Shown one piece after another: positions 1-64,000 of a stretch of DNA of 64,000 nt. Origin of the DNA: Phorcus lineatus (lineage: Eukaryota; Mollusca; Gastropoda; Trochida; Trochidae). How positions within the stretch are numbered: position 1 is the stretch's first letter; each line of letters starts with the position of its first letter. The stretch is from assembly GCA_921293015.1 (NCBI GenBank), contig OV121084.1, positions 26,102,946 to 26,166,945 on the forward strand. Direction: 5' to 3'. The position numbers were made by a program, and so were the translations under genes. The notes under the pieces are model-generated. The model was given only the letters and a program-made list of their open reading frames with translations, had not been told where the DNA came from and searched no databases.

Positions 1-101
1 TGTGCCATGTTAGAGTGATTAGATTATTGTCAGGATTCAATTATCTCCAATACACTCCACATATCTGGCATGAACAATGAGAAGAACATGTCATTCGTAT
101 G

Positions 102-108
102 TATAAAT
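102..108 (+). promoter_or_regulatory. TATA box (TATAAAT), recurring in each unit
   Basis: TATAAAT lies 89 bp before the proposed start codon. An initiator-like CATTA with A at 133 is 31 bp downstream, the canonical distance. The predicted leader 133-190 contains no ATG. The upstream in-frame ATG at 107 is inside this TATA box and so would not be in the mRNA. The same arrangement recurs at every 1,365-bp step (for example 1467-1473). A weaker alternative is that CTTTCTCCAG ending at 154 is a 3' splice site of a longer transcript. Confidence 0.6.
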
Positions 109-190
109 GCAGAGACGATTTCGATGGAGGACATTATCTACCCTAGCTTTCTCCAGCAAACCTGTATTTAGAGATTCGTGCCGATTCAAC

Positions 191-496
191 ATGGAAAAAG
201 TTCAAATGTACGCAGAATTGACTCAGACAGAAACACGTTTCAAACGGGCCTGTGAACAAGTAGTTCTCCTGAATGACAAGCTTGAAGGTCTCCAACGCCG
301 ATATGACAAAGCAAGACAAGAGAATCATCGTTCATTTCGCTACAACCTCCGCCTGAAGATGGCATCTGTTGAAGGCGTACGCAATGCTTACTATGAATAC
401 GCTTGTGAAAAGGCAGAGAGGATTGCCGAGTTGAGGTACTATGTATCTGAAGAAGCCCAGTCCGACTCCGAAGGTGAAGACAGCATGGTGTACTAA
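191..496 (+). CDS. Copy 1: unknown 101-aa coiled-coil protein with acidic tail
   Basis: I do not recognise the family. The ATG at 191 is chosen because it has A at -3 and G at +4, follows an ATG-free leader, and because the in-frame ATG at 107 lies inside the TATA box. Residues 10-41 show an a/d heptad pattern (L10, T13, F17, A20, V24, L27, L31, L34, Y38, A41), so a coiled coil is likely. A second probable helix spans about 56-85 and is rich in Tyr. The tail (86-101) is acidic, with CK2-type sites at S91 and S93. Net charge is near neutral (17 K/R against 19 D/E), unlike core histones or H1. Two Cys (C21, C72) sit in similar ACE[Q/K] contexts, one per helix. There is no signal peptide, membrane segment or zinc motif. 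The gene is apparently intronless and ends with a histone-like stem-loop. Inference: a nuclear, possibly chromatin-related, cell-cycle-regulated protein; function unknown. Confidence 0.65.
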   Translation: MEKVQMYAELTQTETRFKRACEQVVLLNDKLEGLQRRYDKARQENHRSFRYNLRLKMASVEGVRNAYYEYACEKAERIAELRYYVSEEAQSDSEGEDSMVY

Positions 497-526
497 GACA
501 ACCATGCAGTCTTACCATTTTACAAC

Positions 527-542
527 AGCCCTTGTCAGGGCT
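527..542 (+). terminator. Histone-type 3' end stem-loop, recurring in each unit
   Basis: AGCCCT-TGTC-AGGGCT forms a perfect 6-bp stem with a 4-nt loop, starting 30 nt after the stop codon. The metazoan histone mRNA stem-loop is a 6-bp stem with a UYUN loop. Here the second G-C pair and loop U1 and U3, which matter for SLBP binding, are kept. The outer pair is A-U instead of G-C and loop position 2 is G. The flanks (ACAAC before, AAACA after) also resemble histone flanks, so cleavage would be predicted near 547. It recurs in every copy, including truncated copy 11 (15402-15417). Copies 26 and 40 have CT changed to TT at the end of the stem, leaving a G-U wobble pair. Confidence 0.7.
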
Positions 543-552
543 AAACAAATAT

Positions 553-561
553 CAAAAAAGA
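553..561 (+). promoter_or_regulatory. Histone downstream element-like CAAAAAAGA
   Basis: CAAAAAAGA begins 11 nt after the stem-loop and matches the sea-urchin histone downstream element CAAGAAAGA at 8 of 9 positions. In histone pre-mRNAs this element pairs with U7 snRNA. It recurs in every unit. Copies 32 and 36 carry A to T inside it (44097 and 49557). Confidence 0.6.
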
Positions 562-608
562 TTTCTGTTATACAATGCACAATCCCAAACCCTCCGTCTT
601 TGTATGTT

Positions 609-614
609 AATAAA
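609..614 (+). terminator. AATAAA polyadenylation signal, alternative 3' end
   Basis: AATAAA lies 113 nt after the stop codon and downstream of the stem-loop, in every unit. Several animal histone genes carry both signal types, so this could give a polyadenylated alternative transcript. It could also be the only functional signal if the stem-loop is not used. Confidence 0.45.
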
Positions 615-895
615 CTAAAACGCCTACAATTTTGCGTATCTAAACTGGCACAAACAATTGCCCCACAAATATAAACATGCAGAATAGCATACGTGCACAC
701 ACATGGAAACGCACACAAGACAACCCCATGTGCACATCGAAATAGGCATGACATTTGCAAAGCTGCAATGGTCCGGCACATCTGCTTCTCTCGAAACGAT
801 TCTCAATATTACCTAGAACGGAAATCAGAGTTCAGAAAAATCATAAAGAAAACCTCTTGAATATCGAAACCGTTTCTGTAAAAAATCGGGTCACT

Positions 896-904
896 TTTGG
901 CGCC
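896..904 (+). promoter_or_regulatory. E2F-type site TTTGGCGCC, recurring in each unit
   Basis: TTTGGCGC fits the E2F consensus TTTSSCGC exactly. E2F sites drive G1/S transcription, which would agree with the histone-like 3' end. It lies 571 bp before the next TATA box, so it is either distal or belongs to another start site near the CpG-rich segment. Confidence 0.5.
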
Positions 905-938
905 GCTACAGTGATAGCATTGGAGGCTACCGTAGGTA

Positions 939-950
939 CGCGCATGCGTG
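939..950 (+). promoter_or_regulatory. NRF-1-like palindrome CGCGCATGCGTG
   Basis: Matches the NRF-1 consensus YGCGCATGCGCR at 11 of 12 positions and directly abuts the CRE pair. Present in each unit. Binding is inferred from sequence only. Confidence 0.4.
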
Positions 951-973
951 ACGTCGCTATGGTCACGACGTCA
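949..973. promoter_or_regulatory. Mirrored CRE/ATF pair TGACGTCG ... CGACGTCA
   Basis: TGACGTCG (949-956) and its exact reverse complement CGACGTCA (966-973) flank a 9-bp spacer. Each contains the CRE core TGACGT. The pair is present in every unit, with a spacer change (CTATGG to CTAAGG) in copies 28, 30, 31, 34 and 35. Confidence 0.5.
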
Positions 974-1005
974 TTTATCTGTTGATGTCACAGACGATGT
1001 AGCCA

Positions 1006-1031
1006 GTCTCCGGCGAAGCGCCGCCGGAGAC
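1006..1031. repeat. GC-rich hairpin with GCGAAGCG core, recurring in each unit
   Basis: Perfect 10-bp arms GTCTCCGGCG and CGCCGGAGAC around AAGCGC. The whole 26-bp element is conserved in all complete units. Its central GCGAAGCG octamer is also the centre of the unrelated foldback at 14550-14649. It could be a cruciform-prone promoter element, the relic of a small foldback element, or an RNA hairpin. Confidence 0.75.
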
Positions 1032-1271
1032 GGACGTATTTAGGGGAGAGGCCGCCCGCGCGGTTTTGGGCTTATTTGCCGAATTTCCTGACTTCAGATG
1101 ATTTAATTTACCGTTCGTCAATGCATTCCTTCTTGACGCAAATAATCACAATCACACATACAGTTTTACCACATTAATCTAAGTAAACGGATATTAAGCC
1201 GCTGTTCTAAAATGCAAGTTTTGTTAGTCTATATACTTGTGAAAACAGAACCATTTACAACCACATTTGTG

Positions 1272-1279
1272 CCAATCAG
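1272..1279 (+). promoter_or_regulatory. CCAAT box (CCAATCAG)
   Basis: Matches the NF-Y consensus; a second CAATCAG follows 11 bp later. It lies 188 bp before the TATA box of copy 2 and recurs in each unit. CCAAT boxes are common in histone promoters but usually closer to TATA. Confidence 0.45.
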
Positions 1280-1335
1280 TTTTCAATCAGTGTCAGTTAT
1301 CAAGTGTGTTACAATCTCCTATCACTCAGTTATCA

Positions 1336-1342
1336 AAACACA
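1336..1342 (+). promoter_or_regulatory. H1-box-like AAACACA
   Basis: AAACACA sits 125 bp upstream of the TATA box of copy 2. The same heptamer is the H1 box of histone H1 promoters, at a similar distance. It is short, so chance is a real alternative. Recurs in each unit. Confidence 0.3.
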
Positions 1343-1555
1343 GCCGTGGCGGTTCTGCTTATCACTGTGCCATGTTAGAGTGATTAGATTATTGTCAGGA
1401 TTCAATTATCTCCAATACACTCCACATATCTGGCATGAACAATGAGAAGAACATGTCATTCGTATGTATAAATGCAGAGACGATTTCGATGGAGGACATT
1501 ATCTACCCTAGCTTTCTCCAGCAAACCTGTATTTAGAGATTCGTGCCGATTCAAC

Positions 1556-1861
1556 ATGGAAAAAGTTCAAATGTACGCAGAATTGACTCAGACAGAAACA
1601 CGTTTCAAACGGGCCTGTGAACAAGTAGTTCTCCTGAATGACAAGCTTGAAGGTCTCCAACGCCGATATGACAAAGCAAGACAAGAGAATCATCGTTCAT
1701 TTCGCTACAACCTCCGCCTGAAGATGGCATCTGTTGAAGGCGTACGCAATGCTTACTATGAATACGCTTGTGAAAAGGCAGAGAGGATTGCCGAGTTGAG
1801 GTACTATGTATCTGAAGAAGCCCAGTCCGACTCCGAAGGTGAAGACAGCATGGTGTACTAA
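1556..1861 (+). CDS. Copy 2 of the 101-aa gene
   Basis: Protein identical to copy 1. Its spacer carries a private T to A change (CGTCATATATC instead of CGTCATTTATC, near 2340). Confidence 0.65.
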   Translation: MEKVQMYAELTQTETRFKRACEQVVLLNDKLEGLQRRYDKARQENHRSFRYNLRLKMASVEGVRNAYYEYACEKAERIAELRYYVSEEAQSDSEGEDSMVY

Positions 1862-2920
1862 GACAACCATGCAGTCTAACCATTTTACAACAGCCCTTGT
1901 CAGGGCTAAACAAATATCAAAAAAGATTTCTGTTATACAATGCACAATCCCAAACCCTCCGTCTTTGTATGTTAATAAACTAAAACGCCTACAATTTTGC
2001 GTATCTAAACTGGCACAAACAATTGCCCCACAAATATAAACATGCAGAATAGCATACGTGCACACACATGGAAACGCACACAAGACAACCCCATGTGCAC
2101 ATCGAAATAGGCATGACATTTGCAAAGCTGCAATGGTCCGGCACATCTGCTTCTCTCGAAACGATTCTCAATATTACCTAGAACGGAAATCAGAGTTCAG
2201 AAAAATCATAAAGAAAACCTCTTGAATATCGAAACCGTTTCTGTAAAAAATCGGGTCACTTTTGGCGCCGCTACAGTGATAGCATTGGAGGCTACCGTAG
2301 GTACGCGCATGCGTGACGTCGCTATGGTCACGACGTCATATATCTGTTGATGTCACAGACGATGTAGCCAGTCTCCGGCGAAGCGCCGCCGGAGACGGAC
2401 GTATTTAGGGGAGAGGCCGCCCGCGCGGTTTTGGGCTTATTTGCCGAATTTCCTGACTTCAGATGATTTAATTTACCGTTCGTCAATGCATTCCTTCTTG
2501 ACGCAAATAATCACAATCACACATACAGTTTTACCACATTAATCTAAGTAAACGGATATTAAGCCGCTGTTCTAAAATGCAAGTTTTGTTAGTCTATATA
2601 CTTGTGAAAACAGAACCATTTACAACCACATTTGTGCCAATCAGTTTTCAATCAGTGTCAGTTATCAAGTGTGTTACAATCTCCTATCACTCAGTTATCA
2701 AAACACAGCCGTGGCGGTTCTGCTTATCACTGTGCCATGTTAGAGTGATTAGATTATTGTCAGGATTCAATTATCTCCAATACACTCCACATATCTGGCA
2801 TGAACAATGAGAAGAACATGTCATTCGTATGTATAAATGCAGAGACGATTTCGATGGAGGACATTATCTACCCTAGCTTTCTCCAGCAAACCTGTATTTA
2901 GAGATTCGTGCCGATTCAAC

Positions 2921-3226
2921 ATGGAAAAAGTTCAAATGTACGCAGAATTGACTCAGACAGAAACACGTTTCAAACGGGCCTGTGAACAAGTAGTTCTCCT
3001 GAATGACAAGCTTGAAGGTCTCCAACGCCGATATGACAAAGCAAGACAAGAGAATCATCGTTCATTTCGCTACAACCTCCGCCTGAAGATGGCATCTGTT
3101 GAAGGCGTACGCAATGCTTACTATGAATACGCTTGTGAAAAGGCAGAGAGGATTGCCGAGTTGAGGTACTATGTATCTGAAGAAGCCCAGTCCGACTCCG
3201 AAGGTGAAGACAGCATGGTGTACTAA
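2921..3226 (+). CDS. Copy 3 of the 101-aa gene
   Basis: Protein identical to copy 1; 3' stem-loop intact. Confidence 0.65.
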   Translation: MEKVQMYAELTQTETRFKRACEQVVLLNDKLEGLQRRYDKARQENHRSFRYNLRLKMASVEGVRNAYYEYACEKAERIAELRYYVSEEAQSDSEGEDSMVY

Positions 3227-4285
3227 GACAACCATGCAGTCTAACCATTTTACAACAGCCCTTGTCAGGGCTAAACAAATATCAAAAAAGATTTCTGTTA
3301 TACAATGCACAATCCCAAACCCTCCGTCTTTGTATGTTAATAAACTAAAACGCCTACAATTTTGCGTATCTAAACTGGCACAAACAATTGCCCCACAAAT
3401 ATAAACATGCAGAATAGCATACGTGCACACACATGGAAACGCACACAAGACAACCCCATGTGCACATCGAAATAGGCATGACATTTGCAAAGCTGCAATG
3501 GTCCGGCACATCTGCTTCTCTCGAAACGATTCTCAATATTACCTAGAACGGAAATCAGAGTTCAGAAAAATCATAAAGAAAACCTCTTGAATATCGAAAC
3601 CGTTTCTGTAAAAAATCGGGTCACTTTTGGCGCCGCTACAGTGATAGCATTGGAGGCTACCGTAGGTACGCGCATGCGTGACGTCGCTATGGTCACGACG
3701 TCATTTATCTGTTGATGTCACAGACGATGTAGCCAGTCTCCGGCGAAGCGCCGCCGGAGACGGACGTATTTAGGGGAGAGGCCGCCCGCGCGGTTTTGGG
3801 CTTATTTGCCGAATTTCCTGACTTCAGATGATTTAATTTACCGTTCGTCAATGCATTCCTTCTTGACGCAAATAATCACAATCACACATACAGTTTTACC
3901 ACATTAATCTAAGTAAACGGATATTAAGCCGCTGTTCTAAAATGCAAGTTTTGTTAGTCTATATACTTGTGAAAACAGAACCATTTACAACCACATTTGT
4001 GCCAATCAGTTTTCAATCAGTGTCAGTTATCAAGTGTGTTACAATCTCCTATCACTCAGTTATCAAAACACAGCCGTGGCGGTTCTGCTTATCACTGTGC
4101 CATGTTAGAGTGATTAGATTATTGTCAGGATTCAATTATCTCCAATACACTCCACATATCTGGCATGAACAATGAGAAGAACATGTCATTCGTATGTATA
4201 AATGCAGAGACGATTTCGATGGAGGACATTATCTACCCTAGCTTTCTCCAGCAAACCTGTATTTAGAGATTCGTGCCGATTCAAC

Positions 4286-4591
4286 ATGGAAAAAGTTCAA
4301 ATGTACGCAGAATTGACTCAGACAGAAACACGTTTCAAACGGGCCTGTGAACAAGTAGTTCTCCTGAATGACAAGCTTGAAGGTCTCCAACGCCGATATG
4401 ACAAAGCAAGACAAGAGAATCATCGTTCATTTCGCTACAACCTCCGCCTGAAGATGGCATCTGTTGAAGGCGTACGCAATGCTTACTATGAATACGCTTG
4501 TGAAAAGGCAGAGAGGATTGCCGAGTTGAGGTACTATGTATCTGAAGAAGCCCAGTCCGACTCCGAAGGTGAAGACAGCATGGTGTACTAA
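4286..4591 (+). CDS. Copy 4 of the 101-aa gene
   Basis: Protein identical to copy 1; 3' stem-loop intact. Confidence 0.65.
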   Translation: MEKVQMYAELTQTETRFKRACEQVVLLNDKLEGLQRRYDKARQENHRSFRYNLRLKMASVEGVRNAYYEYACEKAERIAELRYYVSEEAQSDSEGEDSMVY

Positions 4592-5650
4592 GACAACCAT
4601 GCAGTCTAACCATTTTACAACAGCCCTTGTCAGGGCTAAACAAATATCAAAAAAGATTTCTGTTATACAATGCACAATCCCAAACCCTCCGTCTTTGTAT
4701 GTTAATAAACTAAAACGCCTACAATTTTGCGTATCTAAACTGGCACAAACAATTGCCCCACAAATATAAACATGCAGAATAGCATACGTGCACACACATG
4801 GAAACGCACACAAGACAACCCCATGTGCACATCGAAATAGGCATGACATTTGCAAAGCTGCAATGGTCCGGCACATCTGCTTCTCTCGAAACGATTCTCA
4901 ATATTACCTAGAACGGAAATCAGAGTTCAGAAAAATCATAAAGAAAACCTCTTGAATATCGAAACCGTTTCTGTAAAAAATCGGGTCACTTTTGGCGCCG
5001 CTACAGTGATAGCATTGGAGGCTACCGTAGGTACGCGCATGCGTGACGTCGCTATGGTCACGACGTCATTTATCTGTTGATGTCACAGACGATGTAGCCA
5101 GTCTCCGGCGAAGCGCCGCCGGAGACGGACGTATTTAGGGGAGAGGCCGCCCGCGCGGTTTTGGGCTTATTTGCCGAATTTCCTGACTTCAGATGATTTA
5201 ATTTACCGTTCGTCAATGCATTCCTTCTTGACGCAAATAATCACAATCACACATACAGTTTTACCACATTAATCTAAGTAAACGGATATTAAGCCGCTGT
5301 TCTAAAATGCAAGTTTTGTTAGTCTATATACTTGTGAAAACAGAACCATTTACAACCACATTTGTGCCAATCAGTTTTCAATCAGTGTCAGTTATCAAGT
5401 GTGTTACAATCTCCTATCACTCAGTTATCAAAACACAGCCGTGGCGGTTCTGCTTATCACTGTGCCATGTTAGAGTGATTAGATTATTGTCAGGATTCAA
5501 TTATCTCCAATACACTCCACATATCTGGCATGAACAATGAGAAGAACATGTCATTCGTATGTATAAATGCAGAGACGATTTCGATGGAGGACATTATCTA
5601 CCCTAGCTTTCTCCAGCAAACCTGTATTTAGAGATTCGTGCCGATTCAAC

Positions 5651-5956
5651 ATGGAAAAAGTTCAAATGTACGCAGAATTGACTCAGACAGAAACACGTTT
5701 CAAACGGGCCTGTGAACAAGTAGTTCTCCTGAATGACAAGCTTGAAGGTCTCCAACGCCGATATGACAAAGCAAGACAAGAGAATCATCGTTCATTTCGC
5801 TACAACCTCCGCCTGAAGATGGCATCTGTTGAAGGCGTACGCAATGCTTACTATGAATACGCTTGTGAAAAGGCAGAGAGGATTGCCGAGTTGAGGTACT
5901 ATGTATCTGAAGGAGCCCAGTCCGACTCCGAAGGTGAAGACAGCATGGTGTACTAA
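5651..5956 (+). CDS. Copy 5 of the 101-aa gene (E88G)
   Basis: One missense change, GAA to GGA at 5912-5914 (E88G), removes an acidic residue at the start of the tail. Not seen in any other copy. Confidence 0.65.
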   Translation: MEKVQMYAELTQTETRFKRACEQVVLLNDKLEGLQRRYDKARQENHRSFRYNLRLKMASVEGVRNAYYEYACEKAERIAELRYYVSEGAQSDSEGEDSMVY

Positions 5957-7015
5957 GACAACCATGCAGTCTAACCATTTTACAACAGCCCTTGTCAGGG
6001 CTAAACAAATATCAAAAAAGATTTCTGTTATACAATGCACAATCCCAAACCCTCCGTCTTTGTATGTTAATAAACTAAAACGCCTACAATTTTGCGTATC
6101 TAAACTGGCACAAACAATTGCCCCACAAATATAAACATGCAGAATAGCATACGTGCACACACATGGAAACGCACACAAGACAACCCCATGTGCACATCGA
6201 AATAGGCATGACATTTGCAAAGCTGCAATGGTCCGGCACATCTGCTTCTCTCGAAACGATTCTCAATATTACCTAGAACGGAAATCAGAGTTCAGAAAAA
6301 TCATAAAGAAAACCTCTTGAATATCGAAACCGTTTCTGTAAAAAATCGGGTCACTTTTGGCGCCGCTACAGTGATAGCATTGGAGGCTACCGTAGGTACG
6401 CGCATGCGTGACGTCGCTATGGTCACGACGTCATTTATCTGTTGATGTCACAGACGATGTAGCCAGTCTCCGGCGAAGCGCCGCCGGAGACGGACGTATT
6501 TAGGGGAGAGGCCGCCCGCGCGGTTTTGGGCTTATTTGCCGAATTTCCTGACTTCAGATGATTTAATTTACCGTTCGTCAATGCATTCCTTCTTGACGCA
6601 AATAATCACAATCACACATACAGTTTTACCACATTAATCTAAGTAAACGGATATTAAGCCGCTGTTCTAAAATGCAAGTTTTGTTAGTCTATATACTTGT
6701 GAAAACAGAACCATTTACAACCACATTTGTGCCAATCAGTTTTCAATCAGTGTCAGTTATCAAGTGTGTTACAATCTCCTATCACTCAGTTATCAAAACA
6801 CAGCCGTGGCGGTTCTGCTTATCACTGTGCCATGTTAGAGTGATTAGATTATTGTCAGGATTCAATTATCTCCAATACACTCCACATATCTGGCATGAAC
6901 AATGAGAAGAACATGTCATTCGTATGTATAAATGCAGAGACGATTTCGATGGAGGACATTATCTACCCTAGCTTTCTCCAGCAAACCTGTATTTAGAGAT
7001 TCGTGCCGATTCAAC

Positions 7016-7321
7016 ATGGAAAAAGTTCAAATGTACGCAGAATTGACTCAGACAGAAACACGTTTCAAACGGGCCTGTGAACAAGTAGTTCTCCTGAATG
7101 ACAAGCTTGAAGGTCTCCAACGCCGATATGACAAAGCAAGACAAGAGAATCATCGTTCATTTCGCTACAACCTCCGCCTGAAGATGGCATCTGTTGAAGG
7201 CGTACGCAATGCTTACTATGAATACGCTTGTGAAAAGGCAGAGAGGATTGCCGAGTTGAGGTACTATGTATCTGAAGAAGCCCAGTCCGACTCCGAAGGT
7301 GAAGACAGCATGGTGTACTAA
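7016..7321 (+). CDS. Copy 6 of the 101-aa gene
   Basis: Protein identical to copy 1; 3' stem-loop intact. Confidence 0.65.
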   Translation: MEKVQMYAELTQTETRFKRACEQVVLLNDKLEGLQRRYDKARQENHRSFRYNLRLKMASVEGVRNAYYEYACEKAERIAELRYYVSEEAQSDSEGEDSMVY

Positions 7322-8380
7322 GACAACCATGCAGTCTAACCATTTTACAACAGCCCTTGTCAGGGCTAAACAAATATCAAAAAAGATTTCTGTTATACAA
7401 TGCACAATCCCAAACCCTCCGTCTTTGTATGTTAATAAACTAAAACGCCTACAATTTTGCGTATCTAAACTGGCACAAACAATTGCCCCACAAATATAAA
7501 CATGCAGAATAGCATACGTGCACACACATGGAAACGCACACAAGACAACCCCATGTGCACATCGAAATAGGCATGACATTTGCAAAGCTGCAATGGTCCG
7601 GCACATCTGCTTCTCTCGAAACGATTCTCAATATTACCTAGAACGGAAATCAGAGTTCAGAAAAATCATAAAGAAAACCTCTTGAATATCGAAACCGTTT
7701 CTGTAAAAAATCGGGTCACTTTTGGCGCCGCTACAGTGATAGCATTGGAGGCTACCGTAGGTACGCGCATGCGTGACGTCGCTATGGTCACGACGTCATT
7801 TATCTGTTGATGTCACAGACGATGTAGCCAGTCTCCGGCGAAGCGCCGCCGGAGACGGACGTATTTAGGGGAGAGGCCGCCCGCGCGGTTTTGGGCTTAT
7901 TTGCCGAATTTCCTGACTTCAGATGATTTAATTTACCGTTCGTCAATGCATTCCTTCTTGACGCAAATAATCACAATCACACATACAGTTTTACCACATT
8001 AATCTAAGTAAACGGATATTAAGCCGCTGTTCTAAAATGCAAGTTTTGTTAGTCTATATACTTGTGAAAACAGAACCATTTACAACCACATTTGTGCCAA
8101 TCAGTTTTCAATCAGTGTCAGTTATCAAGTGTGTTACAATCTCCTATCACTCAGTTATCAAAACACAGCCGTGGCGGTTCTGCTTATCACTGTGCCATGT
8201 TAGAGTGATTAGATTATTGTCAGGATTCAATTATCTCCAATACACTCCACATATCTGGCATGAACAATGAGAAGAACATGTCATTCGTATGTATAAATGC
8301 AGAGACGATTTCGATGGAGGACATTATCTACCCTAGCTTTCTCCAGCAAACCTGTATTTAGAGATTCGTGCCGATTCAAC

Positions 8381-8686
8381 ATGGAAAAAGTTCAAATGTA
8401 CGCAGAATTGACTCAGACAGAAACACGTTTCAAACGGGCCTGTGAACAAGTAGTTCTCCTGAATGACAAGCTTGAAGGTCTCCAACGCCGATATGACAAA
8501 GCAAGACAAGAGAATCATCGTTCATTTCGCTACAACCTCCGCCTGAAGATGGCATCTGTTGAAGGCGTACGCAATGCTTACTATGAATACGCTTGTGAAA
8601 AGGCAGAGAGGATTGCCGAGTTGAGGTACTATGTATCTGAAGAAGCCCAGTCCGACTCCGAAGGTGAAGACAGCATGGTGTACTAA
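8381..8686 (+). CDS. Copy 7 of the 101-aa gene
   Basis: Protein identical to copy 1. Its downstream spacer has a private A to C change near 9358 (TTTTCCCAC for TTTTACCAC). Confidence 0.65.
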   Translation: MEKVQMYAELTQTETRFKRACEQVVLLNDKLEGLQRRYDKARQENHRSFRYNLRLKMASVEGVRNAYYEYACEKAERIAELRYYVSEEAQSDSEGEDSMVY

Positions 8687-9745
8687 GACAACCATGCAGT
8701 CTAACCATTTTACAACAGCCCTTGTCAGGGCTAAACAAATATCAAAAAAGATTTCTGTTATACAATGCACAATCCCAAACCCTCCGTCTTTGTATGTTAA
8801 TAAACTAAAACGCCTACAATTTTGCGTATCTAAACTGGCACAAACAATTGCCCCACAAATATAAACATGCAGAATAGCATACGTGCACACACATGGAAAC
8901 GCACACAAGACAACCCCATGTGCACATCGAAATAGGCATGACATTTGCAAAGCTGCAATGGTCCGGCACATCTGCTTCTCTCGAAACGATTCTCAATATT
9001 ACCTAGAACGGAAATCAGAGTTCAGAAAAATCATAAAGAAAACCTCTTGAATATCGAAACCGTTTCTGTAAAAAATCGGGTCACTTTTGGCGCCGCTACA
9101 GTGATAGCATTGGAGGCTACCGTAGGTACGCGCATGCGTGACGTCGCTATGGTCACGACGTCATTTATCTGTTGATGTCACAGACGATGTAGCCAGTCTC
9201 CGGCGAAGCGCCGCCGGAGACGGACGTATTTAGGGGAGAGGCCGCCCGCGCGGTTTTGGGCTTATTTGCCGAATTTCCTGACTTCAGATGATTTAATTTA
9301 CCGTTCGTCAATGCATTCCTTCTTGACGCAAATAATCACAATCACACATACAGTTTTCCCACATTAATCTAAGTAAACGGATATTAAGCCGCTGTTCTAA
9401 AATGCAAGTTTTGTTAGTCTATATACTTGTGAAAACAGAACCATTTACAACCACATTTGTGCCAATCAGTTTTCAATCAGTGTCAGTTATCAAGTGTGTT
9501 ACAATCTCCTATCACTCAGTTATCAAAACACAGCCGTGGCGGTTCTGCTTATCACTGTGCCATGTTAGAGTGATTAGATTATTGTCAGGATTCAATTATC
9601 TCCAATACACTCCACATATCTGGCATGAACAATGAGAAGAACATGTCATTCGTATGTATAAATGCAGAGACGATTTCGATGGAGGACATTATCTACCCTA
9701 GCTTTCTCCAGCAAACCTGTATTTAGAGATTCGTGCCGATTCAAC

Positions 9746-10051
9746 ATGGAAAAAGTTCAAATGTACGCAGAATTGACTCAGACAGAAACACGTTTCAAAC
9801 GGGCCTGTGAACAAGTAGTTCTCCTGAATGACAAGCTTGAAGGTCTCCAACGCCGATATGACAAAGCAAGACAAGAGAATCATCGTTCATTTCGCTACAA
9901 CCTCCGCCTGAAGATGGCATCTGTTGAAGGCGTACGCAATGCTTACTATGAATACGCTTGTGAAAAGGCAGAGAGGATTGCCGAGTTGAGGTACTATGTA
10001 TCTGAAGAAGCCCAGTCCGACTCCGAAGGTGAAGACAGCATGGTGTACTAA
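9746..10051 (+). CDS. Copy 8 of the 101-aa gene
   Basis: Protein identical to copy 1; 3' stem-loop intact. Confidence 0.65.
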   Translation: MEKVQMYAELTQTETRFKRACEQVVLLNDKLEGLQRRYDKARQENHRSFRYNLRLKMASVEGVRNAYYEYACEKAERIAELRYYVSEEAQSDSEGEDSMVY

Positions 10052-11110
10052 GACAACCATGCAGTCTAACCATTTTACAACAGCCCTTGTCAGGGCTAAA
10101 CAAATATCAAAAAAGATTTCTGTTATACAATGCACAATCCCAAACCCTCCGTCTTTGTATGTTAATAAACTAAAACGCCTACAATTTTGCGTATCTAAAC
10201 TGGCACAAACAATTGCCCCACAAATATAAACATGCAGAATAGCATACGTGCACACACATGGAAACGCACACAAGACAACCCCATGTGCACATCGAAATAG
10301 GCATGACATTTGCAAAGCTGCAATGGTCCGGCACATCTGCTTCTCTCGAAACGATTCTCAATATTACCTAGAACGGAAATCAGAGTTCAGAAAAATCATA
10401 AAGAAAACCTCTTGAATATCGAAACCGTTTCTGTAAAAAATCGGGTCACTTTTGGCGCCGCTACAGTGATAGCATTGGAGGCTACCGTAGGTACGCGCAT
10501 GCGTGACGTCGCTATGGTCACGACGTCATTTATCTGTTGATGTCACAGACGATGTAGCCAGTCTCCGGCGAAGCGCCGCCGGAGACGGACGTATTTAGGG
10601 GAGAGGCCGCCCGCGCGGTTTTGGGCTTATTTGCCGAATTTCCTGACTTCAGATGATTTAATTTACCGTTCGTCAATGCATTCCTTCTTGACGCAAATAA
10701 TCACAATCACACATACAGTTTTACCACATTAATCTAAGTAAACGGATATTAAGCCGCTGTTCTAAAATGCAAGTTTTGTTAGTCTATATACTTGTGAAAA
10801 CAGAACCATTTACAACCACATTTGTGCCAATCAGTTTTCAATCAGTGTCAGTTATCAAGTGTGTTACAATCTCCTATCACTCAGTTATCAAAACACAGCC
10901 GTGGCGGTTCTGCTTATCACTGTGCCATGTTAGAGTGATTAGATTATTGTCAGGATTCAATTATCTCCAATACACTCCACATATCTGGCATGAACAATGA
11001 GAAGAACATGTCATTCGTATGTATAAATGCAGAGACGATTTCGATGGAGGACATTATCTACCCTAGCTTTCTCCAGCAAACCTGTATTTAGAGATTCGTG
11101 CCGATTCAAC

Positions 11111-11416
11111 ATGGAAAAAGTTCAAATGTACGCAGAATTGACTCAGACAGAAACACGTTTCAAACGGGCCTGTGAACAAGTAGTTCTCCTGAATGACAAG
11201 CTTGAAGGTCTCCAACGCCGATATGACAAAGCAAGACAAGAGAATCATCGTTCATTTCGCTACAACCTCCGCCTGAAGATGGCATCTGTTGAAGGCGTAC
11301 GCAATGCTTACTATGAATACGCTTGTGAAAAGGCAGAGAGGATTGCCGAGTTGAGGTACTATGTATCTGAAGAAGCCCAGTCCGACTCCGAAGGTGAAGA
11401 CAGCATGGTGTACTAA
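11111..11416 (+). CDS. Copy 9 of the 101-aa gene
   Basis: Protein identical to copy 1. The following spacer has an extra A in a poly-A run (near 11802) and G to A between the two CRE sites (GCTATAGTC near 11882). Confidence 0.65.
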   Translation: MEKVQMYAELTQTETRFKRACEQVVLLNDKLEGLQRRYDKARQENHRSFRYNLRLKMASVEGVRNAYYEYACEKAERIAELRYYVSEEAQSDSEGEDSMVY

Positions 11417-12476
11417 GACAACCATGCAGTCTAACCATTTTACAACAGCCCTTGTCAGGGCTAAACAAATATCAAAAAAGATTTCTGTTATACAATGCAC
11501 AATCCCAAACCCTCCGTCTTTGTATGTTAATAAACTAAAACGCCTACAATTTTGCGTATCTAAACTGGCACAAACAATTGCCCCACAAATATAAACATGC
11601 AGAATAGCATACGTGCACACACATGGAAACGCACACAAGACAACCCCATGTGCACATCGAAATAGGCATGACATTTGCAAAGCTGCAATGGTCCGGCACA
11701 TCTGCTTCTCTCGAAACGATTCTCAATATTACCTAGAACGGAAATCAGAGTTCAGAAAAATCATAAAGAAAACCTTTTGAATATCGAAACCGTTTCTGTA
11801 AAAAAATCGGGTCACTTTTGGCGCCGCTACAGTGATAGCATTGGAGGCTACCGTAGGTACGCGCATGCGTGACGTCGCTATAGTCACGACGTCATTTATC
11901 TGTTGATGTCACAGACGATGTAGCCAGTCTCCGGCGAAGCGCCGCCGGAGACGGACGTATTTAGGGGAGAGGCCGCCCGCGCGGTTTTGGGCTTATTTGC
12001 CGAATTTCCTGACTTCAGATGATTTAATTTACCGTTCGTCAATGCATTCCTTCTTGACGCAAATAATCACAATCACACATACAGTTTTACCACATTAATC
12101 TAAGTAAACGGATATTAAGCCGCTGTTCTAAAATGCAAGTTTTGTTAGTCTATATACTTGTGAAAACAGAACCATTTACAACCACATTTGTGCCAATCAG
12201 TTTTCAATCAGTGTCAGTTATCAAGTGTGTTACAATCTCCTATCACTCAGTTATCAAAACACAGCCGTGGCGGTTCTGCTTATCACTGTGCCATGTTAGA
12301 GTGATTAGATTATTGTCAGGATTCAATTATCTCCAATACACTCCACATATCTGGCATGAACAATGAGAAGAACATGTCATTCGTATGTATAAATGCAGAG
12401 ACGATTTCGATGGAGGACATTATCTACCCTAGCTTTCTCCAGCAAACCTGTATTTAGAGATTCGTGCCGATTCAAC

Positions 12477-12782
12477 ATGGAAAAAGTTCAAATGTACGCA
12501 GAATTGACTCAGACAGAAACACGTTTCAAACGGGCCTGTGAACAAGTAGTTCTCCTGAATGACAAGCTTGAAGGTCTCCAACGCCGATATGACAAAGCAA
12601 GACAAGAGAATCATCGTTCATTTCGCTACAACCTCCGCCTGAAGATGGCATCTGTTGAAGGCGTACGCAATGCTTACTATGAATACGCTTGTGAAAAGGC
12701 AGAGAGGATTGCCGAGTTGAGGTACTATGTATCTGAAGAAGCCCAGTCCGACTCCGAAGGTGAAGACAGCATGGTGTACTAA
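12477..12782 (+). CDS. Copy 10 of the 101-aa gene
   Basis: Protein identical to copy 1. A LINE fragment is inserted 267 bp after its stop codon, downstream of the stem-loop and AATAAA, so this copy's own expression signals are intact. Confidence 0.65.
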   Translation: MEKVQMYAELTQTETRFKRACEQVVLLNDKLEGLQRRYDKARQENHRSFRYNLRLKMASVEGVRNAYYEYACEKAERIAELRYYVSEEAQSDSEGEDSMVY

Positions 12783-13037
12783 GACAACCATGCAGTCTAA
12801 CCATTTTACAACAGCCCTTGTCAGGGCTAAACAAATATCAAAAAAGATTTCTGTTATACAATGCACAATCCCAAACCCTCCGTCTTTGTATGTTAATAAA
12901 CTAAAACGCCTACAATTTTGCGTATCTAAACTGGCACAAACAATTGCCCCACAAATATAAACATGCAGAATAGCATACGTGCACACACATGGAAACGCAC
13001 ACAAGACAACCCCATGTGCACATCGAAATAGGCATGA

Positions 13038-13049
13038 CATTTGCAAAGC
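13038..13049. repeat. Target-site duplication, left (CATTTGCAAAGC)
   Basis: Twelve bases identical to 13939-13950. The sequence occurs once per uninterrupted unit, so it marks a retrotransposition target-site duplication. Confidence 0.9.
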
Positions 13050-13700
13050 ATTTATAAGGAAACTAACTCAAAGCCCCTAAGAGAAAGAAGGGCTGATTCA
13101 AAACTATGTCTCTTTTATAAAATGATCAATAAATTGACTCCCGATTATCTAAGTGATCTTGTGCCTGATTCAGTCAGCCTCAATTCTAATTATAATCTAA
13201 GAAACCAGACAGACCTTCAAAACATACGTTGTAAGACAGAACTATATGCCAGATCATTTATTCCAGACACAATAAGACGCTGGAACGAGCTTCCCGATAA
13301 TATGAAGAAAGCAACTTCATTACATGATTTCAAACTAATGCTACTAAACAAATTGTCATCTCCTCTCCACTTTGATTTTAACTCTGGACCCAGACTCCTA
13401 CAAATTTTACACTGTCGCCTTAGGCTAGGGTTTAGCGATTTAAATGCAGACAAATACAAACGATATATCTTTGATTCACCCGCCTGTTCATGTGGTCACT
13501 CAAACGAAGACGCATTTCACTACTTTTTTACCTGTCCCTGTTACTTATTGCTGAGACCAAACTGTTATTTTTATAAGAAAGGTTTTGATTTAAGAAGTGT
13601 ACTTTTTGGGAACGCAAATAAAGGGAGAGAAATAAACCAGAAAATACTAGAATCTGTACATTACTTTATTCATTCTTCAAAACGATTTAATAACAGTTAA
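13050..13700 (+). pseudogene. C-terminal ~216 residues of a LINE reverse-transcriptase ORF
   Basis: An open frame runs from the first base of the insertion to TAA at 13698-13700. The endonuclease and the reverse-transcriptase catalytic core are missing, so it cannot be active. Features typical of the post-RT region of CR1/L2/Jockey-group LINEs are visible: KLCLFYKMINKLTPDYL near the start, FIPDTIRRWNELP in the middle and a Cys/His cluster CSCGHSNEDAFHYFFTCP near the end. The uninterrupted frame suggests a fairly recent insertion. No genuine start codon lies at its head. Confidence 0.85.
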
Positions 13701-13938
13701 ACTCTTTAAACAACTTACAAGTCTTTTTATAATGATGAATGAACGGCCACATGATTACCAGAATTGTGATATCTTTTAATATATTACATACTAATGATTG
13801 TTTTATAGAACTTTTGTATAAAGATTGCATGCCATTCTCGTGTTATTTCAATTGTTTTTGTATTGTATGGGAGAGGCATTAACATAAGCCATATGGCTTG
13901 TTTGCCGATCCCTTTCATGTAATAAAATATGTTTAAAC
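13050..13938 (+). mobile_element. 5'-truncated LINE (non-LTR retrotransposon) fragment
   Basis: An 889-bp insertion absent from all other units, bounded by 12-bp target-site duplications. It holds the 3' end of a LINE ORF2, a 238-bp 3' UTR and AATAAA at 13921-13926. The 5' truncation and target-site duplications indicate target-primed reverse transcription. There is no poly-A tail; it ends in GTTTAAAC. CR1/L2/Jockey-like affinity is suggested by the ORF's SFIPDTIRRWNELP motif but not proven. Confidence 0.9.
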
Positions 13939-13950
13939 CATTTGCAAAGC
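13939..13950. repeat. Target-site duplication, right (CATTTGCAAAGC)
   Basis: Second copy of the 12-bp target site; normal array spacer resumes with TGCAATGG immediately after it. Confidence 0.9.
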
Positions 13951-14549
13951 TGCAATGGTCCGGCACATCTGCTTCTCTCGAAACGATTCTCAATATTACC
14001 TAGAACGGAAATCAGAGTTCAGAAAAATCATAAAGAAAACCTCTTGAATATCGAAACCGTTTCTGTAAAAAATCGGGTCACTTTTGGCGCCGCTACAGTG
14101 ATAGCATTGGAGGCTACCGTAGGTACGCGCATGCGTGACGTCGCTATGGTCACGACGTCATTTATCTGTTGATGTCACAGACGATGTAGCCAGTCTCCGG
14201 CGAAGCGCCGCCGGAGACGGACGTATTTAGGGGAGAGGCCGCCCGCGCGGTTTTGGGCTTATTTTCCGAATTTCCTGACTTCAGATGATTTAATTTACCG
14301 TTCGTCAATGCATTCCTTCTTGACGCAAATAATCACAATCACACATACAGTTTTACCACATTAATCTAAGTAAACGGATATTAAGCCGCTGTTCTAAAAT
14401 GCAAGTTTTGTTAGTCTATATACTTGTGAAAACAGAACCATTTACAACCACATTTGTGCCAATCAGTTTTCAATCAGTGTCAGTTATCAAGTGTGTTACA
14501 ATCTCCTATCACTCAGTTATCAAAACACAGCCGTGGCGGTTCTGTTAAG

Positions 14550-14649
14550 GATAACATACAAGTAACCGTACATTCGTGAAAAAGAATGTACGAGCCGCGA
14601 AGCGGCGAGGACATTGTTTTCACGAATGTACGGTTACGAGTATGTTATC
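14550..14649. repeat. 100-nt foldback (inverted repeat), MITE-like
   Basis: GATAACATAC (14550-14559) pairs with GTATGTTATC (14640-14649). After a 2-nt mismatch, 21 perfectly complementary bases pair (14562-14582 with 14617-14637). Next come AATGT/ACATT and a central GCCGC-GAA-GCGGC hairpin (14594-14606). Nearly the whole element folds into one stem. TTAA occurs just outside both ends (14545-14548, 14654-14657), which could be a TTAA target duplication, but four bases in AT-rich DNA are weak evidence. Confidence 0.85.
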
Positions 14650-14811
14650 TGACTTAAAATACAGCCTAGTTTAAAGTTTTTTTTGTATGACCTGCTTTGG
14701 TTTATGATAATAACATTCGTATTTCATTGCATAATTATAACACAAAAAACGTTTTTCAATAAAACAAAATCCTTTAACAAAATTTGAGATGGTCCCAACT
14801 GGTTCACCGGT
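14650..14811. other. AT-rich stretch, no gene recognised
   Basis: About 160 bp between the foldback and the 39-bp repeats, with T- and A-runs and one AATAAA at about 14759. That signal could be the 3' end of something truncated on the left, but no coding sequence leads into it. Confidence 0.5.
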
Positions 14812-14977
14812 CATTCTTAATGCACGTGCAACGTAACCATCTTGCCGGTACATTCTTAATGCACGTGCAACGTTACCATTTCGCCAGTACATTCTTAATG
14901 CACGTGCAATGTAACCATCTAACTAGTACATTCTTAATGCACGTGCAACGTTACCAGCTTAATTCACGTGCAAGACG
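14812..14977. repeat. 39-bp tandem repeats carrying E-box palindromes
   Basis: Three full 39-bp copies start at 14812, 14851 and 14890; a fourth, partial copy starts at 14929 and a degenerate fifth at 14958. Each begins CATTCTTAATGCACGTGCAA. The first four contain the perfect 10-bp palindrome TGCACGTGCA (14821, 14860, 14899, 14938) and the fifth has CACGTG at 14965. CACGTG is the E-box bound by bHLH factors such as Myc/Max and USF. The cluster ends 30 bp before a TATA box, so it is a plausible promoter array. Confidence 0.85.
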
Positions 14978-15006
14978 TTTGAAACCGCAATCAGCTTGGG
15001 ATTTGG

Positions 15007-15014
15007 TATAAAAG
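15007..15014 (+). promoter_or_regulatory. TATA box of the foreign segment (TATAAAAG)
   Basis: A consensus TATA box directly downstream of the E-box repeats and 37 bp before the first ATG of the 57-codon ORF. Transcription would start at about 15032-15041, leaving only a very short leader before the first ATG. Confidence 0.6.
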
Positions 15015-15043
15015 GAAGGTGGTCTTAATTCAACTTAGACATT

Positions 15044-15217
15044 ATGTATGGCAATTTTGTTGTTGAGTGGGAAGACATGGCCGAGTATCCACACTTCGAA
15101 GACATTTCTTCAGAGGATGATGTTGTGTTATCAAATAATGAAATCAGTTCCCTTCCGGGGACCATCTCAAAATTATTATTGCTCAATTGTCCACATAGAA
15201 GCAGTAGATTCTTGTAG
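15044..15217 (+). CDS. Small acidic ORF (57 codons) of the foreign segment, unknown
   Basis: ATG at 15044, TAG at 15215-15217. The N-terminal half is acidic (EWED, FEDISSEDD) and the C-terminal part is Leu- then Arg/Ser-rich. Start choice is uncertain: Met12 at 15077 has a stronger Kozak context (G at -3, G at +4) and a more realistic leader, giving 46 residues. An overlapping frame from ATG 15048 (61 codons) is less protein-like. The ORF may be the first exon of a gene whose remainder was lost at the 15264 junction. No similarity to the array protein and no recognised family. Confidence 0.35.
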   Translation: MYGNFVVEWEDMAEYPHFEDISSEDDVVLSNNEISSLPGTISKLLLLNCPHRSSRFL

Positions 15218-15264
15218 GATAATGTATGATTGAAACAATACAATGACGTCACTGCTGTATTTTA

Positions 15265-15371
15265 ACTATGAATACGCTTGTGAAAAGGCAGAGAGGATTG
15301 CCGAGTTGAGGTACTATGTATCTGAAGAAGCCCAGTCCGACTCCGAAGGTGAAGACAGCATGGTGTACTAA
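15265..15371 (+). pseudogene. Copy 11: 5'-deleted remnant of the 101-aa gene
   Basis: Only the region encoding about residues 67-101 remains, joined to the foreign segment. TATA, leader and start codon are gone. Stop codon, stem-loop (15402-15417) and AATAAA are kept, so a transcript from the foreign TATA at 15007 could acquire this 3' end. The 57-codon ORF stops before the junction, so no fusion protein is formed. Confidence 0.85.
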
Positions 15372-16430
15372 GACAACCATGCAGTCTAACCATTTTACAA
15401 CAGCCCTTGTCAGGGCTAAACAAATATCAAAAAAGATTTCTGTTATACAATGCACAATCCCAAACCCTCCGTCTTTGTATGTTAATAAACTAAAACGCCT
15501 ACAATTTTGCGTATCTAAACTGGCACAAACAATTGCCCCACAAATATAAACATGCAGAATAGCATACGTGCACACACATGGAAACGCACACAAGACAACC
15601 CCATGTGCACATCGAAATAGGCATGACATTTGCAAAGCTGCAATGGTCCGGCACATCTGCTTCTCTCGAAACGATTCTCAATATTACCTAGAACGGAAAT
15701 CAGAGTTCAGAAAAATCATAAAGAAAACCTCTTGAATATCGAAACCGTTTCTGTAAATAATCGGGTCACTTTTGGCGCCGCTACAGTGATAGCATTGGAG
15801 GCTACCGTAGGTACGCGCATGCGTGACGTCGCTATGGTCACGACGTCATTTATCTGTTGATGTCACAGACGATGTAGCCAGTCTCCGGCGAAGCGCCGCC
15901 GGAGACGGACGTATTTAGGGGAGAGGCCGCCCGCGCGGTTTTGGGCTTATTTGCCGAATTTCCTGACTTCAGATGATTTAATTTACCGTTCGTCAATGCA
16001 TTCCTTCTTGACGCAAATAATCACAATCACACATACAGTTTTACCACATTAATCTAAGTAAACGGATATTAAGCCGCTGTTCTAAAATGCAAGTTTTGTT
16101 AGTCTATATACTTGTGAAAACAGAACCATTTACAACCACATTTGTGCCAATCAGTTTTCAATCAGTGTCAGTTATCAAGTGTGTTACAATCTCCTATCAC
16201 TCAGTTATCAAAACACAGCCGTGGCGGTTCTGCTTATCACTGTGCCGTGTTAGAGTGATTAGATTATTGTCAGGATTCAATTATCTCCAATACACTCCAC
16301 ATATCTGGCATGAACAATGAGAAGAACATGTCATTCGTATGTATAAATGCAGAGACGATTTCGATGGAGGACATTATCTACCCTAGCTTTCTCCAGCAAA
16401 CCTGTATTTAGAGATTCGTGCCGATTCAAC

Positions 16431-16736
16431 ATGGAAAAAGTTCAAATGTACGCAGAATTAACTCAGACAGAAACACGTTTCAAACGGGCCTGTGAACAAG
16501 TAGTTCTCCTGAATGACAAGCTTGAAGGTCTCCAACGCCGATATGACAAAGCAAGACAAGAGAATCATCGTTCATTTCGCTACAACCTCCGCCTGAAGAT
16601 GGCATCTGTTGAAGGCGTACGCAATGCTTACTATGAATACGCTTGTGAAAAGGCAGAGAGGATTGCCGAGTTGAGGTACTATGTATCTGAAGAAGCCCAG
16701 TCCGACTCCGAAGGTGAAGACAGCATGGTGTACTAA
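16431..16736 (+). CDS. Copy 12 of the 101-aa gene
   Basis: Protein identical to copy 1, with a synonymous TTG to TTA change at L10 (16460). Confidence 0.65.
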   Translation: MEKVQMYAELTQTETRFKRACEQVVLLNDKLEGLQRRYDKARQENHRSFRYNLRLKMASVEGVRNAYYEYACEKAERIAELRYYVSEEAQSDSEGEDSMVY

Positions 16737-17795
16737 GACAACCATGCAGTCTAACCATTTTACAACAGCCCTTGTCAGGGCTAAACAAATATCAAAAAAG
16801 ATTTCTGTTATACAATGCACAATCCCAAACCCTCCGTCTTTGTATGTTAATAAACTAAAACGCCTACAATTTTGCGTATCTAAACTGGCACAAACAATTG
16901 CCCCACAAATATAAACATGCAGAATAGCATACGTGCACACACATGGAAACGCACACAAGACAACCCCATGTGCACATCGAAATAGGCATGACATTTGCAA
17001 AGCTGCAATGGTCCGGCACATCTGCCTCTCTCGAAACGATTCTCAATATTACCTAGAACGGAAATCAGAGTTCAGAAAAATCATAAAGAAAACCTCTTGA
17101 ATATCGAAACCGTTTCTGTAAAAAATCGGGTCACTTTTGGCGCCGCTACAGTGATAGCATTGGAGGCTACCGTAGGTACGCGCATGCGTGACGTCGCTAT
17201 GGTCACGACGTCATTTATCTGTTGATGTCACAGACGATGTAGCCAGTCTCCGGCGAAGCGCCGCCGGAGACGGACGTATTTAGGGGAGAGGCCGCCCGCG
17301 CGGTTTTGGGCTTATTTGCCGAATTTCCTGACTTCAGATGATTTAATTTACCGTTCGTCAATGCATTCCTTCTTGACGCAAATAATCACAATCACACATA
17401 CAGTTTTACCACATTAATCTAAGTAAACGGATATTAAGCCGCTGTTCTAAAATGCAAGTTTTGTTAGTCTATATACTTGTGAAAACAGAACCATTTACAA
17501 CCACATTTGTGCCAATCAGTTTTCAATCAGTGTCAGTTATCAAGTGTGTTACAATCTCCTATCACTCAGTTATCAAAACACAGCCGTGGCGGTTCTGCTT
17601 ATCACTGTGCCATGTTAGAGTGATTAGATTATTGTCAGGATTCAATTATCTCCAATACACTCCACATATCTGGCATGAACAATGAGAAGAACATGTCATT
17701 CGTATGTATAAATGCAGAGACGATTTCGATGGAGGACATTATCTACCCTAGCTTTCTCCAGCAAACCTGTATTTAGAGATTCGTGCCGATTCAAC

Positions 17796-18101
17796 ATGGA
17801 AAAAGTTCAAATGTACGCAGAATTGACTCAGACAGAAACACGTTTCAAACGGGCCTGTGAACAAGTAGTTCTCCTGAATGACAAGCTTGAAGGTCTCCAA
17901 CGCCGATATGACAAAGCAAGACAAGAGAATCATCGTTCATTTCGCTACAACCTCCGCCTGAAGATGGCATCTGTTGAAGGCGTACGCAATGCTTACTATG
18001 AATACGCTTGTGAAAAGGCAGAGAGGATTGCCGAGTTGAGGTACTATGTATCTGAAGAAGCCCAGTCCGACTCCGAAGGTGAAGACAGCATGGTGTACTA
18101 A
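17796..18101 (+). CDS. Copy 13 of the 101-aa gene
   Basis: Protein identical to copy 1. Copies 12-18 all carry the CCTCTCTC spacer variant. Confidence 0.65.
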   Translation: MEKVQMYAELTQTETRFKRACEQVVLLNDKLEGLQRRYDKARQENHRSFRYNLRLKMASVEGVRNAYYEYACEKAERIAELRYYVSEEAQSDSEGEDSMVY

Positions 18102-19160
18102 GACAACCATGCAGTCTAACCATTTTACAACAGCCCTTGTCAGGGCTAAACAAATATCAAAAAAGATTTCTGTTATACAATGCACAATCCCAAACCCTCC
18201 GTCTTTGTATGTTAATAAACTAAAACGCCTACAATTTTGCGTATCTAAACTGGCACAAACAATTGCCCCACAAATATAAACATGCAGAATAGCATACGTG
18301 CACACACATGGAAACGCACACAAGACAACCCCATGTGCACATCGAAATAGGCATGACATTTGCAAAGCTGCAATGGTCCGGCACATCTGCCTCTCTCGAA
18401 ACGATTCTCAATATTACCTAGAACGGAAATCAGAGTTCAGAAAAATCATAAAGAAAACCTCTTGAATATCGAAACCGTTTCTGTAAAAAATCGGGTCACT
18501 TTTGGCGCCGCTACAGTGATAGCATTGGAGGCTACCGTAGGTACGCGCATGCGTGACGTCGCTATGGTCACGACGTCATTTATCTGTTGATGTCACAGAC
18601 GATGTAGCCAGTCTCCGGCGAAGCGCCGCCGGAGACGGACGTATTTAGGGGAGAGGCCGCCCGCGCGGTTTTGGGCTTATTTGCCGAATTTCCTGACTTC
18701 AGATGATTTAATTTACCGTTCGTCAATGCATTCCTTCTTGACGCAAATAATCACAATCACACATACAGTTTTACCACATTAATCTAAGTAAACGGATATT
18801 AAGCCGCTGTTCTAAAATGCAAGTTTTGTTAGTCTATATACTTGTGAAAACAGAACCATTTACAACCACATTTGTGCCAATCAGTTTTCAATCAGTGTCA
18901 GTTATCAAGTGTGTTACAATCTCCTATCACTCAGTTATCAAAACACAGCCGTGGCGGTTCTGCTTATCACTGTGCCATGTTAGAGTGATTAGATTATTGT
19001 CAGGATTCAATTATCTCCAATACACTCCACATATCTGGCATGAACAATGAGAGGAACATGTCATTCGTATGTATAAATGCAGAGACGATTTCGATGGAGG
19101 ACATTATCTACCCTAGCTTTCTCCAGCAAACCTGTATTTAGAGATTCGTGCCGATTCAAC

Positions 19161-19466
19161 ATGGAAAAAGTTCAAATGTACGCAGAATTGACTCAGACAG
19201 AAACACGTTTCAAACGGGCCTGTGAACAAGTAGTTCTCCTGAATGACAAGCTTGAAGGTCTCCAACGCCGATATGACAAAGCAAGACAAGAGAATCATCG
19301 TTCATTTCGCTACAACCTCCGCCTGAAGATGGCATCTGTTGAAGGCGTACGCAATGCTTACTATGAATACGCTTGTGAAAAGGCAGAGAGGATTGCCGAG
19401 TTGAGGTACTATGTATCTGAAGAAGCCCAGTCCGACTCCGAAGGTGAAGACAGCATGGTGTACTAA
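19161..19466 (+). CDS. Copy 14 of the 101-aa gene
   Basis: Protein identical to copy 1; a private A to G change lies upstream of its TATA (GAGGAACATG near 19053). Confidence 0.65.
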   Translation: MEKVQMYAELTQTETRFKRACEQVVLLNDKLEGLQRRYDKARQENHRSFRYNLRLKMASVEGVRNAYYEYACEKAERIAELRYYVSEEAQSDSEGEDSMVY

Positions 19467-20525
19467 GACAACCATGCAGTCTAACCATTTTACAACAGCC
19501 CTTGTCAGGGCTAAACAAATATCAAAAAAGATTTCTGTTATACAATGCACAATCCCAAACCCTCCGTCTTTGTATGTTAATAAACTAAAACGCCTACAAT
19601 TTTGCGTATCTAAACTGGCACAAACAATTGCCCCACAAATATAAACATGCAGAATAGCATACGTGCACACACATGGAAACGCACACAAGACAACCCCATG
19701 TGCACATCGAAATAGGCATGACATTTGCAAAGCTGCAATGGTCCGGCACATCTGCCTCTCTCGAAACGATTCTCAATATTACCTAGAACGGAAATCAGAG
19801 TTCAGAAAAATCATAAAGAAAACCTCTTGAATATCGAAACCGTTTCTGTAAAAAATCGGGTCACTTTTGGCGCCGCTACAGTGATAGCATTGGAGGCTAC
19901 CGTAGGTACGCGCATGCGTGACGTCGCTATGGTCACGACGTCATTTATCTGTTGATGTCACAGACGATGTAGCCAGTCTCCGGCGAAGCGCCGCCGGAGA
20001 CGGACGTATTTAGGGGAGAGGCCGCCCGCGCGGTTTTGGGCTTATTTGCCGAATTTCCTGACTTCAGATGATTTAATTTACCGTTCGTCAATGCATTCCT
20101 TCTTGACGCAAATAATCACAATCACACATACAGTTTTACCACATTAATCTAAGTAAACGGATATTAAGCCGCTGTTCTAAAATGCAAGTTTTGTTAGTCT
20201 ATATACTTGTGAAAACAGAACCATTTACAACCACATTTGTGCCAATCAGTTTTCAATCAGTGTCAGTTATCAAGTGTGTTACAATCTCCTATCACTCAGT
20301 TATCAAAACACAGCCGTGGCGGTTCTGCTTATCACTGTGCCATGTTAGAGTGATTAGATTATTGTCAGGATTCAATTATCTCCAATACACTCCACATATC
20401 TGGCATGAACAATGAGAAGAACATGTCATTCGTATGTATAAATGCAGAGACGATTTCGATGGAGGACATTATCTACCCTAGCTTTCTCCAGCAAACCTGT
20501 ATTTAGAGATTCGTGCCGATTCAAC

Positions 20526-20831
20526 ATGGAAAAAGTTCAAATGTACGCAGAATTGACTCAGACAGAAACACGTTTCAAACGGGCCTGTGAACAAGTAGTT
20601 CTCCTGAATGACAAGCTTGAAGGTCTCCAACGCCGATATGACAAAGCAAGACAAGAGAATCATCGTTCATTTCGCTACAACCTCCGCCTGAAGATGGCAT
20701 CTGTTGAAGGCGTACGCAATGCTTACTATGAATACGCTTGTGAAAAGGCAGAGAGGATTGCCGAGTTGAGGTACTATGTATCTGAAGAAGCCCAGTCCGA
20801 CTCCGAAGGTGAAGACAGCATGGTGTACTAA
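20526..20831 (+). CDS. Copy 15 of the 101-aa gene
   Basis: Protein identical to copy 1; 3' stem-loop intact. Confidence 0.65.
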   Translation: MEKVQMYAELTQTETRFKRACEQVVLLNDKLEGLQRRYDKARQENHRSFRYNLRLKMASVEGVRNAYYEYACEKAERIAELRYYVSEEAQSDSEGEDSMVY

Positions 20832-21890
20832 GACAACCATGCAGTCTAACCATTTTACAACAGCCCTTGTCAGGGCTAAACAAATATCAAAAAAGATTTC
20901 TGTTATACAATGCACAATCCCAAACCCTCCGTCTTTGTATGTTAATAAACTAAAACGCCTACAATTTTGCGTATCTAAACTGGCACAAACAATTGCCCCA
21001 CAAATATAAACATGCAGAATAGCATACGTGCACACACATGGAAACGCACACAAGACAACCCCATGTGCACATCGAAATAGGCATGACATTTGCAAAGCTG
21101 CAATGGTCCGGCACATCTGCCTCTCTCGAAACGATTCTCAATATTACCTAGAACGGAAATCAGAGTTCAGAAAAATCATAAAGAAAACCTCTTGAATATC
21201 GAAACCGTTTCTGTAAAAAATCGGGTCACTTTTGGCGCCGCTACAGTGATAGCATTGGAGGCTACCGTAGGTACGCGCATGCGTGACGTCGCTATGGTCA
21301 CGACGTCATTTATCTGTTGATGTCACAGACGATGTAGCCAGTCTCCGGCGAAGCGCCGCCGGAGACGGACGTATTTAGGGGAGAGGCCGCCCGCGCGGTT
21401 TTGGGCTTATTTGCCGAATTTCCTGACTTCAGATGATTTAATTTACCGTTCGTCAATGCATTCCTTCTTGACGCAAATAATCACAATCACACATACAGTT
21501 TTACCACATTAATCTAAGTAAACGGATATTAAGCCGCTGTTCTAAAATGCAAGTTTTGTTAGTCTATATACTTGTGAAAACAGAACCATTTACAACCACA
21601 TTTGTGCCAATCAGTTTTCAATCAGTGTCAGTTATCAAGTGTGTTACAATCTCCTATCACTCAGTTATCAAAACACAGCCGTGGCGGTTCTGCTTATCAC
21701 TGTGCCATGTTAGAGTGATTAGATTATTGTCAGGATTCAATTATCTCCAATACACTCCACATATCTGGCATGAACAATGAGAAGAACATGTCATTCGTAT
21801 GTATAAATGCAGAGACGATTTCGATGGAGGACATTATCTACCCTAGCTTTCTCCAGCAAACCTGTATTTAGAGATTCGTGCCGATTCAAC

Positions 21891-22196
21891 ATGGAAAAAG
21901 TTCAAATGTACGCAGAATTGACTCAGACAGAAACACGTTTCAAACGGGCCTGTGAACAAGTAGTTCTCCTGAATGACAAGCTTGAAGGTCTCCAACGCCG
22001 ATATGACAAAGCAAGACAAGAGAATCATCGTTCATTTCGCTACAACCTCCGCCTGAAGATGGCATCTGTTGAAGGCGTACGCAATGCTTACTATGAATAC
22101 GCTTGTGAAAAGGCAGAGAGGATTGCCGAGTTGAGGTACTATGTATCTGAAGAAGCCCAGTCCGACTCCGAAGGTGAAGACAGCATGGTGTACTAA
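21891..22196 (+). CDS. Copy 16 of the 101-aa gene
   Basis: Protein identical to copy 1. Its spacer variant ATATCAACATG (22373) is shared only with copy 18, two units away. Confidence 0.65.
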   Translation: MEKVQMYAELTQTETRFKRACEQVVLLNDKLEGLQRRYDKARQENHRSFRYNLRLKMASVEGVRNAYYEYACEKAERIAELRYYVSEEAQSDSEGEDSMVY

Positions 22197-23255
22197 GACA
22201 ACCATGCAGTCTAACCATTTTACAACAGCCCTTGTCAGGGCTAAACAAATATCAAAAAAGATTTCTGTTATACAATGCACAATCCCAAACCCTCCGTCTT
22301 TGTATGTTAATAAACTAAAACGCCTACAATTTTGCGTATCTAAACTGGCACAAACAATTGCCCCACAAATATCAACATGCAGAATAGCATACGTGCACAC
22401 ACATGGAAACGCACACAAGACAACCCCATGTGCACATCGAAATAGGCATGACATTTGCAAAGCTGCAATGGTCCGGCACATCTGCCTCTCTCGAAACGAT
22501 TCTCAATATTACCTAGAACGGAAATCAGAGTTCAGAAAAATCATAAAGAAAACCTCTTGAATATCGAAACCGTTTCTGTAAAAAATCGGGTCACTTTTGG
22601 CGCCGCTACAGTGATAGCATTGGAGGCTACCGTAGGTACGCGCATGCGTGACGTCGCTATGGTCACGACGTCATTTATCTGTTGATGTCACAGACGATGT
22701 AGCCAGTCTCCGGCGAAGCGCCGCCGGAGACGGACGTATTTAGGGGAGAGGCCGCCCGCGCGGTTTTGGGCTTATTTGCCGAATTTCCTGACTTCAGATG
22801 ATTTAATTTACCGTTCGTCAATGCATTCCTTCTTGACGCAAATAATCACAATCACACATACAGTTTTACCACATTAATCTAAGTAAACGGATATTAAGCC
22901 GCTGTTCTAAAATGCAAGTTTTGTTAGTCTATATACTTGTGAAAACAGAACCATTTACAACCACATTTGTGCCAATCAGTTTTCAATCAGTGTCAGTTAT
23001 CAAGTGTGTTACAATCTCCTATCACTCAGTTATCAAAACACAGCCGTGGCGGTTCTGCTTATCACTGTGCCATGTTAGAGTGATTAGATTATTGTCAGGA
23101 TTCAATTATCTCCAATACACTCCACATATCTGGCATGAACAATGAGAAGAACATGTCATTCGTATGTATAAATGCAGAGACGATTTCGATGGAGGACATT
23201 ATCTACCCTAGCTTTCTCCAGCAAACCTGTATTTAGAGATTCGTGCCGATTCAAC

Positions 23256-23561
23256 ATGGAAAAAGTTCAAATGTACGCAGAATTGACTCAGACAGAAACA
23301 CGTTTCAAACGGGCCTGTGAACAAGTAGTTCTCCTGAATGACAAGCTTGAAGGTCTCCAACGCCGATATGACAAAGCAAGACAAGAGAATCATCGTTCAT
23401 TTCGCTACAACCTCCGCCTGAAGATGGCATCTGTTGAAGGCGTACGCAATGCTTACTATGAATACGCTTGTGAAAAGGCAGAGAGGATTGCCGAGTTGAG
23501 GTACTATGTATCTGAAGAAGCCCAGTCCGACTCCGAAGGTGAAGACAGCATGGTGTACTAA
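23256..23561 (+). CDS. Copy 17 of the 101-aa gene
   Basis: Protein identical to copy 1. First unit with the CACAGGCG spacer variant (near 24059), which continues through copies 18-20 and recurs after copy 22. Confidence 0.65.
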   Translation: MEKVQMYAELTQTETRFKRACEQVVLLNDKLEGLQRRYDKARQENHRSFRYNLRLKMASVEGVRNAYYEYACEKAERIAELRYYVSEEAQSDSEGEDSMVY

Positions 23562-24620
23562 GACAACCATGCAGTCTAACCATTTTACAACAGCCCTTGT
23601 CAGGGCTAAACAAATATCAAAAAAGATTTCTGTTATACAATGCACAATCCCAAACCCTCCGTCTTTGTATGTTAATAAACTAAAACGCCTACAATTTTGC
23701 GTATCTAAACTGGCACAAACAATTGCCCCACAAATATAAACATGCAGAATAGCATACGTGCACACACATGGAAACGCACACAAGACAACCCCATGTGCAC
23801 ATCGAAATAGGCATGACATTTGCAAAGCTGCAATGGTCCGGCACATCTGCCTCTCTCGAAACGATTCTCAATATTACCTAGAACGGAAATCAGAGTTCAG
23901 AAAAATCATAAAGAAAACCTCTTGAATATCGAAACCGTTTCTGTAAAAAATCGGGTCACTTTTGGCGCCGCTACAGTGATAGCATTGGAGGCTACCGTAG
24001 GTACGCGCATGCGTGACGTCGCTATGGTCACGACGTCATTTATCTGTTGATGTCACAGGCGATGTAGCCAGTCTCCGGCGAAGCGCCGCCGGAGACGGAC
24101 GTATTTAGGGGAGAGGCCGCCCGCGCGGTTTTGGGCTTATTTGCCGAATTTCCTGACTTCAGATGATTTAATTTACCGTTCGTCAATGCATTCCTTCTTG
24201 ACGCAAATAATCACAATCACACATACAGTTTTACCACATTAATCTAAGTAAACGGATATTAAGCCGCTGTTCTAAAATGCAAGTTTTGTTAGTCTATATA
24301 CTTGTGAAAACAGAACCATTTACAACCACATTTGTGCCAATCAGTTTTCAATCAGTGTCAGTTATCAAGTGTGTTACAATCTCCTATCACTCAGTTATCA
24401 AAACACAGCCGTGGCGGTTCTGCTTATCACTGTGCCATGTTAGAGTGATTAGATTATTGTCAGGATTCAATTATCTCCAATACACTCCACATATCTGGCA
24501 TGAACAATGAGAAGAACATGTCATTCGTATGTATAAATGCAGAGACGATTTCGATGGAGGACATTATCTACCCTAGCTTTCTCCAGCAAACCTGTATTTA
24601 GAGATTCGTGCCGATTCAAC

Positions 24621-24926
24621 ATGGAAAAAGTTCAAATGTACGCAGAATTGACTCAGACAGAAACACGTTTCAAACGGGCCTGTGAACAAGTAGTTCTCCT
24701 GAATGACAAGCTTGAAGGTCTCCAACGCCGATATGACAAAGCAAGACAAGAGAATCATCGTTCATTTCGCTACAACCTCCGCCTGAAGATGGCATCTGTT
24801 GAAGGCGTACGCAATGCTTACTATGAATACGCTTGTGAAAAGGCAGAGAGGATTGCCGAGTTGAGGTACTATGTATCTGAAGAAGCCCAGTCCGACTCCG
24901 AAGGTGAAGACAGCATGGTGTACTAA
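24621..24926 (+). CDS. Copy 18 of the 101-aa gene
   Basis: Protein identical to copy 1; shares the ATATCAACATG spacer variant with copy 16. Confidence 0.65.
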   Translation: MEKVQMYAELTQTETRFKRACEQVVLLNDKLEGLQRRYDKARQENHRSFRYNLRLKMASVEGVRNAYYEYACEKAERIAELRYYVSEEAQSDSEGEDSMVY

Positions 24927-25985
24927 GACAACCATGCAGTCTAACCATTTTACAACAGCCCTTGTCAGGGCTAAACAAATATCAAAAAAGATTTCTGTTA
25001 TACAATGCACAATCCCAAACCCTCCGTCTTTGTATGTTAATAAACTAAAACGCCTACAATTTTGCGTATCTAAACTGGCACAAACAATTGCCCCACAAAT
25101 ATCAACATGCAGAATAGCATACGTGCACACACATGGAAACGCACACAAGACAACCCCATGTGCACATCGAAATAGGCATGACATTTGCAAAGCTGCAATG
25201 GTCCGGCACATCTGCCTCTCTCGAAACGATTCTCAATATTACCTAGAACGGAAATCAGAGTTCAGAAAAATCATAAAGAAAACCTCTTGAATATCGAAAC
25301 CGTTTCTGTAAAAAATCGGGTCACTTTTGGCGCCGCTACAGTGATAGCATTGGAGGCTACCGTAGGTACGCGCATGCGTGACGTCGCTATGGTCACGACG
25401 TCATTTATCTGTTGATGTCACAGGCGATGTAGCCAGTCTCCGGCGAAGCGCCGCCGGAGACGGACGTATTTAGGGGAGAGGCCGCCCGCGCGGTTTTGGG
25501 CTTATTTGCCGAATTTCCTGACTTCAGATGATTTAATTTACCGTTCGTCAATGCATTCCTTCTTGACGCAAATAATCACAATCACACATACAGTTTTACC
25601 ACATTAATCTAAGTAAACGGATATTAAGCCGCTGTTCTAAAATGCAAGTTTTGTTAGTCTATATACTTGTGAAAACAGAACCATTTACAACCACATTTGT
25701 GCCAATCAGTTTTCAATCAGTGTCAGTTATCAAGTGTGTTACAATCTCCTATCACTCAGTTATCAAAACACAGCCGTGGCGGTTCTGCTTATCACTGTGC
25801 CGTGTTAGAGTGATTAGATTATTGTCAGGATTCAATTATCTCCAATACACTCCACATATCTGGCATGAACAATGAGAAGAACATGTCATTCGTATGTATA
25901 AATGCAGAGACGATTTCGATGGAGGACATTATCTACCCTAGCTTTCTCCAGCAAACCTGTATTTAGAGATTCGTGCCGATTCAAC

Positions 25986-26291
25986 ATGGAAAAAGTTCAA
26001 ATGTACGCAGAATTGACTCAGACAGAAACACGTTTCAAACGGGCCTGTGAACAAGTAGTTCTCCTGAATGACAAGCTTGAAGGTCTCCAACGCCGATATG
26101 ACAAAGCAAGACAAGAGAATCATCGTTCATTTCGCTACAACCTCCGCCTGAAGATGGCATCTGTTGAAGGCGTACGCAATGCTTACTATGAATACGCTTG
26201 TGAAAAGGCAGAGAGGATTGCCGAGTTGAGGTACTATGTATCTGAAGAAGCCCAGTCCGACTCCGAAGGTGAAGACAGCATGGTGTACTAA
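25986..26291 (+). CDS. Copy 19 of the 101-aa gene
   Basis: Protein identical to copy 1; spacer switches back to the CTTCTCTC variant. Confidence 0.65.
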   Translation: MEKVQMYAELTQTETRFKRACEQVVLLNDKLEGLQRRYDKARQENHRSFRYNLRLKMASVEGVRNAYYEYACEKAERIAELRYYVSEEAQSDSEGEDSMVY

Positions 26292-27350
26292 GACAACCAT
26301 GCAGTCTAACCATTTTACAACAGCCCTTGTCAGGGCTAAACAAATATCAAAAAAGATTTCTGTTATACAATGCACAATCCCAAACCCTCCGTCTTTGTAT
26401 GTTAATAAACTAAAACGCCTACAATTTTGCGTATCTAAACTGGCACAAACAATTGCCCCACAAATATAAACATGCAGAATAGCATACGTGCACACACATG
26501 GAAACGCACACAAGACAACCCCATGTGCACATCGAAATAGGCATGACATTTGCAAAGCTGCAATGGTCCGGCACATCTGCTTCTCTCGAAACGATTCTCA
26601 ATATTACCTAGAACGGAAATCAGAGTTCAGAAAAATCATAAAGAAAACCTCTTGAATATCGAAACCGTTTCTGTAAAAAATCGGGTCACTTTTGGCGCCG
26701 CTACAGTGATAGCATTGGAGGCTACCGTAGGTACGCGCATGCGTGACGTCGCTATGGTCACGACGTCATTTATCTGTTGATGTCACAGGCGATGTAGCCA
26801 GTCTCCGGCGAAGCGCCGCCGGAGACGGACGTATTTAGGGGAGAGGCCGCCCGCGCGGTTTTGGGCTTATTTGCCGAATTTCCTGACTTCAGATGATTTA
26901 ATTTACCGTTCGTCAATGCATTCCTTCTTGACGCAAATAATCACAATCACACATACAGTTTTACCACATTAATCTAAGTAAACGGATATTAAGCCGCTGT
27001 TCTAAAATGCAAGTTTTGTTAGTCTATATACTTGTGAAAACAGAACCATTTACAACCACATTTGTGCCAATCAGTTTTCAATCAGTGTCAGTTATCAAGT
27101 GTGTTACAATCTCCTATCACTCAGTTATCAAAACACAGCCGTGGCGGTTCTGCTTATCACTGTGCCATGTTAGAGTGATTAGATTATTGTCAGGATTCAA
27201 TTATCTCCAATACACTCCACATATCTGGCATGAACAATGAGAAGAACATGTCATTCGTATGTATAAATGCAGAGACGATTTCGATGGAGGACATTATCTA
27301 CCCTAGCTTTCTCCAGCAAACCTGTATTTAGAGATTCGTGCCGATTCAAC

Positions 27351-27656
27351 ATGGAAAAAGTTCAAATGTACGCAGAATTGACTCAGACAGAAACACGTTT
27401 CAAACGGGCCTGTGAACAAGTAGTTCTCCTGAATGACAAGCTTGAAGGTCTCCAACGCCGATATGACAAAGCAAGACAAGAGAATCATCGTTCATTTCGC
27501 TACAACCTCCGCCTGAAGATGGCATCTGTTGAAGGCGTACGCAATGCTTACTATGAATACGCTTGTGAAAAGGCAGAGAGGATTGCCGAGTTGAGGTACT
27601 ATGTATCTGAAGAAGCCCAGTCCGACTCCGAAGGTGAAGACAGCATGGTGTACTAA
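27351..27656 (+). CDS. Copy 20 of the 101-aa gene
   Basis: Protein identical to copy 1. The second CAATCAG after the CCAAT box is changed to CGATCAG (near 28445). Confidence 0.65.
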   Translation: MEKVQMYAELTQTETRFKRACEQVVLLNDKLEGLQRRYDKARQENHRSFRYNLRLKMASVEGVRNAYYEYACEKAERIAELRYYVSEEAQSDSEGEDSMVY

Positions 27657-28715
27657 GACAACCATGCAGTCTAACCATTTTACAACAGCCCTTGTCAGGG
27701 CTAAACAAATATCAAAAAAGATTTCTGTTATACAATGCACAATCCCAAACCCTCCGTCTTTGTATGTTAATAAACTAAAACGCCTACAATTTTGCGTATC
27801 TAAACTGGCACAAACAATTGCCCCACAAATATAAACATGCAGAATAGCATACGTGCACACACATGGAAACGCACACAAGACAACCCCATGTGCACATCGA
27901 AATAGGCATGACATTTGCAAAGCTGCAATGGTCCGGCACATCTGCCTCTCTCGAAACGATTCTCAATATTACCTAGAACGGAAATCAGAGTTCAGAAAAA
28001 TCATAAAGAAAACCTCTTGAATATCGAAACCGTTTCTGTAAAAAATCGGGTCACTTTTGGCGCCGCTACAGTGATAGCATTGGAGGCTACCGTAGGTACG
28101 CGCATGCGTGACGTCGCTATGGTCACGACGTCATTTATCTGTTGATGTCACAGGCGATGTAGCCAGTCTCCGGCGAAGCGCCGCCGGAGACGGACGTATT
28201 TAGGGGAGAGGCCGCCCGCGCGGTTTTGGGCTTATTTGCCGAATTTCCTGACTTCAGATGATTTAATTTACCGTTCGTCAATGCATTCCTTCTTGACGCA
28301 AATAATCACAATCACACATACAGTTTTACCACATTAATCTAAGTAAACGGATATTAAGCCGCTGTTCTAAAATGCAAGTTTTGTTAGTCTATATACTTGT
28401 GAAAACAGAACCATTTACAACCACATTTGTGCCAATCAGTTTTCGATCAGTGTCAGTTATCAAGTGTGTTACAATCTCCTATCACTCAGTTATCAAAACA
28501 CAGCCGTGGCGGTTCTGCTTATCACTGTGCCGTGTTAGAGTGATTAGATTATTGTCAGGATTCAATTATCTCCAATACACTCCACATATCTGGCATGAAC
28601 AATGAGAAGAACATGTCATTCGTATGTATAAATGCAGAGACGATTTCGATGGAGGACATTATCTACCCTAGCTTTCTCCAGCAAACCTGTATTTAGAGAT
28701 TCGTGCCGATTCAAC

Positions 28716-29021
28716 ATGGAAAAAGTTCAAATGTACGCAGAATTGACTCAGACAGAAACACGTTTCAAACGGGCCTGTGAACAAGTAGTTCTCCTGAATG
28801 ACAAGCTTGAAGGTCTCCAACGCCGATATGACAAAGCAAGACAAGAGAATCATCGTTCATTTCGCTACAACCTCCGCCTGAAGATGGCATCTGTTGAAGG
28901 CGTACGCAATGCTTACTATGAATACGTTTGTGAAAAGGCAGAGAGGATTGCCGAGTTGAGGTACTATGTATCTGAAGAAGCCCAGTCCGACTCCGAAGGT
29001 GAAGACAGCATGGTGTACTAA
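28716..29021 (+). CDS. Copy 21 of the 101-aa gene (A71V)
   Basis: Missense GCT to GTT at 28926-28928 (A71V), next to C72, shared only with copy 23 exactly 2,730 bp downstream. Confidence 0.65.
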   Translation: MEKVQMYAELTQTETRFKRACEQVVLLNDKLEGLQRRYDKARQENHRSFRYNLRLKMASVEGVRNAYYEYVCEKAERIAELRYYVSEEAQSDSEGEDSMVY

Positions 29022-30080
29022 GACAACCATGCAGTCTAACCATTTTACAACAGCCCTTGTCAGGGCTAAACAAATATCAAAAAAGATTTCTGTTATACAA
29101 TGCACAATCCCAAACCCTCCGTCTTTGTATGTTAATAAACTAAAACGCCTACAATTTTGCGTATCTAAACTGGCACAAACAATTGCCCCACAAATATAAA
29201 CATGCAGAATAGCATACGTGCACACACATGGAAACGCACACAAGACAACCCCATGTGCACATCGAAATAGGCATGACATTTGCAAAGCTGCAATGGTCCG
29301 GCACATCTGCTTCTCTCGAAACGATTCTCAATATTACCTAGAACGGAAATCAGAGTTCAGAAAAATCATAAAGAAAACCTCTTGAATATCGAAACCGTTT
29401 CTGTAAAAAATCGGGTCACTTTTGGCGCCGCTACAGTGATAGCATTGGAGGCTACCGTGGGTACGCGCATGCGTGACGTCGCTATGGTCACGACGTCATT
29501 TATCTGTTGATGTCACAGACGATGTAGCCAGTCTCCGGCGAAGCGCCGCCGGAGACGGACGTATTTAGGGGAGAGGCCGCCCGCGCGGTTTTGGGCTTAT
29601 TTGCCGAATTTCCTGACTTCAGATGATTTAATTTACCGTTCGTCAATGCATTCCTTCTTGACGCAAATAATCACAATCACACATACAGTTTTACCACATT
29701 AATCTAAGTAAACGGATATTAAGCCGCTGTTCTAAAATGCAAGTTTTGTTAGTCTATATACTTGTGAAAACAGAACCATTTACAACCACATTTGTGCCAA
29801 TCAGTTTTCAATCAGTGTCAGTTATCAAGTGTGTTACAATCTCCTATCACTCAGTTATCAAAACACAGCCGTGGCGGTTCTGCTTATCACTGTGCCATGT
29901 TAGAGTGATTAGATTATTGTCAGGATTCAATTATCTCCAATACACTCCACATATCTGGCATGAACAATGAGAAGAACATGTCATTCGTATGTATAAATGC
30001 AGAGACGATTTCGATGGAGGACATTATCTACCCTAGCTTTCTCCAGCAAACCTGTATTTAGAGATTCGTGCCGATTCAAC

Positions 30081-30386
30081 ATGGAAAAAGTTCAAATGTA
30101 CGCAGAATTGACTCAGACAGAAACACGTTTCAAACGGGCCTGTGAACAAGTAGTTCTCCTGAATGACAAGCTTGAAGGTCTCCAACGCCGATATGACAAA
30201 GCAAGACAAGAGAATCATCGTTCATTTCGCTACAACCTCCGCCTGAAGATGGCATCTGTTGAAGGCGTACGCAATGCTTACTATGAATACGCTTGTGAAA
30301 AGGCAGAGAGGATTGCCGAGTTGAGGTACTATGTATCTGAAGAAGCCCAGTCCGACTCCGAAGGTGAAGACAGCATGGTGTACTAA
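30081..30386 (+). CDS. Copy 22 of the 101-aa gene
   Basis: Protein identical to copy 1. It sits between the two A71V copies and carries neither their coding variant nor their spacer variant. Confidence 0.65.
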   Translation: MEKVQMYAELTQTETRFKRACEQVVLLNDKLEGLQRRYDKARQENHRSFRYNLRLKMASVEGVRNAYYEYACEKAERIAELRYYVSEEAQSDSEGEDSMVY

Positions 30387-31445
30387 GACAACCATGCAGT
30401 CTAACCATTTTACAACAGCCCTTGTCAGGGCTAAACAAATATCAAAAAAGATTTCTGTTATACAATGCACAATCCCAAACCCTCCGTCTTTGTATGTTAA
30501 TAAACTAAAACGCCTACAATTTTGCGTATCTAAACTGGCACAAACAATTGCCCCACAAATATAAACATGCAGAATAGCATACGTGCACACACATGGAAAC
30601 GCACACAAGACAACCCCATGTGCACATCGAAATAGGCATGACATTTGCAAAGCTGCAATGGTCCGGCACATCTGCCTCTCTCGAAACGATTCTCAATATT
30701 ACCTAGAACGGAAATCAGAGTTCAGAAAAATCATAAAGAAAACCTCTTGAATATCGAAACCGTTTCTGTAAAAAATCGGGTCACTTTTGGCGCCGCTACA
30801 GTGATAGCATTGGAGGCTACCGTAGGTACGCGCATGCGTGACGTCGCTATGGTCACGACGTCATTTATCTGTTGATGTCACAGGCGATGTAGCCAGTCTC
30901 CGGCGAAGCGCCGCCGGAGACGGACGTATTTAGGGGAGAGGCCGCCCGCGCGGTTTTGGGCTTATTTGCCGAATTTCCTGACTTCAGATGATTTAATTTA
31001 CCGTTCGTCAATGCATTCCTTCTTGACGCAAATAATCACAATCACACATACAGTTTTACCACATTAATCTAAGTAAACGGATATTAAGCCGCTGTTCTAA
31101 AATGCAAGTTTTGTTAGTCTATATACTTGTGAAAACAGAACCATTTACAACCACATTTGTGCCAATCAGTTTTCAATCAGTGTCAGTTATCAAGTGTGTT
31201 ACAATCTCCTATCACTCAGTTATCAAAACACAGCCGTGGCGGTTCTGCTTATCACTGTGCCGTGTTAGAGTGATTAGATTATTGTCAGGATTCAATTATC
31301 TCCAATACACTCCACATATCTGGCATGAACAATGAGAAGAACATGTCATTCGTATGTATAAATGCAGAGACGATTTCGATGGAGGACATTATCTACCCTA
31401 GCTTTCTCCAGCAAACCTGTATTTAGAGATTCGTGCCGATTCAAC

Positions 31446-31751
31446 ATGGAAAAAGTTCAAATGTACGCAGAATTGACTCAGACAGAAACACGTTTCAAAC
31501 GGGCCTGTGAACAAGTAGTTCTCCTGAATGACAAGCTTGAAGGTCTCCAACGCCGATATGACAAAGCAAGACAAGAGAATCATCGTTCATTTCGCTACAA
31601 CCTCCGCCTGAAGATGGCATCTGTTGAAGGCGTACGCAATGCTTACTATGAATACGTTTGTGAAAAGGCAGAGAGGATTGCCGAGTTGAGGTACTATGTA
31701 TCTGAAGAAGCCCAGTCCGACTCCGAAGGTGAAGACAGCATGGTGTACTAA
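31446..31751 (+). CDS. Copy 23 of the 101-aa gene (A71V)
   Basis: Same A71V change as copy 21 (31656-31658), plus the shared CCGTGGGTA spacer variant. Confidence 0.65.
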   Translation: MEKVQMYAELTQTETRFKRACEQVVLLNDKLEGLQRRYDKARQENHRSFRYNLRLKMASVEGVRNAYYEYVCEKAERIAELRYYVSEEAQSDSEGEDSMVY

Positions 31752-32810
31752 GACAACCATGCAGTCTAACCATTTTACAACAGCCCTTGTCAGGGCTAAA
31801 CAAATATCAAAAAAGATTTCTGTTATACAATGCACAATCCCAAACCCTCCGTCTTTGTATGTTAATAAACTAAAACGCCTACAATTTTGCGTATCTAAAC
31901 TGGCACAAACAATTGCCCCACAAATATAAACATGCAGAATAGCATACGTGCACACACATGGAAACGCACACAAGACAACCCCATGTGCACATCGAAATAG
32001 GCATGACATTTGCAAAGCTGCAATGGTCCGGCACATCTGCTTCTCTCGAAACGATTCTCAATATTACCTAGAACGGAAATCAGAGTTCAGAAAAATCATA
32101 AAGAAAACCTCTTGAATATCGAAACCGTTTCTGTAAAAAATCGGGTCACTTTTGGCGCCGCTACAGTGATAGCATTGGAGGCTACCGTGGGTACGCGCAT
32201 GCGTGACGTCGCTATGGTCACGACGTCATTTATCTGTTGATGTCACAGACGATGTAGCCAGTCTCCGGCGAAGCGCCGCCGGAGACGGACGTATTTAGGG
32301 GAGAGGCCGCCCGCGCGGTTTTGGGCTTATTTGCCGAATTTCCTGACTTCAGATGATTTAATTTACCGATCGTCAATGCATTCCTTCTTGACGCAAATAA
32401 TCACAATCACACATACAGTTTTACCACATTAATCTAAGTAAACGGATATTAAGCCGCTGTTCTAAAATGCAAGTTTTGTTAGTCTATATACTTGTGAAAA
32501 CAGAACCATTTACAACCACATTTGTGCCAATCAGTTTTCAATCAGTGTCAGTTATCAAGTGTGTTACAATCTCCTATCACTCAGTTATCAAAACACAGCC
32601 GTGGCGGTTCTGCTTATCACTGTGCCGTGTTAGAGTGATTAGATTATTGTCAGGATTCAATTATCTCCAATACACTCCACATATCTGGCATGAACAATGA
32701 GAAGAACATGTCATTCGTATGTATAAATGCAGAGACGATTTCGATGGAGGACATTATCTACCCTAGCTTTCTCCAGCAAACCTGTATTTAGAGATTCGTG
32801 CCGATTCAAC

Positions 32811-33116
32811 ATGGAAAAAGTTCAAATGTACGCAGAATTGACTCAGACAGAAACACGTTTCAAACGGGCCTGTGAACAAGTAGTTCTCCTGAATGACAAG
32901 CTTGAAGGTCTCCAACGCCGATATGACAAAGCAAGACAAGAGAATCATCGTTCATTTCGCTACAACCTCCGCCTGAAGATGGCATCTGTTGAAGGCGTAC
33001 GCAATGCTTACTATGAATACGCTTGTGAAAAGGCAGAGAGGATTGCCGAGTTGAGGTACTATGTATCTGAAGAAGCCCAGTCCGACTCCGAAGGTGAAGA
33101 CAGCATGGTGTACTAA
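32811..33116 (+). CDS. Copy 24 of the 101-aa gene
   Basis: Protein identical to copy 1. Spacers before and after it share the ACCGATCG variant (32368, 33733). Confidence 0.65.
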   Translation: MEKVQMYAELTQTETRFKRACEQVVLLNDKLEGLQRRYDKARQENHRSFRYNLRLKMASVEGVRNAYYEYACEKAERIAELRYYVSEEAQSDSEGEDSMVY

Positions 33117-34175
33117 GACAACCATGCAGTCTAACCATTTTACAACAGCCCTTGTCAGGGCTAAACAAATATCAAAAAAGATTTCTGTTATACAATGCAC
33201 AATCCCAAACCCTCCGTCTTTGTATGTTAATAAACTAAAACGCCTACAATTTTGCGTATCTAAACTGGCACAAACAATTGCCCCACAAATATAAACATGC
33301 AGAATAGCATACGTGCACACACATGGAAACGCACACAAGACAACCCCATGTGCACATCGAAATAGGCATGACATTTGCAAAGCTGCAATGGTCCGGCACA
33401 TCTGCCTCTCTCGAAACGATTCTCAATATTACCTAGAACGGAAATCAGAGTTCAGAAAAATCATAAAGAAAACCTCTTGAATATCGAAACCGTTTCTGTA
33501 AAAAATCGGGTCACTTTTGGCGCCGCTACAGTGATAGCATTGGAGGCTACCGTAGGTACGCGCATGCGTGACGTCGCTATGGTCACGACGTCATTTATCT
33601 GTTGATGTCACAGACGATGTAGCCAGTCTCCGGCGAAGCGCCGCCGGAGACGGACGTATTTAGGGGAGAGGCCGCCCGCGCGGTTTTGGGCTTATTTGCC
33701 GAATTTCCTGACTTCAGATGATTTAATTTACCGATCGTCAATGCATTCCTTCTTGACGCAAATAATCACAATCACACATACAGTTTTACCACATTAATCT
33801 AAGTAAACGGATATTAAGCCGCTGTTCTAAAATGCAAGTTTTGTTAGTCTATATACTTGTGAAAACAGAACCATTTACAACCACATTTGTGCCAATCAGT
33901 TTTCAATCAGTGTCAGTTATCAAGTGTGTTACAATCTCCTATCACTCAGTTATCAAAACACAGCCGTGGCGGTTCTGCTTATCACTGTGCCGTGTTAGAG
34001 TGATTAGATTATTGTCAGGATTCAATTATCTCCAATACACTCCACATATCTGGCATGAACAATGAGAAGAACATGTCATTCGTATGTATAAATGCAGAGA
34101 CGATTTCGATGGAGGACATTATCTACCCTAGCTTTCTCCAGCAAACCTGTATTTAGAGATTCGTGCCGATTCAAC

Positions 34176-34481
34176 ATGGAAAAAGTTCAAATGTACGCAG
34201 AATTGACTCAGACAGAAACACGTTTCAAACGGGCCTGTGAACAAGTAGTTCTCCTGAATGACAAGCTTGAAGGTCTCCAACGCCGATATGACAAAGCAAG
34301 ACAAGAGAATCATCGTTCATTTCGCTACAACCTCCGCCTGAAGATGGCATCTGTTGAAGGCGTACGCAATGCTTACTATGAATACGCTTGTGAAAAGGCA
34401 GAGAGGATTGCCGAGTTGAGGTACTATGTATCTGAAGAAGCCCAGTCCGACTCCGAAGGTGAAGACAGCATGGTGTACTAA
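34176..34481 (+). CDS. Copy 25 of the 101-aa gene
   Basis: Protein identical to copy 1; 3' stem-loop intact. Confidence 0.65.
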   Translation: MEKVQMYAELTQTETRFKRACEQVVLLNDKLEGLQRRYDKARQENHRSFRYNLRLKMASVEGVRNAYYEYACEKAERIAELRYYVSEEAQSDSEGEDSMVY

Positions 34482-35540
34482 GACAACCATGCAGTCTAAC
34501 CATTTTACAACAGCCCTTGTCAGGGCTAAACAAATATCAAAAAAGATTTCTGTTATACAATGCACAATCCCAAACCCTCCGTCTTTGTATGTTAATAAAC
34601 TAAAACGCCTACAATTTTGCGTATCTAAACTGGCACAAACAATTGCCCCACAAATATAAACATGCAGAATAGCATACGTGCACACACATGGAAACGCACA
34701 CAAGACAACCCCATGTGCACATCGAAATAGGCATGACATTTGCAAAGCTGCAATGGTCCGGCACATCTGCTTCTCTCGAAACGATTCTCAATATTACCTA
34801 GAACGGAAATCAGAGTTCAGAAAAATCATAAAGAAAACCTCTTGAATATCGAAACCGTTTCTGTAAAAAATCGGGTCACTTTTGGCGCCGCTACAGTGAT
34901 AGCATTGGAGGCTACCGTAGGTACGCGCATGCGTGACGTCGCTATGGTCACGACGTCATTTATCTGTTGATGTCACAGACGATGTAGCCAGTCTCCGGCG
35001 AAGCGCCGCCGGAGACGGACGTATTTAGGGGAGAGGCCGCCCGCGCGGTTTTGGGCTTATTTGCCGAATTTCCTGACTTCAGATGATTTAATTTACCGTT
35101 CGTCAATGCATTCCTTCTTGACGCAAATAATCACAATCACACATACAGTTTTACCACATTAATCTAAGTAAACGGATATTAAGCCGCTGTTCTAAAATGC
35201 AAGTTTTGTTAGTCTATATACTTGTGAAAACAGAACCATTTACAACCACATTTGTGCCAATCAGTTTTCAATCAGTGTCAGTTATCAAGTGTGTTACAAT
35301 CTCCTATCACTCAGTTATCAAAACACAGCCGTGGCGGTTCTGCTTATCACTGTGCCATGTTAGAGTGATTAGATTATTGTCAGGATTCAATTATCTCCAA
35401 TACACTCCACATATCTGGCATGAACAATGAGAAGAACATGTCATTCGTATGTATAAATGCAGAGACGATTTCGATGGAGGACATTATCTACCCTAGCTTT
35501 CTCCAGCAAACCTGTATTTAGAGATTCGTGCCGATTCAAC

Positions 35541-35846
35541 ATGGAAAAAGTTCAAATGTACGCAGAATTGACTCAGACAGAAACACGTTTCAAACGGGCC
35601 TGTGAACAAGTAGTTCTCCTGAATGACAAGCTTGAAGGTCTCCAACGCCGATATGACAAAGCAAGACAAGAGAATCATCGTTCATTTCGCTACAACCTCC
35701 GCCTGAAGATGGCATCTGTTGAAGGCGTACGCAATGCTTACTATGAATACGCTTGTGAAAAGGCAGAGAGGATTGCCGAGTTGAGGTACTATGTATCTGA
35801 AGAAGCCCAGTCCGACTCCGAAGGTGAAGACAGCATGGTGTACTAA
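35541..35846 (+). CDS. Copy 26 of the 101-aa gene (variant stem-loop)
   Basis: Protein identical to copy 1. The 3' stem-loop has C to T at 35891, turning the second stem pair into G-U, plus A to T at 35893 just outside the stem. A private spacer change lies at 36405. All recur in copy 40. Confidence 0.65.
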   Translation: MEKVQMYAELTQTETRFKRACEQVVLLNDKLEGLQRRYDKARQENHRSFRYNLRLKMASVEGVRNAYYEYACEKAERIAELRYYVSEEAQSDSEGEDSMVY

Positions 35847-36905
35847 GACAACCATGCAGTCTAACCATTTTACAACAGCCCTTGTCAGGGTTTAACAAAT
35901 ATCAAAAAAGATTTCTGTTATACAATGCACAATCCCAAACCCTCCGTCTTTGTATGTTAATAAACTAAAACGCCTACAATTTTGCGTATCTAAACTGGCA
36001 CAAACAATTGCCCCACAAATATAAACATGCAGAATAGCATACGTGCACACACATGGAAACGCACACAAGACAACCCCATGTGCACATCGAAATAGGCATG
36101 ACATTTGCAAAGCTGCAATGGTCCGGCACATCTGCCTCTCTCGAAACGATTCTCAATATTACCTAGAACGGAAATCAGAGTTCAGAAAAATCATAAAGAA
36201 AACCTCTTGAATATCGAAACCGTTTCTGTAAAAAATCGGGTCACTTTTGGCGCCGCTACAGTGATAGCATTGGAGGCTACCGTAGGTACGCGCATGCGTG
36301 ACGTCGCTATGGTCACGACGTCATTTATCTGTTGATGTCACAGACGATGTAGCCAGTCTCCGGCGAAGCGCCGCCGGAGACGGACGTATTTAGGGGAGAG
36401 GCCGTCCGCGCGGTTTTGGGCTTATTTGCCGAATTTCCTGACTTCAGATGATTTAATTTACCGTTCGTCAATGCATTCCTTCTTGACGCAAATAATCACA
36501 ATCACACATACAGTTTTACCACATTAATCTAAGTAAACGGATATTAAGCCGCTGTTCTAAAATGCAAGTTTTGTTAGTCTATATACTTGTGAAAACAGAA
36601 CCATTTACAACCACATTTGTGCCAATCAGTTTTCAATCAGTGTCAGTTATCAAGTGTGTTACAATCTCCTATCACTCAGTTATCAAAACACAGCCGTGGC
36701 GGTTCTGCTTATCACTGTGCCATGTTAGAGTGATTAGATTATTGTCAGGATTCAATTATCTCCAATACACTCCACATATCTGGCATGAACAATGAGAAGA
36801 ACATGTCATTCGTATGTATAAATGCAGAGACGATTTCGATGGAGGACATTATCTACCCTAGCTTTCTCCAGCAAACCTGTATTTAGAGATTCGTGCCGAT
36901 TCAAC

Positions 36906-37121
36906 ATGGAAAAAGTTCAAATGTACGCAGAATTGACTCAGACAGAAACACGTTTCAAACGGGCCTGTGAACAAGTAGTTCTCCTGAATGACAAGCTTGA
37001 AGGTCTCCAACGCCGATATGACAAAGCAAGACAAGAGAATCATCGTTCATTTCGCTACAACCTCCGCCTGAAGATGGCATCTGTTGAAGGCGTACGCAAT
37101 GCTTACTATGAATACGCTTGA
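36906..37121 (+). pseudogene. Copy 27: premature stop at codon 72
   Basis: TGT to TGA at 37119-37121 (C72 to stop) leaves 71 residues, removing the second half of helix 2 and the whole acidic tail. The remaining reading frame to 37211 is otherwise unchanged. The identical nonsense variant is in copy 41. It is a pseudogene or a shortened product. Confidence 0.8.
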
Positions 37122-38270
37122 GAAAAGGCAGAGAGGATTGCCGAGTTGAGGTACTATGTATCTGAAGAAGCCCAGTCCGACTCCGAAGGTGAAGACAGCA
37201 TGGTGTACTAAGACAACCATGCAGTCTAACCATTTTACAACAGCCCTTGTCAGGGCTAAACAAATATCAAAAAAGATTTCTGTTATACAATGCACAATCC
37301 CAAACCCTCCGTCTTTGTATGTTAATAAACTAAAACGCCTACAATTTTGCGTATCTAAACTGGCACAAACAATTGCCCCACAAATATAAACATGCAGAAT
37401 AGCATACGTGCACACACATGGAAACGCACACAAGACAACCCCATGTGCACATCGAAATAGGCATGACATTTGCAAAGCTGCAATGGTCCGGCACATCTGC
37501 CTCTCTCGAAACGATTCTCAATATTACCTAGAACGGAAATCAGAGTTCAGAAAAATCATAAAGAAAACCTCTTGAATATCGAAACCGTTTCTGTAAAAAA
37601 TCGGGTCACTTTTGGCGCCGCTACAGTGATAGCATTGGAGGCTACCGTAGGTACGCGCATGCGTGACGTCGCTATGGTCACGACGTCATTTATCTGTTGA
37701 TGTCACAGACGATGTAGCCAGTCTCCGGCGAAGCGCCGCCGGAGACGGACGTATTTAGGGGAGAGGCCGCCCGCGCGGTTTTGGGCTTATTTGCCGAATT
37801 TCCTGACTTCAGATGATTTAATTTACCGTTCGTCAATGCATTCCTTCTTGACGCAAATAATCACAATCACACATACAGTTTTACCACATTAATCTAAGTA
37901 AACGGATATTAAGCCGCTGTTCTAAAATGCAAGTTTTGTTAGTCTATATACTTGTGAAAACAGAACCATTTACAACCACATTTGTGCCAATCAGTTTTCA
38001 ATCAGTGTCAGTTATCAAGTGTGTTACAATCTCCTATCACTCAGTTATCAAAACACAGCCGTGGCGGTTCTGCTTATCACTGTGCCATGTTAGAGTGATT
38101 AGATTATTGTCAGGATTCAATTATCTCCAATACACTCCACATATCTGGCATGAACAATGAGAAGAACATGTCATTCGTATGTATAAATGCAGAGACGATT
38201 TCGATGGAGGACATTATCTACCCTAGCTTTCTCCAGCAAACCTGTATTTAGAGATTCGTGCCGATTCAAC

Positions 38271-38576
38271 ATGGAAAAAGTTCAAATGTACGCAGAATTG
38301 ACTCAGACAGAAACACGTTTCAAACGGGCCTGTGAACAAGTAGTTCTCCTGAATGACAAGCTTGAAGGTCTCCAACGCCGATATGACAAAGCAAGACAAG
38401 AGAATCATCGTTCATTTCGCTACAACCTCCGCCTGAAGATGGCATCTGTTGAAGGCGTACGCAATGCTTACTATGAATACGCTTGTGAAAAGGCAGAGAG
38501 GATTGCCGAGTTGAGGTACTATGTATCTGAAGAAGCCCAGTCCGACTCCGAAGGTGAAGACAGCATGGTGTACTAA
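38271..38576 (+). CDS. Copy 28 of the 101-aa gene
   Basis: Protein identical to copy 1. The spacer carries AATCTC (near 38932) and CTAAGG between the CREs. Confidence 0.65.
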   Translation: MEKVQMYAELTQTETRFKRACEQVVLLNDKLEGLQRRYDKARQENHRSFRYNLRLKMASVEGVRNAYYEYACEKAERIAELRYYVSEEAQSDSEGEDSMVY

Positions 38577-39635
38577 GACAACCATGCAGTCTAACCATTT
38601 TACAACAGCCCTTGTCAGGGCTAAACAAATATCAAAAAAGATTTCTGTTATACAATGCACAATCCCAAACCCTCCGTCTTTGTATGTTAATAAACTAAAA
38701 CGCCTACAATTTTGCGTATCTAAACTGGCACAAACAATTGCCCCACAAATATAAACATGCAGAATAGCATACGTGCACACACATGGAAACGCACACAAGA
38801 CAACCCCATGTGCACATCGAAATAGGCATGACATTTGCAAAGCTGCAATGGTCCGGCACATCTGCCTCTCTCGAAACGATTCTCAATATTACCTAGAACG
38901 GAAATCAGAGTTCAGAAAAATCATAAAGAAAATCTCTTGAATATCGAAACCGTTTCTGTAAAAAATCGGGTCACTTTTGGCGCCGCTACAGTGATAGCAT
39001 TGGAGGCTACCGTAGGTACGCGCATGCGTGACGTCGCTAAGGTCACGACGTCATTTATCTGTTGATGTCACAGACGATGTAGCCAGTCTCCGGCGAAGCG
39101 CCGCCGGAGACGGACGTATTTAGGGGAGAGGCCGCCCGCGCGGTTTTGGGCTTATTTGCCGAATTTCCTGACTTCAGATGATTTAATTTACCGTTCGTCA
39201 ATGCATTCCTTCTTGACGCAAATAATCACAATCACACATACAGTTTTACCACATTAATCTAAGTAAACGGATATTAAGCCGCTGTTCTAAAATGCAAGTT
39301 TTGTTAGTCTATATACTTGTGAAAACAGAACCATTTACAACCACATTTGTGCCAATCAGTTTTCAATCAGTGTCAGTTATCAAGTGTGTTACAATCTCCT
39401 ATCACTCAGTTATCAAAACACAGCCGTGGCGGTTCTGCTTATCACTGTGCCGTGTTAGAGTGATTAGATTATTGTCAGGATTCAATTATCTCCAATACAC
39501 TCCACATATCTGGCATGAACAATGAGAAGAACATGTCATTCGTATGTATAAATGCAGAGACGATTTCGATGGAGGACATTATCTACCCTAGCTTTCTCCA
39601 GCAAACCTGTATTTAGAGATTCGTGCCGATTCAAC

Positions 39636-39941
39636 ATGGAAAAAGTTCAAATGTACGCAGAATTGACTCAGACAGAAACACGTTTCAAACGGGCCTGTGA
39701 ACAAGTAGTTCTCCTGAATGACAAGCTTGAAGGTCTCCAACGCCGATATGACAAAGCAAGACAAGAGAATCATCGTTCATTTCGCTACAACCTCCGCCTG
39801 AAGATGGCATCTGTTGAAGGCGTACGCAATGCTTACTATGAATACGCTTGTGAAAAGGCAGAGAGGATTGCCGAGTTGAGGTACTATGTATCTGAAGAAG
39901 CCCAGTCCGACTCCGAAGGTGAAGACAGCATGGTGTACTAA
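39636..39941 (+). CDS. Copy 29 of the 101-aa gene
   Basis: Protein identical to copy 1; its spacer is of the left-block type (CTTCTCTC, GCCATGTT). Confidence 0.65.
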   Translation: MEKVQMYAELTQTETRFKRACEQVVLLNDKLEGLQRRYDKARQENHRSFRYNLRLKMASVEGVRNAYYEYACEKAERIAELRYYVSEEAQSDSEGEDSMVY

Positions 39942-41000
39942 GACAACCATGCAGTCTAACCATTTTACAACAGCCCTTGTCAGGGCTAAACAAATATCAA
40001 AAAAGATTTCTGTTATACAATGCACAATCCCAAACCCTCCGTCTTTGTATGTTAATAAACTAAAACGCCTACAATTTTGCGTATCTAAACTGGCACAAAC
40101 AATTGCCCCACAAATATAAACATGCAGAATAGCATACGTGCACACACATGGAAACGCACACAAGACAACCCCATGTGCACATCGAAATAGGCATGACATT
40201 TGCAAAGCTGCAATGGTCCGGCACATCTGCTTCTCTCGAAACGATTCTCAATATTACCTAGAACGGAAATCAGAGTTCAGAAAAATCATAAAGAAAACCT
40301 CTTGAATATCGAAACCGTTTCTGTAAAAAATCGGGTCACTTTTGGCGCCGCTACAGTGATAGCATTGGAGGCTACCGTAGGTACGCGCATGCGTGACGTC
40401 GCTATGGTCACGACGTCATTTATCTGTTGATGTCACAGACGATGTAGCCAGTCTCCGGCGAAGCGCCGCCGGAGACGGACGTATTTAGGGGAGAGGCCGC
40501 CCGCGCGGTTTTGGGCTTATTTGCCGAATTTCCTGACTTCAGATGATTTAATTTACCGTTCGTCAATGCATTCCTTCTTGACGCAAATAATCACAATCAC
40601 ACATACAGTTTTACCACATTAATCTAAGTAAACGGATATTAAGCCGCTGTTCTAAAATGCAAGTTTTGTTAGTCTATATACTTGTGAAAACAGAACCATT
40701 TACAACCACATTTGTGCCAATCAGTTTTCAATCAGTGTCAGTTATCAAGTGTGTTACAATCTCCTATCACTCAGTTATCAAAACACAGCCGTGGCGGTTC
40801 TGCTTATCACTGTGCCATGTTAGAGTGATTAGATTATTGTCAGGATTCAATTATCTCCAATACACTCCACATATCTGGCATGAACAATGAGAAGAACATG
40901 TCATTCGTATGTATAAATGCAGAGACGATTTCGATGGAGGACATTATCTACCCTAGCTTTCTCCAGCAAACCTGTATTTAGAGATTCGTGCCGATTCAAC

Positions 41001-41306
41001 ATGGAAAAAGTTCAAATGTACGCAGAATTGACTCAGACAGAAACACGTTTCAAACGGGCCTGTGAACAAGTAGTTCTCCTGAATGACAAGCTTGAAGGTC
41101 TCCAACGCCGATATGACAAAGCAAGACAAGAGAATCATCGTTCATTTCGCTACAACCTCCGCCTGAAGATGGCATCTGTTGAAGGCGTACGCAATGCTTA
41201 CTATGAATACGCTTGTGAAAAGGCAGAGAGGATTGCCGAGTTGAGGTACTATGTATCTGAAGAAGCCCAGTCCGACTCCGAAGGTGAAGACAGCATGGTG
41301 TACTAA
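41001..41306 (+). CDS. Copy 30 of the 101-aa gene (block A, unit 1)
   Basis: Protein identical to copy 1. First unit of the duplicated four-unit block; matches copy 34 at the AATCTC and CTAAGG markers. Confidence 0.65.
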   Translation: MEKVQMYAELTQTETRFKRACEQVVLLNDKLEGLQRRYDKARQENHRSFRYNLRLKMASVEGVRNAYYEYACEKAERIAELRYYVSEEAQSDSEGEDSMVY

Positions 41307-42365
41307 GACAACCATGCAGTCTAACCATTTTACAACAGCCCTTGTCAGGGCTAAACAAATATCAAAAAAGATTTCTGTTATACAATGCACAATCCCAAAC
41401 CCTCCGTCTTTGTATGTTAATAAACTAAAACGCCTACAATTTTGCGTATCTAAACTGGCACAAACAATTGCCCCACAAATATAAACATGCAGAATAGCAT
41501 ACGTGCACACACATGGAAACGCACACAAGACAACCCCATGTGCACATCGAAATAGGCATGACATTTGCAAAGCTGCAATGGTCCGGCACATCTGCCTCTC
41601 TCGAAACGATTCTCAATATTACCTAGAACGGAAATCAGAGTTCAGAAAAATCATAAAGAAAATCTCTTGAATATCGAAACCGTTTCTGTAAAAAATCGGG
41701 TCACTTTTGGCGCCGCTACAGTGATAGCATTGGAGGCTACCGTAGGTACGCGCATGCGTGACGTCGCTAAGGTCACGACGTCATTTATCTGTTGATGTCA
41801 CAGACGATGTAGCCAGTCTCCGGCGAAGCGCCGCCGGAGACGGACGTATTTAGGGGAGAGGCCGCCCGCGCGGTTTTGGGCTTATTTGCCGAATTTCCTG
41901 ACTTCAGATGATTTAATTTACCGTTCGTCAATGCATTCCTTCTTGACGCAAATAATCACAATCACACATACAGTTTTACCACATTAATCTAAGTAAACGG
42001 ATATTAAGCCGCTGTTCTAAAATGCAAGTTTTGTTAGTCTATATACTTGTGAAAACAGAACCATTTACAACCACATTTGTGCCAATCAGTTTTCAATCAG
42101 TGTCAGTTATCAAGTGTGTTACAATCTCCTATCACTCAGTTATCAAAACACAGCCGTGGCGGTTCTGCTTATCACTGTGCCGTGTTAGAGTGATTAGATT
42201 ATTGTCAGGATTCAATTATCTCCAATACACTCCACATATCTGGCATGAACAATGAGAAGAACATGTCATTCGTATGTATAAATGCAGAGACGATTTCGAT
42301 GGAGGACATTATCTACCCTAGCTTTCTCCAGCAAACCTGTATTTAGAGATTCGTGCCGATTCAAC

Positions 42366-42671
42366 ATGGAAAAAGTTCAAATGTACGCAGAATTGACTCA
42401 GACAGAAACACGTTTCAAACGGGCCTGTGAACAAGTAGTTCTCCTGAATGACAAGCTTGAAGGTCTCCAACGCCGATATGACAAAGCAAGACAAGAGAAT
42501 CATCGTTCATTTCGCTACAACCTCCGCCTGAAGATGGCATCTGTTGAAGGCGTACGCAATGCTTACTATGAATACGCTTGTGAAAAGGCAGAGAGGATTG
42601 CCGAGTTGAGGTACTATGTATCTGAAGAAGCCCAGTCCGACTCCGAAGGTGAAGACAGCATGGTGTACTAA
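42366..42671 (+). CDS. Copy 31 of the 101-aa gene (block A, unit 2)
   Basis: Protein identical to copy 1. Marker TTAGGCC at 43373 is shared only with copy 35. Confidence 0.65.
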   Translation: MEKVQMYAELTQTETRFKRACEQVVLLNDKLEGLQRRYDKARQENHRSFRYNLRLKMASVEGVRNAYYEYACEKAERIAELRYYVSEEAQSDSEGEDSMVY

Positions 42672-43730
42672 GACAACCATGCAGTCTAACCATTTTACAA
42701 CAGCCCTTGTCAGGGCTAAACAAATATCAAAAAAGATTTCTGTTATACAATGCACAATCCCAAACCCTCCGTCTTTGTATGTTAATAAACTAAAACGCCT
42801 ACAATTTTGCGTATCTAAACTGGCACAAACAATTGCCCCACAAATATAAACATGCAGAATAGCATACGTGCACACACATGGAAACGCACACAAGACAACC
42901 CCATGTGCACATCGAAATAGGCATGACATTTGCAAAGCTGCAATGGTCCGGCACATCTGCCTCTCTCGAAACGATTCTCAATATTACCTAGAACGGAAAT
43001 CAGAGTTCAGAAAAATCATAAAGAAAACCTCTTGAATATCGAAACCGTTTCTGTAAAAAATCGGGTCACTTTTGGCGCCGCTACAGTGATAGCATTGGAG
43101 GCTACCGTAGGTACGCGCATGCGTGACGTCGCTAAGGTCACGACGTCATTTATCTGTTGATGTCACAGACGATGTAGCCAGTCTCCGGCGAAGCGCCGCC
43201 GGAGACGGACGTATTTAGGGGAGAGGCCGCCCGCGCGGTTTTGGGCTTATTTGCCGAATTTCCTGACTTCAGATGATTTAATTTACCGTTCGTCAATGCA
43301 TTCCTTCTTGACGCAAATAATCACAATCACACATACAGTTTTACCACATTAATCTAAGTAAACGGATATTAGGCCGCTGTTCTAAAATGCAAGTTTTGTT
43401 AGTCTATATACTTGTGAAAACAGAACCATTTACAACCACATTTGTGCCAATCAGTTTTCAATCAGTGTCAGTTATCAAGTGTGTTACAATCTCCTATCAC
43501 TCAGTTATCAAAACACAGCCGTGGCGGTTCTGCTTATCACTGTGCCGTGTTAGAGTGATTAGATTATTGTCAGGATTCAATTATCTCCAATACACTCCAC
43601 ATATCTGGCATGAACAATGAGAAGAACATGTCATTCGTATGTATAAATGCAGAGACGATTTCGATGGAGGACATTATCTACCCTAGCTTTCTCCAGCAAA
43701 CCTGTATTTAGAGATTCGTGCCGATTCAAC

Positions 43731-44036
43731 ATGGAAAAAGTTCAAATGTACGCAGAATTGACTCAGACAGAAACACGTTTCAAACGGGCCTGTGAACAAG
43801 TAGTTCTCCTGAATGACAAGCTTGAAGGTCTCCAACGCCGATATGACAAAGCAAGACAAGAGAATCATCGTTCATTTCGCTACAACCTCCGCCTGAAGAT
43901 GGCATCTGTTGAAGGCGTACGCAATGCTTACTATGAATACGCTTGTGAAAAGGCAGAGAGGATTGCCGAGTTGAGGTACTATGTATCTGAAGAAGCCCAG
44001 TCCGACTCCGAAGGTGAAGACAGCATGGTTTACTAA
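43731..44036 (+). CDS. Copy 32 of the 101-aa gene (block A, unit 3)
   Basis: Protein identical to copy 1, with synonymous GTG to GTT at V100 (44030). The downstream element is CAAATAAGA (44097) and a further marker is at 44627. All three are shared only with copy 36. Confidence 0.65.
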   Translation: MEKVQMYAELTQTETRFKRACEQVVLLNDKLEGLQRRYDKARQENHRSFRYNLRLKMASVEGVRNAYYEYACEKAERIAELRYYVSEEAQSDSEGEDSMVY

Positions 44037-45095
44037 GACAACCATGCAGTCTAACCATTTTACAACAGCCCTTGTCAGGGCTAAACAAATATCAAATAAG
44101 ATTTCTGTTATACAATGCACAATCCCAAACCCTCCGTCTTTGTATGTTAATAAACTAAAACGCCTACAATTTTGCGTATCTAAACTGGCACAAACAATTG
44201 CCCCACAAATATAAACATGCAGAATAGCATACGTGCACACACATGGAAACGCACACAAGACAACCCCATGTGCACATCGAAATAGGCATGACATTTGCAA
44301 AGCTGCAATGGTCCGGCACATCTGCCTCTCTCGAAACGATTCTCAATATTACCTAGAACGGAAATCAGAGTTCAGAAAAATCATAAAGAAAACCTCTTGA
44401 ATATCGAAACCGTTTCTGTAAAAAATCGGGTCACTTTTGGCGCCGCTACAGTGATAGCATTGGAGGCTACCGTAGGTACGCGCATGCGTGACGTCGCTAT
44501 GGTCACGACGTCATTTATCTGTTGATGTCACAGACGATGTAGCCAGTCTCCGGCGAAGCGCCGCCGGAGACGGACGTATTTAGGGGAGAGGCCGCCCGCG
44601 CGGTTTTGGGCTTATTTGCCGAATTTTCTGACTTCAGATGATTTAATTTACCGTTCGTCAATGCATTCCTTCTTGACGCAAATAATCACAATCACACATA
44701 CAGTTTTACCACATTAATCTAAGTAAACGGATATTAAGCCGCTGTTCTAAAATGCAAGTTTTGTTAGTCTATATACTTGTGAAAACAGAACCATTTACAA
44801 CCACATTTGTGCCAATCAGTTTTCAATCAGTGTCAGTTATCAAGTGTGTTACAATCTCCTATCACTCAGTTATCAAAACACAGCCGTGGCGGTTCTGCTT
44901 ATCACTGTGCCGTGTTAGAGTGATTAGATTATTGTCAGGATTCAATTATCTCCAATACACTCCACATATCTGGCATGAACAATGAGAAGAACATGTCATT
45001 CGTATGTATAAATGCAGAGACGATTTCGATGGAGGACATTATCTACCCTAGCTTTCTCCAGCAAACCTGTATTTAGAGATTCGTGCCGATTCAAC

Positions 45096-45401
45096 ATGGA
45101 AAAAGTTCAAATGTACGCAGAATTGACTCAGACAGAAACACGTTTCAAACGGGCCTGTGAACAAGTAGTTCTCCTGAATGACAAGCTTGAAGGTCTCCAA
45201 CGCCGATATGACAAAGCAAGACAAGAGAATCATCGTTCATTTCGCTACAACCTCCGCCTGAAGATGGCATCTGTTGAAGGCGTACGCAATGCTTACTATG
45301 AATACGCTTGTGAAAAGGCAGAGAGGATTGCCGAGTTGAGGTACTATGTATCTGAAGAAGCCCAGTCCGACTCCGAAGGTGAAGACAGCATGGTGTACTA
45401 A
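45096..45401 (+). CDS. Copy 33 of the 101-aa gene (block A, unit 4)
   Basis: Protein identical to copy 1. Marker GCGTGG at 45966 is shared only with copy 37, the unit later hit by the LINE. Confidence 0.65.
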   Translation: MEKVQMYAELTQTETRFKRACEQVVLLNDKLEGLQRRYDKARQENHRSFRYNLRLKMASVEGVRNAYYEYACEKAERIAELRYYVSEEAQSDSEGEDSMVY

Positions 45402-46460
45402 GACAACCATGCAGTCTAACCATTTTACAACAGCCCTTGTCAGGGCTAAACAAATATCAAAAAAGATTTCTGTTATACAATGCACAATCCCAAACCCTCC
45501 GTCTTTGTATGTTAATAAACTAAAACGCCTACAATTTTGCGTATCTAAACTGGCACAAACAATTGCCCCACAAATATAAACATGCAGAATAGCATACGTG
45601 CACACACATGGAAACGCACACAAGACAACCCCATGTGCACATCGAAATAGGCATGACATTTGCAAAGCTGCAATGGTCCGGCACATCTGCCTCTCTCGAA
45701 ACGATTCTCAATATTACCTAGAACGGAAATCAGAGTTCAGAAAAATCATAAAGAAAACCTCTTGAATATCGAAACCGTTTCTGTAAAAAATCGGGTCACT
45801 TTTGGCGCCGCTACAGTGATAGCATTGGAGGCTACCGTAGGTACGCGCATGCGTGACGTCGCTATGGTCACGACGTCATTTATCTGTTGATGTCACAGAC
45901 GATGTAGCCAGTCTCCGGCGAAGCGCCGCCGGAGACGGACGTATTTAGGGGAGAGGCCGCCCGCGTGGTTTTGGGCTTATTTGCCGAATTTCCTGACTTC
46001 AGATGATTTAATTTACCGTTCGTCAATGCATTCCTTCTTGACGCAAATAATCACAATCACACATACAGTTTTACCACATTAATCTAAGTAAACGGATATT
46101 AAGCCGCTGTTCTAAAATGCAAGTTTTGTTAGTCTATATACTTGTGAAAACAGAACCATTTACAACCACATTTGTGCCAATCAGTTTTCAATCAGTGTCA
46201 GTTATCAAGTGTGTTACAATCTCCTATCACTCAGTTATCAAAACACAGCCGTGGCGGTTCTGCTTATCACTGTGCCATGTTAGAGTGATTAGATTATTGT
46301 CAGGATTCAATTATCTCCAATACACTCCACATATCTGGCATGAACAATGAGAAGAACATGTCATTCGTATGTATAAATGCAGAGACGATTTCGATGGAGG
46401 ACATTATCTACCCTAGCTTTCTCCAGCAAACCTGTATTTAGAGATTCGTGCCGATTCAAC

Positions 46461-46766
46461 ATGGAAAAAGTTCAAATGTACGCAGAATTGACTCAGACAG
46501 AAACACGTTTCAAACGGGCCTGTGAACAAGTAGTTCTCCTGAATGACAAGCTTGAAGGTCTCCAACGCCGATATGACAAAGCAAGACAAGAGAATCATCG
46601 TTCATTTCGCTACAACCTCCGCCTGAAGATGGCATCTGTTGAAGGCGTACGCAATGCTTACTATGAATACGCTTGTGAAAAGGCAGAGAGGATTGCCGAG
46701 TTGAGGTACTATGTATCTGAAGAAGCCCAGTCCGACTCCGAAGGTGAAGACAGCATGGTGTACTAA
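46461..46766 (+). CDS. Copy 34 of the 101-aa gene (block B, unit 1)
   Basis: Protein identical to copy 1; counterpart of copy 30 at 5,460 bp. Confidence 0.65.
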   Translation: MEKVQMYAELTQTETRFKRACEQVVLLNDKLEGLQRRYDKARQENHRSFRYNLRLKMASVEGVRNAYYEYACEKAERIAELRYYVSEEAQSDSEGEDSMVY

Positions 46767-47825
46767 GACAACCATGCAGTCTAACCATTTTACAACAGCC
46801 CTTGTCAGGGCTAAACAAATATCAAAAAAGATTTCTGTTATACAATGCACAATCCCAAACCCTCCGTCTTTGTATGTTAATAAACTAAAACGCCTACAAT
46901 TTTGCGTATCTAAACTGGCACAAACAATTGCCCCACAAATATAAACATGCAGAATAGCATACGTGCACACACATGGAAACGCACACAAGACAACCCCATG
47001 TGCACATCGAAATAGGCATGACATTTGCAAAGCTGCAATGGTCCGGCACATCTGCCTCTCTCGAAACGATTCTCAATATTACCTAGAACGGAAATCAGAG
47101 TTCAGAAAAATCATAAAGAAAATCTCTTGAATATCGAAACCGTTTCTGTAAAAAATCGGGTCACTTTTGGCGCCGCTACAGTGATAGCATTGGAGGCTAC
47201 CGTAGGTACGCGCATGCGTGACGTCGCTAAGGTCACGACGTCATTTATCTGTTGATGTCACAGACGATGTAGCCAGTCTCCGGCGAAGCGCCGCCGGAGA
47301 CGGACGTATTTAGGGGAGAGGCCGCCCGCGCGGTTTTGGGCTTATTTGCCGAATTTCCTGACTTCAGATGATTTAATTTACCGTTCGTCAATGCATTCCT
47401 TCTTGACGCAAATAATCACAATCACACATACAGTTTTACCACATTAATCTAAGTAAACGGATATTAAGCCGCTGTTCTAAAATGCAAGTTTTGTTAGTCT
47501 ATATACTTGTGAAAACAGAACCATTTACAACCACATTTGTGCCAATCAGTTTTCAATCAGTGTCAGTTATCAAGTGTGTTACAATCTCCTATCACTCAGT
47601 TATCAAAACACAGCCGTGGCGGTTCTGCTTATCACTGTGCCGTGTTAGAGTGATTAGATTATTGTCAGGATTCAATTATCTCCAATACACTCCACATATC
47701 TGGCATGAACAATGAGAAGAACATGTCATTCGTATGTATAAATGCAGAGACGATTTCGATGGAGGACATTATCTACCCTAGCTTTCTCCAGCAAACCTGT
47801 ATTTAGAGATTCGTGCCGATTCAAC

Positions 47826-48131
47826 ATGGAAAAAGTTCAAATGTACGCAGAATTGACTCAGACAGAAACACGTTTCAAACGGGCCTGTGAACAAGTAGTT
47901 CTCCTGAATGACAAGCTTGAAGGTCTCCAACGCCGATATGACAAAGCAAGACAAGAGAATCATCGTTCATTTCGCTACAACCTCCGCCTGAAGATGGCAT
48001 CTGTTGAAGGCGTACGCAATGCTTACTATGAATACGCTTGTGAAAAGGCAGAGAGGATTGCCGAGTTGAGGTACTATGTATCTGAAGAAGCCCAGTCCGA
48101 CTCCGAAGGTGAAGACAGCATGGTGTACTAA
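47826..48131 (+). CDS. Copy 35 of the 101-aa gene (block B, unit 2)
   Basis: Protein identical to copy 1; counterpart of copy 31, with TTAGGCC at 48833. Confidence 0.65.
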   Translation: MEKVQMYAELTQTETRFKRACEQVVLLNDKLEGLQRRYDKARQENHRSFRYNLRLKMASVEGVRNAYYEYACEKAERIAELRYYVSEEAQSDSEGEDSMVY

Positions 48132-49190
48132 GACAACCATGCAGTCTAACCATTTTACAACAGCCCTTGTCAGGGCTAAACAAATATCAAAAAAGATTTC
48201 TGTTATACAATGCACAATCCCAAACCCTCCGTCTTTGTATGTTAATAAACTAAAACGCCTACAATTTTGCGTATCTAAACTGGCACAAACAATTGCCCCA
48301 CAAATATAAACATGCAGAATAGCATACGTGCACACACATGGAAACGCACACAAGACAACCCCATGTGCACATCGAAATAGGCATGACATTTGCAAAGCTG
48401 CAATGGTCCGGCACATCTGCCTCTCTCGAAACGATTCTCAATATTACCTAGAACGGAAATCAGAGTTCAGAAAAATCATAAAGAAAACCTCTTGAATATC
48501 GAAACCGTTTCTGTAAAAAATCGGGTCACTTTTGGCGCCGCTACAGTGATAGCATTGGAGGCTACCGTAGGTACGCGCATGCGTGACGTCGCTAAGGTCA
48601 CGACGTCATTTATCTGTTGATGTCACAGACGATGTAGCCAGTCTCCGGCGAAGCGCCGCCGGAGACGGACGTATTTAGGGGAGAGGCCGCCCGCGCGGTT
48701 TTGGGCTTATTTGCCGAATTTCCTGACTTCAGATGATTTAATTTACCGTTCGTCAATGCATTCCTTCTTGACGCAAATAATCACAATCACACATACAGTT
48801 TTACCACATTAATCTAAGTAAACGGATATTAGGCCGCTGTTCTAAAATGCAAGTTTTGTTAGTCTATATACTTGTGAAAACAGAACCATTTACAACCACA
48901 TTTGTGCCAATCAGTTTTCAATCAGTGTCAGTTATCAAGTGTGTTACAATCTCCTATCACTCAGTTATCAAAACACAGCCGTGGCGGTTCTGCTTATCAC
49001 TGTGCCGTGTTAGAGTGATTAGATTATTGTCAGGATTCAATTATCTCCAATACACTCCACATATCTGGCATGAACAATGAGAAGAACATGTCATTCGTAT
49101 GTATAAATGCAGAGACGATTTCGATGGAGGACATTATCTACCCTAGCTTTCTCCAGCAAACCTGTATTTAGAGATTCGTGCCGATTCAAC

Positions 49191-49496
49191 ATGGAAAAAG
49201 TTCAAATGTACGCAGAATTGACTCAGACAGAAACACGTTTCAAACGGGCCTGTGAACAAGTAGTTCTCCTGAATGACAAGCTTGAAGGTCTCCAACGCCG
49301 ATATGACAAAGCAAGACAAGAGAATCATCGTTCATTTCGCTACAACCTCCGCCTGAAGATGGCATCTGTTGAAGGCGTACGCAATGCTTACTATGAATAC
49401 GCTTGTGAAAAGGCAGAGAGGATTGCCGAGTTGAGGTACTATGTATCTGAAGAAGCCCAGTCCGACTCCGAAGGTGAAGACAGCATGGTTTACTAA
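49191..49496 (+). CDS. Copy 36 of the 101-aa gene (block B, unit 3)
   Basis: Protein identical to copy 1; counterpart of copy 32, with the V100 synonymous change at 49490, CAAATAAGA at 49557 and the marker at 50087. Confidence 0.65.
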   Translation: MEKVQMYAELTQTETRFKRACEQVVLLNDKLEGLQRRYDKARQENHRSFRYNLRLKMASVEGVRNAYYEYACEKAERIAELRYYVSEEAQSDSEGEDSMVY

Positions 49497-50555
49497 GACA
49501 ACCATGCAGTCTAACCATTTTACAACAGCCCTTGTCAGGGCTAAACAAATATCAAATAAGATTTCTGTTATACAATGCACAATCCCAAACCCTCCGTCTT
49601 TGTATGTTAATAAACTAAAACGCCTACAATTTTGCGTATCTAAACTGGCACAAACAATTGCCCCACAAATATAAACATGCAGAATAGCATACGTGCACAC
49701 ACATGGAAACGCACACAAGACAACCCCATGTGCACATCGAAATAGGCATGACATTTGCAAAGCTGCAATGGTCCGGCACATCTGCCTCTCTCGAAACGAT
49801 TCTCAATATTACCTAGAACGGAAATCAGAGTTCAGAAAAATCATAAAGAAAACCTCTTGAATATCGAAACCGTTTCTGTAAAAAATCGGGTCACTTTTGG
49901 CGCCGCTACAGTGATAGCATTGGAGGCTACCGTAGGTACGCGCATGCGTGACGTCGCTATGGTCACGACGTCATTTATCTGTTGATGTCACAGACGATGT
50001 AGCCAGTCTCCGGCGAAGCGCCGCCGGAGACGGACGTATTTAGGGGAGAGGCCGCCCGCGCGGTTTTGGGCTTATTTGCCGAATTTTCTGACTTCAGATG
50101 ATTTAATTTACCGTTCGTCAATGCATTCCTTCTTGACGCAAATAATCACAATCACACATACAGTTTTACCACATTAATCTAAGTAAACGGATATTAAGCC
50201 GCTGTTCTAAAATGCAAGTTTTGTTAGTCTATATACTTGTGAAAACAGAACCATTTACAACCACATTTGTGCCAATCAGTTTTCAATCAGTGTCAGTTAT
50301 CAAGTGTGTTACAATCTCCTATCACTCAGTTATCAAAACACAGCCGTGGCGGTTCTGCTTATCACTGTGCCGTGTTAGAGTGATTAGATTATTGTCAGGA
50401 TTCAATTATCTCCAATACACTCCACATATCTGGCATGAACAATGAGAAGAACATGTCATTCGTATGTATAAATGCAGAGACGATTTCGATGGAGGACATT
50501 ATCTACCCTAGCTTTCTCCAGCAAACCTGTATTTAGAGATTCGTGCCGATTCAAC

Positions 50556-50861
50556 ATGGAAAAAGTTCAAATGTACGCAGAATTGACTCAGACAGAAACA
50601 CGTTTCAAACGGGCCTGTGAACAAGTAGTTCTCCTGAATGACAAGCTTGAAGGTCTCCAACGCCGATATGACAAAGCAAGACAAGAGAATCATCGTTCAT
50701 TTCGCTACAACCTCCGCCTGAAGATGGCATCTGTTGAAGGCGTACGCAATGCTTACTATGAATACGCTTGTGAAAAGGCAGAGAGGATTGCCGAGTTGAG
50801 GTACTATGTATCTGAAGAAGCCCAGTCCGACTCCGAAGGTGAAGACAGCATGGTGTACTAA
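50556..50861 (+). CDS. Copy 37 of the 101-aa gene (block B, unit 4)
   Basis: Protein identical to copy 1; counterpart of copy 33 (GCGTGG at 51426). The LINE interrupts the downstream spacer, which is the promoter region of copy 38. Confidence 0.65.
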   Translation: MEKVQMYAELTQTETRFKRACEQVVLLNDKLEGLQRRYDKARQENHRSFRYNLRLKMASVEGVRNAYYEYACEKAERIAELRYYVSEEAQSDSEGEDSMVY

Positions 50862-51721
50862 GACAACCATGCAGTCTAACCATTTTACAACAGCCCTTGT
50901 CAGGGCTAAACAAATATCAAAAAAGATTTCTGTTATACAATGCACAATCCCAAACCCTCCGTCTTTGTATGTTAATAAACTAAAACGCCTACAATTTTGC
51001 GTATCTAAACTGGCACAAACAATTGCCCCACAAATATAAACATGCAGAATAGCATACGTGCACACACATGGAAACGCACACAAGACAACCCCATGTGCAC
51101 ATCGAAATAGGCATGACATTTGCAAAGCTGCAATGGTCCGGCACATCTGCCTCTCTCGAAACGATTCTCAATATTACCTAGAACGGAAATCAGAGTTCAG
51201 AAAAATCATAAAGAAAACCTCTTGAATATCGAAACCGTTTCTGTAAAAAATCGGGTCACTTTTGGCGCCGCTACAGTGATAGCATTGGAGGCTACCGTAG
51301 GTACGCGCATGCGTGACGTCGCTATGGTCACGACGTCATTTATCTGTTGATGTCACAGACGATGTAGCCAGTCTCCGGCGAAGCGCCGCCGGAGACGGAC
51401 GTATTTAGGGGAGAGGCCGCCCGCGTGGTTTTGGGCTTATTTGCCGAATTTCCTGACTTCAGATGATTTAATTTACCGTTCGTCAATGCATTCCTTCTTG
51501 ACGCAAATAATCACAATCACACATACAGTTTTACCACATTAATCTAAGTAAACGGATATTAAGCCGCTGTTCTAAAATGCAAGTTTTGTTAGTCTATATA
51601 CTTGTGAAAACAGAACCATTTACAACCACATTTGTGCCAATCAGTTTTCAATCAGTGTCAGTTATCAAGTGTGTTACAATCTCCTATCACTCAGTTATCA
51701 AAACACAGCCGTGGCGGTTCT

Positions 51722-51728
51722 GCTTATC
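51722..51728. repeat. Target-site duplication, left (GCTTATC)
   Basis: Seven bases matching 55478-55484; single in uninterrupted units (TTCTGCTTATCACTG). Confidence 0.85.
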
Positions 51729-51772
51729 TGCAAGACAGGAGGCGGAGCAACACTGACTGGTCCAGTTATTAG

Positions 51773-54700
51773 GCCAGTTGCGCGTTTTGGAACGTTTCGG
51801 GGTGGGCAGGTGACACTATAAGTGACAATAATCAACTTCGAACGCATTGTATTGAATCTCTTGATGTTGACATTTTAGGTGTAGCTGAGACCCATTTAGT
51901 TGGTGAAAATGTTTTAAAACTTGATGATTATACATGGTTTGGACACAACCGCATCAACCTGCATCGAAATGCAAGAAAAGGCTCTGGAGGTGTCGGTTTT
52001 TTAATAAAGAATAAACTTTTAGAGATTTTTAATGTGTGTGTATTAGATAAAACACATGAAGGTATAATGTGGGTGAAACTGACGCATAAAGTGTTAACAA
52101 CCTCTGTGTATACATTCTGCGTGTGCTATTTAACACCAGAACACTCTACAAGAAATGTGGATGCAGCGGACTTTTTTGACACGTTACTATCACAGATTTA
52201 CCAGTATCGTGATTTAAACATTGTATATATTTGTGGGGATTTTAATAGCAGATGTGGTGGTTTAATGGATTTTATTGAAGGTGTTGATGTTCTATCTTTT
52301 AGAAATGTCGTTGACAATGTTGTGAATAACCATGGCCGTATGTTTATTGACTTTTTAATCAATGCTAATTTGTGTTTAGTAAATGGGCGATGTGGACAAG
52401 ATGATTTCACATTTGTCTCGACAAGGGGCGTGTCAGTGGTGGACTACCTCATGTGTTATTATGAGAATATAAATACTTTTCAAGATTTCAGAGTGACCCG
52501 GCCGAGTGAACTTGTGGATAATTTAAATCTAGTAGGGGTGGTCGATGTCGAGGCAGTTTCTAAGCTTGACCATTCAGTGCTCACATGGTATATAGAGCTC
52601 GGTATGTGCGGTAAGACTTTATGTGACGTCACAGGGACGAGCGATAGTACCCCGAGTAGATATATTTTTAGAAGTGATTTTACAAATGTACCTTGTGATT
52701 TTATGGCGGACCCAACATGTGTTCAGATTCTCGAAGACACTATCCAGAAGATGGAGGCATCACACGGGAACCAAAATCATGTTGATGTAGCTTTTAATGA
52801 CTTTGTAAGGATTGTTAAGGGACAAATGCAAGATAAGCTACCCACACGTCGTGTACCTATGGATTCTTGTCGGAGTAACAAGCAGAGACGAACCAAGAAA
52901 GCCTGGTGGAATAAAGAGCTAACCAGTATGTGGAACGATTTATGTTTAGCAGAAAGGGACTGGTGTAAATGTAAAGGCTCAAATAAGAATGAACTTAAAC
53001 ATGTATATCTACATAGAAGAAGAGTGTTTGATCGTCAAGTGAAAAAGACAAAGCGTCAACATGTGAAGGATACATTGAACCGACTAGAGGATCTGTGTGA
53101 GAAGAGTAGCGGGGAATTCTGGAAGGAGATCGGTCTCATAGGGGTTGGTGCTGAAAGAAAGAAGAAGATTCCAATGGAAGTAAGACTTGATGACGACTCA
53201 GTCTCGTCGGACACAGACACAGTCCTCAGTACATGGAGGGACGCATACTCCACACTTCTTAACAGTAACAACGCTGAACCTATGGATGACGTCAGTCCCC
53301 GGAATGACGTCACAGATCGGAGTCCTTTGAACACAGAAATAACTATGGAGGAGGTGCAGCGTGCGCTGGTACAGGCCAAAAGGGGAAAAGCCACTGGATA
53401 TGATGAAATACCCGTTGAAGTTTTAAAGAATATTTCCTGTCTTAACTTTTTACATCGTCTTTTTAATACTTGTTTTACTTTGGGAAAAGTACCAGCGGAA
53501 TGGAGGAAAGGAATCATCAACCCAATACCTAAATCGTCTACTGATGACCCAAGGGACCCCCTGTCGTATAGAGGAATAACACTTACCAGCTCCACCTACA
53601 AGTTGTATTGCAGTGTGCTGAACGCCAGACTAAGTTCTTACTCCGAACTTCACAACATCCTAGCGGACGAACAGAATGGCTTCCGGGCGAAGAGGTCGAC
53701 AATAGAACACGTCTACACACTAACTTCTATTATTGAAACCAGGAAGAGTATAGGGAAAGAGACTTTTACTGCTTTTATCGATTTTAAAAAGGCTTATGAT
53801 TGTATAGACAGAAGAATTATGTGGAATAAGCTTCATAATATTGGTATACGTGGCAGCATGTTCAGTGCTTTGTTGTCTCTGTATGACTCTGTCCGGTGCT
53901 GTGTTCGGCTTAATGGTCTCACAACAGAATGGTTTGGTGTGAACTGTGGTTTGAGACAAGGATGCCTTTTATCCCCCCTTCTTTTTAACCTGTTCTTAAA
54001 TGACCTGATTGATGAAGTAAATACTCTCAACATCGGTGTGCAAGTGGATGGTGAGTCTATAAGTATTCTTGCGTATGCAGACGACGTTGTGCTTCTGGCT
54101 GATACTGAAGAAGATTTAAACACGTTGTTGGAGACTCTGAGTTGTTGGTGTCTAAATAATAAGATGACGGTGAATCCAACGAAGTCCAAGATTATGCACT
54201 TCCGAAAGCCTGGAGCCGATAAAACATCAAGCACGTTCATGTGTGGAGACATGGAGCTGGATACTGTTGAGTCGTACACTTATCTTGGCCTTCTCCTCAC
54301 AGACTCGCTCGACTACACTAGGATGGGGAAAGCTGCCACGAACTCCGCAAGTCGAGCTCTAGGACTCCTCATCTCGAAGTTCAAGATCTTAGGAGGAATG
54401 GGCTATGAAACCTACTCCAAATTATATGACAGTATGGTATGGCCCACTATTTCGTATGGATCGGCAGTCTGGGGACCGTATGCACTACCGGCTGTTAAGG
54501 CGCTCCAAAACAGAGCTATGCGGTTTTTTATTGGACTGTATAAGTACTCTCCGAACTCAGCGGTTGCCGGCGACATGGCATGGATTCCACCTTGTGTGCG
54601 ACAGTGGGACAACATCGGCAGACTGTATAAACGTATGTGCGGTATTAACCCCAACAGAGTCTTATCAAAGGTTTTCAAGTGGGCAAATAAAAATGCGGAA

Positions 54701-55306
54701 CAACACAAAAACAATTGGAATAAGAGAGTTCACACGAAAATGAAAAAGCTGAATCTTCAACATTTCATTCCCACAGAGAATATGTTCCATGTCAGCTTTA
54801 TATCAGCAGAGATTCGAACCAAGGTGTTGGACAACTTCGTGAACGACTGGCAGAAGGACCTATCACGACAAACAAGCAAACGAGGGGATGGTGGCAATAA
54901 ACTTAGATTTTATAGAACTTTTAAATCGTCTTTTAAACCAGAGAGATATGTCACTGCGAACGTACCAAGGAGTCACAGAAGAGCACTGGGTAGATTCCGC
55001 TGCGGCACCGCTCCTCTTCGTATTGAGATTGGTCGCTACACCAACACACCGCTAGATGAGAAGAAGTGCTTTAACTGCCCTGGCGATGTCGAGGATGAGA
55101 CACATGCTCTACTTCACTGCCCTCTATATTCTGATTATCGTTTAGTTTTATTTAATCAGTGTTATAAGGCAAATGCAAATTTTAGCAATTTTACTGATGT
55201 ACAAAAACTGTGTTTTATTATGTCATGCCCTGATGTTGTATTTATAACTGCCAAAACGTGCAAACTTATTTTACAGAGAAGGACTCTTTTACAGTTTAAC
55301 AAATAA
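51773..55306 (+). CDS. LINE polyprotein: APE endonuclease and reverse transcriptase
   Basis: The frame is open from 51773 (after TAG at 51770-51772) to TAA at 55304-55306. The first ATG is at 52034, but endonuclease motifs begin upstream (WNVSG at 51788, VAETH near 51881-51895), so the native start was lost or lies outside the insert. Endonuclease motifs continue with GDFN at 52235-52246, VVDYL near 52440 and LDHS at 52565-52576. The reverse transcriptase shows FIDFKKAYD (catalytic Asp 53780-53782), LRQGCLLSPLLFN near 53950 and YADD at 54074-54085, then YTYLGLLL. A C-terminal C-x2-C-x8-H-x4-C cluster lies at 55067-55120. No RNase H domain is apparent. It nicks target DNA and copies its own RNA there. 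All catalytic motifs look intact; translation would need an upstream or non-AUG start, or Met at 52034, which loses the first endonuclease motifs. Confidence 0.93.
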   Translation, partial: ASCAFWNVSGWAGDTISDNNQLRTHCIESLDVDILGVAETHLVGENVLKLDDYTWFGHNRINLHRNARKGSGGVGFLIKNKLLEIFNVCVLDKTHEGIMWVKLTHKVLTTSVYTFCVCYLTPEHSTRNVDAADFFDTLLSQIYQYRDLNIVYICGDFNSRCGGLMDFIEGVDVLSFRNVVDNVVNNHGRMFIDFLINANLCLVNGRCGQDDFTFVSTRGVSVVDYLMCYYENINTFQDFRVTRPSELVDNLNLVGVVDVEAVSKLDHSVLTWYIELGMCGKTLCDVTGTSDSTPSRYIFRSDFTNVPCDFMADPTCVQILEDTIQKMEASHGNQNHVDVAFNDFVRIVKGQMQDKLPTRRVPMDSCRSNKQRRTKKAWWNKELTSMWNDLCLAERDWCKCKGSNKNELKHVYLHRRRVFDRQVKKTKRQHVKDTLNRLEDLCEKSSGEFWKEIGLIGVGAERKKKIPMEVRLDDDSVSSDTDTVLSTWRDAYSTLLNSNNAEPMDDVSPRNDVTDRSPLNTEITMEEVQRALVQAKRGKATGYDEIPVEVLKNISCLNFLHRLFNTCFTLGKVPAEWRKGIINPIPKSSTDDPRDPLSYRGITLTSSTYKLYCSVLNARLSSYSELHNILADEQNGFRAKRSTIEHVYTLTSIIETRKSIGKETFTAFIDFKKAYDCIDRRIMWNKLHNIGIRGSMFSALLSLYDSVRCCVRLNGLTTEWFGVNCGLRQGCLLSPLLFNLFLNDLIDEVNTLNIGVQVDGESISILAYADDVVLLADTEEDLNTLLETLSCWCLNNKMTVNPTKSKIMHFRKPGADKTSSTFMCGDMELDTVESYTYLGLLLTDSLDYTRMGKAATNSASRALGLLISKFKILGGMGYETYSKLYDSMVWPTISYGSAVWGPYALPAVKALQNRAMRFFIGLYKYSPNSAVAGDMAWIPPCVRQWDNIGRLYKRMCGINPNRVLSKVFKWANKNAEQHKNNWNKRVHTKMKKLNLQHFIPTENMFHVSFISAEIRTKVLDNFVNDWQKDLSRQTSKRGDGGNKLRFYRTFKSSFKPERYVTANVPRSHRRALGRFRCGTAPLRIEIGRYTNTPLDEKKCFNCPGDVEDETHALLHCPLYSDYRLVLFNQCYKANANFSNFTDVQKLCFIMSCPDVVFITAKTCKLILQRRTLLQFNK

Positions 55307-55477
55307 TTTAATTTTTACTTCTGTGTGCTTTTGCGCAAGTTGTTTTATGTATATATTTAGTCTCTCATAACCCATTTATGGGTGGCTCACTTTTTTTTAC
55401 ATTTTTATACTAATACCTTTGTATTTTATGTAAACATTTGAGGTGAGACTTTAATAAATAATCTGTCTGTCTGTCTG
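55307..55477 (+). other. LINE 3' UTR with AATAAA and CTGT tail
   Basis: AT-rich 3' region. It contains the inverted pair CCCAT/ATGGG (CATAACCCATTTATGGGTGG, about 55368-55387), AATAAA at 55453-55458 and a terminal CTGT repeat. A short 3' hairpin and microsatellite tail are common LINE features recognised by the element's own reverse transcriptase. Confidence 0.7.
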
Positions 55478-55484
55478 GCTTATC
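55478..55484. repeat. Target-site duplication, right (GCTTATC)
   Basis: Second copy of the 7-bp target; normal array sequence resumes with ACTGTGCC. Confidence 0.85.
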
Positions 55485-55676
55485 ACTGTGCCGTGTTAGA
55501 GTGATTAGATTATTGTCAGGATTCAATTATCTCCAATACACTCCACATATCTGGCATGAACAATGAGAAGAACATGTCATTCGTATGTATAAATGCAGAG
55601 ACGATTTCGATGGAGGACATTATCTACCCTAGCTTTCTCCAGCAAACCTGTATTTAGAGATTCGTGCCGATTCAAC

Positions 55677-55982
55677 ATGGAAAAAGTTCAAATGTACGCA
55701 GAATTGACTCAGACAGAAACACGTTTCAAACGGGCCTGTGAACAAGTAGTTCTCCTGAATGACAAGCTTGAAGGTCTCCAACGCCGATATGACAAAGCAA
55801 GACAAGAGAATCATCGTTCATTTCGCTACAACCTCCGCCTGAAGATGGCATCTGTTGAAGGCGTACGCAATGCTTACTATGAATACGCTTGTGAAAAGGC
55901 AGAGAGGATTGCCGAGTTGAGGTACTATGTATCTGAAGAAGCCCAGTCCGACTCCGAAGGTGAAGACAGCATGGTGTACTAA
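55677..55982 (+). CDS. Copy 38 of the 101-aa gene (promoter split by the LINE)
   Basis: Protein identical to copy 1. TATA and leader are intact, but the CCAAT, AAACACA, CRE and E2F motifs are displaced about 3.75 kb upstream by the LINE, so expression may be altered. Confidence 0.65.
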   Translation: MEKVQMYAELTQTETRFKRACEQVVLLNDKLEGLQRRYDKARQENHRSFRYNLRLKMASVEGVRNAYYEYACEKAERIAELRYYVSEEAQSDSEGEDSMVY

Positions 55983-57041
55983 GACAACCATGCAGTCTAA
56001 CCATTTTACAACAGCCCTTGTCAGGGCTAAACAAATATCAAAAAAGATTTCTGTTATACAATGCACAATCCCAAACCCTCCGTCTTTGTATGTTAATAAA
56101 CTAAAACGCCTACAATTTTGCGTATCTAAACTGGCACAAACAATTGCCCCACAAATATAAACATGCAGAATAGCATACGTGCACACACATGGAAACGCAC
56201 ACAAGACAACCCCATGTGCACATCGAAATAGGCATGACATTTGCAAAGCTGCAATGGTCCGGCACATCTGCCTCTCTCGAAACGATTCTCAATATTACCT
56301 AGAACGGAAATCAGAGTTCAGAAAAATCATAAAGAAAACCTCTTGAATATCGAAACCGTTTCTGTAAAAAATCGGGTCACTTTTGGCGCCGCTACAGTGA
56401 TAGCATTGGAGGCTACCGTAGGTACGCGCATGCGTGACGTCGCTATGGTCACGACGTCATTTATCTGTTGATGTCACAGACGATGTAGCCAGTCTCCGGC
56501 GAAGCGCCGCCGGAGACGGACGTATTTAGGGGAGAGGCCGCCCGCGCGGTTTTGGGCTTATTTGCCGAATTTCCTGACTTCAGATGATTTAATTTACCGT
56601 TCGTCAATGCATTCCTTCTTGACGCAAATAATCACAATCACACATACAGTTTTACCACATTAATCTAAGTAAACGGATATTAAGCCGCTGTTCTAAAATG
56701 CAAGTTTTGTTAGTCTATATACTTGTGAAAACAGAACCATTTACAACCACATTTGTGCCAATCAGTTTTCAATCAGTGTCAGTTATCAAGTGTGTTACAA
56801 TCTCCTATCACTCAGTTATCAAAACACAGCCGTGGCGGTTCTGCTTATCACTGTGCCATGTTAGAGTGATTAGATTATTGTCAGGATTCAATTATCTCCA
56901 ATACACTCCACATATCTGGCATGAACAATGAGAAGAACATGTCATTCGTATGTATAAATGCAGAGACGATTTCGATGGAGGACATTATCTACCCTAGCTT
57001 TCTCCAGCAAACCTGTATTTAGAGATTCGTGCCGATTCAAC

Positions 57042-57347
57042 ATGGAAAAAGTTCAAATGTACGCAGAATTGACTCAGACAGAAACACGTTTCAAACGGGC
57101 CTGTGAACAAGTAGTTCTCCTGAATGACAAGCTTGAAGGTCTCCAACGCCGATATGACAAAGCAAGACAAGAGAATCATCGTTCATTTCGCTACAACCTC
57201 CGCCTGAAGATGGCATCTGTTGAAGGCGTACGCAATGCTTACTATGAATACGCTTGTGAAAAGGCAGAGAGGATTGCCGAGTTGAGGTACTATGTATCTG
57301 AAGAAGCCCAGTCCGACTCCGAAGGTGAAGACAGCATGGTGTACTAA
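57042..57347 (+). CDS. Copy 39 of the 101-aa gene
   Basis: Protein identical to copy 1; 3' stem-loop intact. Confidence 0.65.
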   Translation: MEKVQMYAELTQTETRFKRACEQVVLLNDKLEGLQRRYDKARQENHRSFRYNLRLKMASVEGVRNAYYEYACEKAERIAELRYYVSEEAQSDSEGEDSMVY

Positions 57348-58406
57348 GACAACCATGCAGTCTAACCATTTTACAACAGCCCTTGTCAGGGCTAAACAAA
57401 TATCAAAAAAGATTTCTGTTATACAATGCACAATCCCAAACCCTCCGTCTTTGTATGTTAATAAACTAAAACGCCTACAATTTTGCGTATCTAAACTGGC
57501 ACAAACAATTGCCCCACAAATATAAACATGCAGAATAGCATACGTGCACACACATGGAAACGCACACAAGACAACCCCATGTGCACATCGAAATAGGCAT
57601 GACATTTGCAAAGCTGCAATGGTCCGGCACATCTGCTTCTCTCGAAACGATTCTCAATATTACCTAGAACGGAAATCAGAGTTCAGAAAAATCATAAAGA
57701 AAACCTCTTGAATATCGAAACCGTTTCTGTAAAAAATCGGGTCACTTTTGGCGCCGCTACAGTGATAGCATTGGAGGCTACCGTAGGTACGCGCATGCGT
57801 GACGTCGCTATGGTCACGACGTCATTTATCTGTTGATGTCACAGACGATGTAGCCAGTCTCCGGCGAAGCGCCGCCGGAGACGGACGTATTTAGGGGAGA
57901 GGCCGCCCGCGCGGTTTTGGGCTTATTTGCCGAATTTCCTGACTTCAGATGATTTAATTTACCGTTCGTCAATGCATTCCTTCTTGACGCAAATAATCAC
58001 AATCACACATACAGTTTTACCACATTAATCTAAGTAAACGGATATTAAGCCGCTGTTCTAAAATGCAAGTTTTGTTAGTCTATATACTTGTGAAAACAGA
58101 ACCATTTACAACCACATTTGTGCCAATCAGTTTTCAATCAGTGTCAGTTATCAAGTGTGTTACAATCTCCTATCACTCAGTTATCAAAACACAGCCGTGG
58201 CGGTTCTGCTTATCACTGTGCCATGTTAGAGTGATTAGATTATTGTCAGGATTCAATTATCTCCAATACACTCCACATATCTGGCATGAACAATGAGAAG
58301 AACATGTCATTCGTATGTATAAATGCAGAGACGATTTCGATGGAGGACATTATCTACCCTAGCTTTCTCCAGCAAACCTGTATTTAGAGATTCGTGCCGA
58401 TTCAAC

Positions 58407-58712
58407 ATGGAAAAAGTTCAAATGTACGCAGAATTGACTCAGACAGAAACACGTTTCAAACGGGCCTGTGAACAAGTAGTTCTCCTGAATGACAAGCTTG
58501 AAGGTCTCCAACGCCGATATGACAAAGCAAGACAAGAGAATCATCGTTCATTTCGCTACAACCTCCGCCTGAAGATGGCATCTGTTGAAGGCGTACGCAA
58601 TGCTTACTATGAATACGCTTGTGAAAAGGCAGAGAGGATTGCCGAGTTGAGGTACTATGTATCTGAAGAAGCCCAGTCCGACTCCGAAGGTGAAGACAGC
58701 ATGGTGTACTAA
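58407..58712 (+). CDS. Copy 40 of the 101-aa gene (variant stem-loop)
   Basis: Protein identical to copy 1; has the same stem-loop changes as copy 26 (58757, 58759) and the same spacer change (59271). Confidence 0.65.
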   Translation: MEKVQMYAELTQTETRFKRACEQVVLLNDKLEGLQRRYDKARQENHRSFRYNLRLKMASVEGVRNAYYEYACEKAERIAELRYYVSEEAQSDSEGEDSMVY

Positions 58713-59771
58713 GACAACCATGCAGTCTAACCATTTTACAACAGCCCTTGTCAGGGTTTAACAAATATCAAAAAAGATTTCTGTTATACAATGCACAATC
58801 CCAAACCCTCCGTCTTTGTATGTTAATAAACTAAAACGCCTACAATTTTGCGTATCTAAACTGGCACAAACAATTGCCCCACAAATATAAACATGCAGAA
58901 TAGCATACGTGCACACACATGGAAACGCACACAAGACAACCCCATGTGCACATCGAAATAGGCATGACATTTGCAAAGCTGCAATGGTCCGGCACATCTG
59001 CCTCTCTCGAAACGATTCTCAATATTACCTAGAACGGAAATCAGAGTTCAGAAAAATCATAAAGAAAACCTCTTGAATATCGAAACCGTTTCTGTAAAAA
59101 ATCGGGTCACTTTTGGCGCCGCTACAGTGATAGCATTGGAGGCTACCGTAGGTACGCGCATGCGTGACGTCGCTATGGTCACGACGTCATTTATCTGTTG
59201 ATGTCACAGACGATGTAGCCAGTCTCCGGCGAAGCGCCGCCGGAGACGGACGTATTTAGGGGAGAGGCCGTCCGCGCGGTTTTGGGCTTATTTGCCGAAT
59301 TTCCTGACTTCAGATGATTTAATTTACCGTTCGTCAATGCATTCCTTCTTGACGCAAATAATCACAATCACACATACAGTTTTACCACATTAATCTAAGT
59401 AAACGGATATTAAGCCGCTGTTCTAAAATGCAAGTTTTGTTAGTCTATATACTTGTGAAAACAGAACCATTTACAACCACATTTGTGCCAATCAGTTTTC
59501 AATCAGTGTCAGTTATCAAGTGTGTTACAATCTCCTATCACTCAGTTATCAAAACACAGCCGTGGCGGTTCTGCTTATCACTGTGCCATGTTAGAGTGAT
59601 TAGATTATTGTCAGGATTCAATTATCTCCAATACACTCCACATATCTGGCATGAACAATGAGAAGAACATGTCATTCGTATGTATAAATGCAGAGACGAT
59701 TTCGATGGAGGACATTATCTACCCTAGCTTTCTCCAGCAAACCTGTATTTAGAGATTCGTGCCGATTCAAC

Positions 59772-59987
59772 ATGGAAAAAGTTCAAATGTACGCAGAATT
59801 GACTCAGACAGAAACACGTTTCAAACGGGCCTGTGAACAAGTAGTTCTCCTGAATGACAAGCTTGAAGGTCTCCAACGCCGATATGACAAAGCAAGACAA
59901 GAGAATCATCGTTCATTTCGCTACAACCTCCGCCTGAAGATGGCATCTGTTGAAGGCGTACGCAATGCTTACTATGAATACGCTTGA
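59772..59987 (+). pseudogene. Copy 41: premature stop at codon 72
   Basis: Same TGT to TGA change as copy 27, at 59985-59987. The frame beyond, to 60077, is otherwise normal. Part of the 14-unit-distant duplication. Confidence 0.8.
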
Positions 59988-61136
59988 GAAAAGGCAGAGA
60001 GGATTGCCGAGTTGAGGTACTATGTATCTGAAGAAGCCCAGTCCGACTCCGAAGGTGAAGACAGCATGGTGTACTAAGACAACCATGCAGTCTAACCATT
60101 TTACAACAGCCCTTGTCAGGGCTAAACAAATATCAAAAAAGATTTCTGTTATACAATGCACAATCCCAAACCCTCCGTCTTTGTATGTTAATAAACTAAA
60201 ACGCCTACAATTTTGCGTATCTAAACTGGCACAAACAATTGCCCCACAAATATAAACATGCAGAATAGCATACGTGCACACACATGGAAACGCACACAAG
60301 ACAACCCCATGTGCACATCGAAATAGGCATGACATTTGCAAAGCTGCAATGGTCCGGCACATCTGCCTCTCTCGAAACGATTCTCAATATTACCTAGAAC
60401 GGAAATCAGAGTTCAGAAAAATCATAAAGAAAACCTCTTGAATATCGAAACCGTTTCTGTAAAAAATCGGGTCACTTTTGGCGCCGCTACAGTGATAGCA
60501 TTGGAGGCTACCGTAGGTACGCGCATGCGTGACGTCGCTATGGTCACGACGTCATTTATCTGTTGATGTCACAGACGATGTAGCCAGTCTCCGGCGAAGC
60601 GCCGCCGGAGACGGACGTATTTAGGGGAGAGGCCGCCCGCGCGGTTTTGGGCTTATTTGCCGAATTTCCTGACTTCAGATGATTTAATTTACCGTTCGTC
60701 AATGCATTCCTTCTTGACGCAAATAATCACAATCACACATACAGTTTTACCACATTAATCTAAGTAAACGGATATTAAGCCGCTGTTCTAAAATGCAAGT
60801 TTTGTTAGTCTATATACTTGTGAAAACAGAACCATTTACAACCACATTTGTGCCAATCAGTTTTCAATCAGTGTCAGTTATCAAGTGTGTTACAATCTCC
60901 TATCACTCAGTTATCAAAACACAGCCGTGGCGGTTCTGCTTATCACTGTGCCATGTTAGAGTGATTAGATTATTGTCAGGATTCAATTATCTCCAATACA
61001 CTCCACATATCTGGCATGAACAATGAGAAGAACATGTCATTCGTATGTATAAATGCAGAGACGATTTCGATGGAGGACATTATCTACCCTAGCTTTCTCC
61101 AGCAAACCTGTATTTAGAGATTCGTGCCGATTCAAC

Positions 61137-61442
61137 ATGGAAAAAGTTCAAATGTACGCAGAATTGACTCAGACAGAAACACGTTTCAAACGGGCCTGTG
61201 AACAAGTAGTTCTCCTGAATGACAAGCTTGAAGGTCTCCAACGCCGATATGACAAAGCAAGACAAGAGAATCATCGTTCATTTCGCTACAACCTCCGCCT
61301 GAAGATGGCATCTGTTGAAGGCGTACGCAATGCTTACTATGAATACGCTTGTGAAAAGGCAGAGAGGATTGCCGAGTTGAGGTACTATGTATCTGAAGAA
61401 GCCCAGTCCGACTCCGAAGGTGAAGACAGCATGGTGTACTAA
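61137..61442 (+). CDS. Copy 42 of the 101-aa gene
   Basis: Protein identical to copy 1; spacer of left-block type. Confidence 0.65.
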   Translation: MEKVQMYAELTQTETRFKRACEQVVLLNDKLEGLQRRYDKARQENHRSFRYNLRLKMASVEGVRNAYYEYACEKAERIAELRYYVSEEAQSDSEGEDSMVY

Positions 61443-62501
61443 GACAACCATGCAGTCTAACCATTTTACAACAGCCCTTGTCAGGGCTAAACAAATATCA
61501 AAAAAGATTTCTGTTATACAATGCACAATCCCAAACCCTCCGTCTTTGTATGTTAATAAACTAAAACGCCTACAATTTTGCGTATCTAAACTGGCACAAA
61601 CAATTGCCCCACAAATATAAACATGCAGAATAGCATACGTGCACACACATGGAAACGCACACAAGACAACCCCATGTGCACATCGAAATAGGCATGACAT
61701 TTGCAAAGCTGCAATGGTCCGGCACATCTGCTTCTCTCGAAACGATTCTCAATATTACCTAGAACGGAAATCAGAGTTCAGAAAAATCATAAAGAAAACC
61801 TCTTGAATATCGAAACCGTTTCTGTAAAAAATCGGGTCACTTTTGGCGCCGCTACAGTGATAGCATTGGAGGCTACCGTAGGTACGCGCATGCGTGACGT
61901 CGCTATGGTCACGACGTCATTTATCTGTTGATGTCACAGACGATGTAGCCAGTCTCCGGCGAAGCGCCGCCGGAGACGGACGTATTTAGGGGAGAGGCCG
62001 CCCGCGCGGTTTTGGGCTTATTTGCCGAATTTCCTGACTTCAGATGATTTAATTTACCGTTCGTCAATGCATTCCTTCTTGACGCAAATAATCACAATCA
62101 CACATACAGTTTTACCACATTAATCTAAGTAAACGGATATTAAGCCGCTGTTCTAAAATGCAAGTTTTGTTAGTCTATATACTTGTGAAAACAGAACCAT
62201 TTACAACCACATTTGTGCCAATCAGTTTTCAATCAGTGTCAGTTATCAAGTGTGTTACAATCTCCTATCACTCAGTTATCAAAACACAGCCGTGGCGGTT
62301 CTGCTTATCACTGTGCCATGTTAGAGTGATTAGATTATTGTCAGGATTCAATTATCTCCAATACACTCCACATATCTGGCATGAACAATGAGAAGAACAT
62401 GTCATTCGTATGTATAAATGCAGAGACGATTTCGATGGAGGACATTATCTACCCTAGCTTTCTCCAGCAAACCTGTATTTAGAGATTCGTGCCGATTCAA
62501 C

Positions 62502-62807
62502 ATGGAAAAAGTTCAAATGTACGCAGAATTGACTCAGACAGAAACACGTTTCAAACGGGCCTGTGAACAAGTAGTTCTCCTGAATGACAAGCTTGAAGGT
62601 CTCCAACGCCGATATGACAAAGCAAGACAAGAGAATCATCGTTCATTTCGCTACAACCTCCGCCTGAAGATGGCATCTGTTGAAGGCGTACGCAATGCTT
62701 ACTATGAATACGCTTGTGAAAAGGCAGAGAGGATTGCCGAGTTGAGGTACTATGTATCTGAAGAAGCCCAGTCCGACTCCGAAGGTGAAGACAGCATGGT
62801 GTACTAA
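62502..62807 (+). CDS. Copy 43 of the 101-aa gene
   Basis: Protein identical to copy 1. The downstream spacer has a private 15-bp deletion near 62997 that removes the left side of the GTGCAC inverted repeat, plus A to G near 63049. Confidence 0.65.
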   Translation: MEKVQMYAELTQTETRFKRACEQVVLLNDKLEGLQRRYDKARQENHRSFRYNLRLKMASVEGVRNAYYEYACEKAERIAELRYYVSEEAQSDSEGEDSMVY

Positions 62808-63851
62808 GACAACCATGCAGTCTAACCATTTTACAACAGCCCTTGTCAGGGCTAAACAAATATCAAAAAAGATTTCTGTTATACAATGCACAATCCCAAA
62901 CCCTCCGTCTTTGTATGTTAATAAACTAAAACGCCTACAATTTTGCGTATCTAAACTGGCACAAACAATTGCCCCACAAATATAAACATGCAGAATGCAT
63001 GGAAACGCACACAAGACAACCCCATGTGCACATCGAAATAGGCATGACGTTTGCAAAGCTGCAATGGTCCGGCACATCTGCTTCTCTCGAAACGATTCTC
63101 AATATTACCTAGAACGGAAATCAGAGTTCAGAAAAATCATAAAGAAAACCTCTTGAATATCGAAACCGTTTCTGTAAAAAATCGGGTCACTTTTGGCGCC
63201 GCTACAGTGATAGCATTGGAGGCTACCGTAGGTACGCGCATGCGTGACGTCGCTATGGTCACGACGTCATTTATCTGTTGATGTCACAGACGATGTAGCC
63301 AGTCTCCGGCGAAGCGCCGCCGGAGACGGACGTATTTAGGGGAGAGGCCGCCCGCGCGGTTTTGGGCTTATTTGCCGAATTTCCTGACTTCAGATGATTT
63401 AATTTACCGTTCGTCAATGCATTCCTTCTTGACGCAAATAATCACAATCACACATACAGTTTTACCACATTAATCTAAGTAAACGGATATTAAGCCGCTG
63501 TTCTAAAATGCAAGTTTTGTTAGTCTATATACTTGTGAAAACAGAACCATTTACAACCACATTTGTGCCAATCAGTTTTCAATCAGTGTCAGTTATCAAG
63601 TGTGTTACAATCTCCTATCACTCAGTTATCAAAACACAGCCGTGGCGGTTCTGCTTATCACTGTGCCATGTTAGAGTGATTAGATTATTGTCAGGATTCA
63701 ATTATCTCCAATACACTCCACATATCTGGCATGAACAATGAGAAGAACATGTCATTCGTATGTATAAATGCAGAGACGATTTCGATGGAGGACATTATCT
63801 ACCCTAGCTTTCTCCAGCAAACCTGTATTTAGAGATTCGTGCCGATTCAAC

Positions 63852-64000
63852 ATGGAAAAAGTTCAAATGTACGCAGAATTGACTCAGACAGAAACACGTT
63901 TCAAACGGGCCTGTGAACAAGTAGTTCTCCTGAATGACAAGCTTGAAGGTCTCCAACGCCGATATGACAAAGCAAGACAAGAGAATCATCGTTCATTTCG
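63852..64000 (+). CDS. Copy 44 of the 101-aa gene, cut by window end
   Basis: Start codon in the same Kozak context; codons 1-49 and the first two bases of codon 50 are present and match copy 1. Confidence 0.65.
   Translation, partial: MEKVQMYAELTQTETRFKRACEQVVLLNDKLEGLQRRYDKARQENHRSF

Follow-up and report, generated by a model that had tools for sequence, protein, structure and literature searches.

The 64-kb window, meaning the whole stretch of DNA that we analyzed, carries a tandem array on the + strand with a period of 1,365 bp, as determined by self-comparison and start-site spacing. In the unit at positions 1-1365, a TATAAA that is likely the core promoter (102-107, +) lies 89 nt 5' of the start codon of an intronless open reading frame (ORF) of 101 aa (191-496, +), delineated by translation and structure prediction. 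The stop codon is followed by a histone-type stem-loop with a 6-bp stem and a UGUC loop, AGCCCUUGUCAGGGCU (527-542, +), supported by sub-threshold Rfam matches, by a model of histone 3' ends that we call R1, and by alignment; by a 10-nt spacer, AAACAAATAT (543-552, +), and a purine-rich element, CAAAAAAGA (553-561, +), both placed from the sequence and from alignment with histones; and by a CAATGC block (573-578, +) that is common to histone 3' ends of the same genome. An AATAAA farther downstream (609-614, +), located from the sequence, is a possible back-up poly(A) signal. A previous sequence-only reading of this DNA had described a 6-bp stem and 4-nt loop 30 nt past the stop codon in every copy, which we confirmed, with 43 of 43 array 3' ends matching R1. 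It had also placed a downstream element 11 nt later; the element is present at 553-561, although the spacer is actually 10 nt long. The CAATGC block is an addition to that reading, and its AATGC is invariant in 8 of 8 histone 3' ends.

Among the 43 start sites in the window, 40 open the 101-aa frame, 2 open a frame of 71 aa, and the remaining one runs off the end of the window. The copies are nearly identical within the window, so we treat the array here as one observation and look to diverged arrays elsewhere in the genome for independent support of the 3' module. Deviating 3' ends comprise two with CAAATAAGA and two with an altered 3' arm, AGGGTT. The array is interrupted at about 13050-13938, 14548-15264, and 51729-55486 of the window. 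The interruption at 51729-55486 is a non-LTR retrotransposon-like insert in one array unit, with a 1,090-aa open frame that is reverse-transcriptase-like by look. One of the other two insertions is a 219-aa ORF fragment resembling a retroelement end, and the other is a stretch that contains a 39-bp minisatellite (14812-14960) and a TATA-like sequence of its own and that abuts a truncated unit. The spacer of the unit also holds a GC-rich inverted repeat, GTCTCCGGCG / CGCCGGAGAC, with a 6-nt loop (window positions 1006-1031), near TGACGTC-like sites and a second TATTTA.

AlphaFold, given 73 sequences, predicts the 101-aa protein to be a two-helix hairpin (helices 2-43 and 47-96, pLDDT 90.9). Residues 1-86 have a pI of 9.2 and a net charge of +4, and the tail is acidic. 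The protein had been described as not a recognizable histone, and our searches agree: there were zero Pfam matches above cut-off, and the two predicted helices do not form a histone fold. The best Pfam matches, ZapB and Uso1_p115_C (E 0.11), were both below cut-off, and of the 611 matches that a Foldseek search against the PDB gave at E<=10, none reached E<=0.001, with generic helical hairpins at the top. On the Pfam, AlphaFold, and Foldseek results, we rejected a hidden histone or other known domain.

A profile search found 534 proteins at E<=0.01 among 7,989 candidates scored, 120 of them listed. The matches listed include named relatives from Mya arenaria and Patella caerulea as well as protein clusters with many members on one contig (P0097 with 135, P0105 with 102, and the Mya cluster P0104 with 27). 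We found zero confirmed relatives in viral_contigs, genome_contigs, and phage records, and rejected a viral or bacterial origin of the gene. In the genome itself (958 Mb, 74 contigs), we searched with two family proteins, for which there were 425 and 523 candidates; 150 scored matches were listed for each, and the two lists have one place, on C5, in common, which gives at least 299 distinct family places, on contigs C2, C5, C7, C11, C16, C25, C39, and C41. The suggestion of a multicopy orphan family thus holds for copy number and fails for orphan status, since the annotated protein relatives come from molluscs, one nemertean, and one annelid. An uncharacterized lophotrochozoan family (with, for example, Mya arenaria MAR_017281, Patella caerulea SNE40_011378 and SNE40_012698, Tubulanus polymorphus LOC141898434) shares the FRYxLRL...EGVRNxYYEYA core and the acidic tail, and Patella has, by protein, both a multicopy type and a longer single-copy type. 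These relatives were compared by protein alone, and the module was observed in the Phorcus lineatus genome alone.

We scored the 3' module with both a general and a genome-specific model. At gathering score, no Rfam family matched anywhere in the 64-kb window. At E<=5 in bases 1-12000, nine of nine rows were Histone3 (RF00032) at 22.8 bits, E 0.013, and full model length; they sit at the array stem-loops, and this was the sole Rfam family matched. The window element therefore falls below the RF00032 gathering cut-off (22.8 versus 34 bits), a result that the sequence-only reading had listed as counting against it. Other family loci also score under 34 bits (26.1, 23.3, and 22.2 in one set; 22.8, 21.1, 18.1, and 17.7 in another), while the core histones of the same genome score 33.6-37.4 bits and the ends of loci L012, L015, and L019 38.8-40.3 bits. 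The sub-threshold score formally counts against the module, but the genome's own H2B, at 33.6 bits, is also under the cut-off, and R1 separates the array clearly.

R1 was built on eight of this genome's histone 3' ends and on zero family members: H2A, H2B, H3, and H4 (C13), H1 (C2), L012, L019, and L015. By Pfam, L012 and L019 are further linker histones. L015 (C5:42930613) is a very basic 115-aa ORF with no Pfam match and a strong histone-type end (Rfam 39.6 bits), which we take to be protamine-like and count among the histones. R1 E-values are rough, and our argument rests on bit scores. At E<=10, R1 found 44 matches in the window: 39 at 46.9 bits, 2 at 42.1, 2 at 37.8, and 1 at 15.1. Matches 1-43 are the array 3' ends and the 44th lies outside them. 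The comparison with this species' own histone genes, proposed earlier as a check, thus comes out in favor of the module, with the window ends at 37.8-46.9 bits under a histone-only model and the next match at 15.1, which puts the ends over 20 bits above background in the window.

The layout is that of metazoan replication-dependent histone genes, which are likewise intronless and tandem, with a stem-loop 30 nt past the stop codon and a purine-rich element about 10 nt beyond it. Here, CAAAAAAGA resembles the downstream element CAAAAAAGAAAACTT of the genome's own H4 and agrees with the histones in the alignments and in R1, and the H1, H2A, H2B, H3, and H4 genes of this genome have the same CAATGC block as the array family. 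Searched alone by blastn against the histone genes, the module matched L012 (E 8.9e-9), H1 (E 9e-6), and L019 (E 2.5e-5). The array reads AAACA up to position 547, with CA at 546-547, 4-5 nt past the stem. According to an excerpt of PMC6303110, cleavage of histone pre-mRNA takes place at CA, 5 nt past the stem, and by that comparison CA at 546-547 is the putative cleavage position. The family differs from histones in that its protein lacks the histone fold and its genes are located outside this genome's histone arrays.

Further support comes from the other arrays of the family. The C7, C16, C25, C39, and C41 types are closely related; the C11 genes and the C2 array, whose period is 1,540 bp, have diverged. 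In an R1 scan of 32 of 75 loci, selected by us, the arrays on C7 (26.78 Mb), C16, C25, and C41 scored 34.1-52.9 bits and the best non-module match 15.7. R1 scores were 46.6 bits for C2, 61.0 and 58.9 for C11, and 45.6 for C39, against a background maximum of 13.2. The C2 stem-loop is AGCUCUUCUCAGAGCU and that of C11 is AGCCCUUUUCAGGGCU, and the same downstream blocks follow in both, the downstream element of C11a being CAAAAAAGAAAACTT.

In an alignment of 10 family and 8 histone sequences, each of the 108 stem cells is paired and three of the six stem pairs change on both sides; slid controls were at most 63% paired, with zero double changes. Two of the double-sided changes distinguish the family from the histones or one histone from another, and the third (C-G to U-A) falls inside the family, where the C2 array has the stem AGCUCU/AGAGCU in place of AGCCCU/AGGGCU. 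An SLBP-type element has G-C as its second stem pair and U at loop positions 1 and 3. The earlier claim that these features are present was borne out in 18 of 18 sequences for both the G-C pair and the two loop U's. The two acknowledged weak points, an A-U outer pair and a G in the loop, now carry much less weight. All 10 family sequences have A-U at the outer pair, where all 8 histone sequences have G-C, and the G in the loop characterizes one subfamily, since the C2 array has UCUC and the two C11 genes, C11a and C11b, have UUUC. The C2 and C11 loops fit the histone loop consensus UYUN, from which the C7-type arrays, with UGUC or (in C16a) UAUC, depart.

The module persists where surrounding sequence does not. 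At E<=0.01, blastn of the C7 unit against the C11 genes returned two pieces each, the coding region and 527-579 or 525-579, the module pieces having E 9e-8 and 1.4e-8. Against the C2 unit, only 190-586 aligned, as a single gapped piece that spans coding region and module. Between the C7 unit and the C2 or C11 loci, promoters and spacers have lost alignable similarity. Over 68 core codons, dN is 0.083 for C7-C2 and 0.066 for C7-C11a, with synonymous changes saturated beyond estimation; C2-C11a has dN 0.097 and dS 2.03, and C7 versus C39, C16a, and C41 has dN 0 and dS 0.07-0.18. Low dN at saturated synonymous sites indicates strong purifying selection on the protein, and together with the blastn results it indicates that the module is retained at distances where neutral sites are lost.

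A single-copy paralog on C5 encodes 132 aa with a long acidic tail. At E<=0.01, blastn of the C7 unit against it aligned the coding part only, and in flanks of up to 1,500 nt we found no Histone3 match at E<=1 (L072, L076) and no R1 match at E<=10. TATA-like sequences occur 5' of the C7, C2, and C11 genes and none 5' of the paralog, a weak comparison because the same patterns also miss H1. The paralog has 133 protein relatives, 120 of them listed; among the matches listed, the closest include Patella caerulea SNE40_012698 (76%) and a Littorina saxatilis protein (76%), and others come from Tubulanus polymorphus, Lamellibrachia satsuma, Mytilus galloprovincialis, Tegillarca granosa, Dreissena polymorpha, and Mactra antiquata. 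Replacement histones are likewise single-copy and lack a stem-loop, and we infer that the multicopy/single-copy split parallels that between replication-dependent and replacement histones.

The genome's core-histone unit, with H2A, H2B, H3, and H4, is on C13, and H1 shares a tandem unit of about 3 kb with 5S rRNA at L041 (C2:65720001-65726000). The C2 H1/5S region holds 60 of the 75 Histone3 matches obtained, and on C5, C7, C9, and C13 there are core histone arrays about 40 kb or less from a contig end. An AATGC block about 30 nt past the stem-loop was seen at L012, L013, L015, L019, L041, and L075 and does not vary among the eight histone ends; it may extend the region that pairs with U7. The SLBP RNA-binding domain is encoded on C13 in two exon pieces (51.1 and 39.6 bits, cut-off 27). 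For U7 snRNA, RF00066 gave 18 weak matches at E<=10, none over cut-off (best 25.0 bits, E 1.21), and the ten loci inspected included no convincing U7. For histone mRNAs of the bivalve Lucina, an excerpt of PMC6210712 describes the palindrome as present and purine-rich elements as detected for some only.

Non-histone genes or elements with histone-type ends may be wider in this genome. Five of 12 dispersed Histone3 matches examined (L011 on C39, L014 and L021 on C25, L016 on C29, L018 on C2) lie 3' of an ORF family of about 260-400 aa, in two pieces in L014, with R1 scores of 56.7-66.9 bits; L014 also has a second, weaker histone-type module at 612-673 (-), at 42.3 bits. This ORF family had no match in Pfam, the PDB, or viral_contigs, and searches gave zero support to a capsid-like look of the 400-aa ORF. 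Histone-type ends at L013 (C16) and L017 (C32), at 68.9 and 72.4 bits, lie 3' of a Cys-rich acidic ORF of about 200-240 aa for which Pfam gave nothing above cut-off. The stem-loops of L020 and L022 are strong as well (67.1 and 63.2), and the six-frame lists of these two loci contain no Cys-rich ORF.

We conclude, with a probability of roughly 0.8, that the array belongs to a lophotrochozoan non-histone family of replication-dependent type that uses the histone mRNA 3'-end pathway, the central claim of the earlier reading, which sequence and comparison support. Judged on these comparisons, no part of the module is missing, and it evolves as an RNA element would. That the hairpin arose by chance, or is a DNA-level repeat feature without RNA function, we consider highly improbable: the Rfam score under the gathering cut-off would fit, but the histone-only model places the array ends far above background, three or four blocks are collinear, and the stem shows a compensatory change. 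It is somewhat less improbable, and still very doubtful, that a histone 3' end was recently recombined into one unit and then amplified as a functionless passenger for this protein. The closeness of the module to the ends of H1 and H1-like genes by blastn and the near identity of the window copies are what such a capture would leave, but the module also occurs in subfamilies that have reached synonymous saturation and no longer share alignable promoters or spacers, and its stem covaries.

A more serious alternative, though one we regard as unlikely, keeps the module as real and histone-derived but has most transcripts polyadenylated at the downstream AATAAA, uncoupled from S phase, with the stem-loop active in certain cells only, for instance in oocytes or the early embryo. 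Polyadenylation is possible given the AATAAA downstream of the window stem-loop, the C2 array too has an AATAAA past the module, and dual 3' ends are known for human H2A.X, according to an excerpt of PMC7807067. H3 and H4 of the same genome also have AATAAA downstream of their stem-loops, an observation that bears both ways: the genome's own histone genes share the arrangement, so the AATAAA does not set the family apart. In addition, the C11 genes L081 and L082 keep the module with no AATAAA within 200 nt past the stop codon.

Under the replication-dependent reading, the pre-mRNA of the intronless gene would carry an SLBP-type stem-loop, a purine-rich U7-type element, and the CAATGC block, and SLBP and the U7 snRNP would most likely cut it about 5 nt past the stem, near base 547. 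The resulting mRNA would be non-polyadenylated and limited to S phase, and the many tandem copies would allow large amounts of a small helical-hairpin protein, basic in its core and acidic in its tail, to be made in a short time. The family probably serves S-phase supply. In the most speculative part of our interpretation, the product is probably an abundant chromatin or histone-handling protein, a role that a basic helical core with an acidic tail would suit.

In our searches of open-licence PMC papers, we found no report of such a non-histone family. As a broader proposal, to which we give somewhat less than even odds, histones would not be the sole metazoan proteins made from replication-dependent stem-loop mRNAs: in lophotrochozoans, a non-histone product would stand beside them as a second class, namely an abundant chromatin protein encoded by hundreds of tandem genes and accompanied by a single-copy replication-independent variant, and the stem-loop class in this genome would also take in other non-histone genes. 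Conservation of the entire module in a non-histone family would suggest that a further protein is supplied in step with DNA replication. The family would provide a natural test of the requirements of SLBP and U7, and of whether S-phase coupling evolves by need, as for a bulk chromatin protein, or by histone descent.
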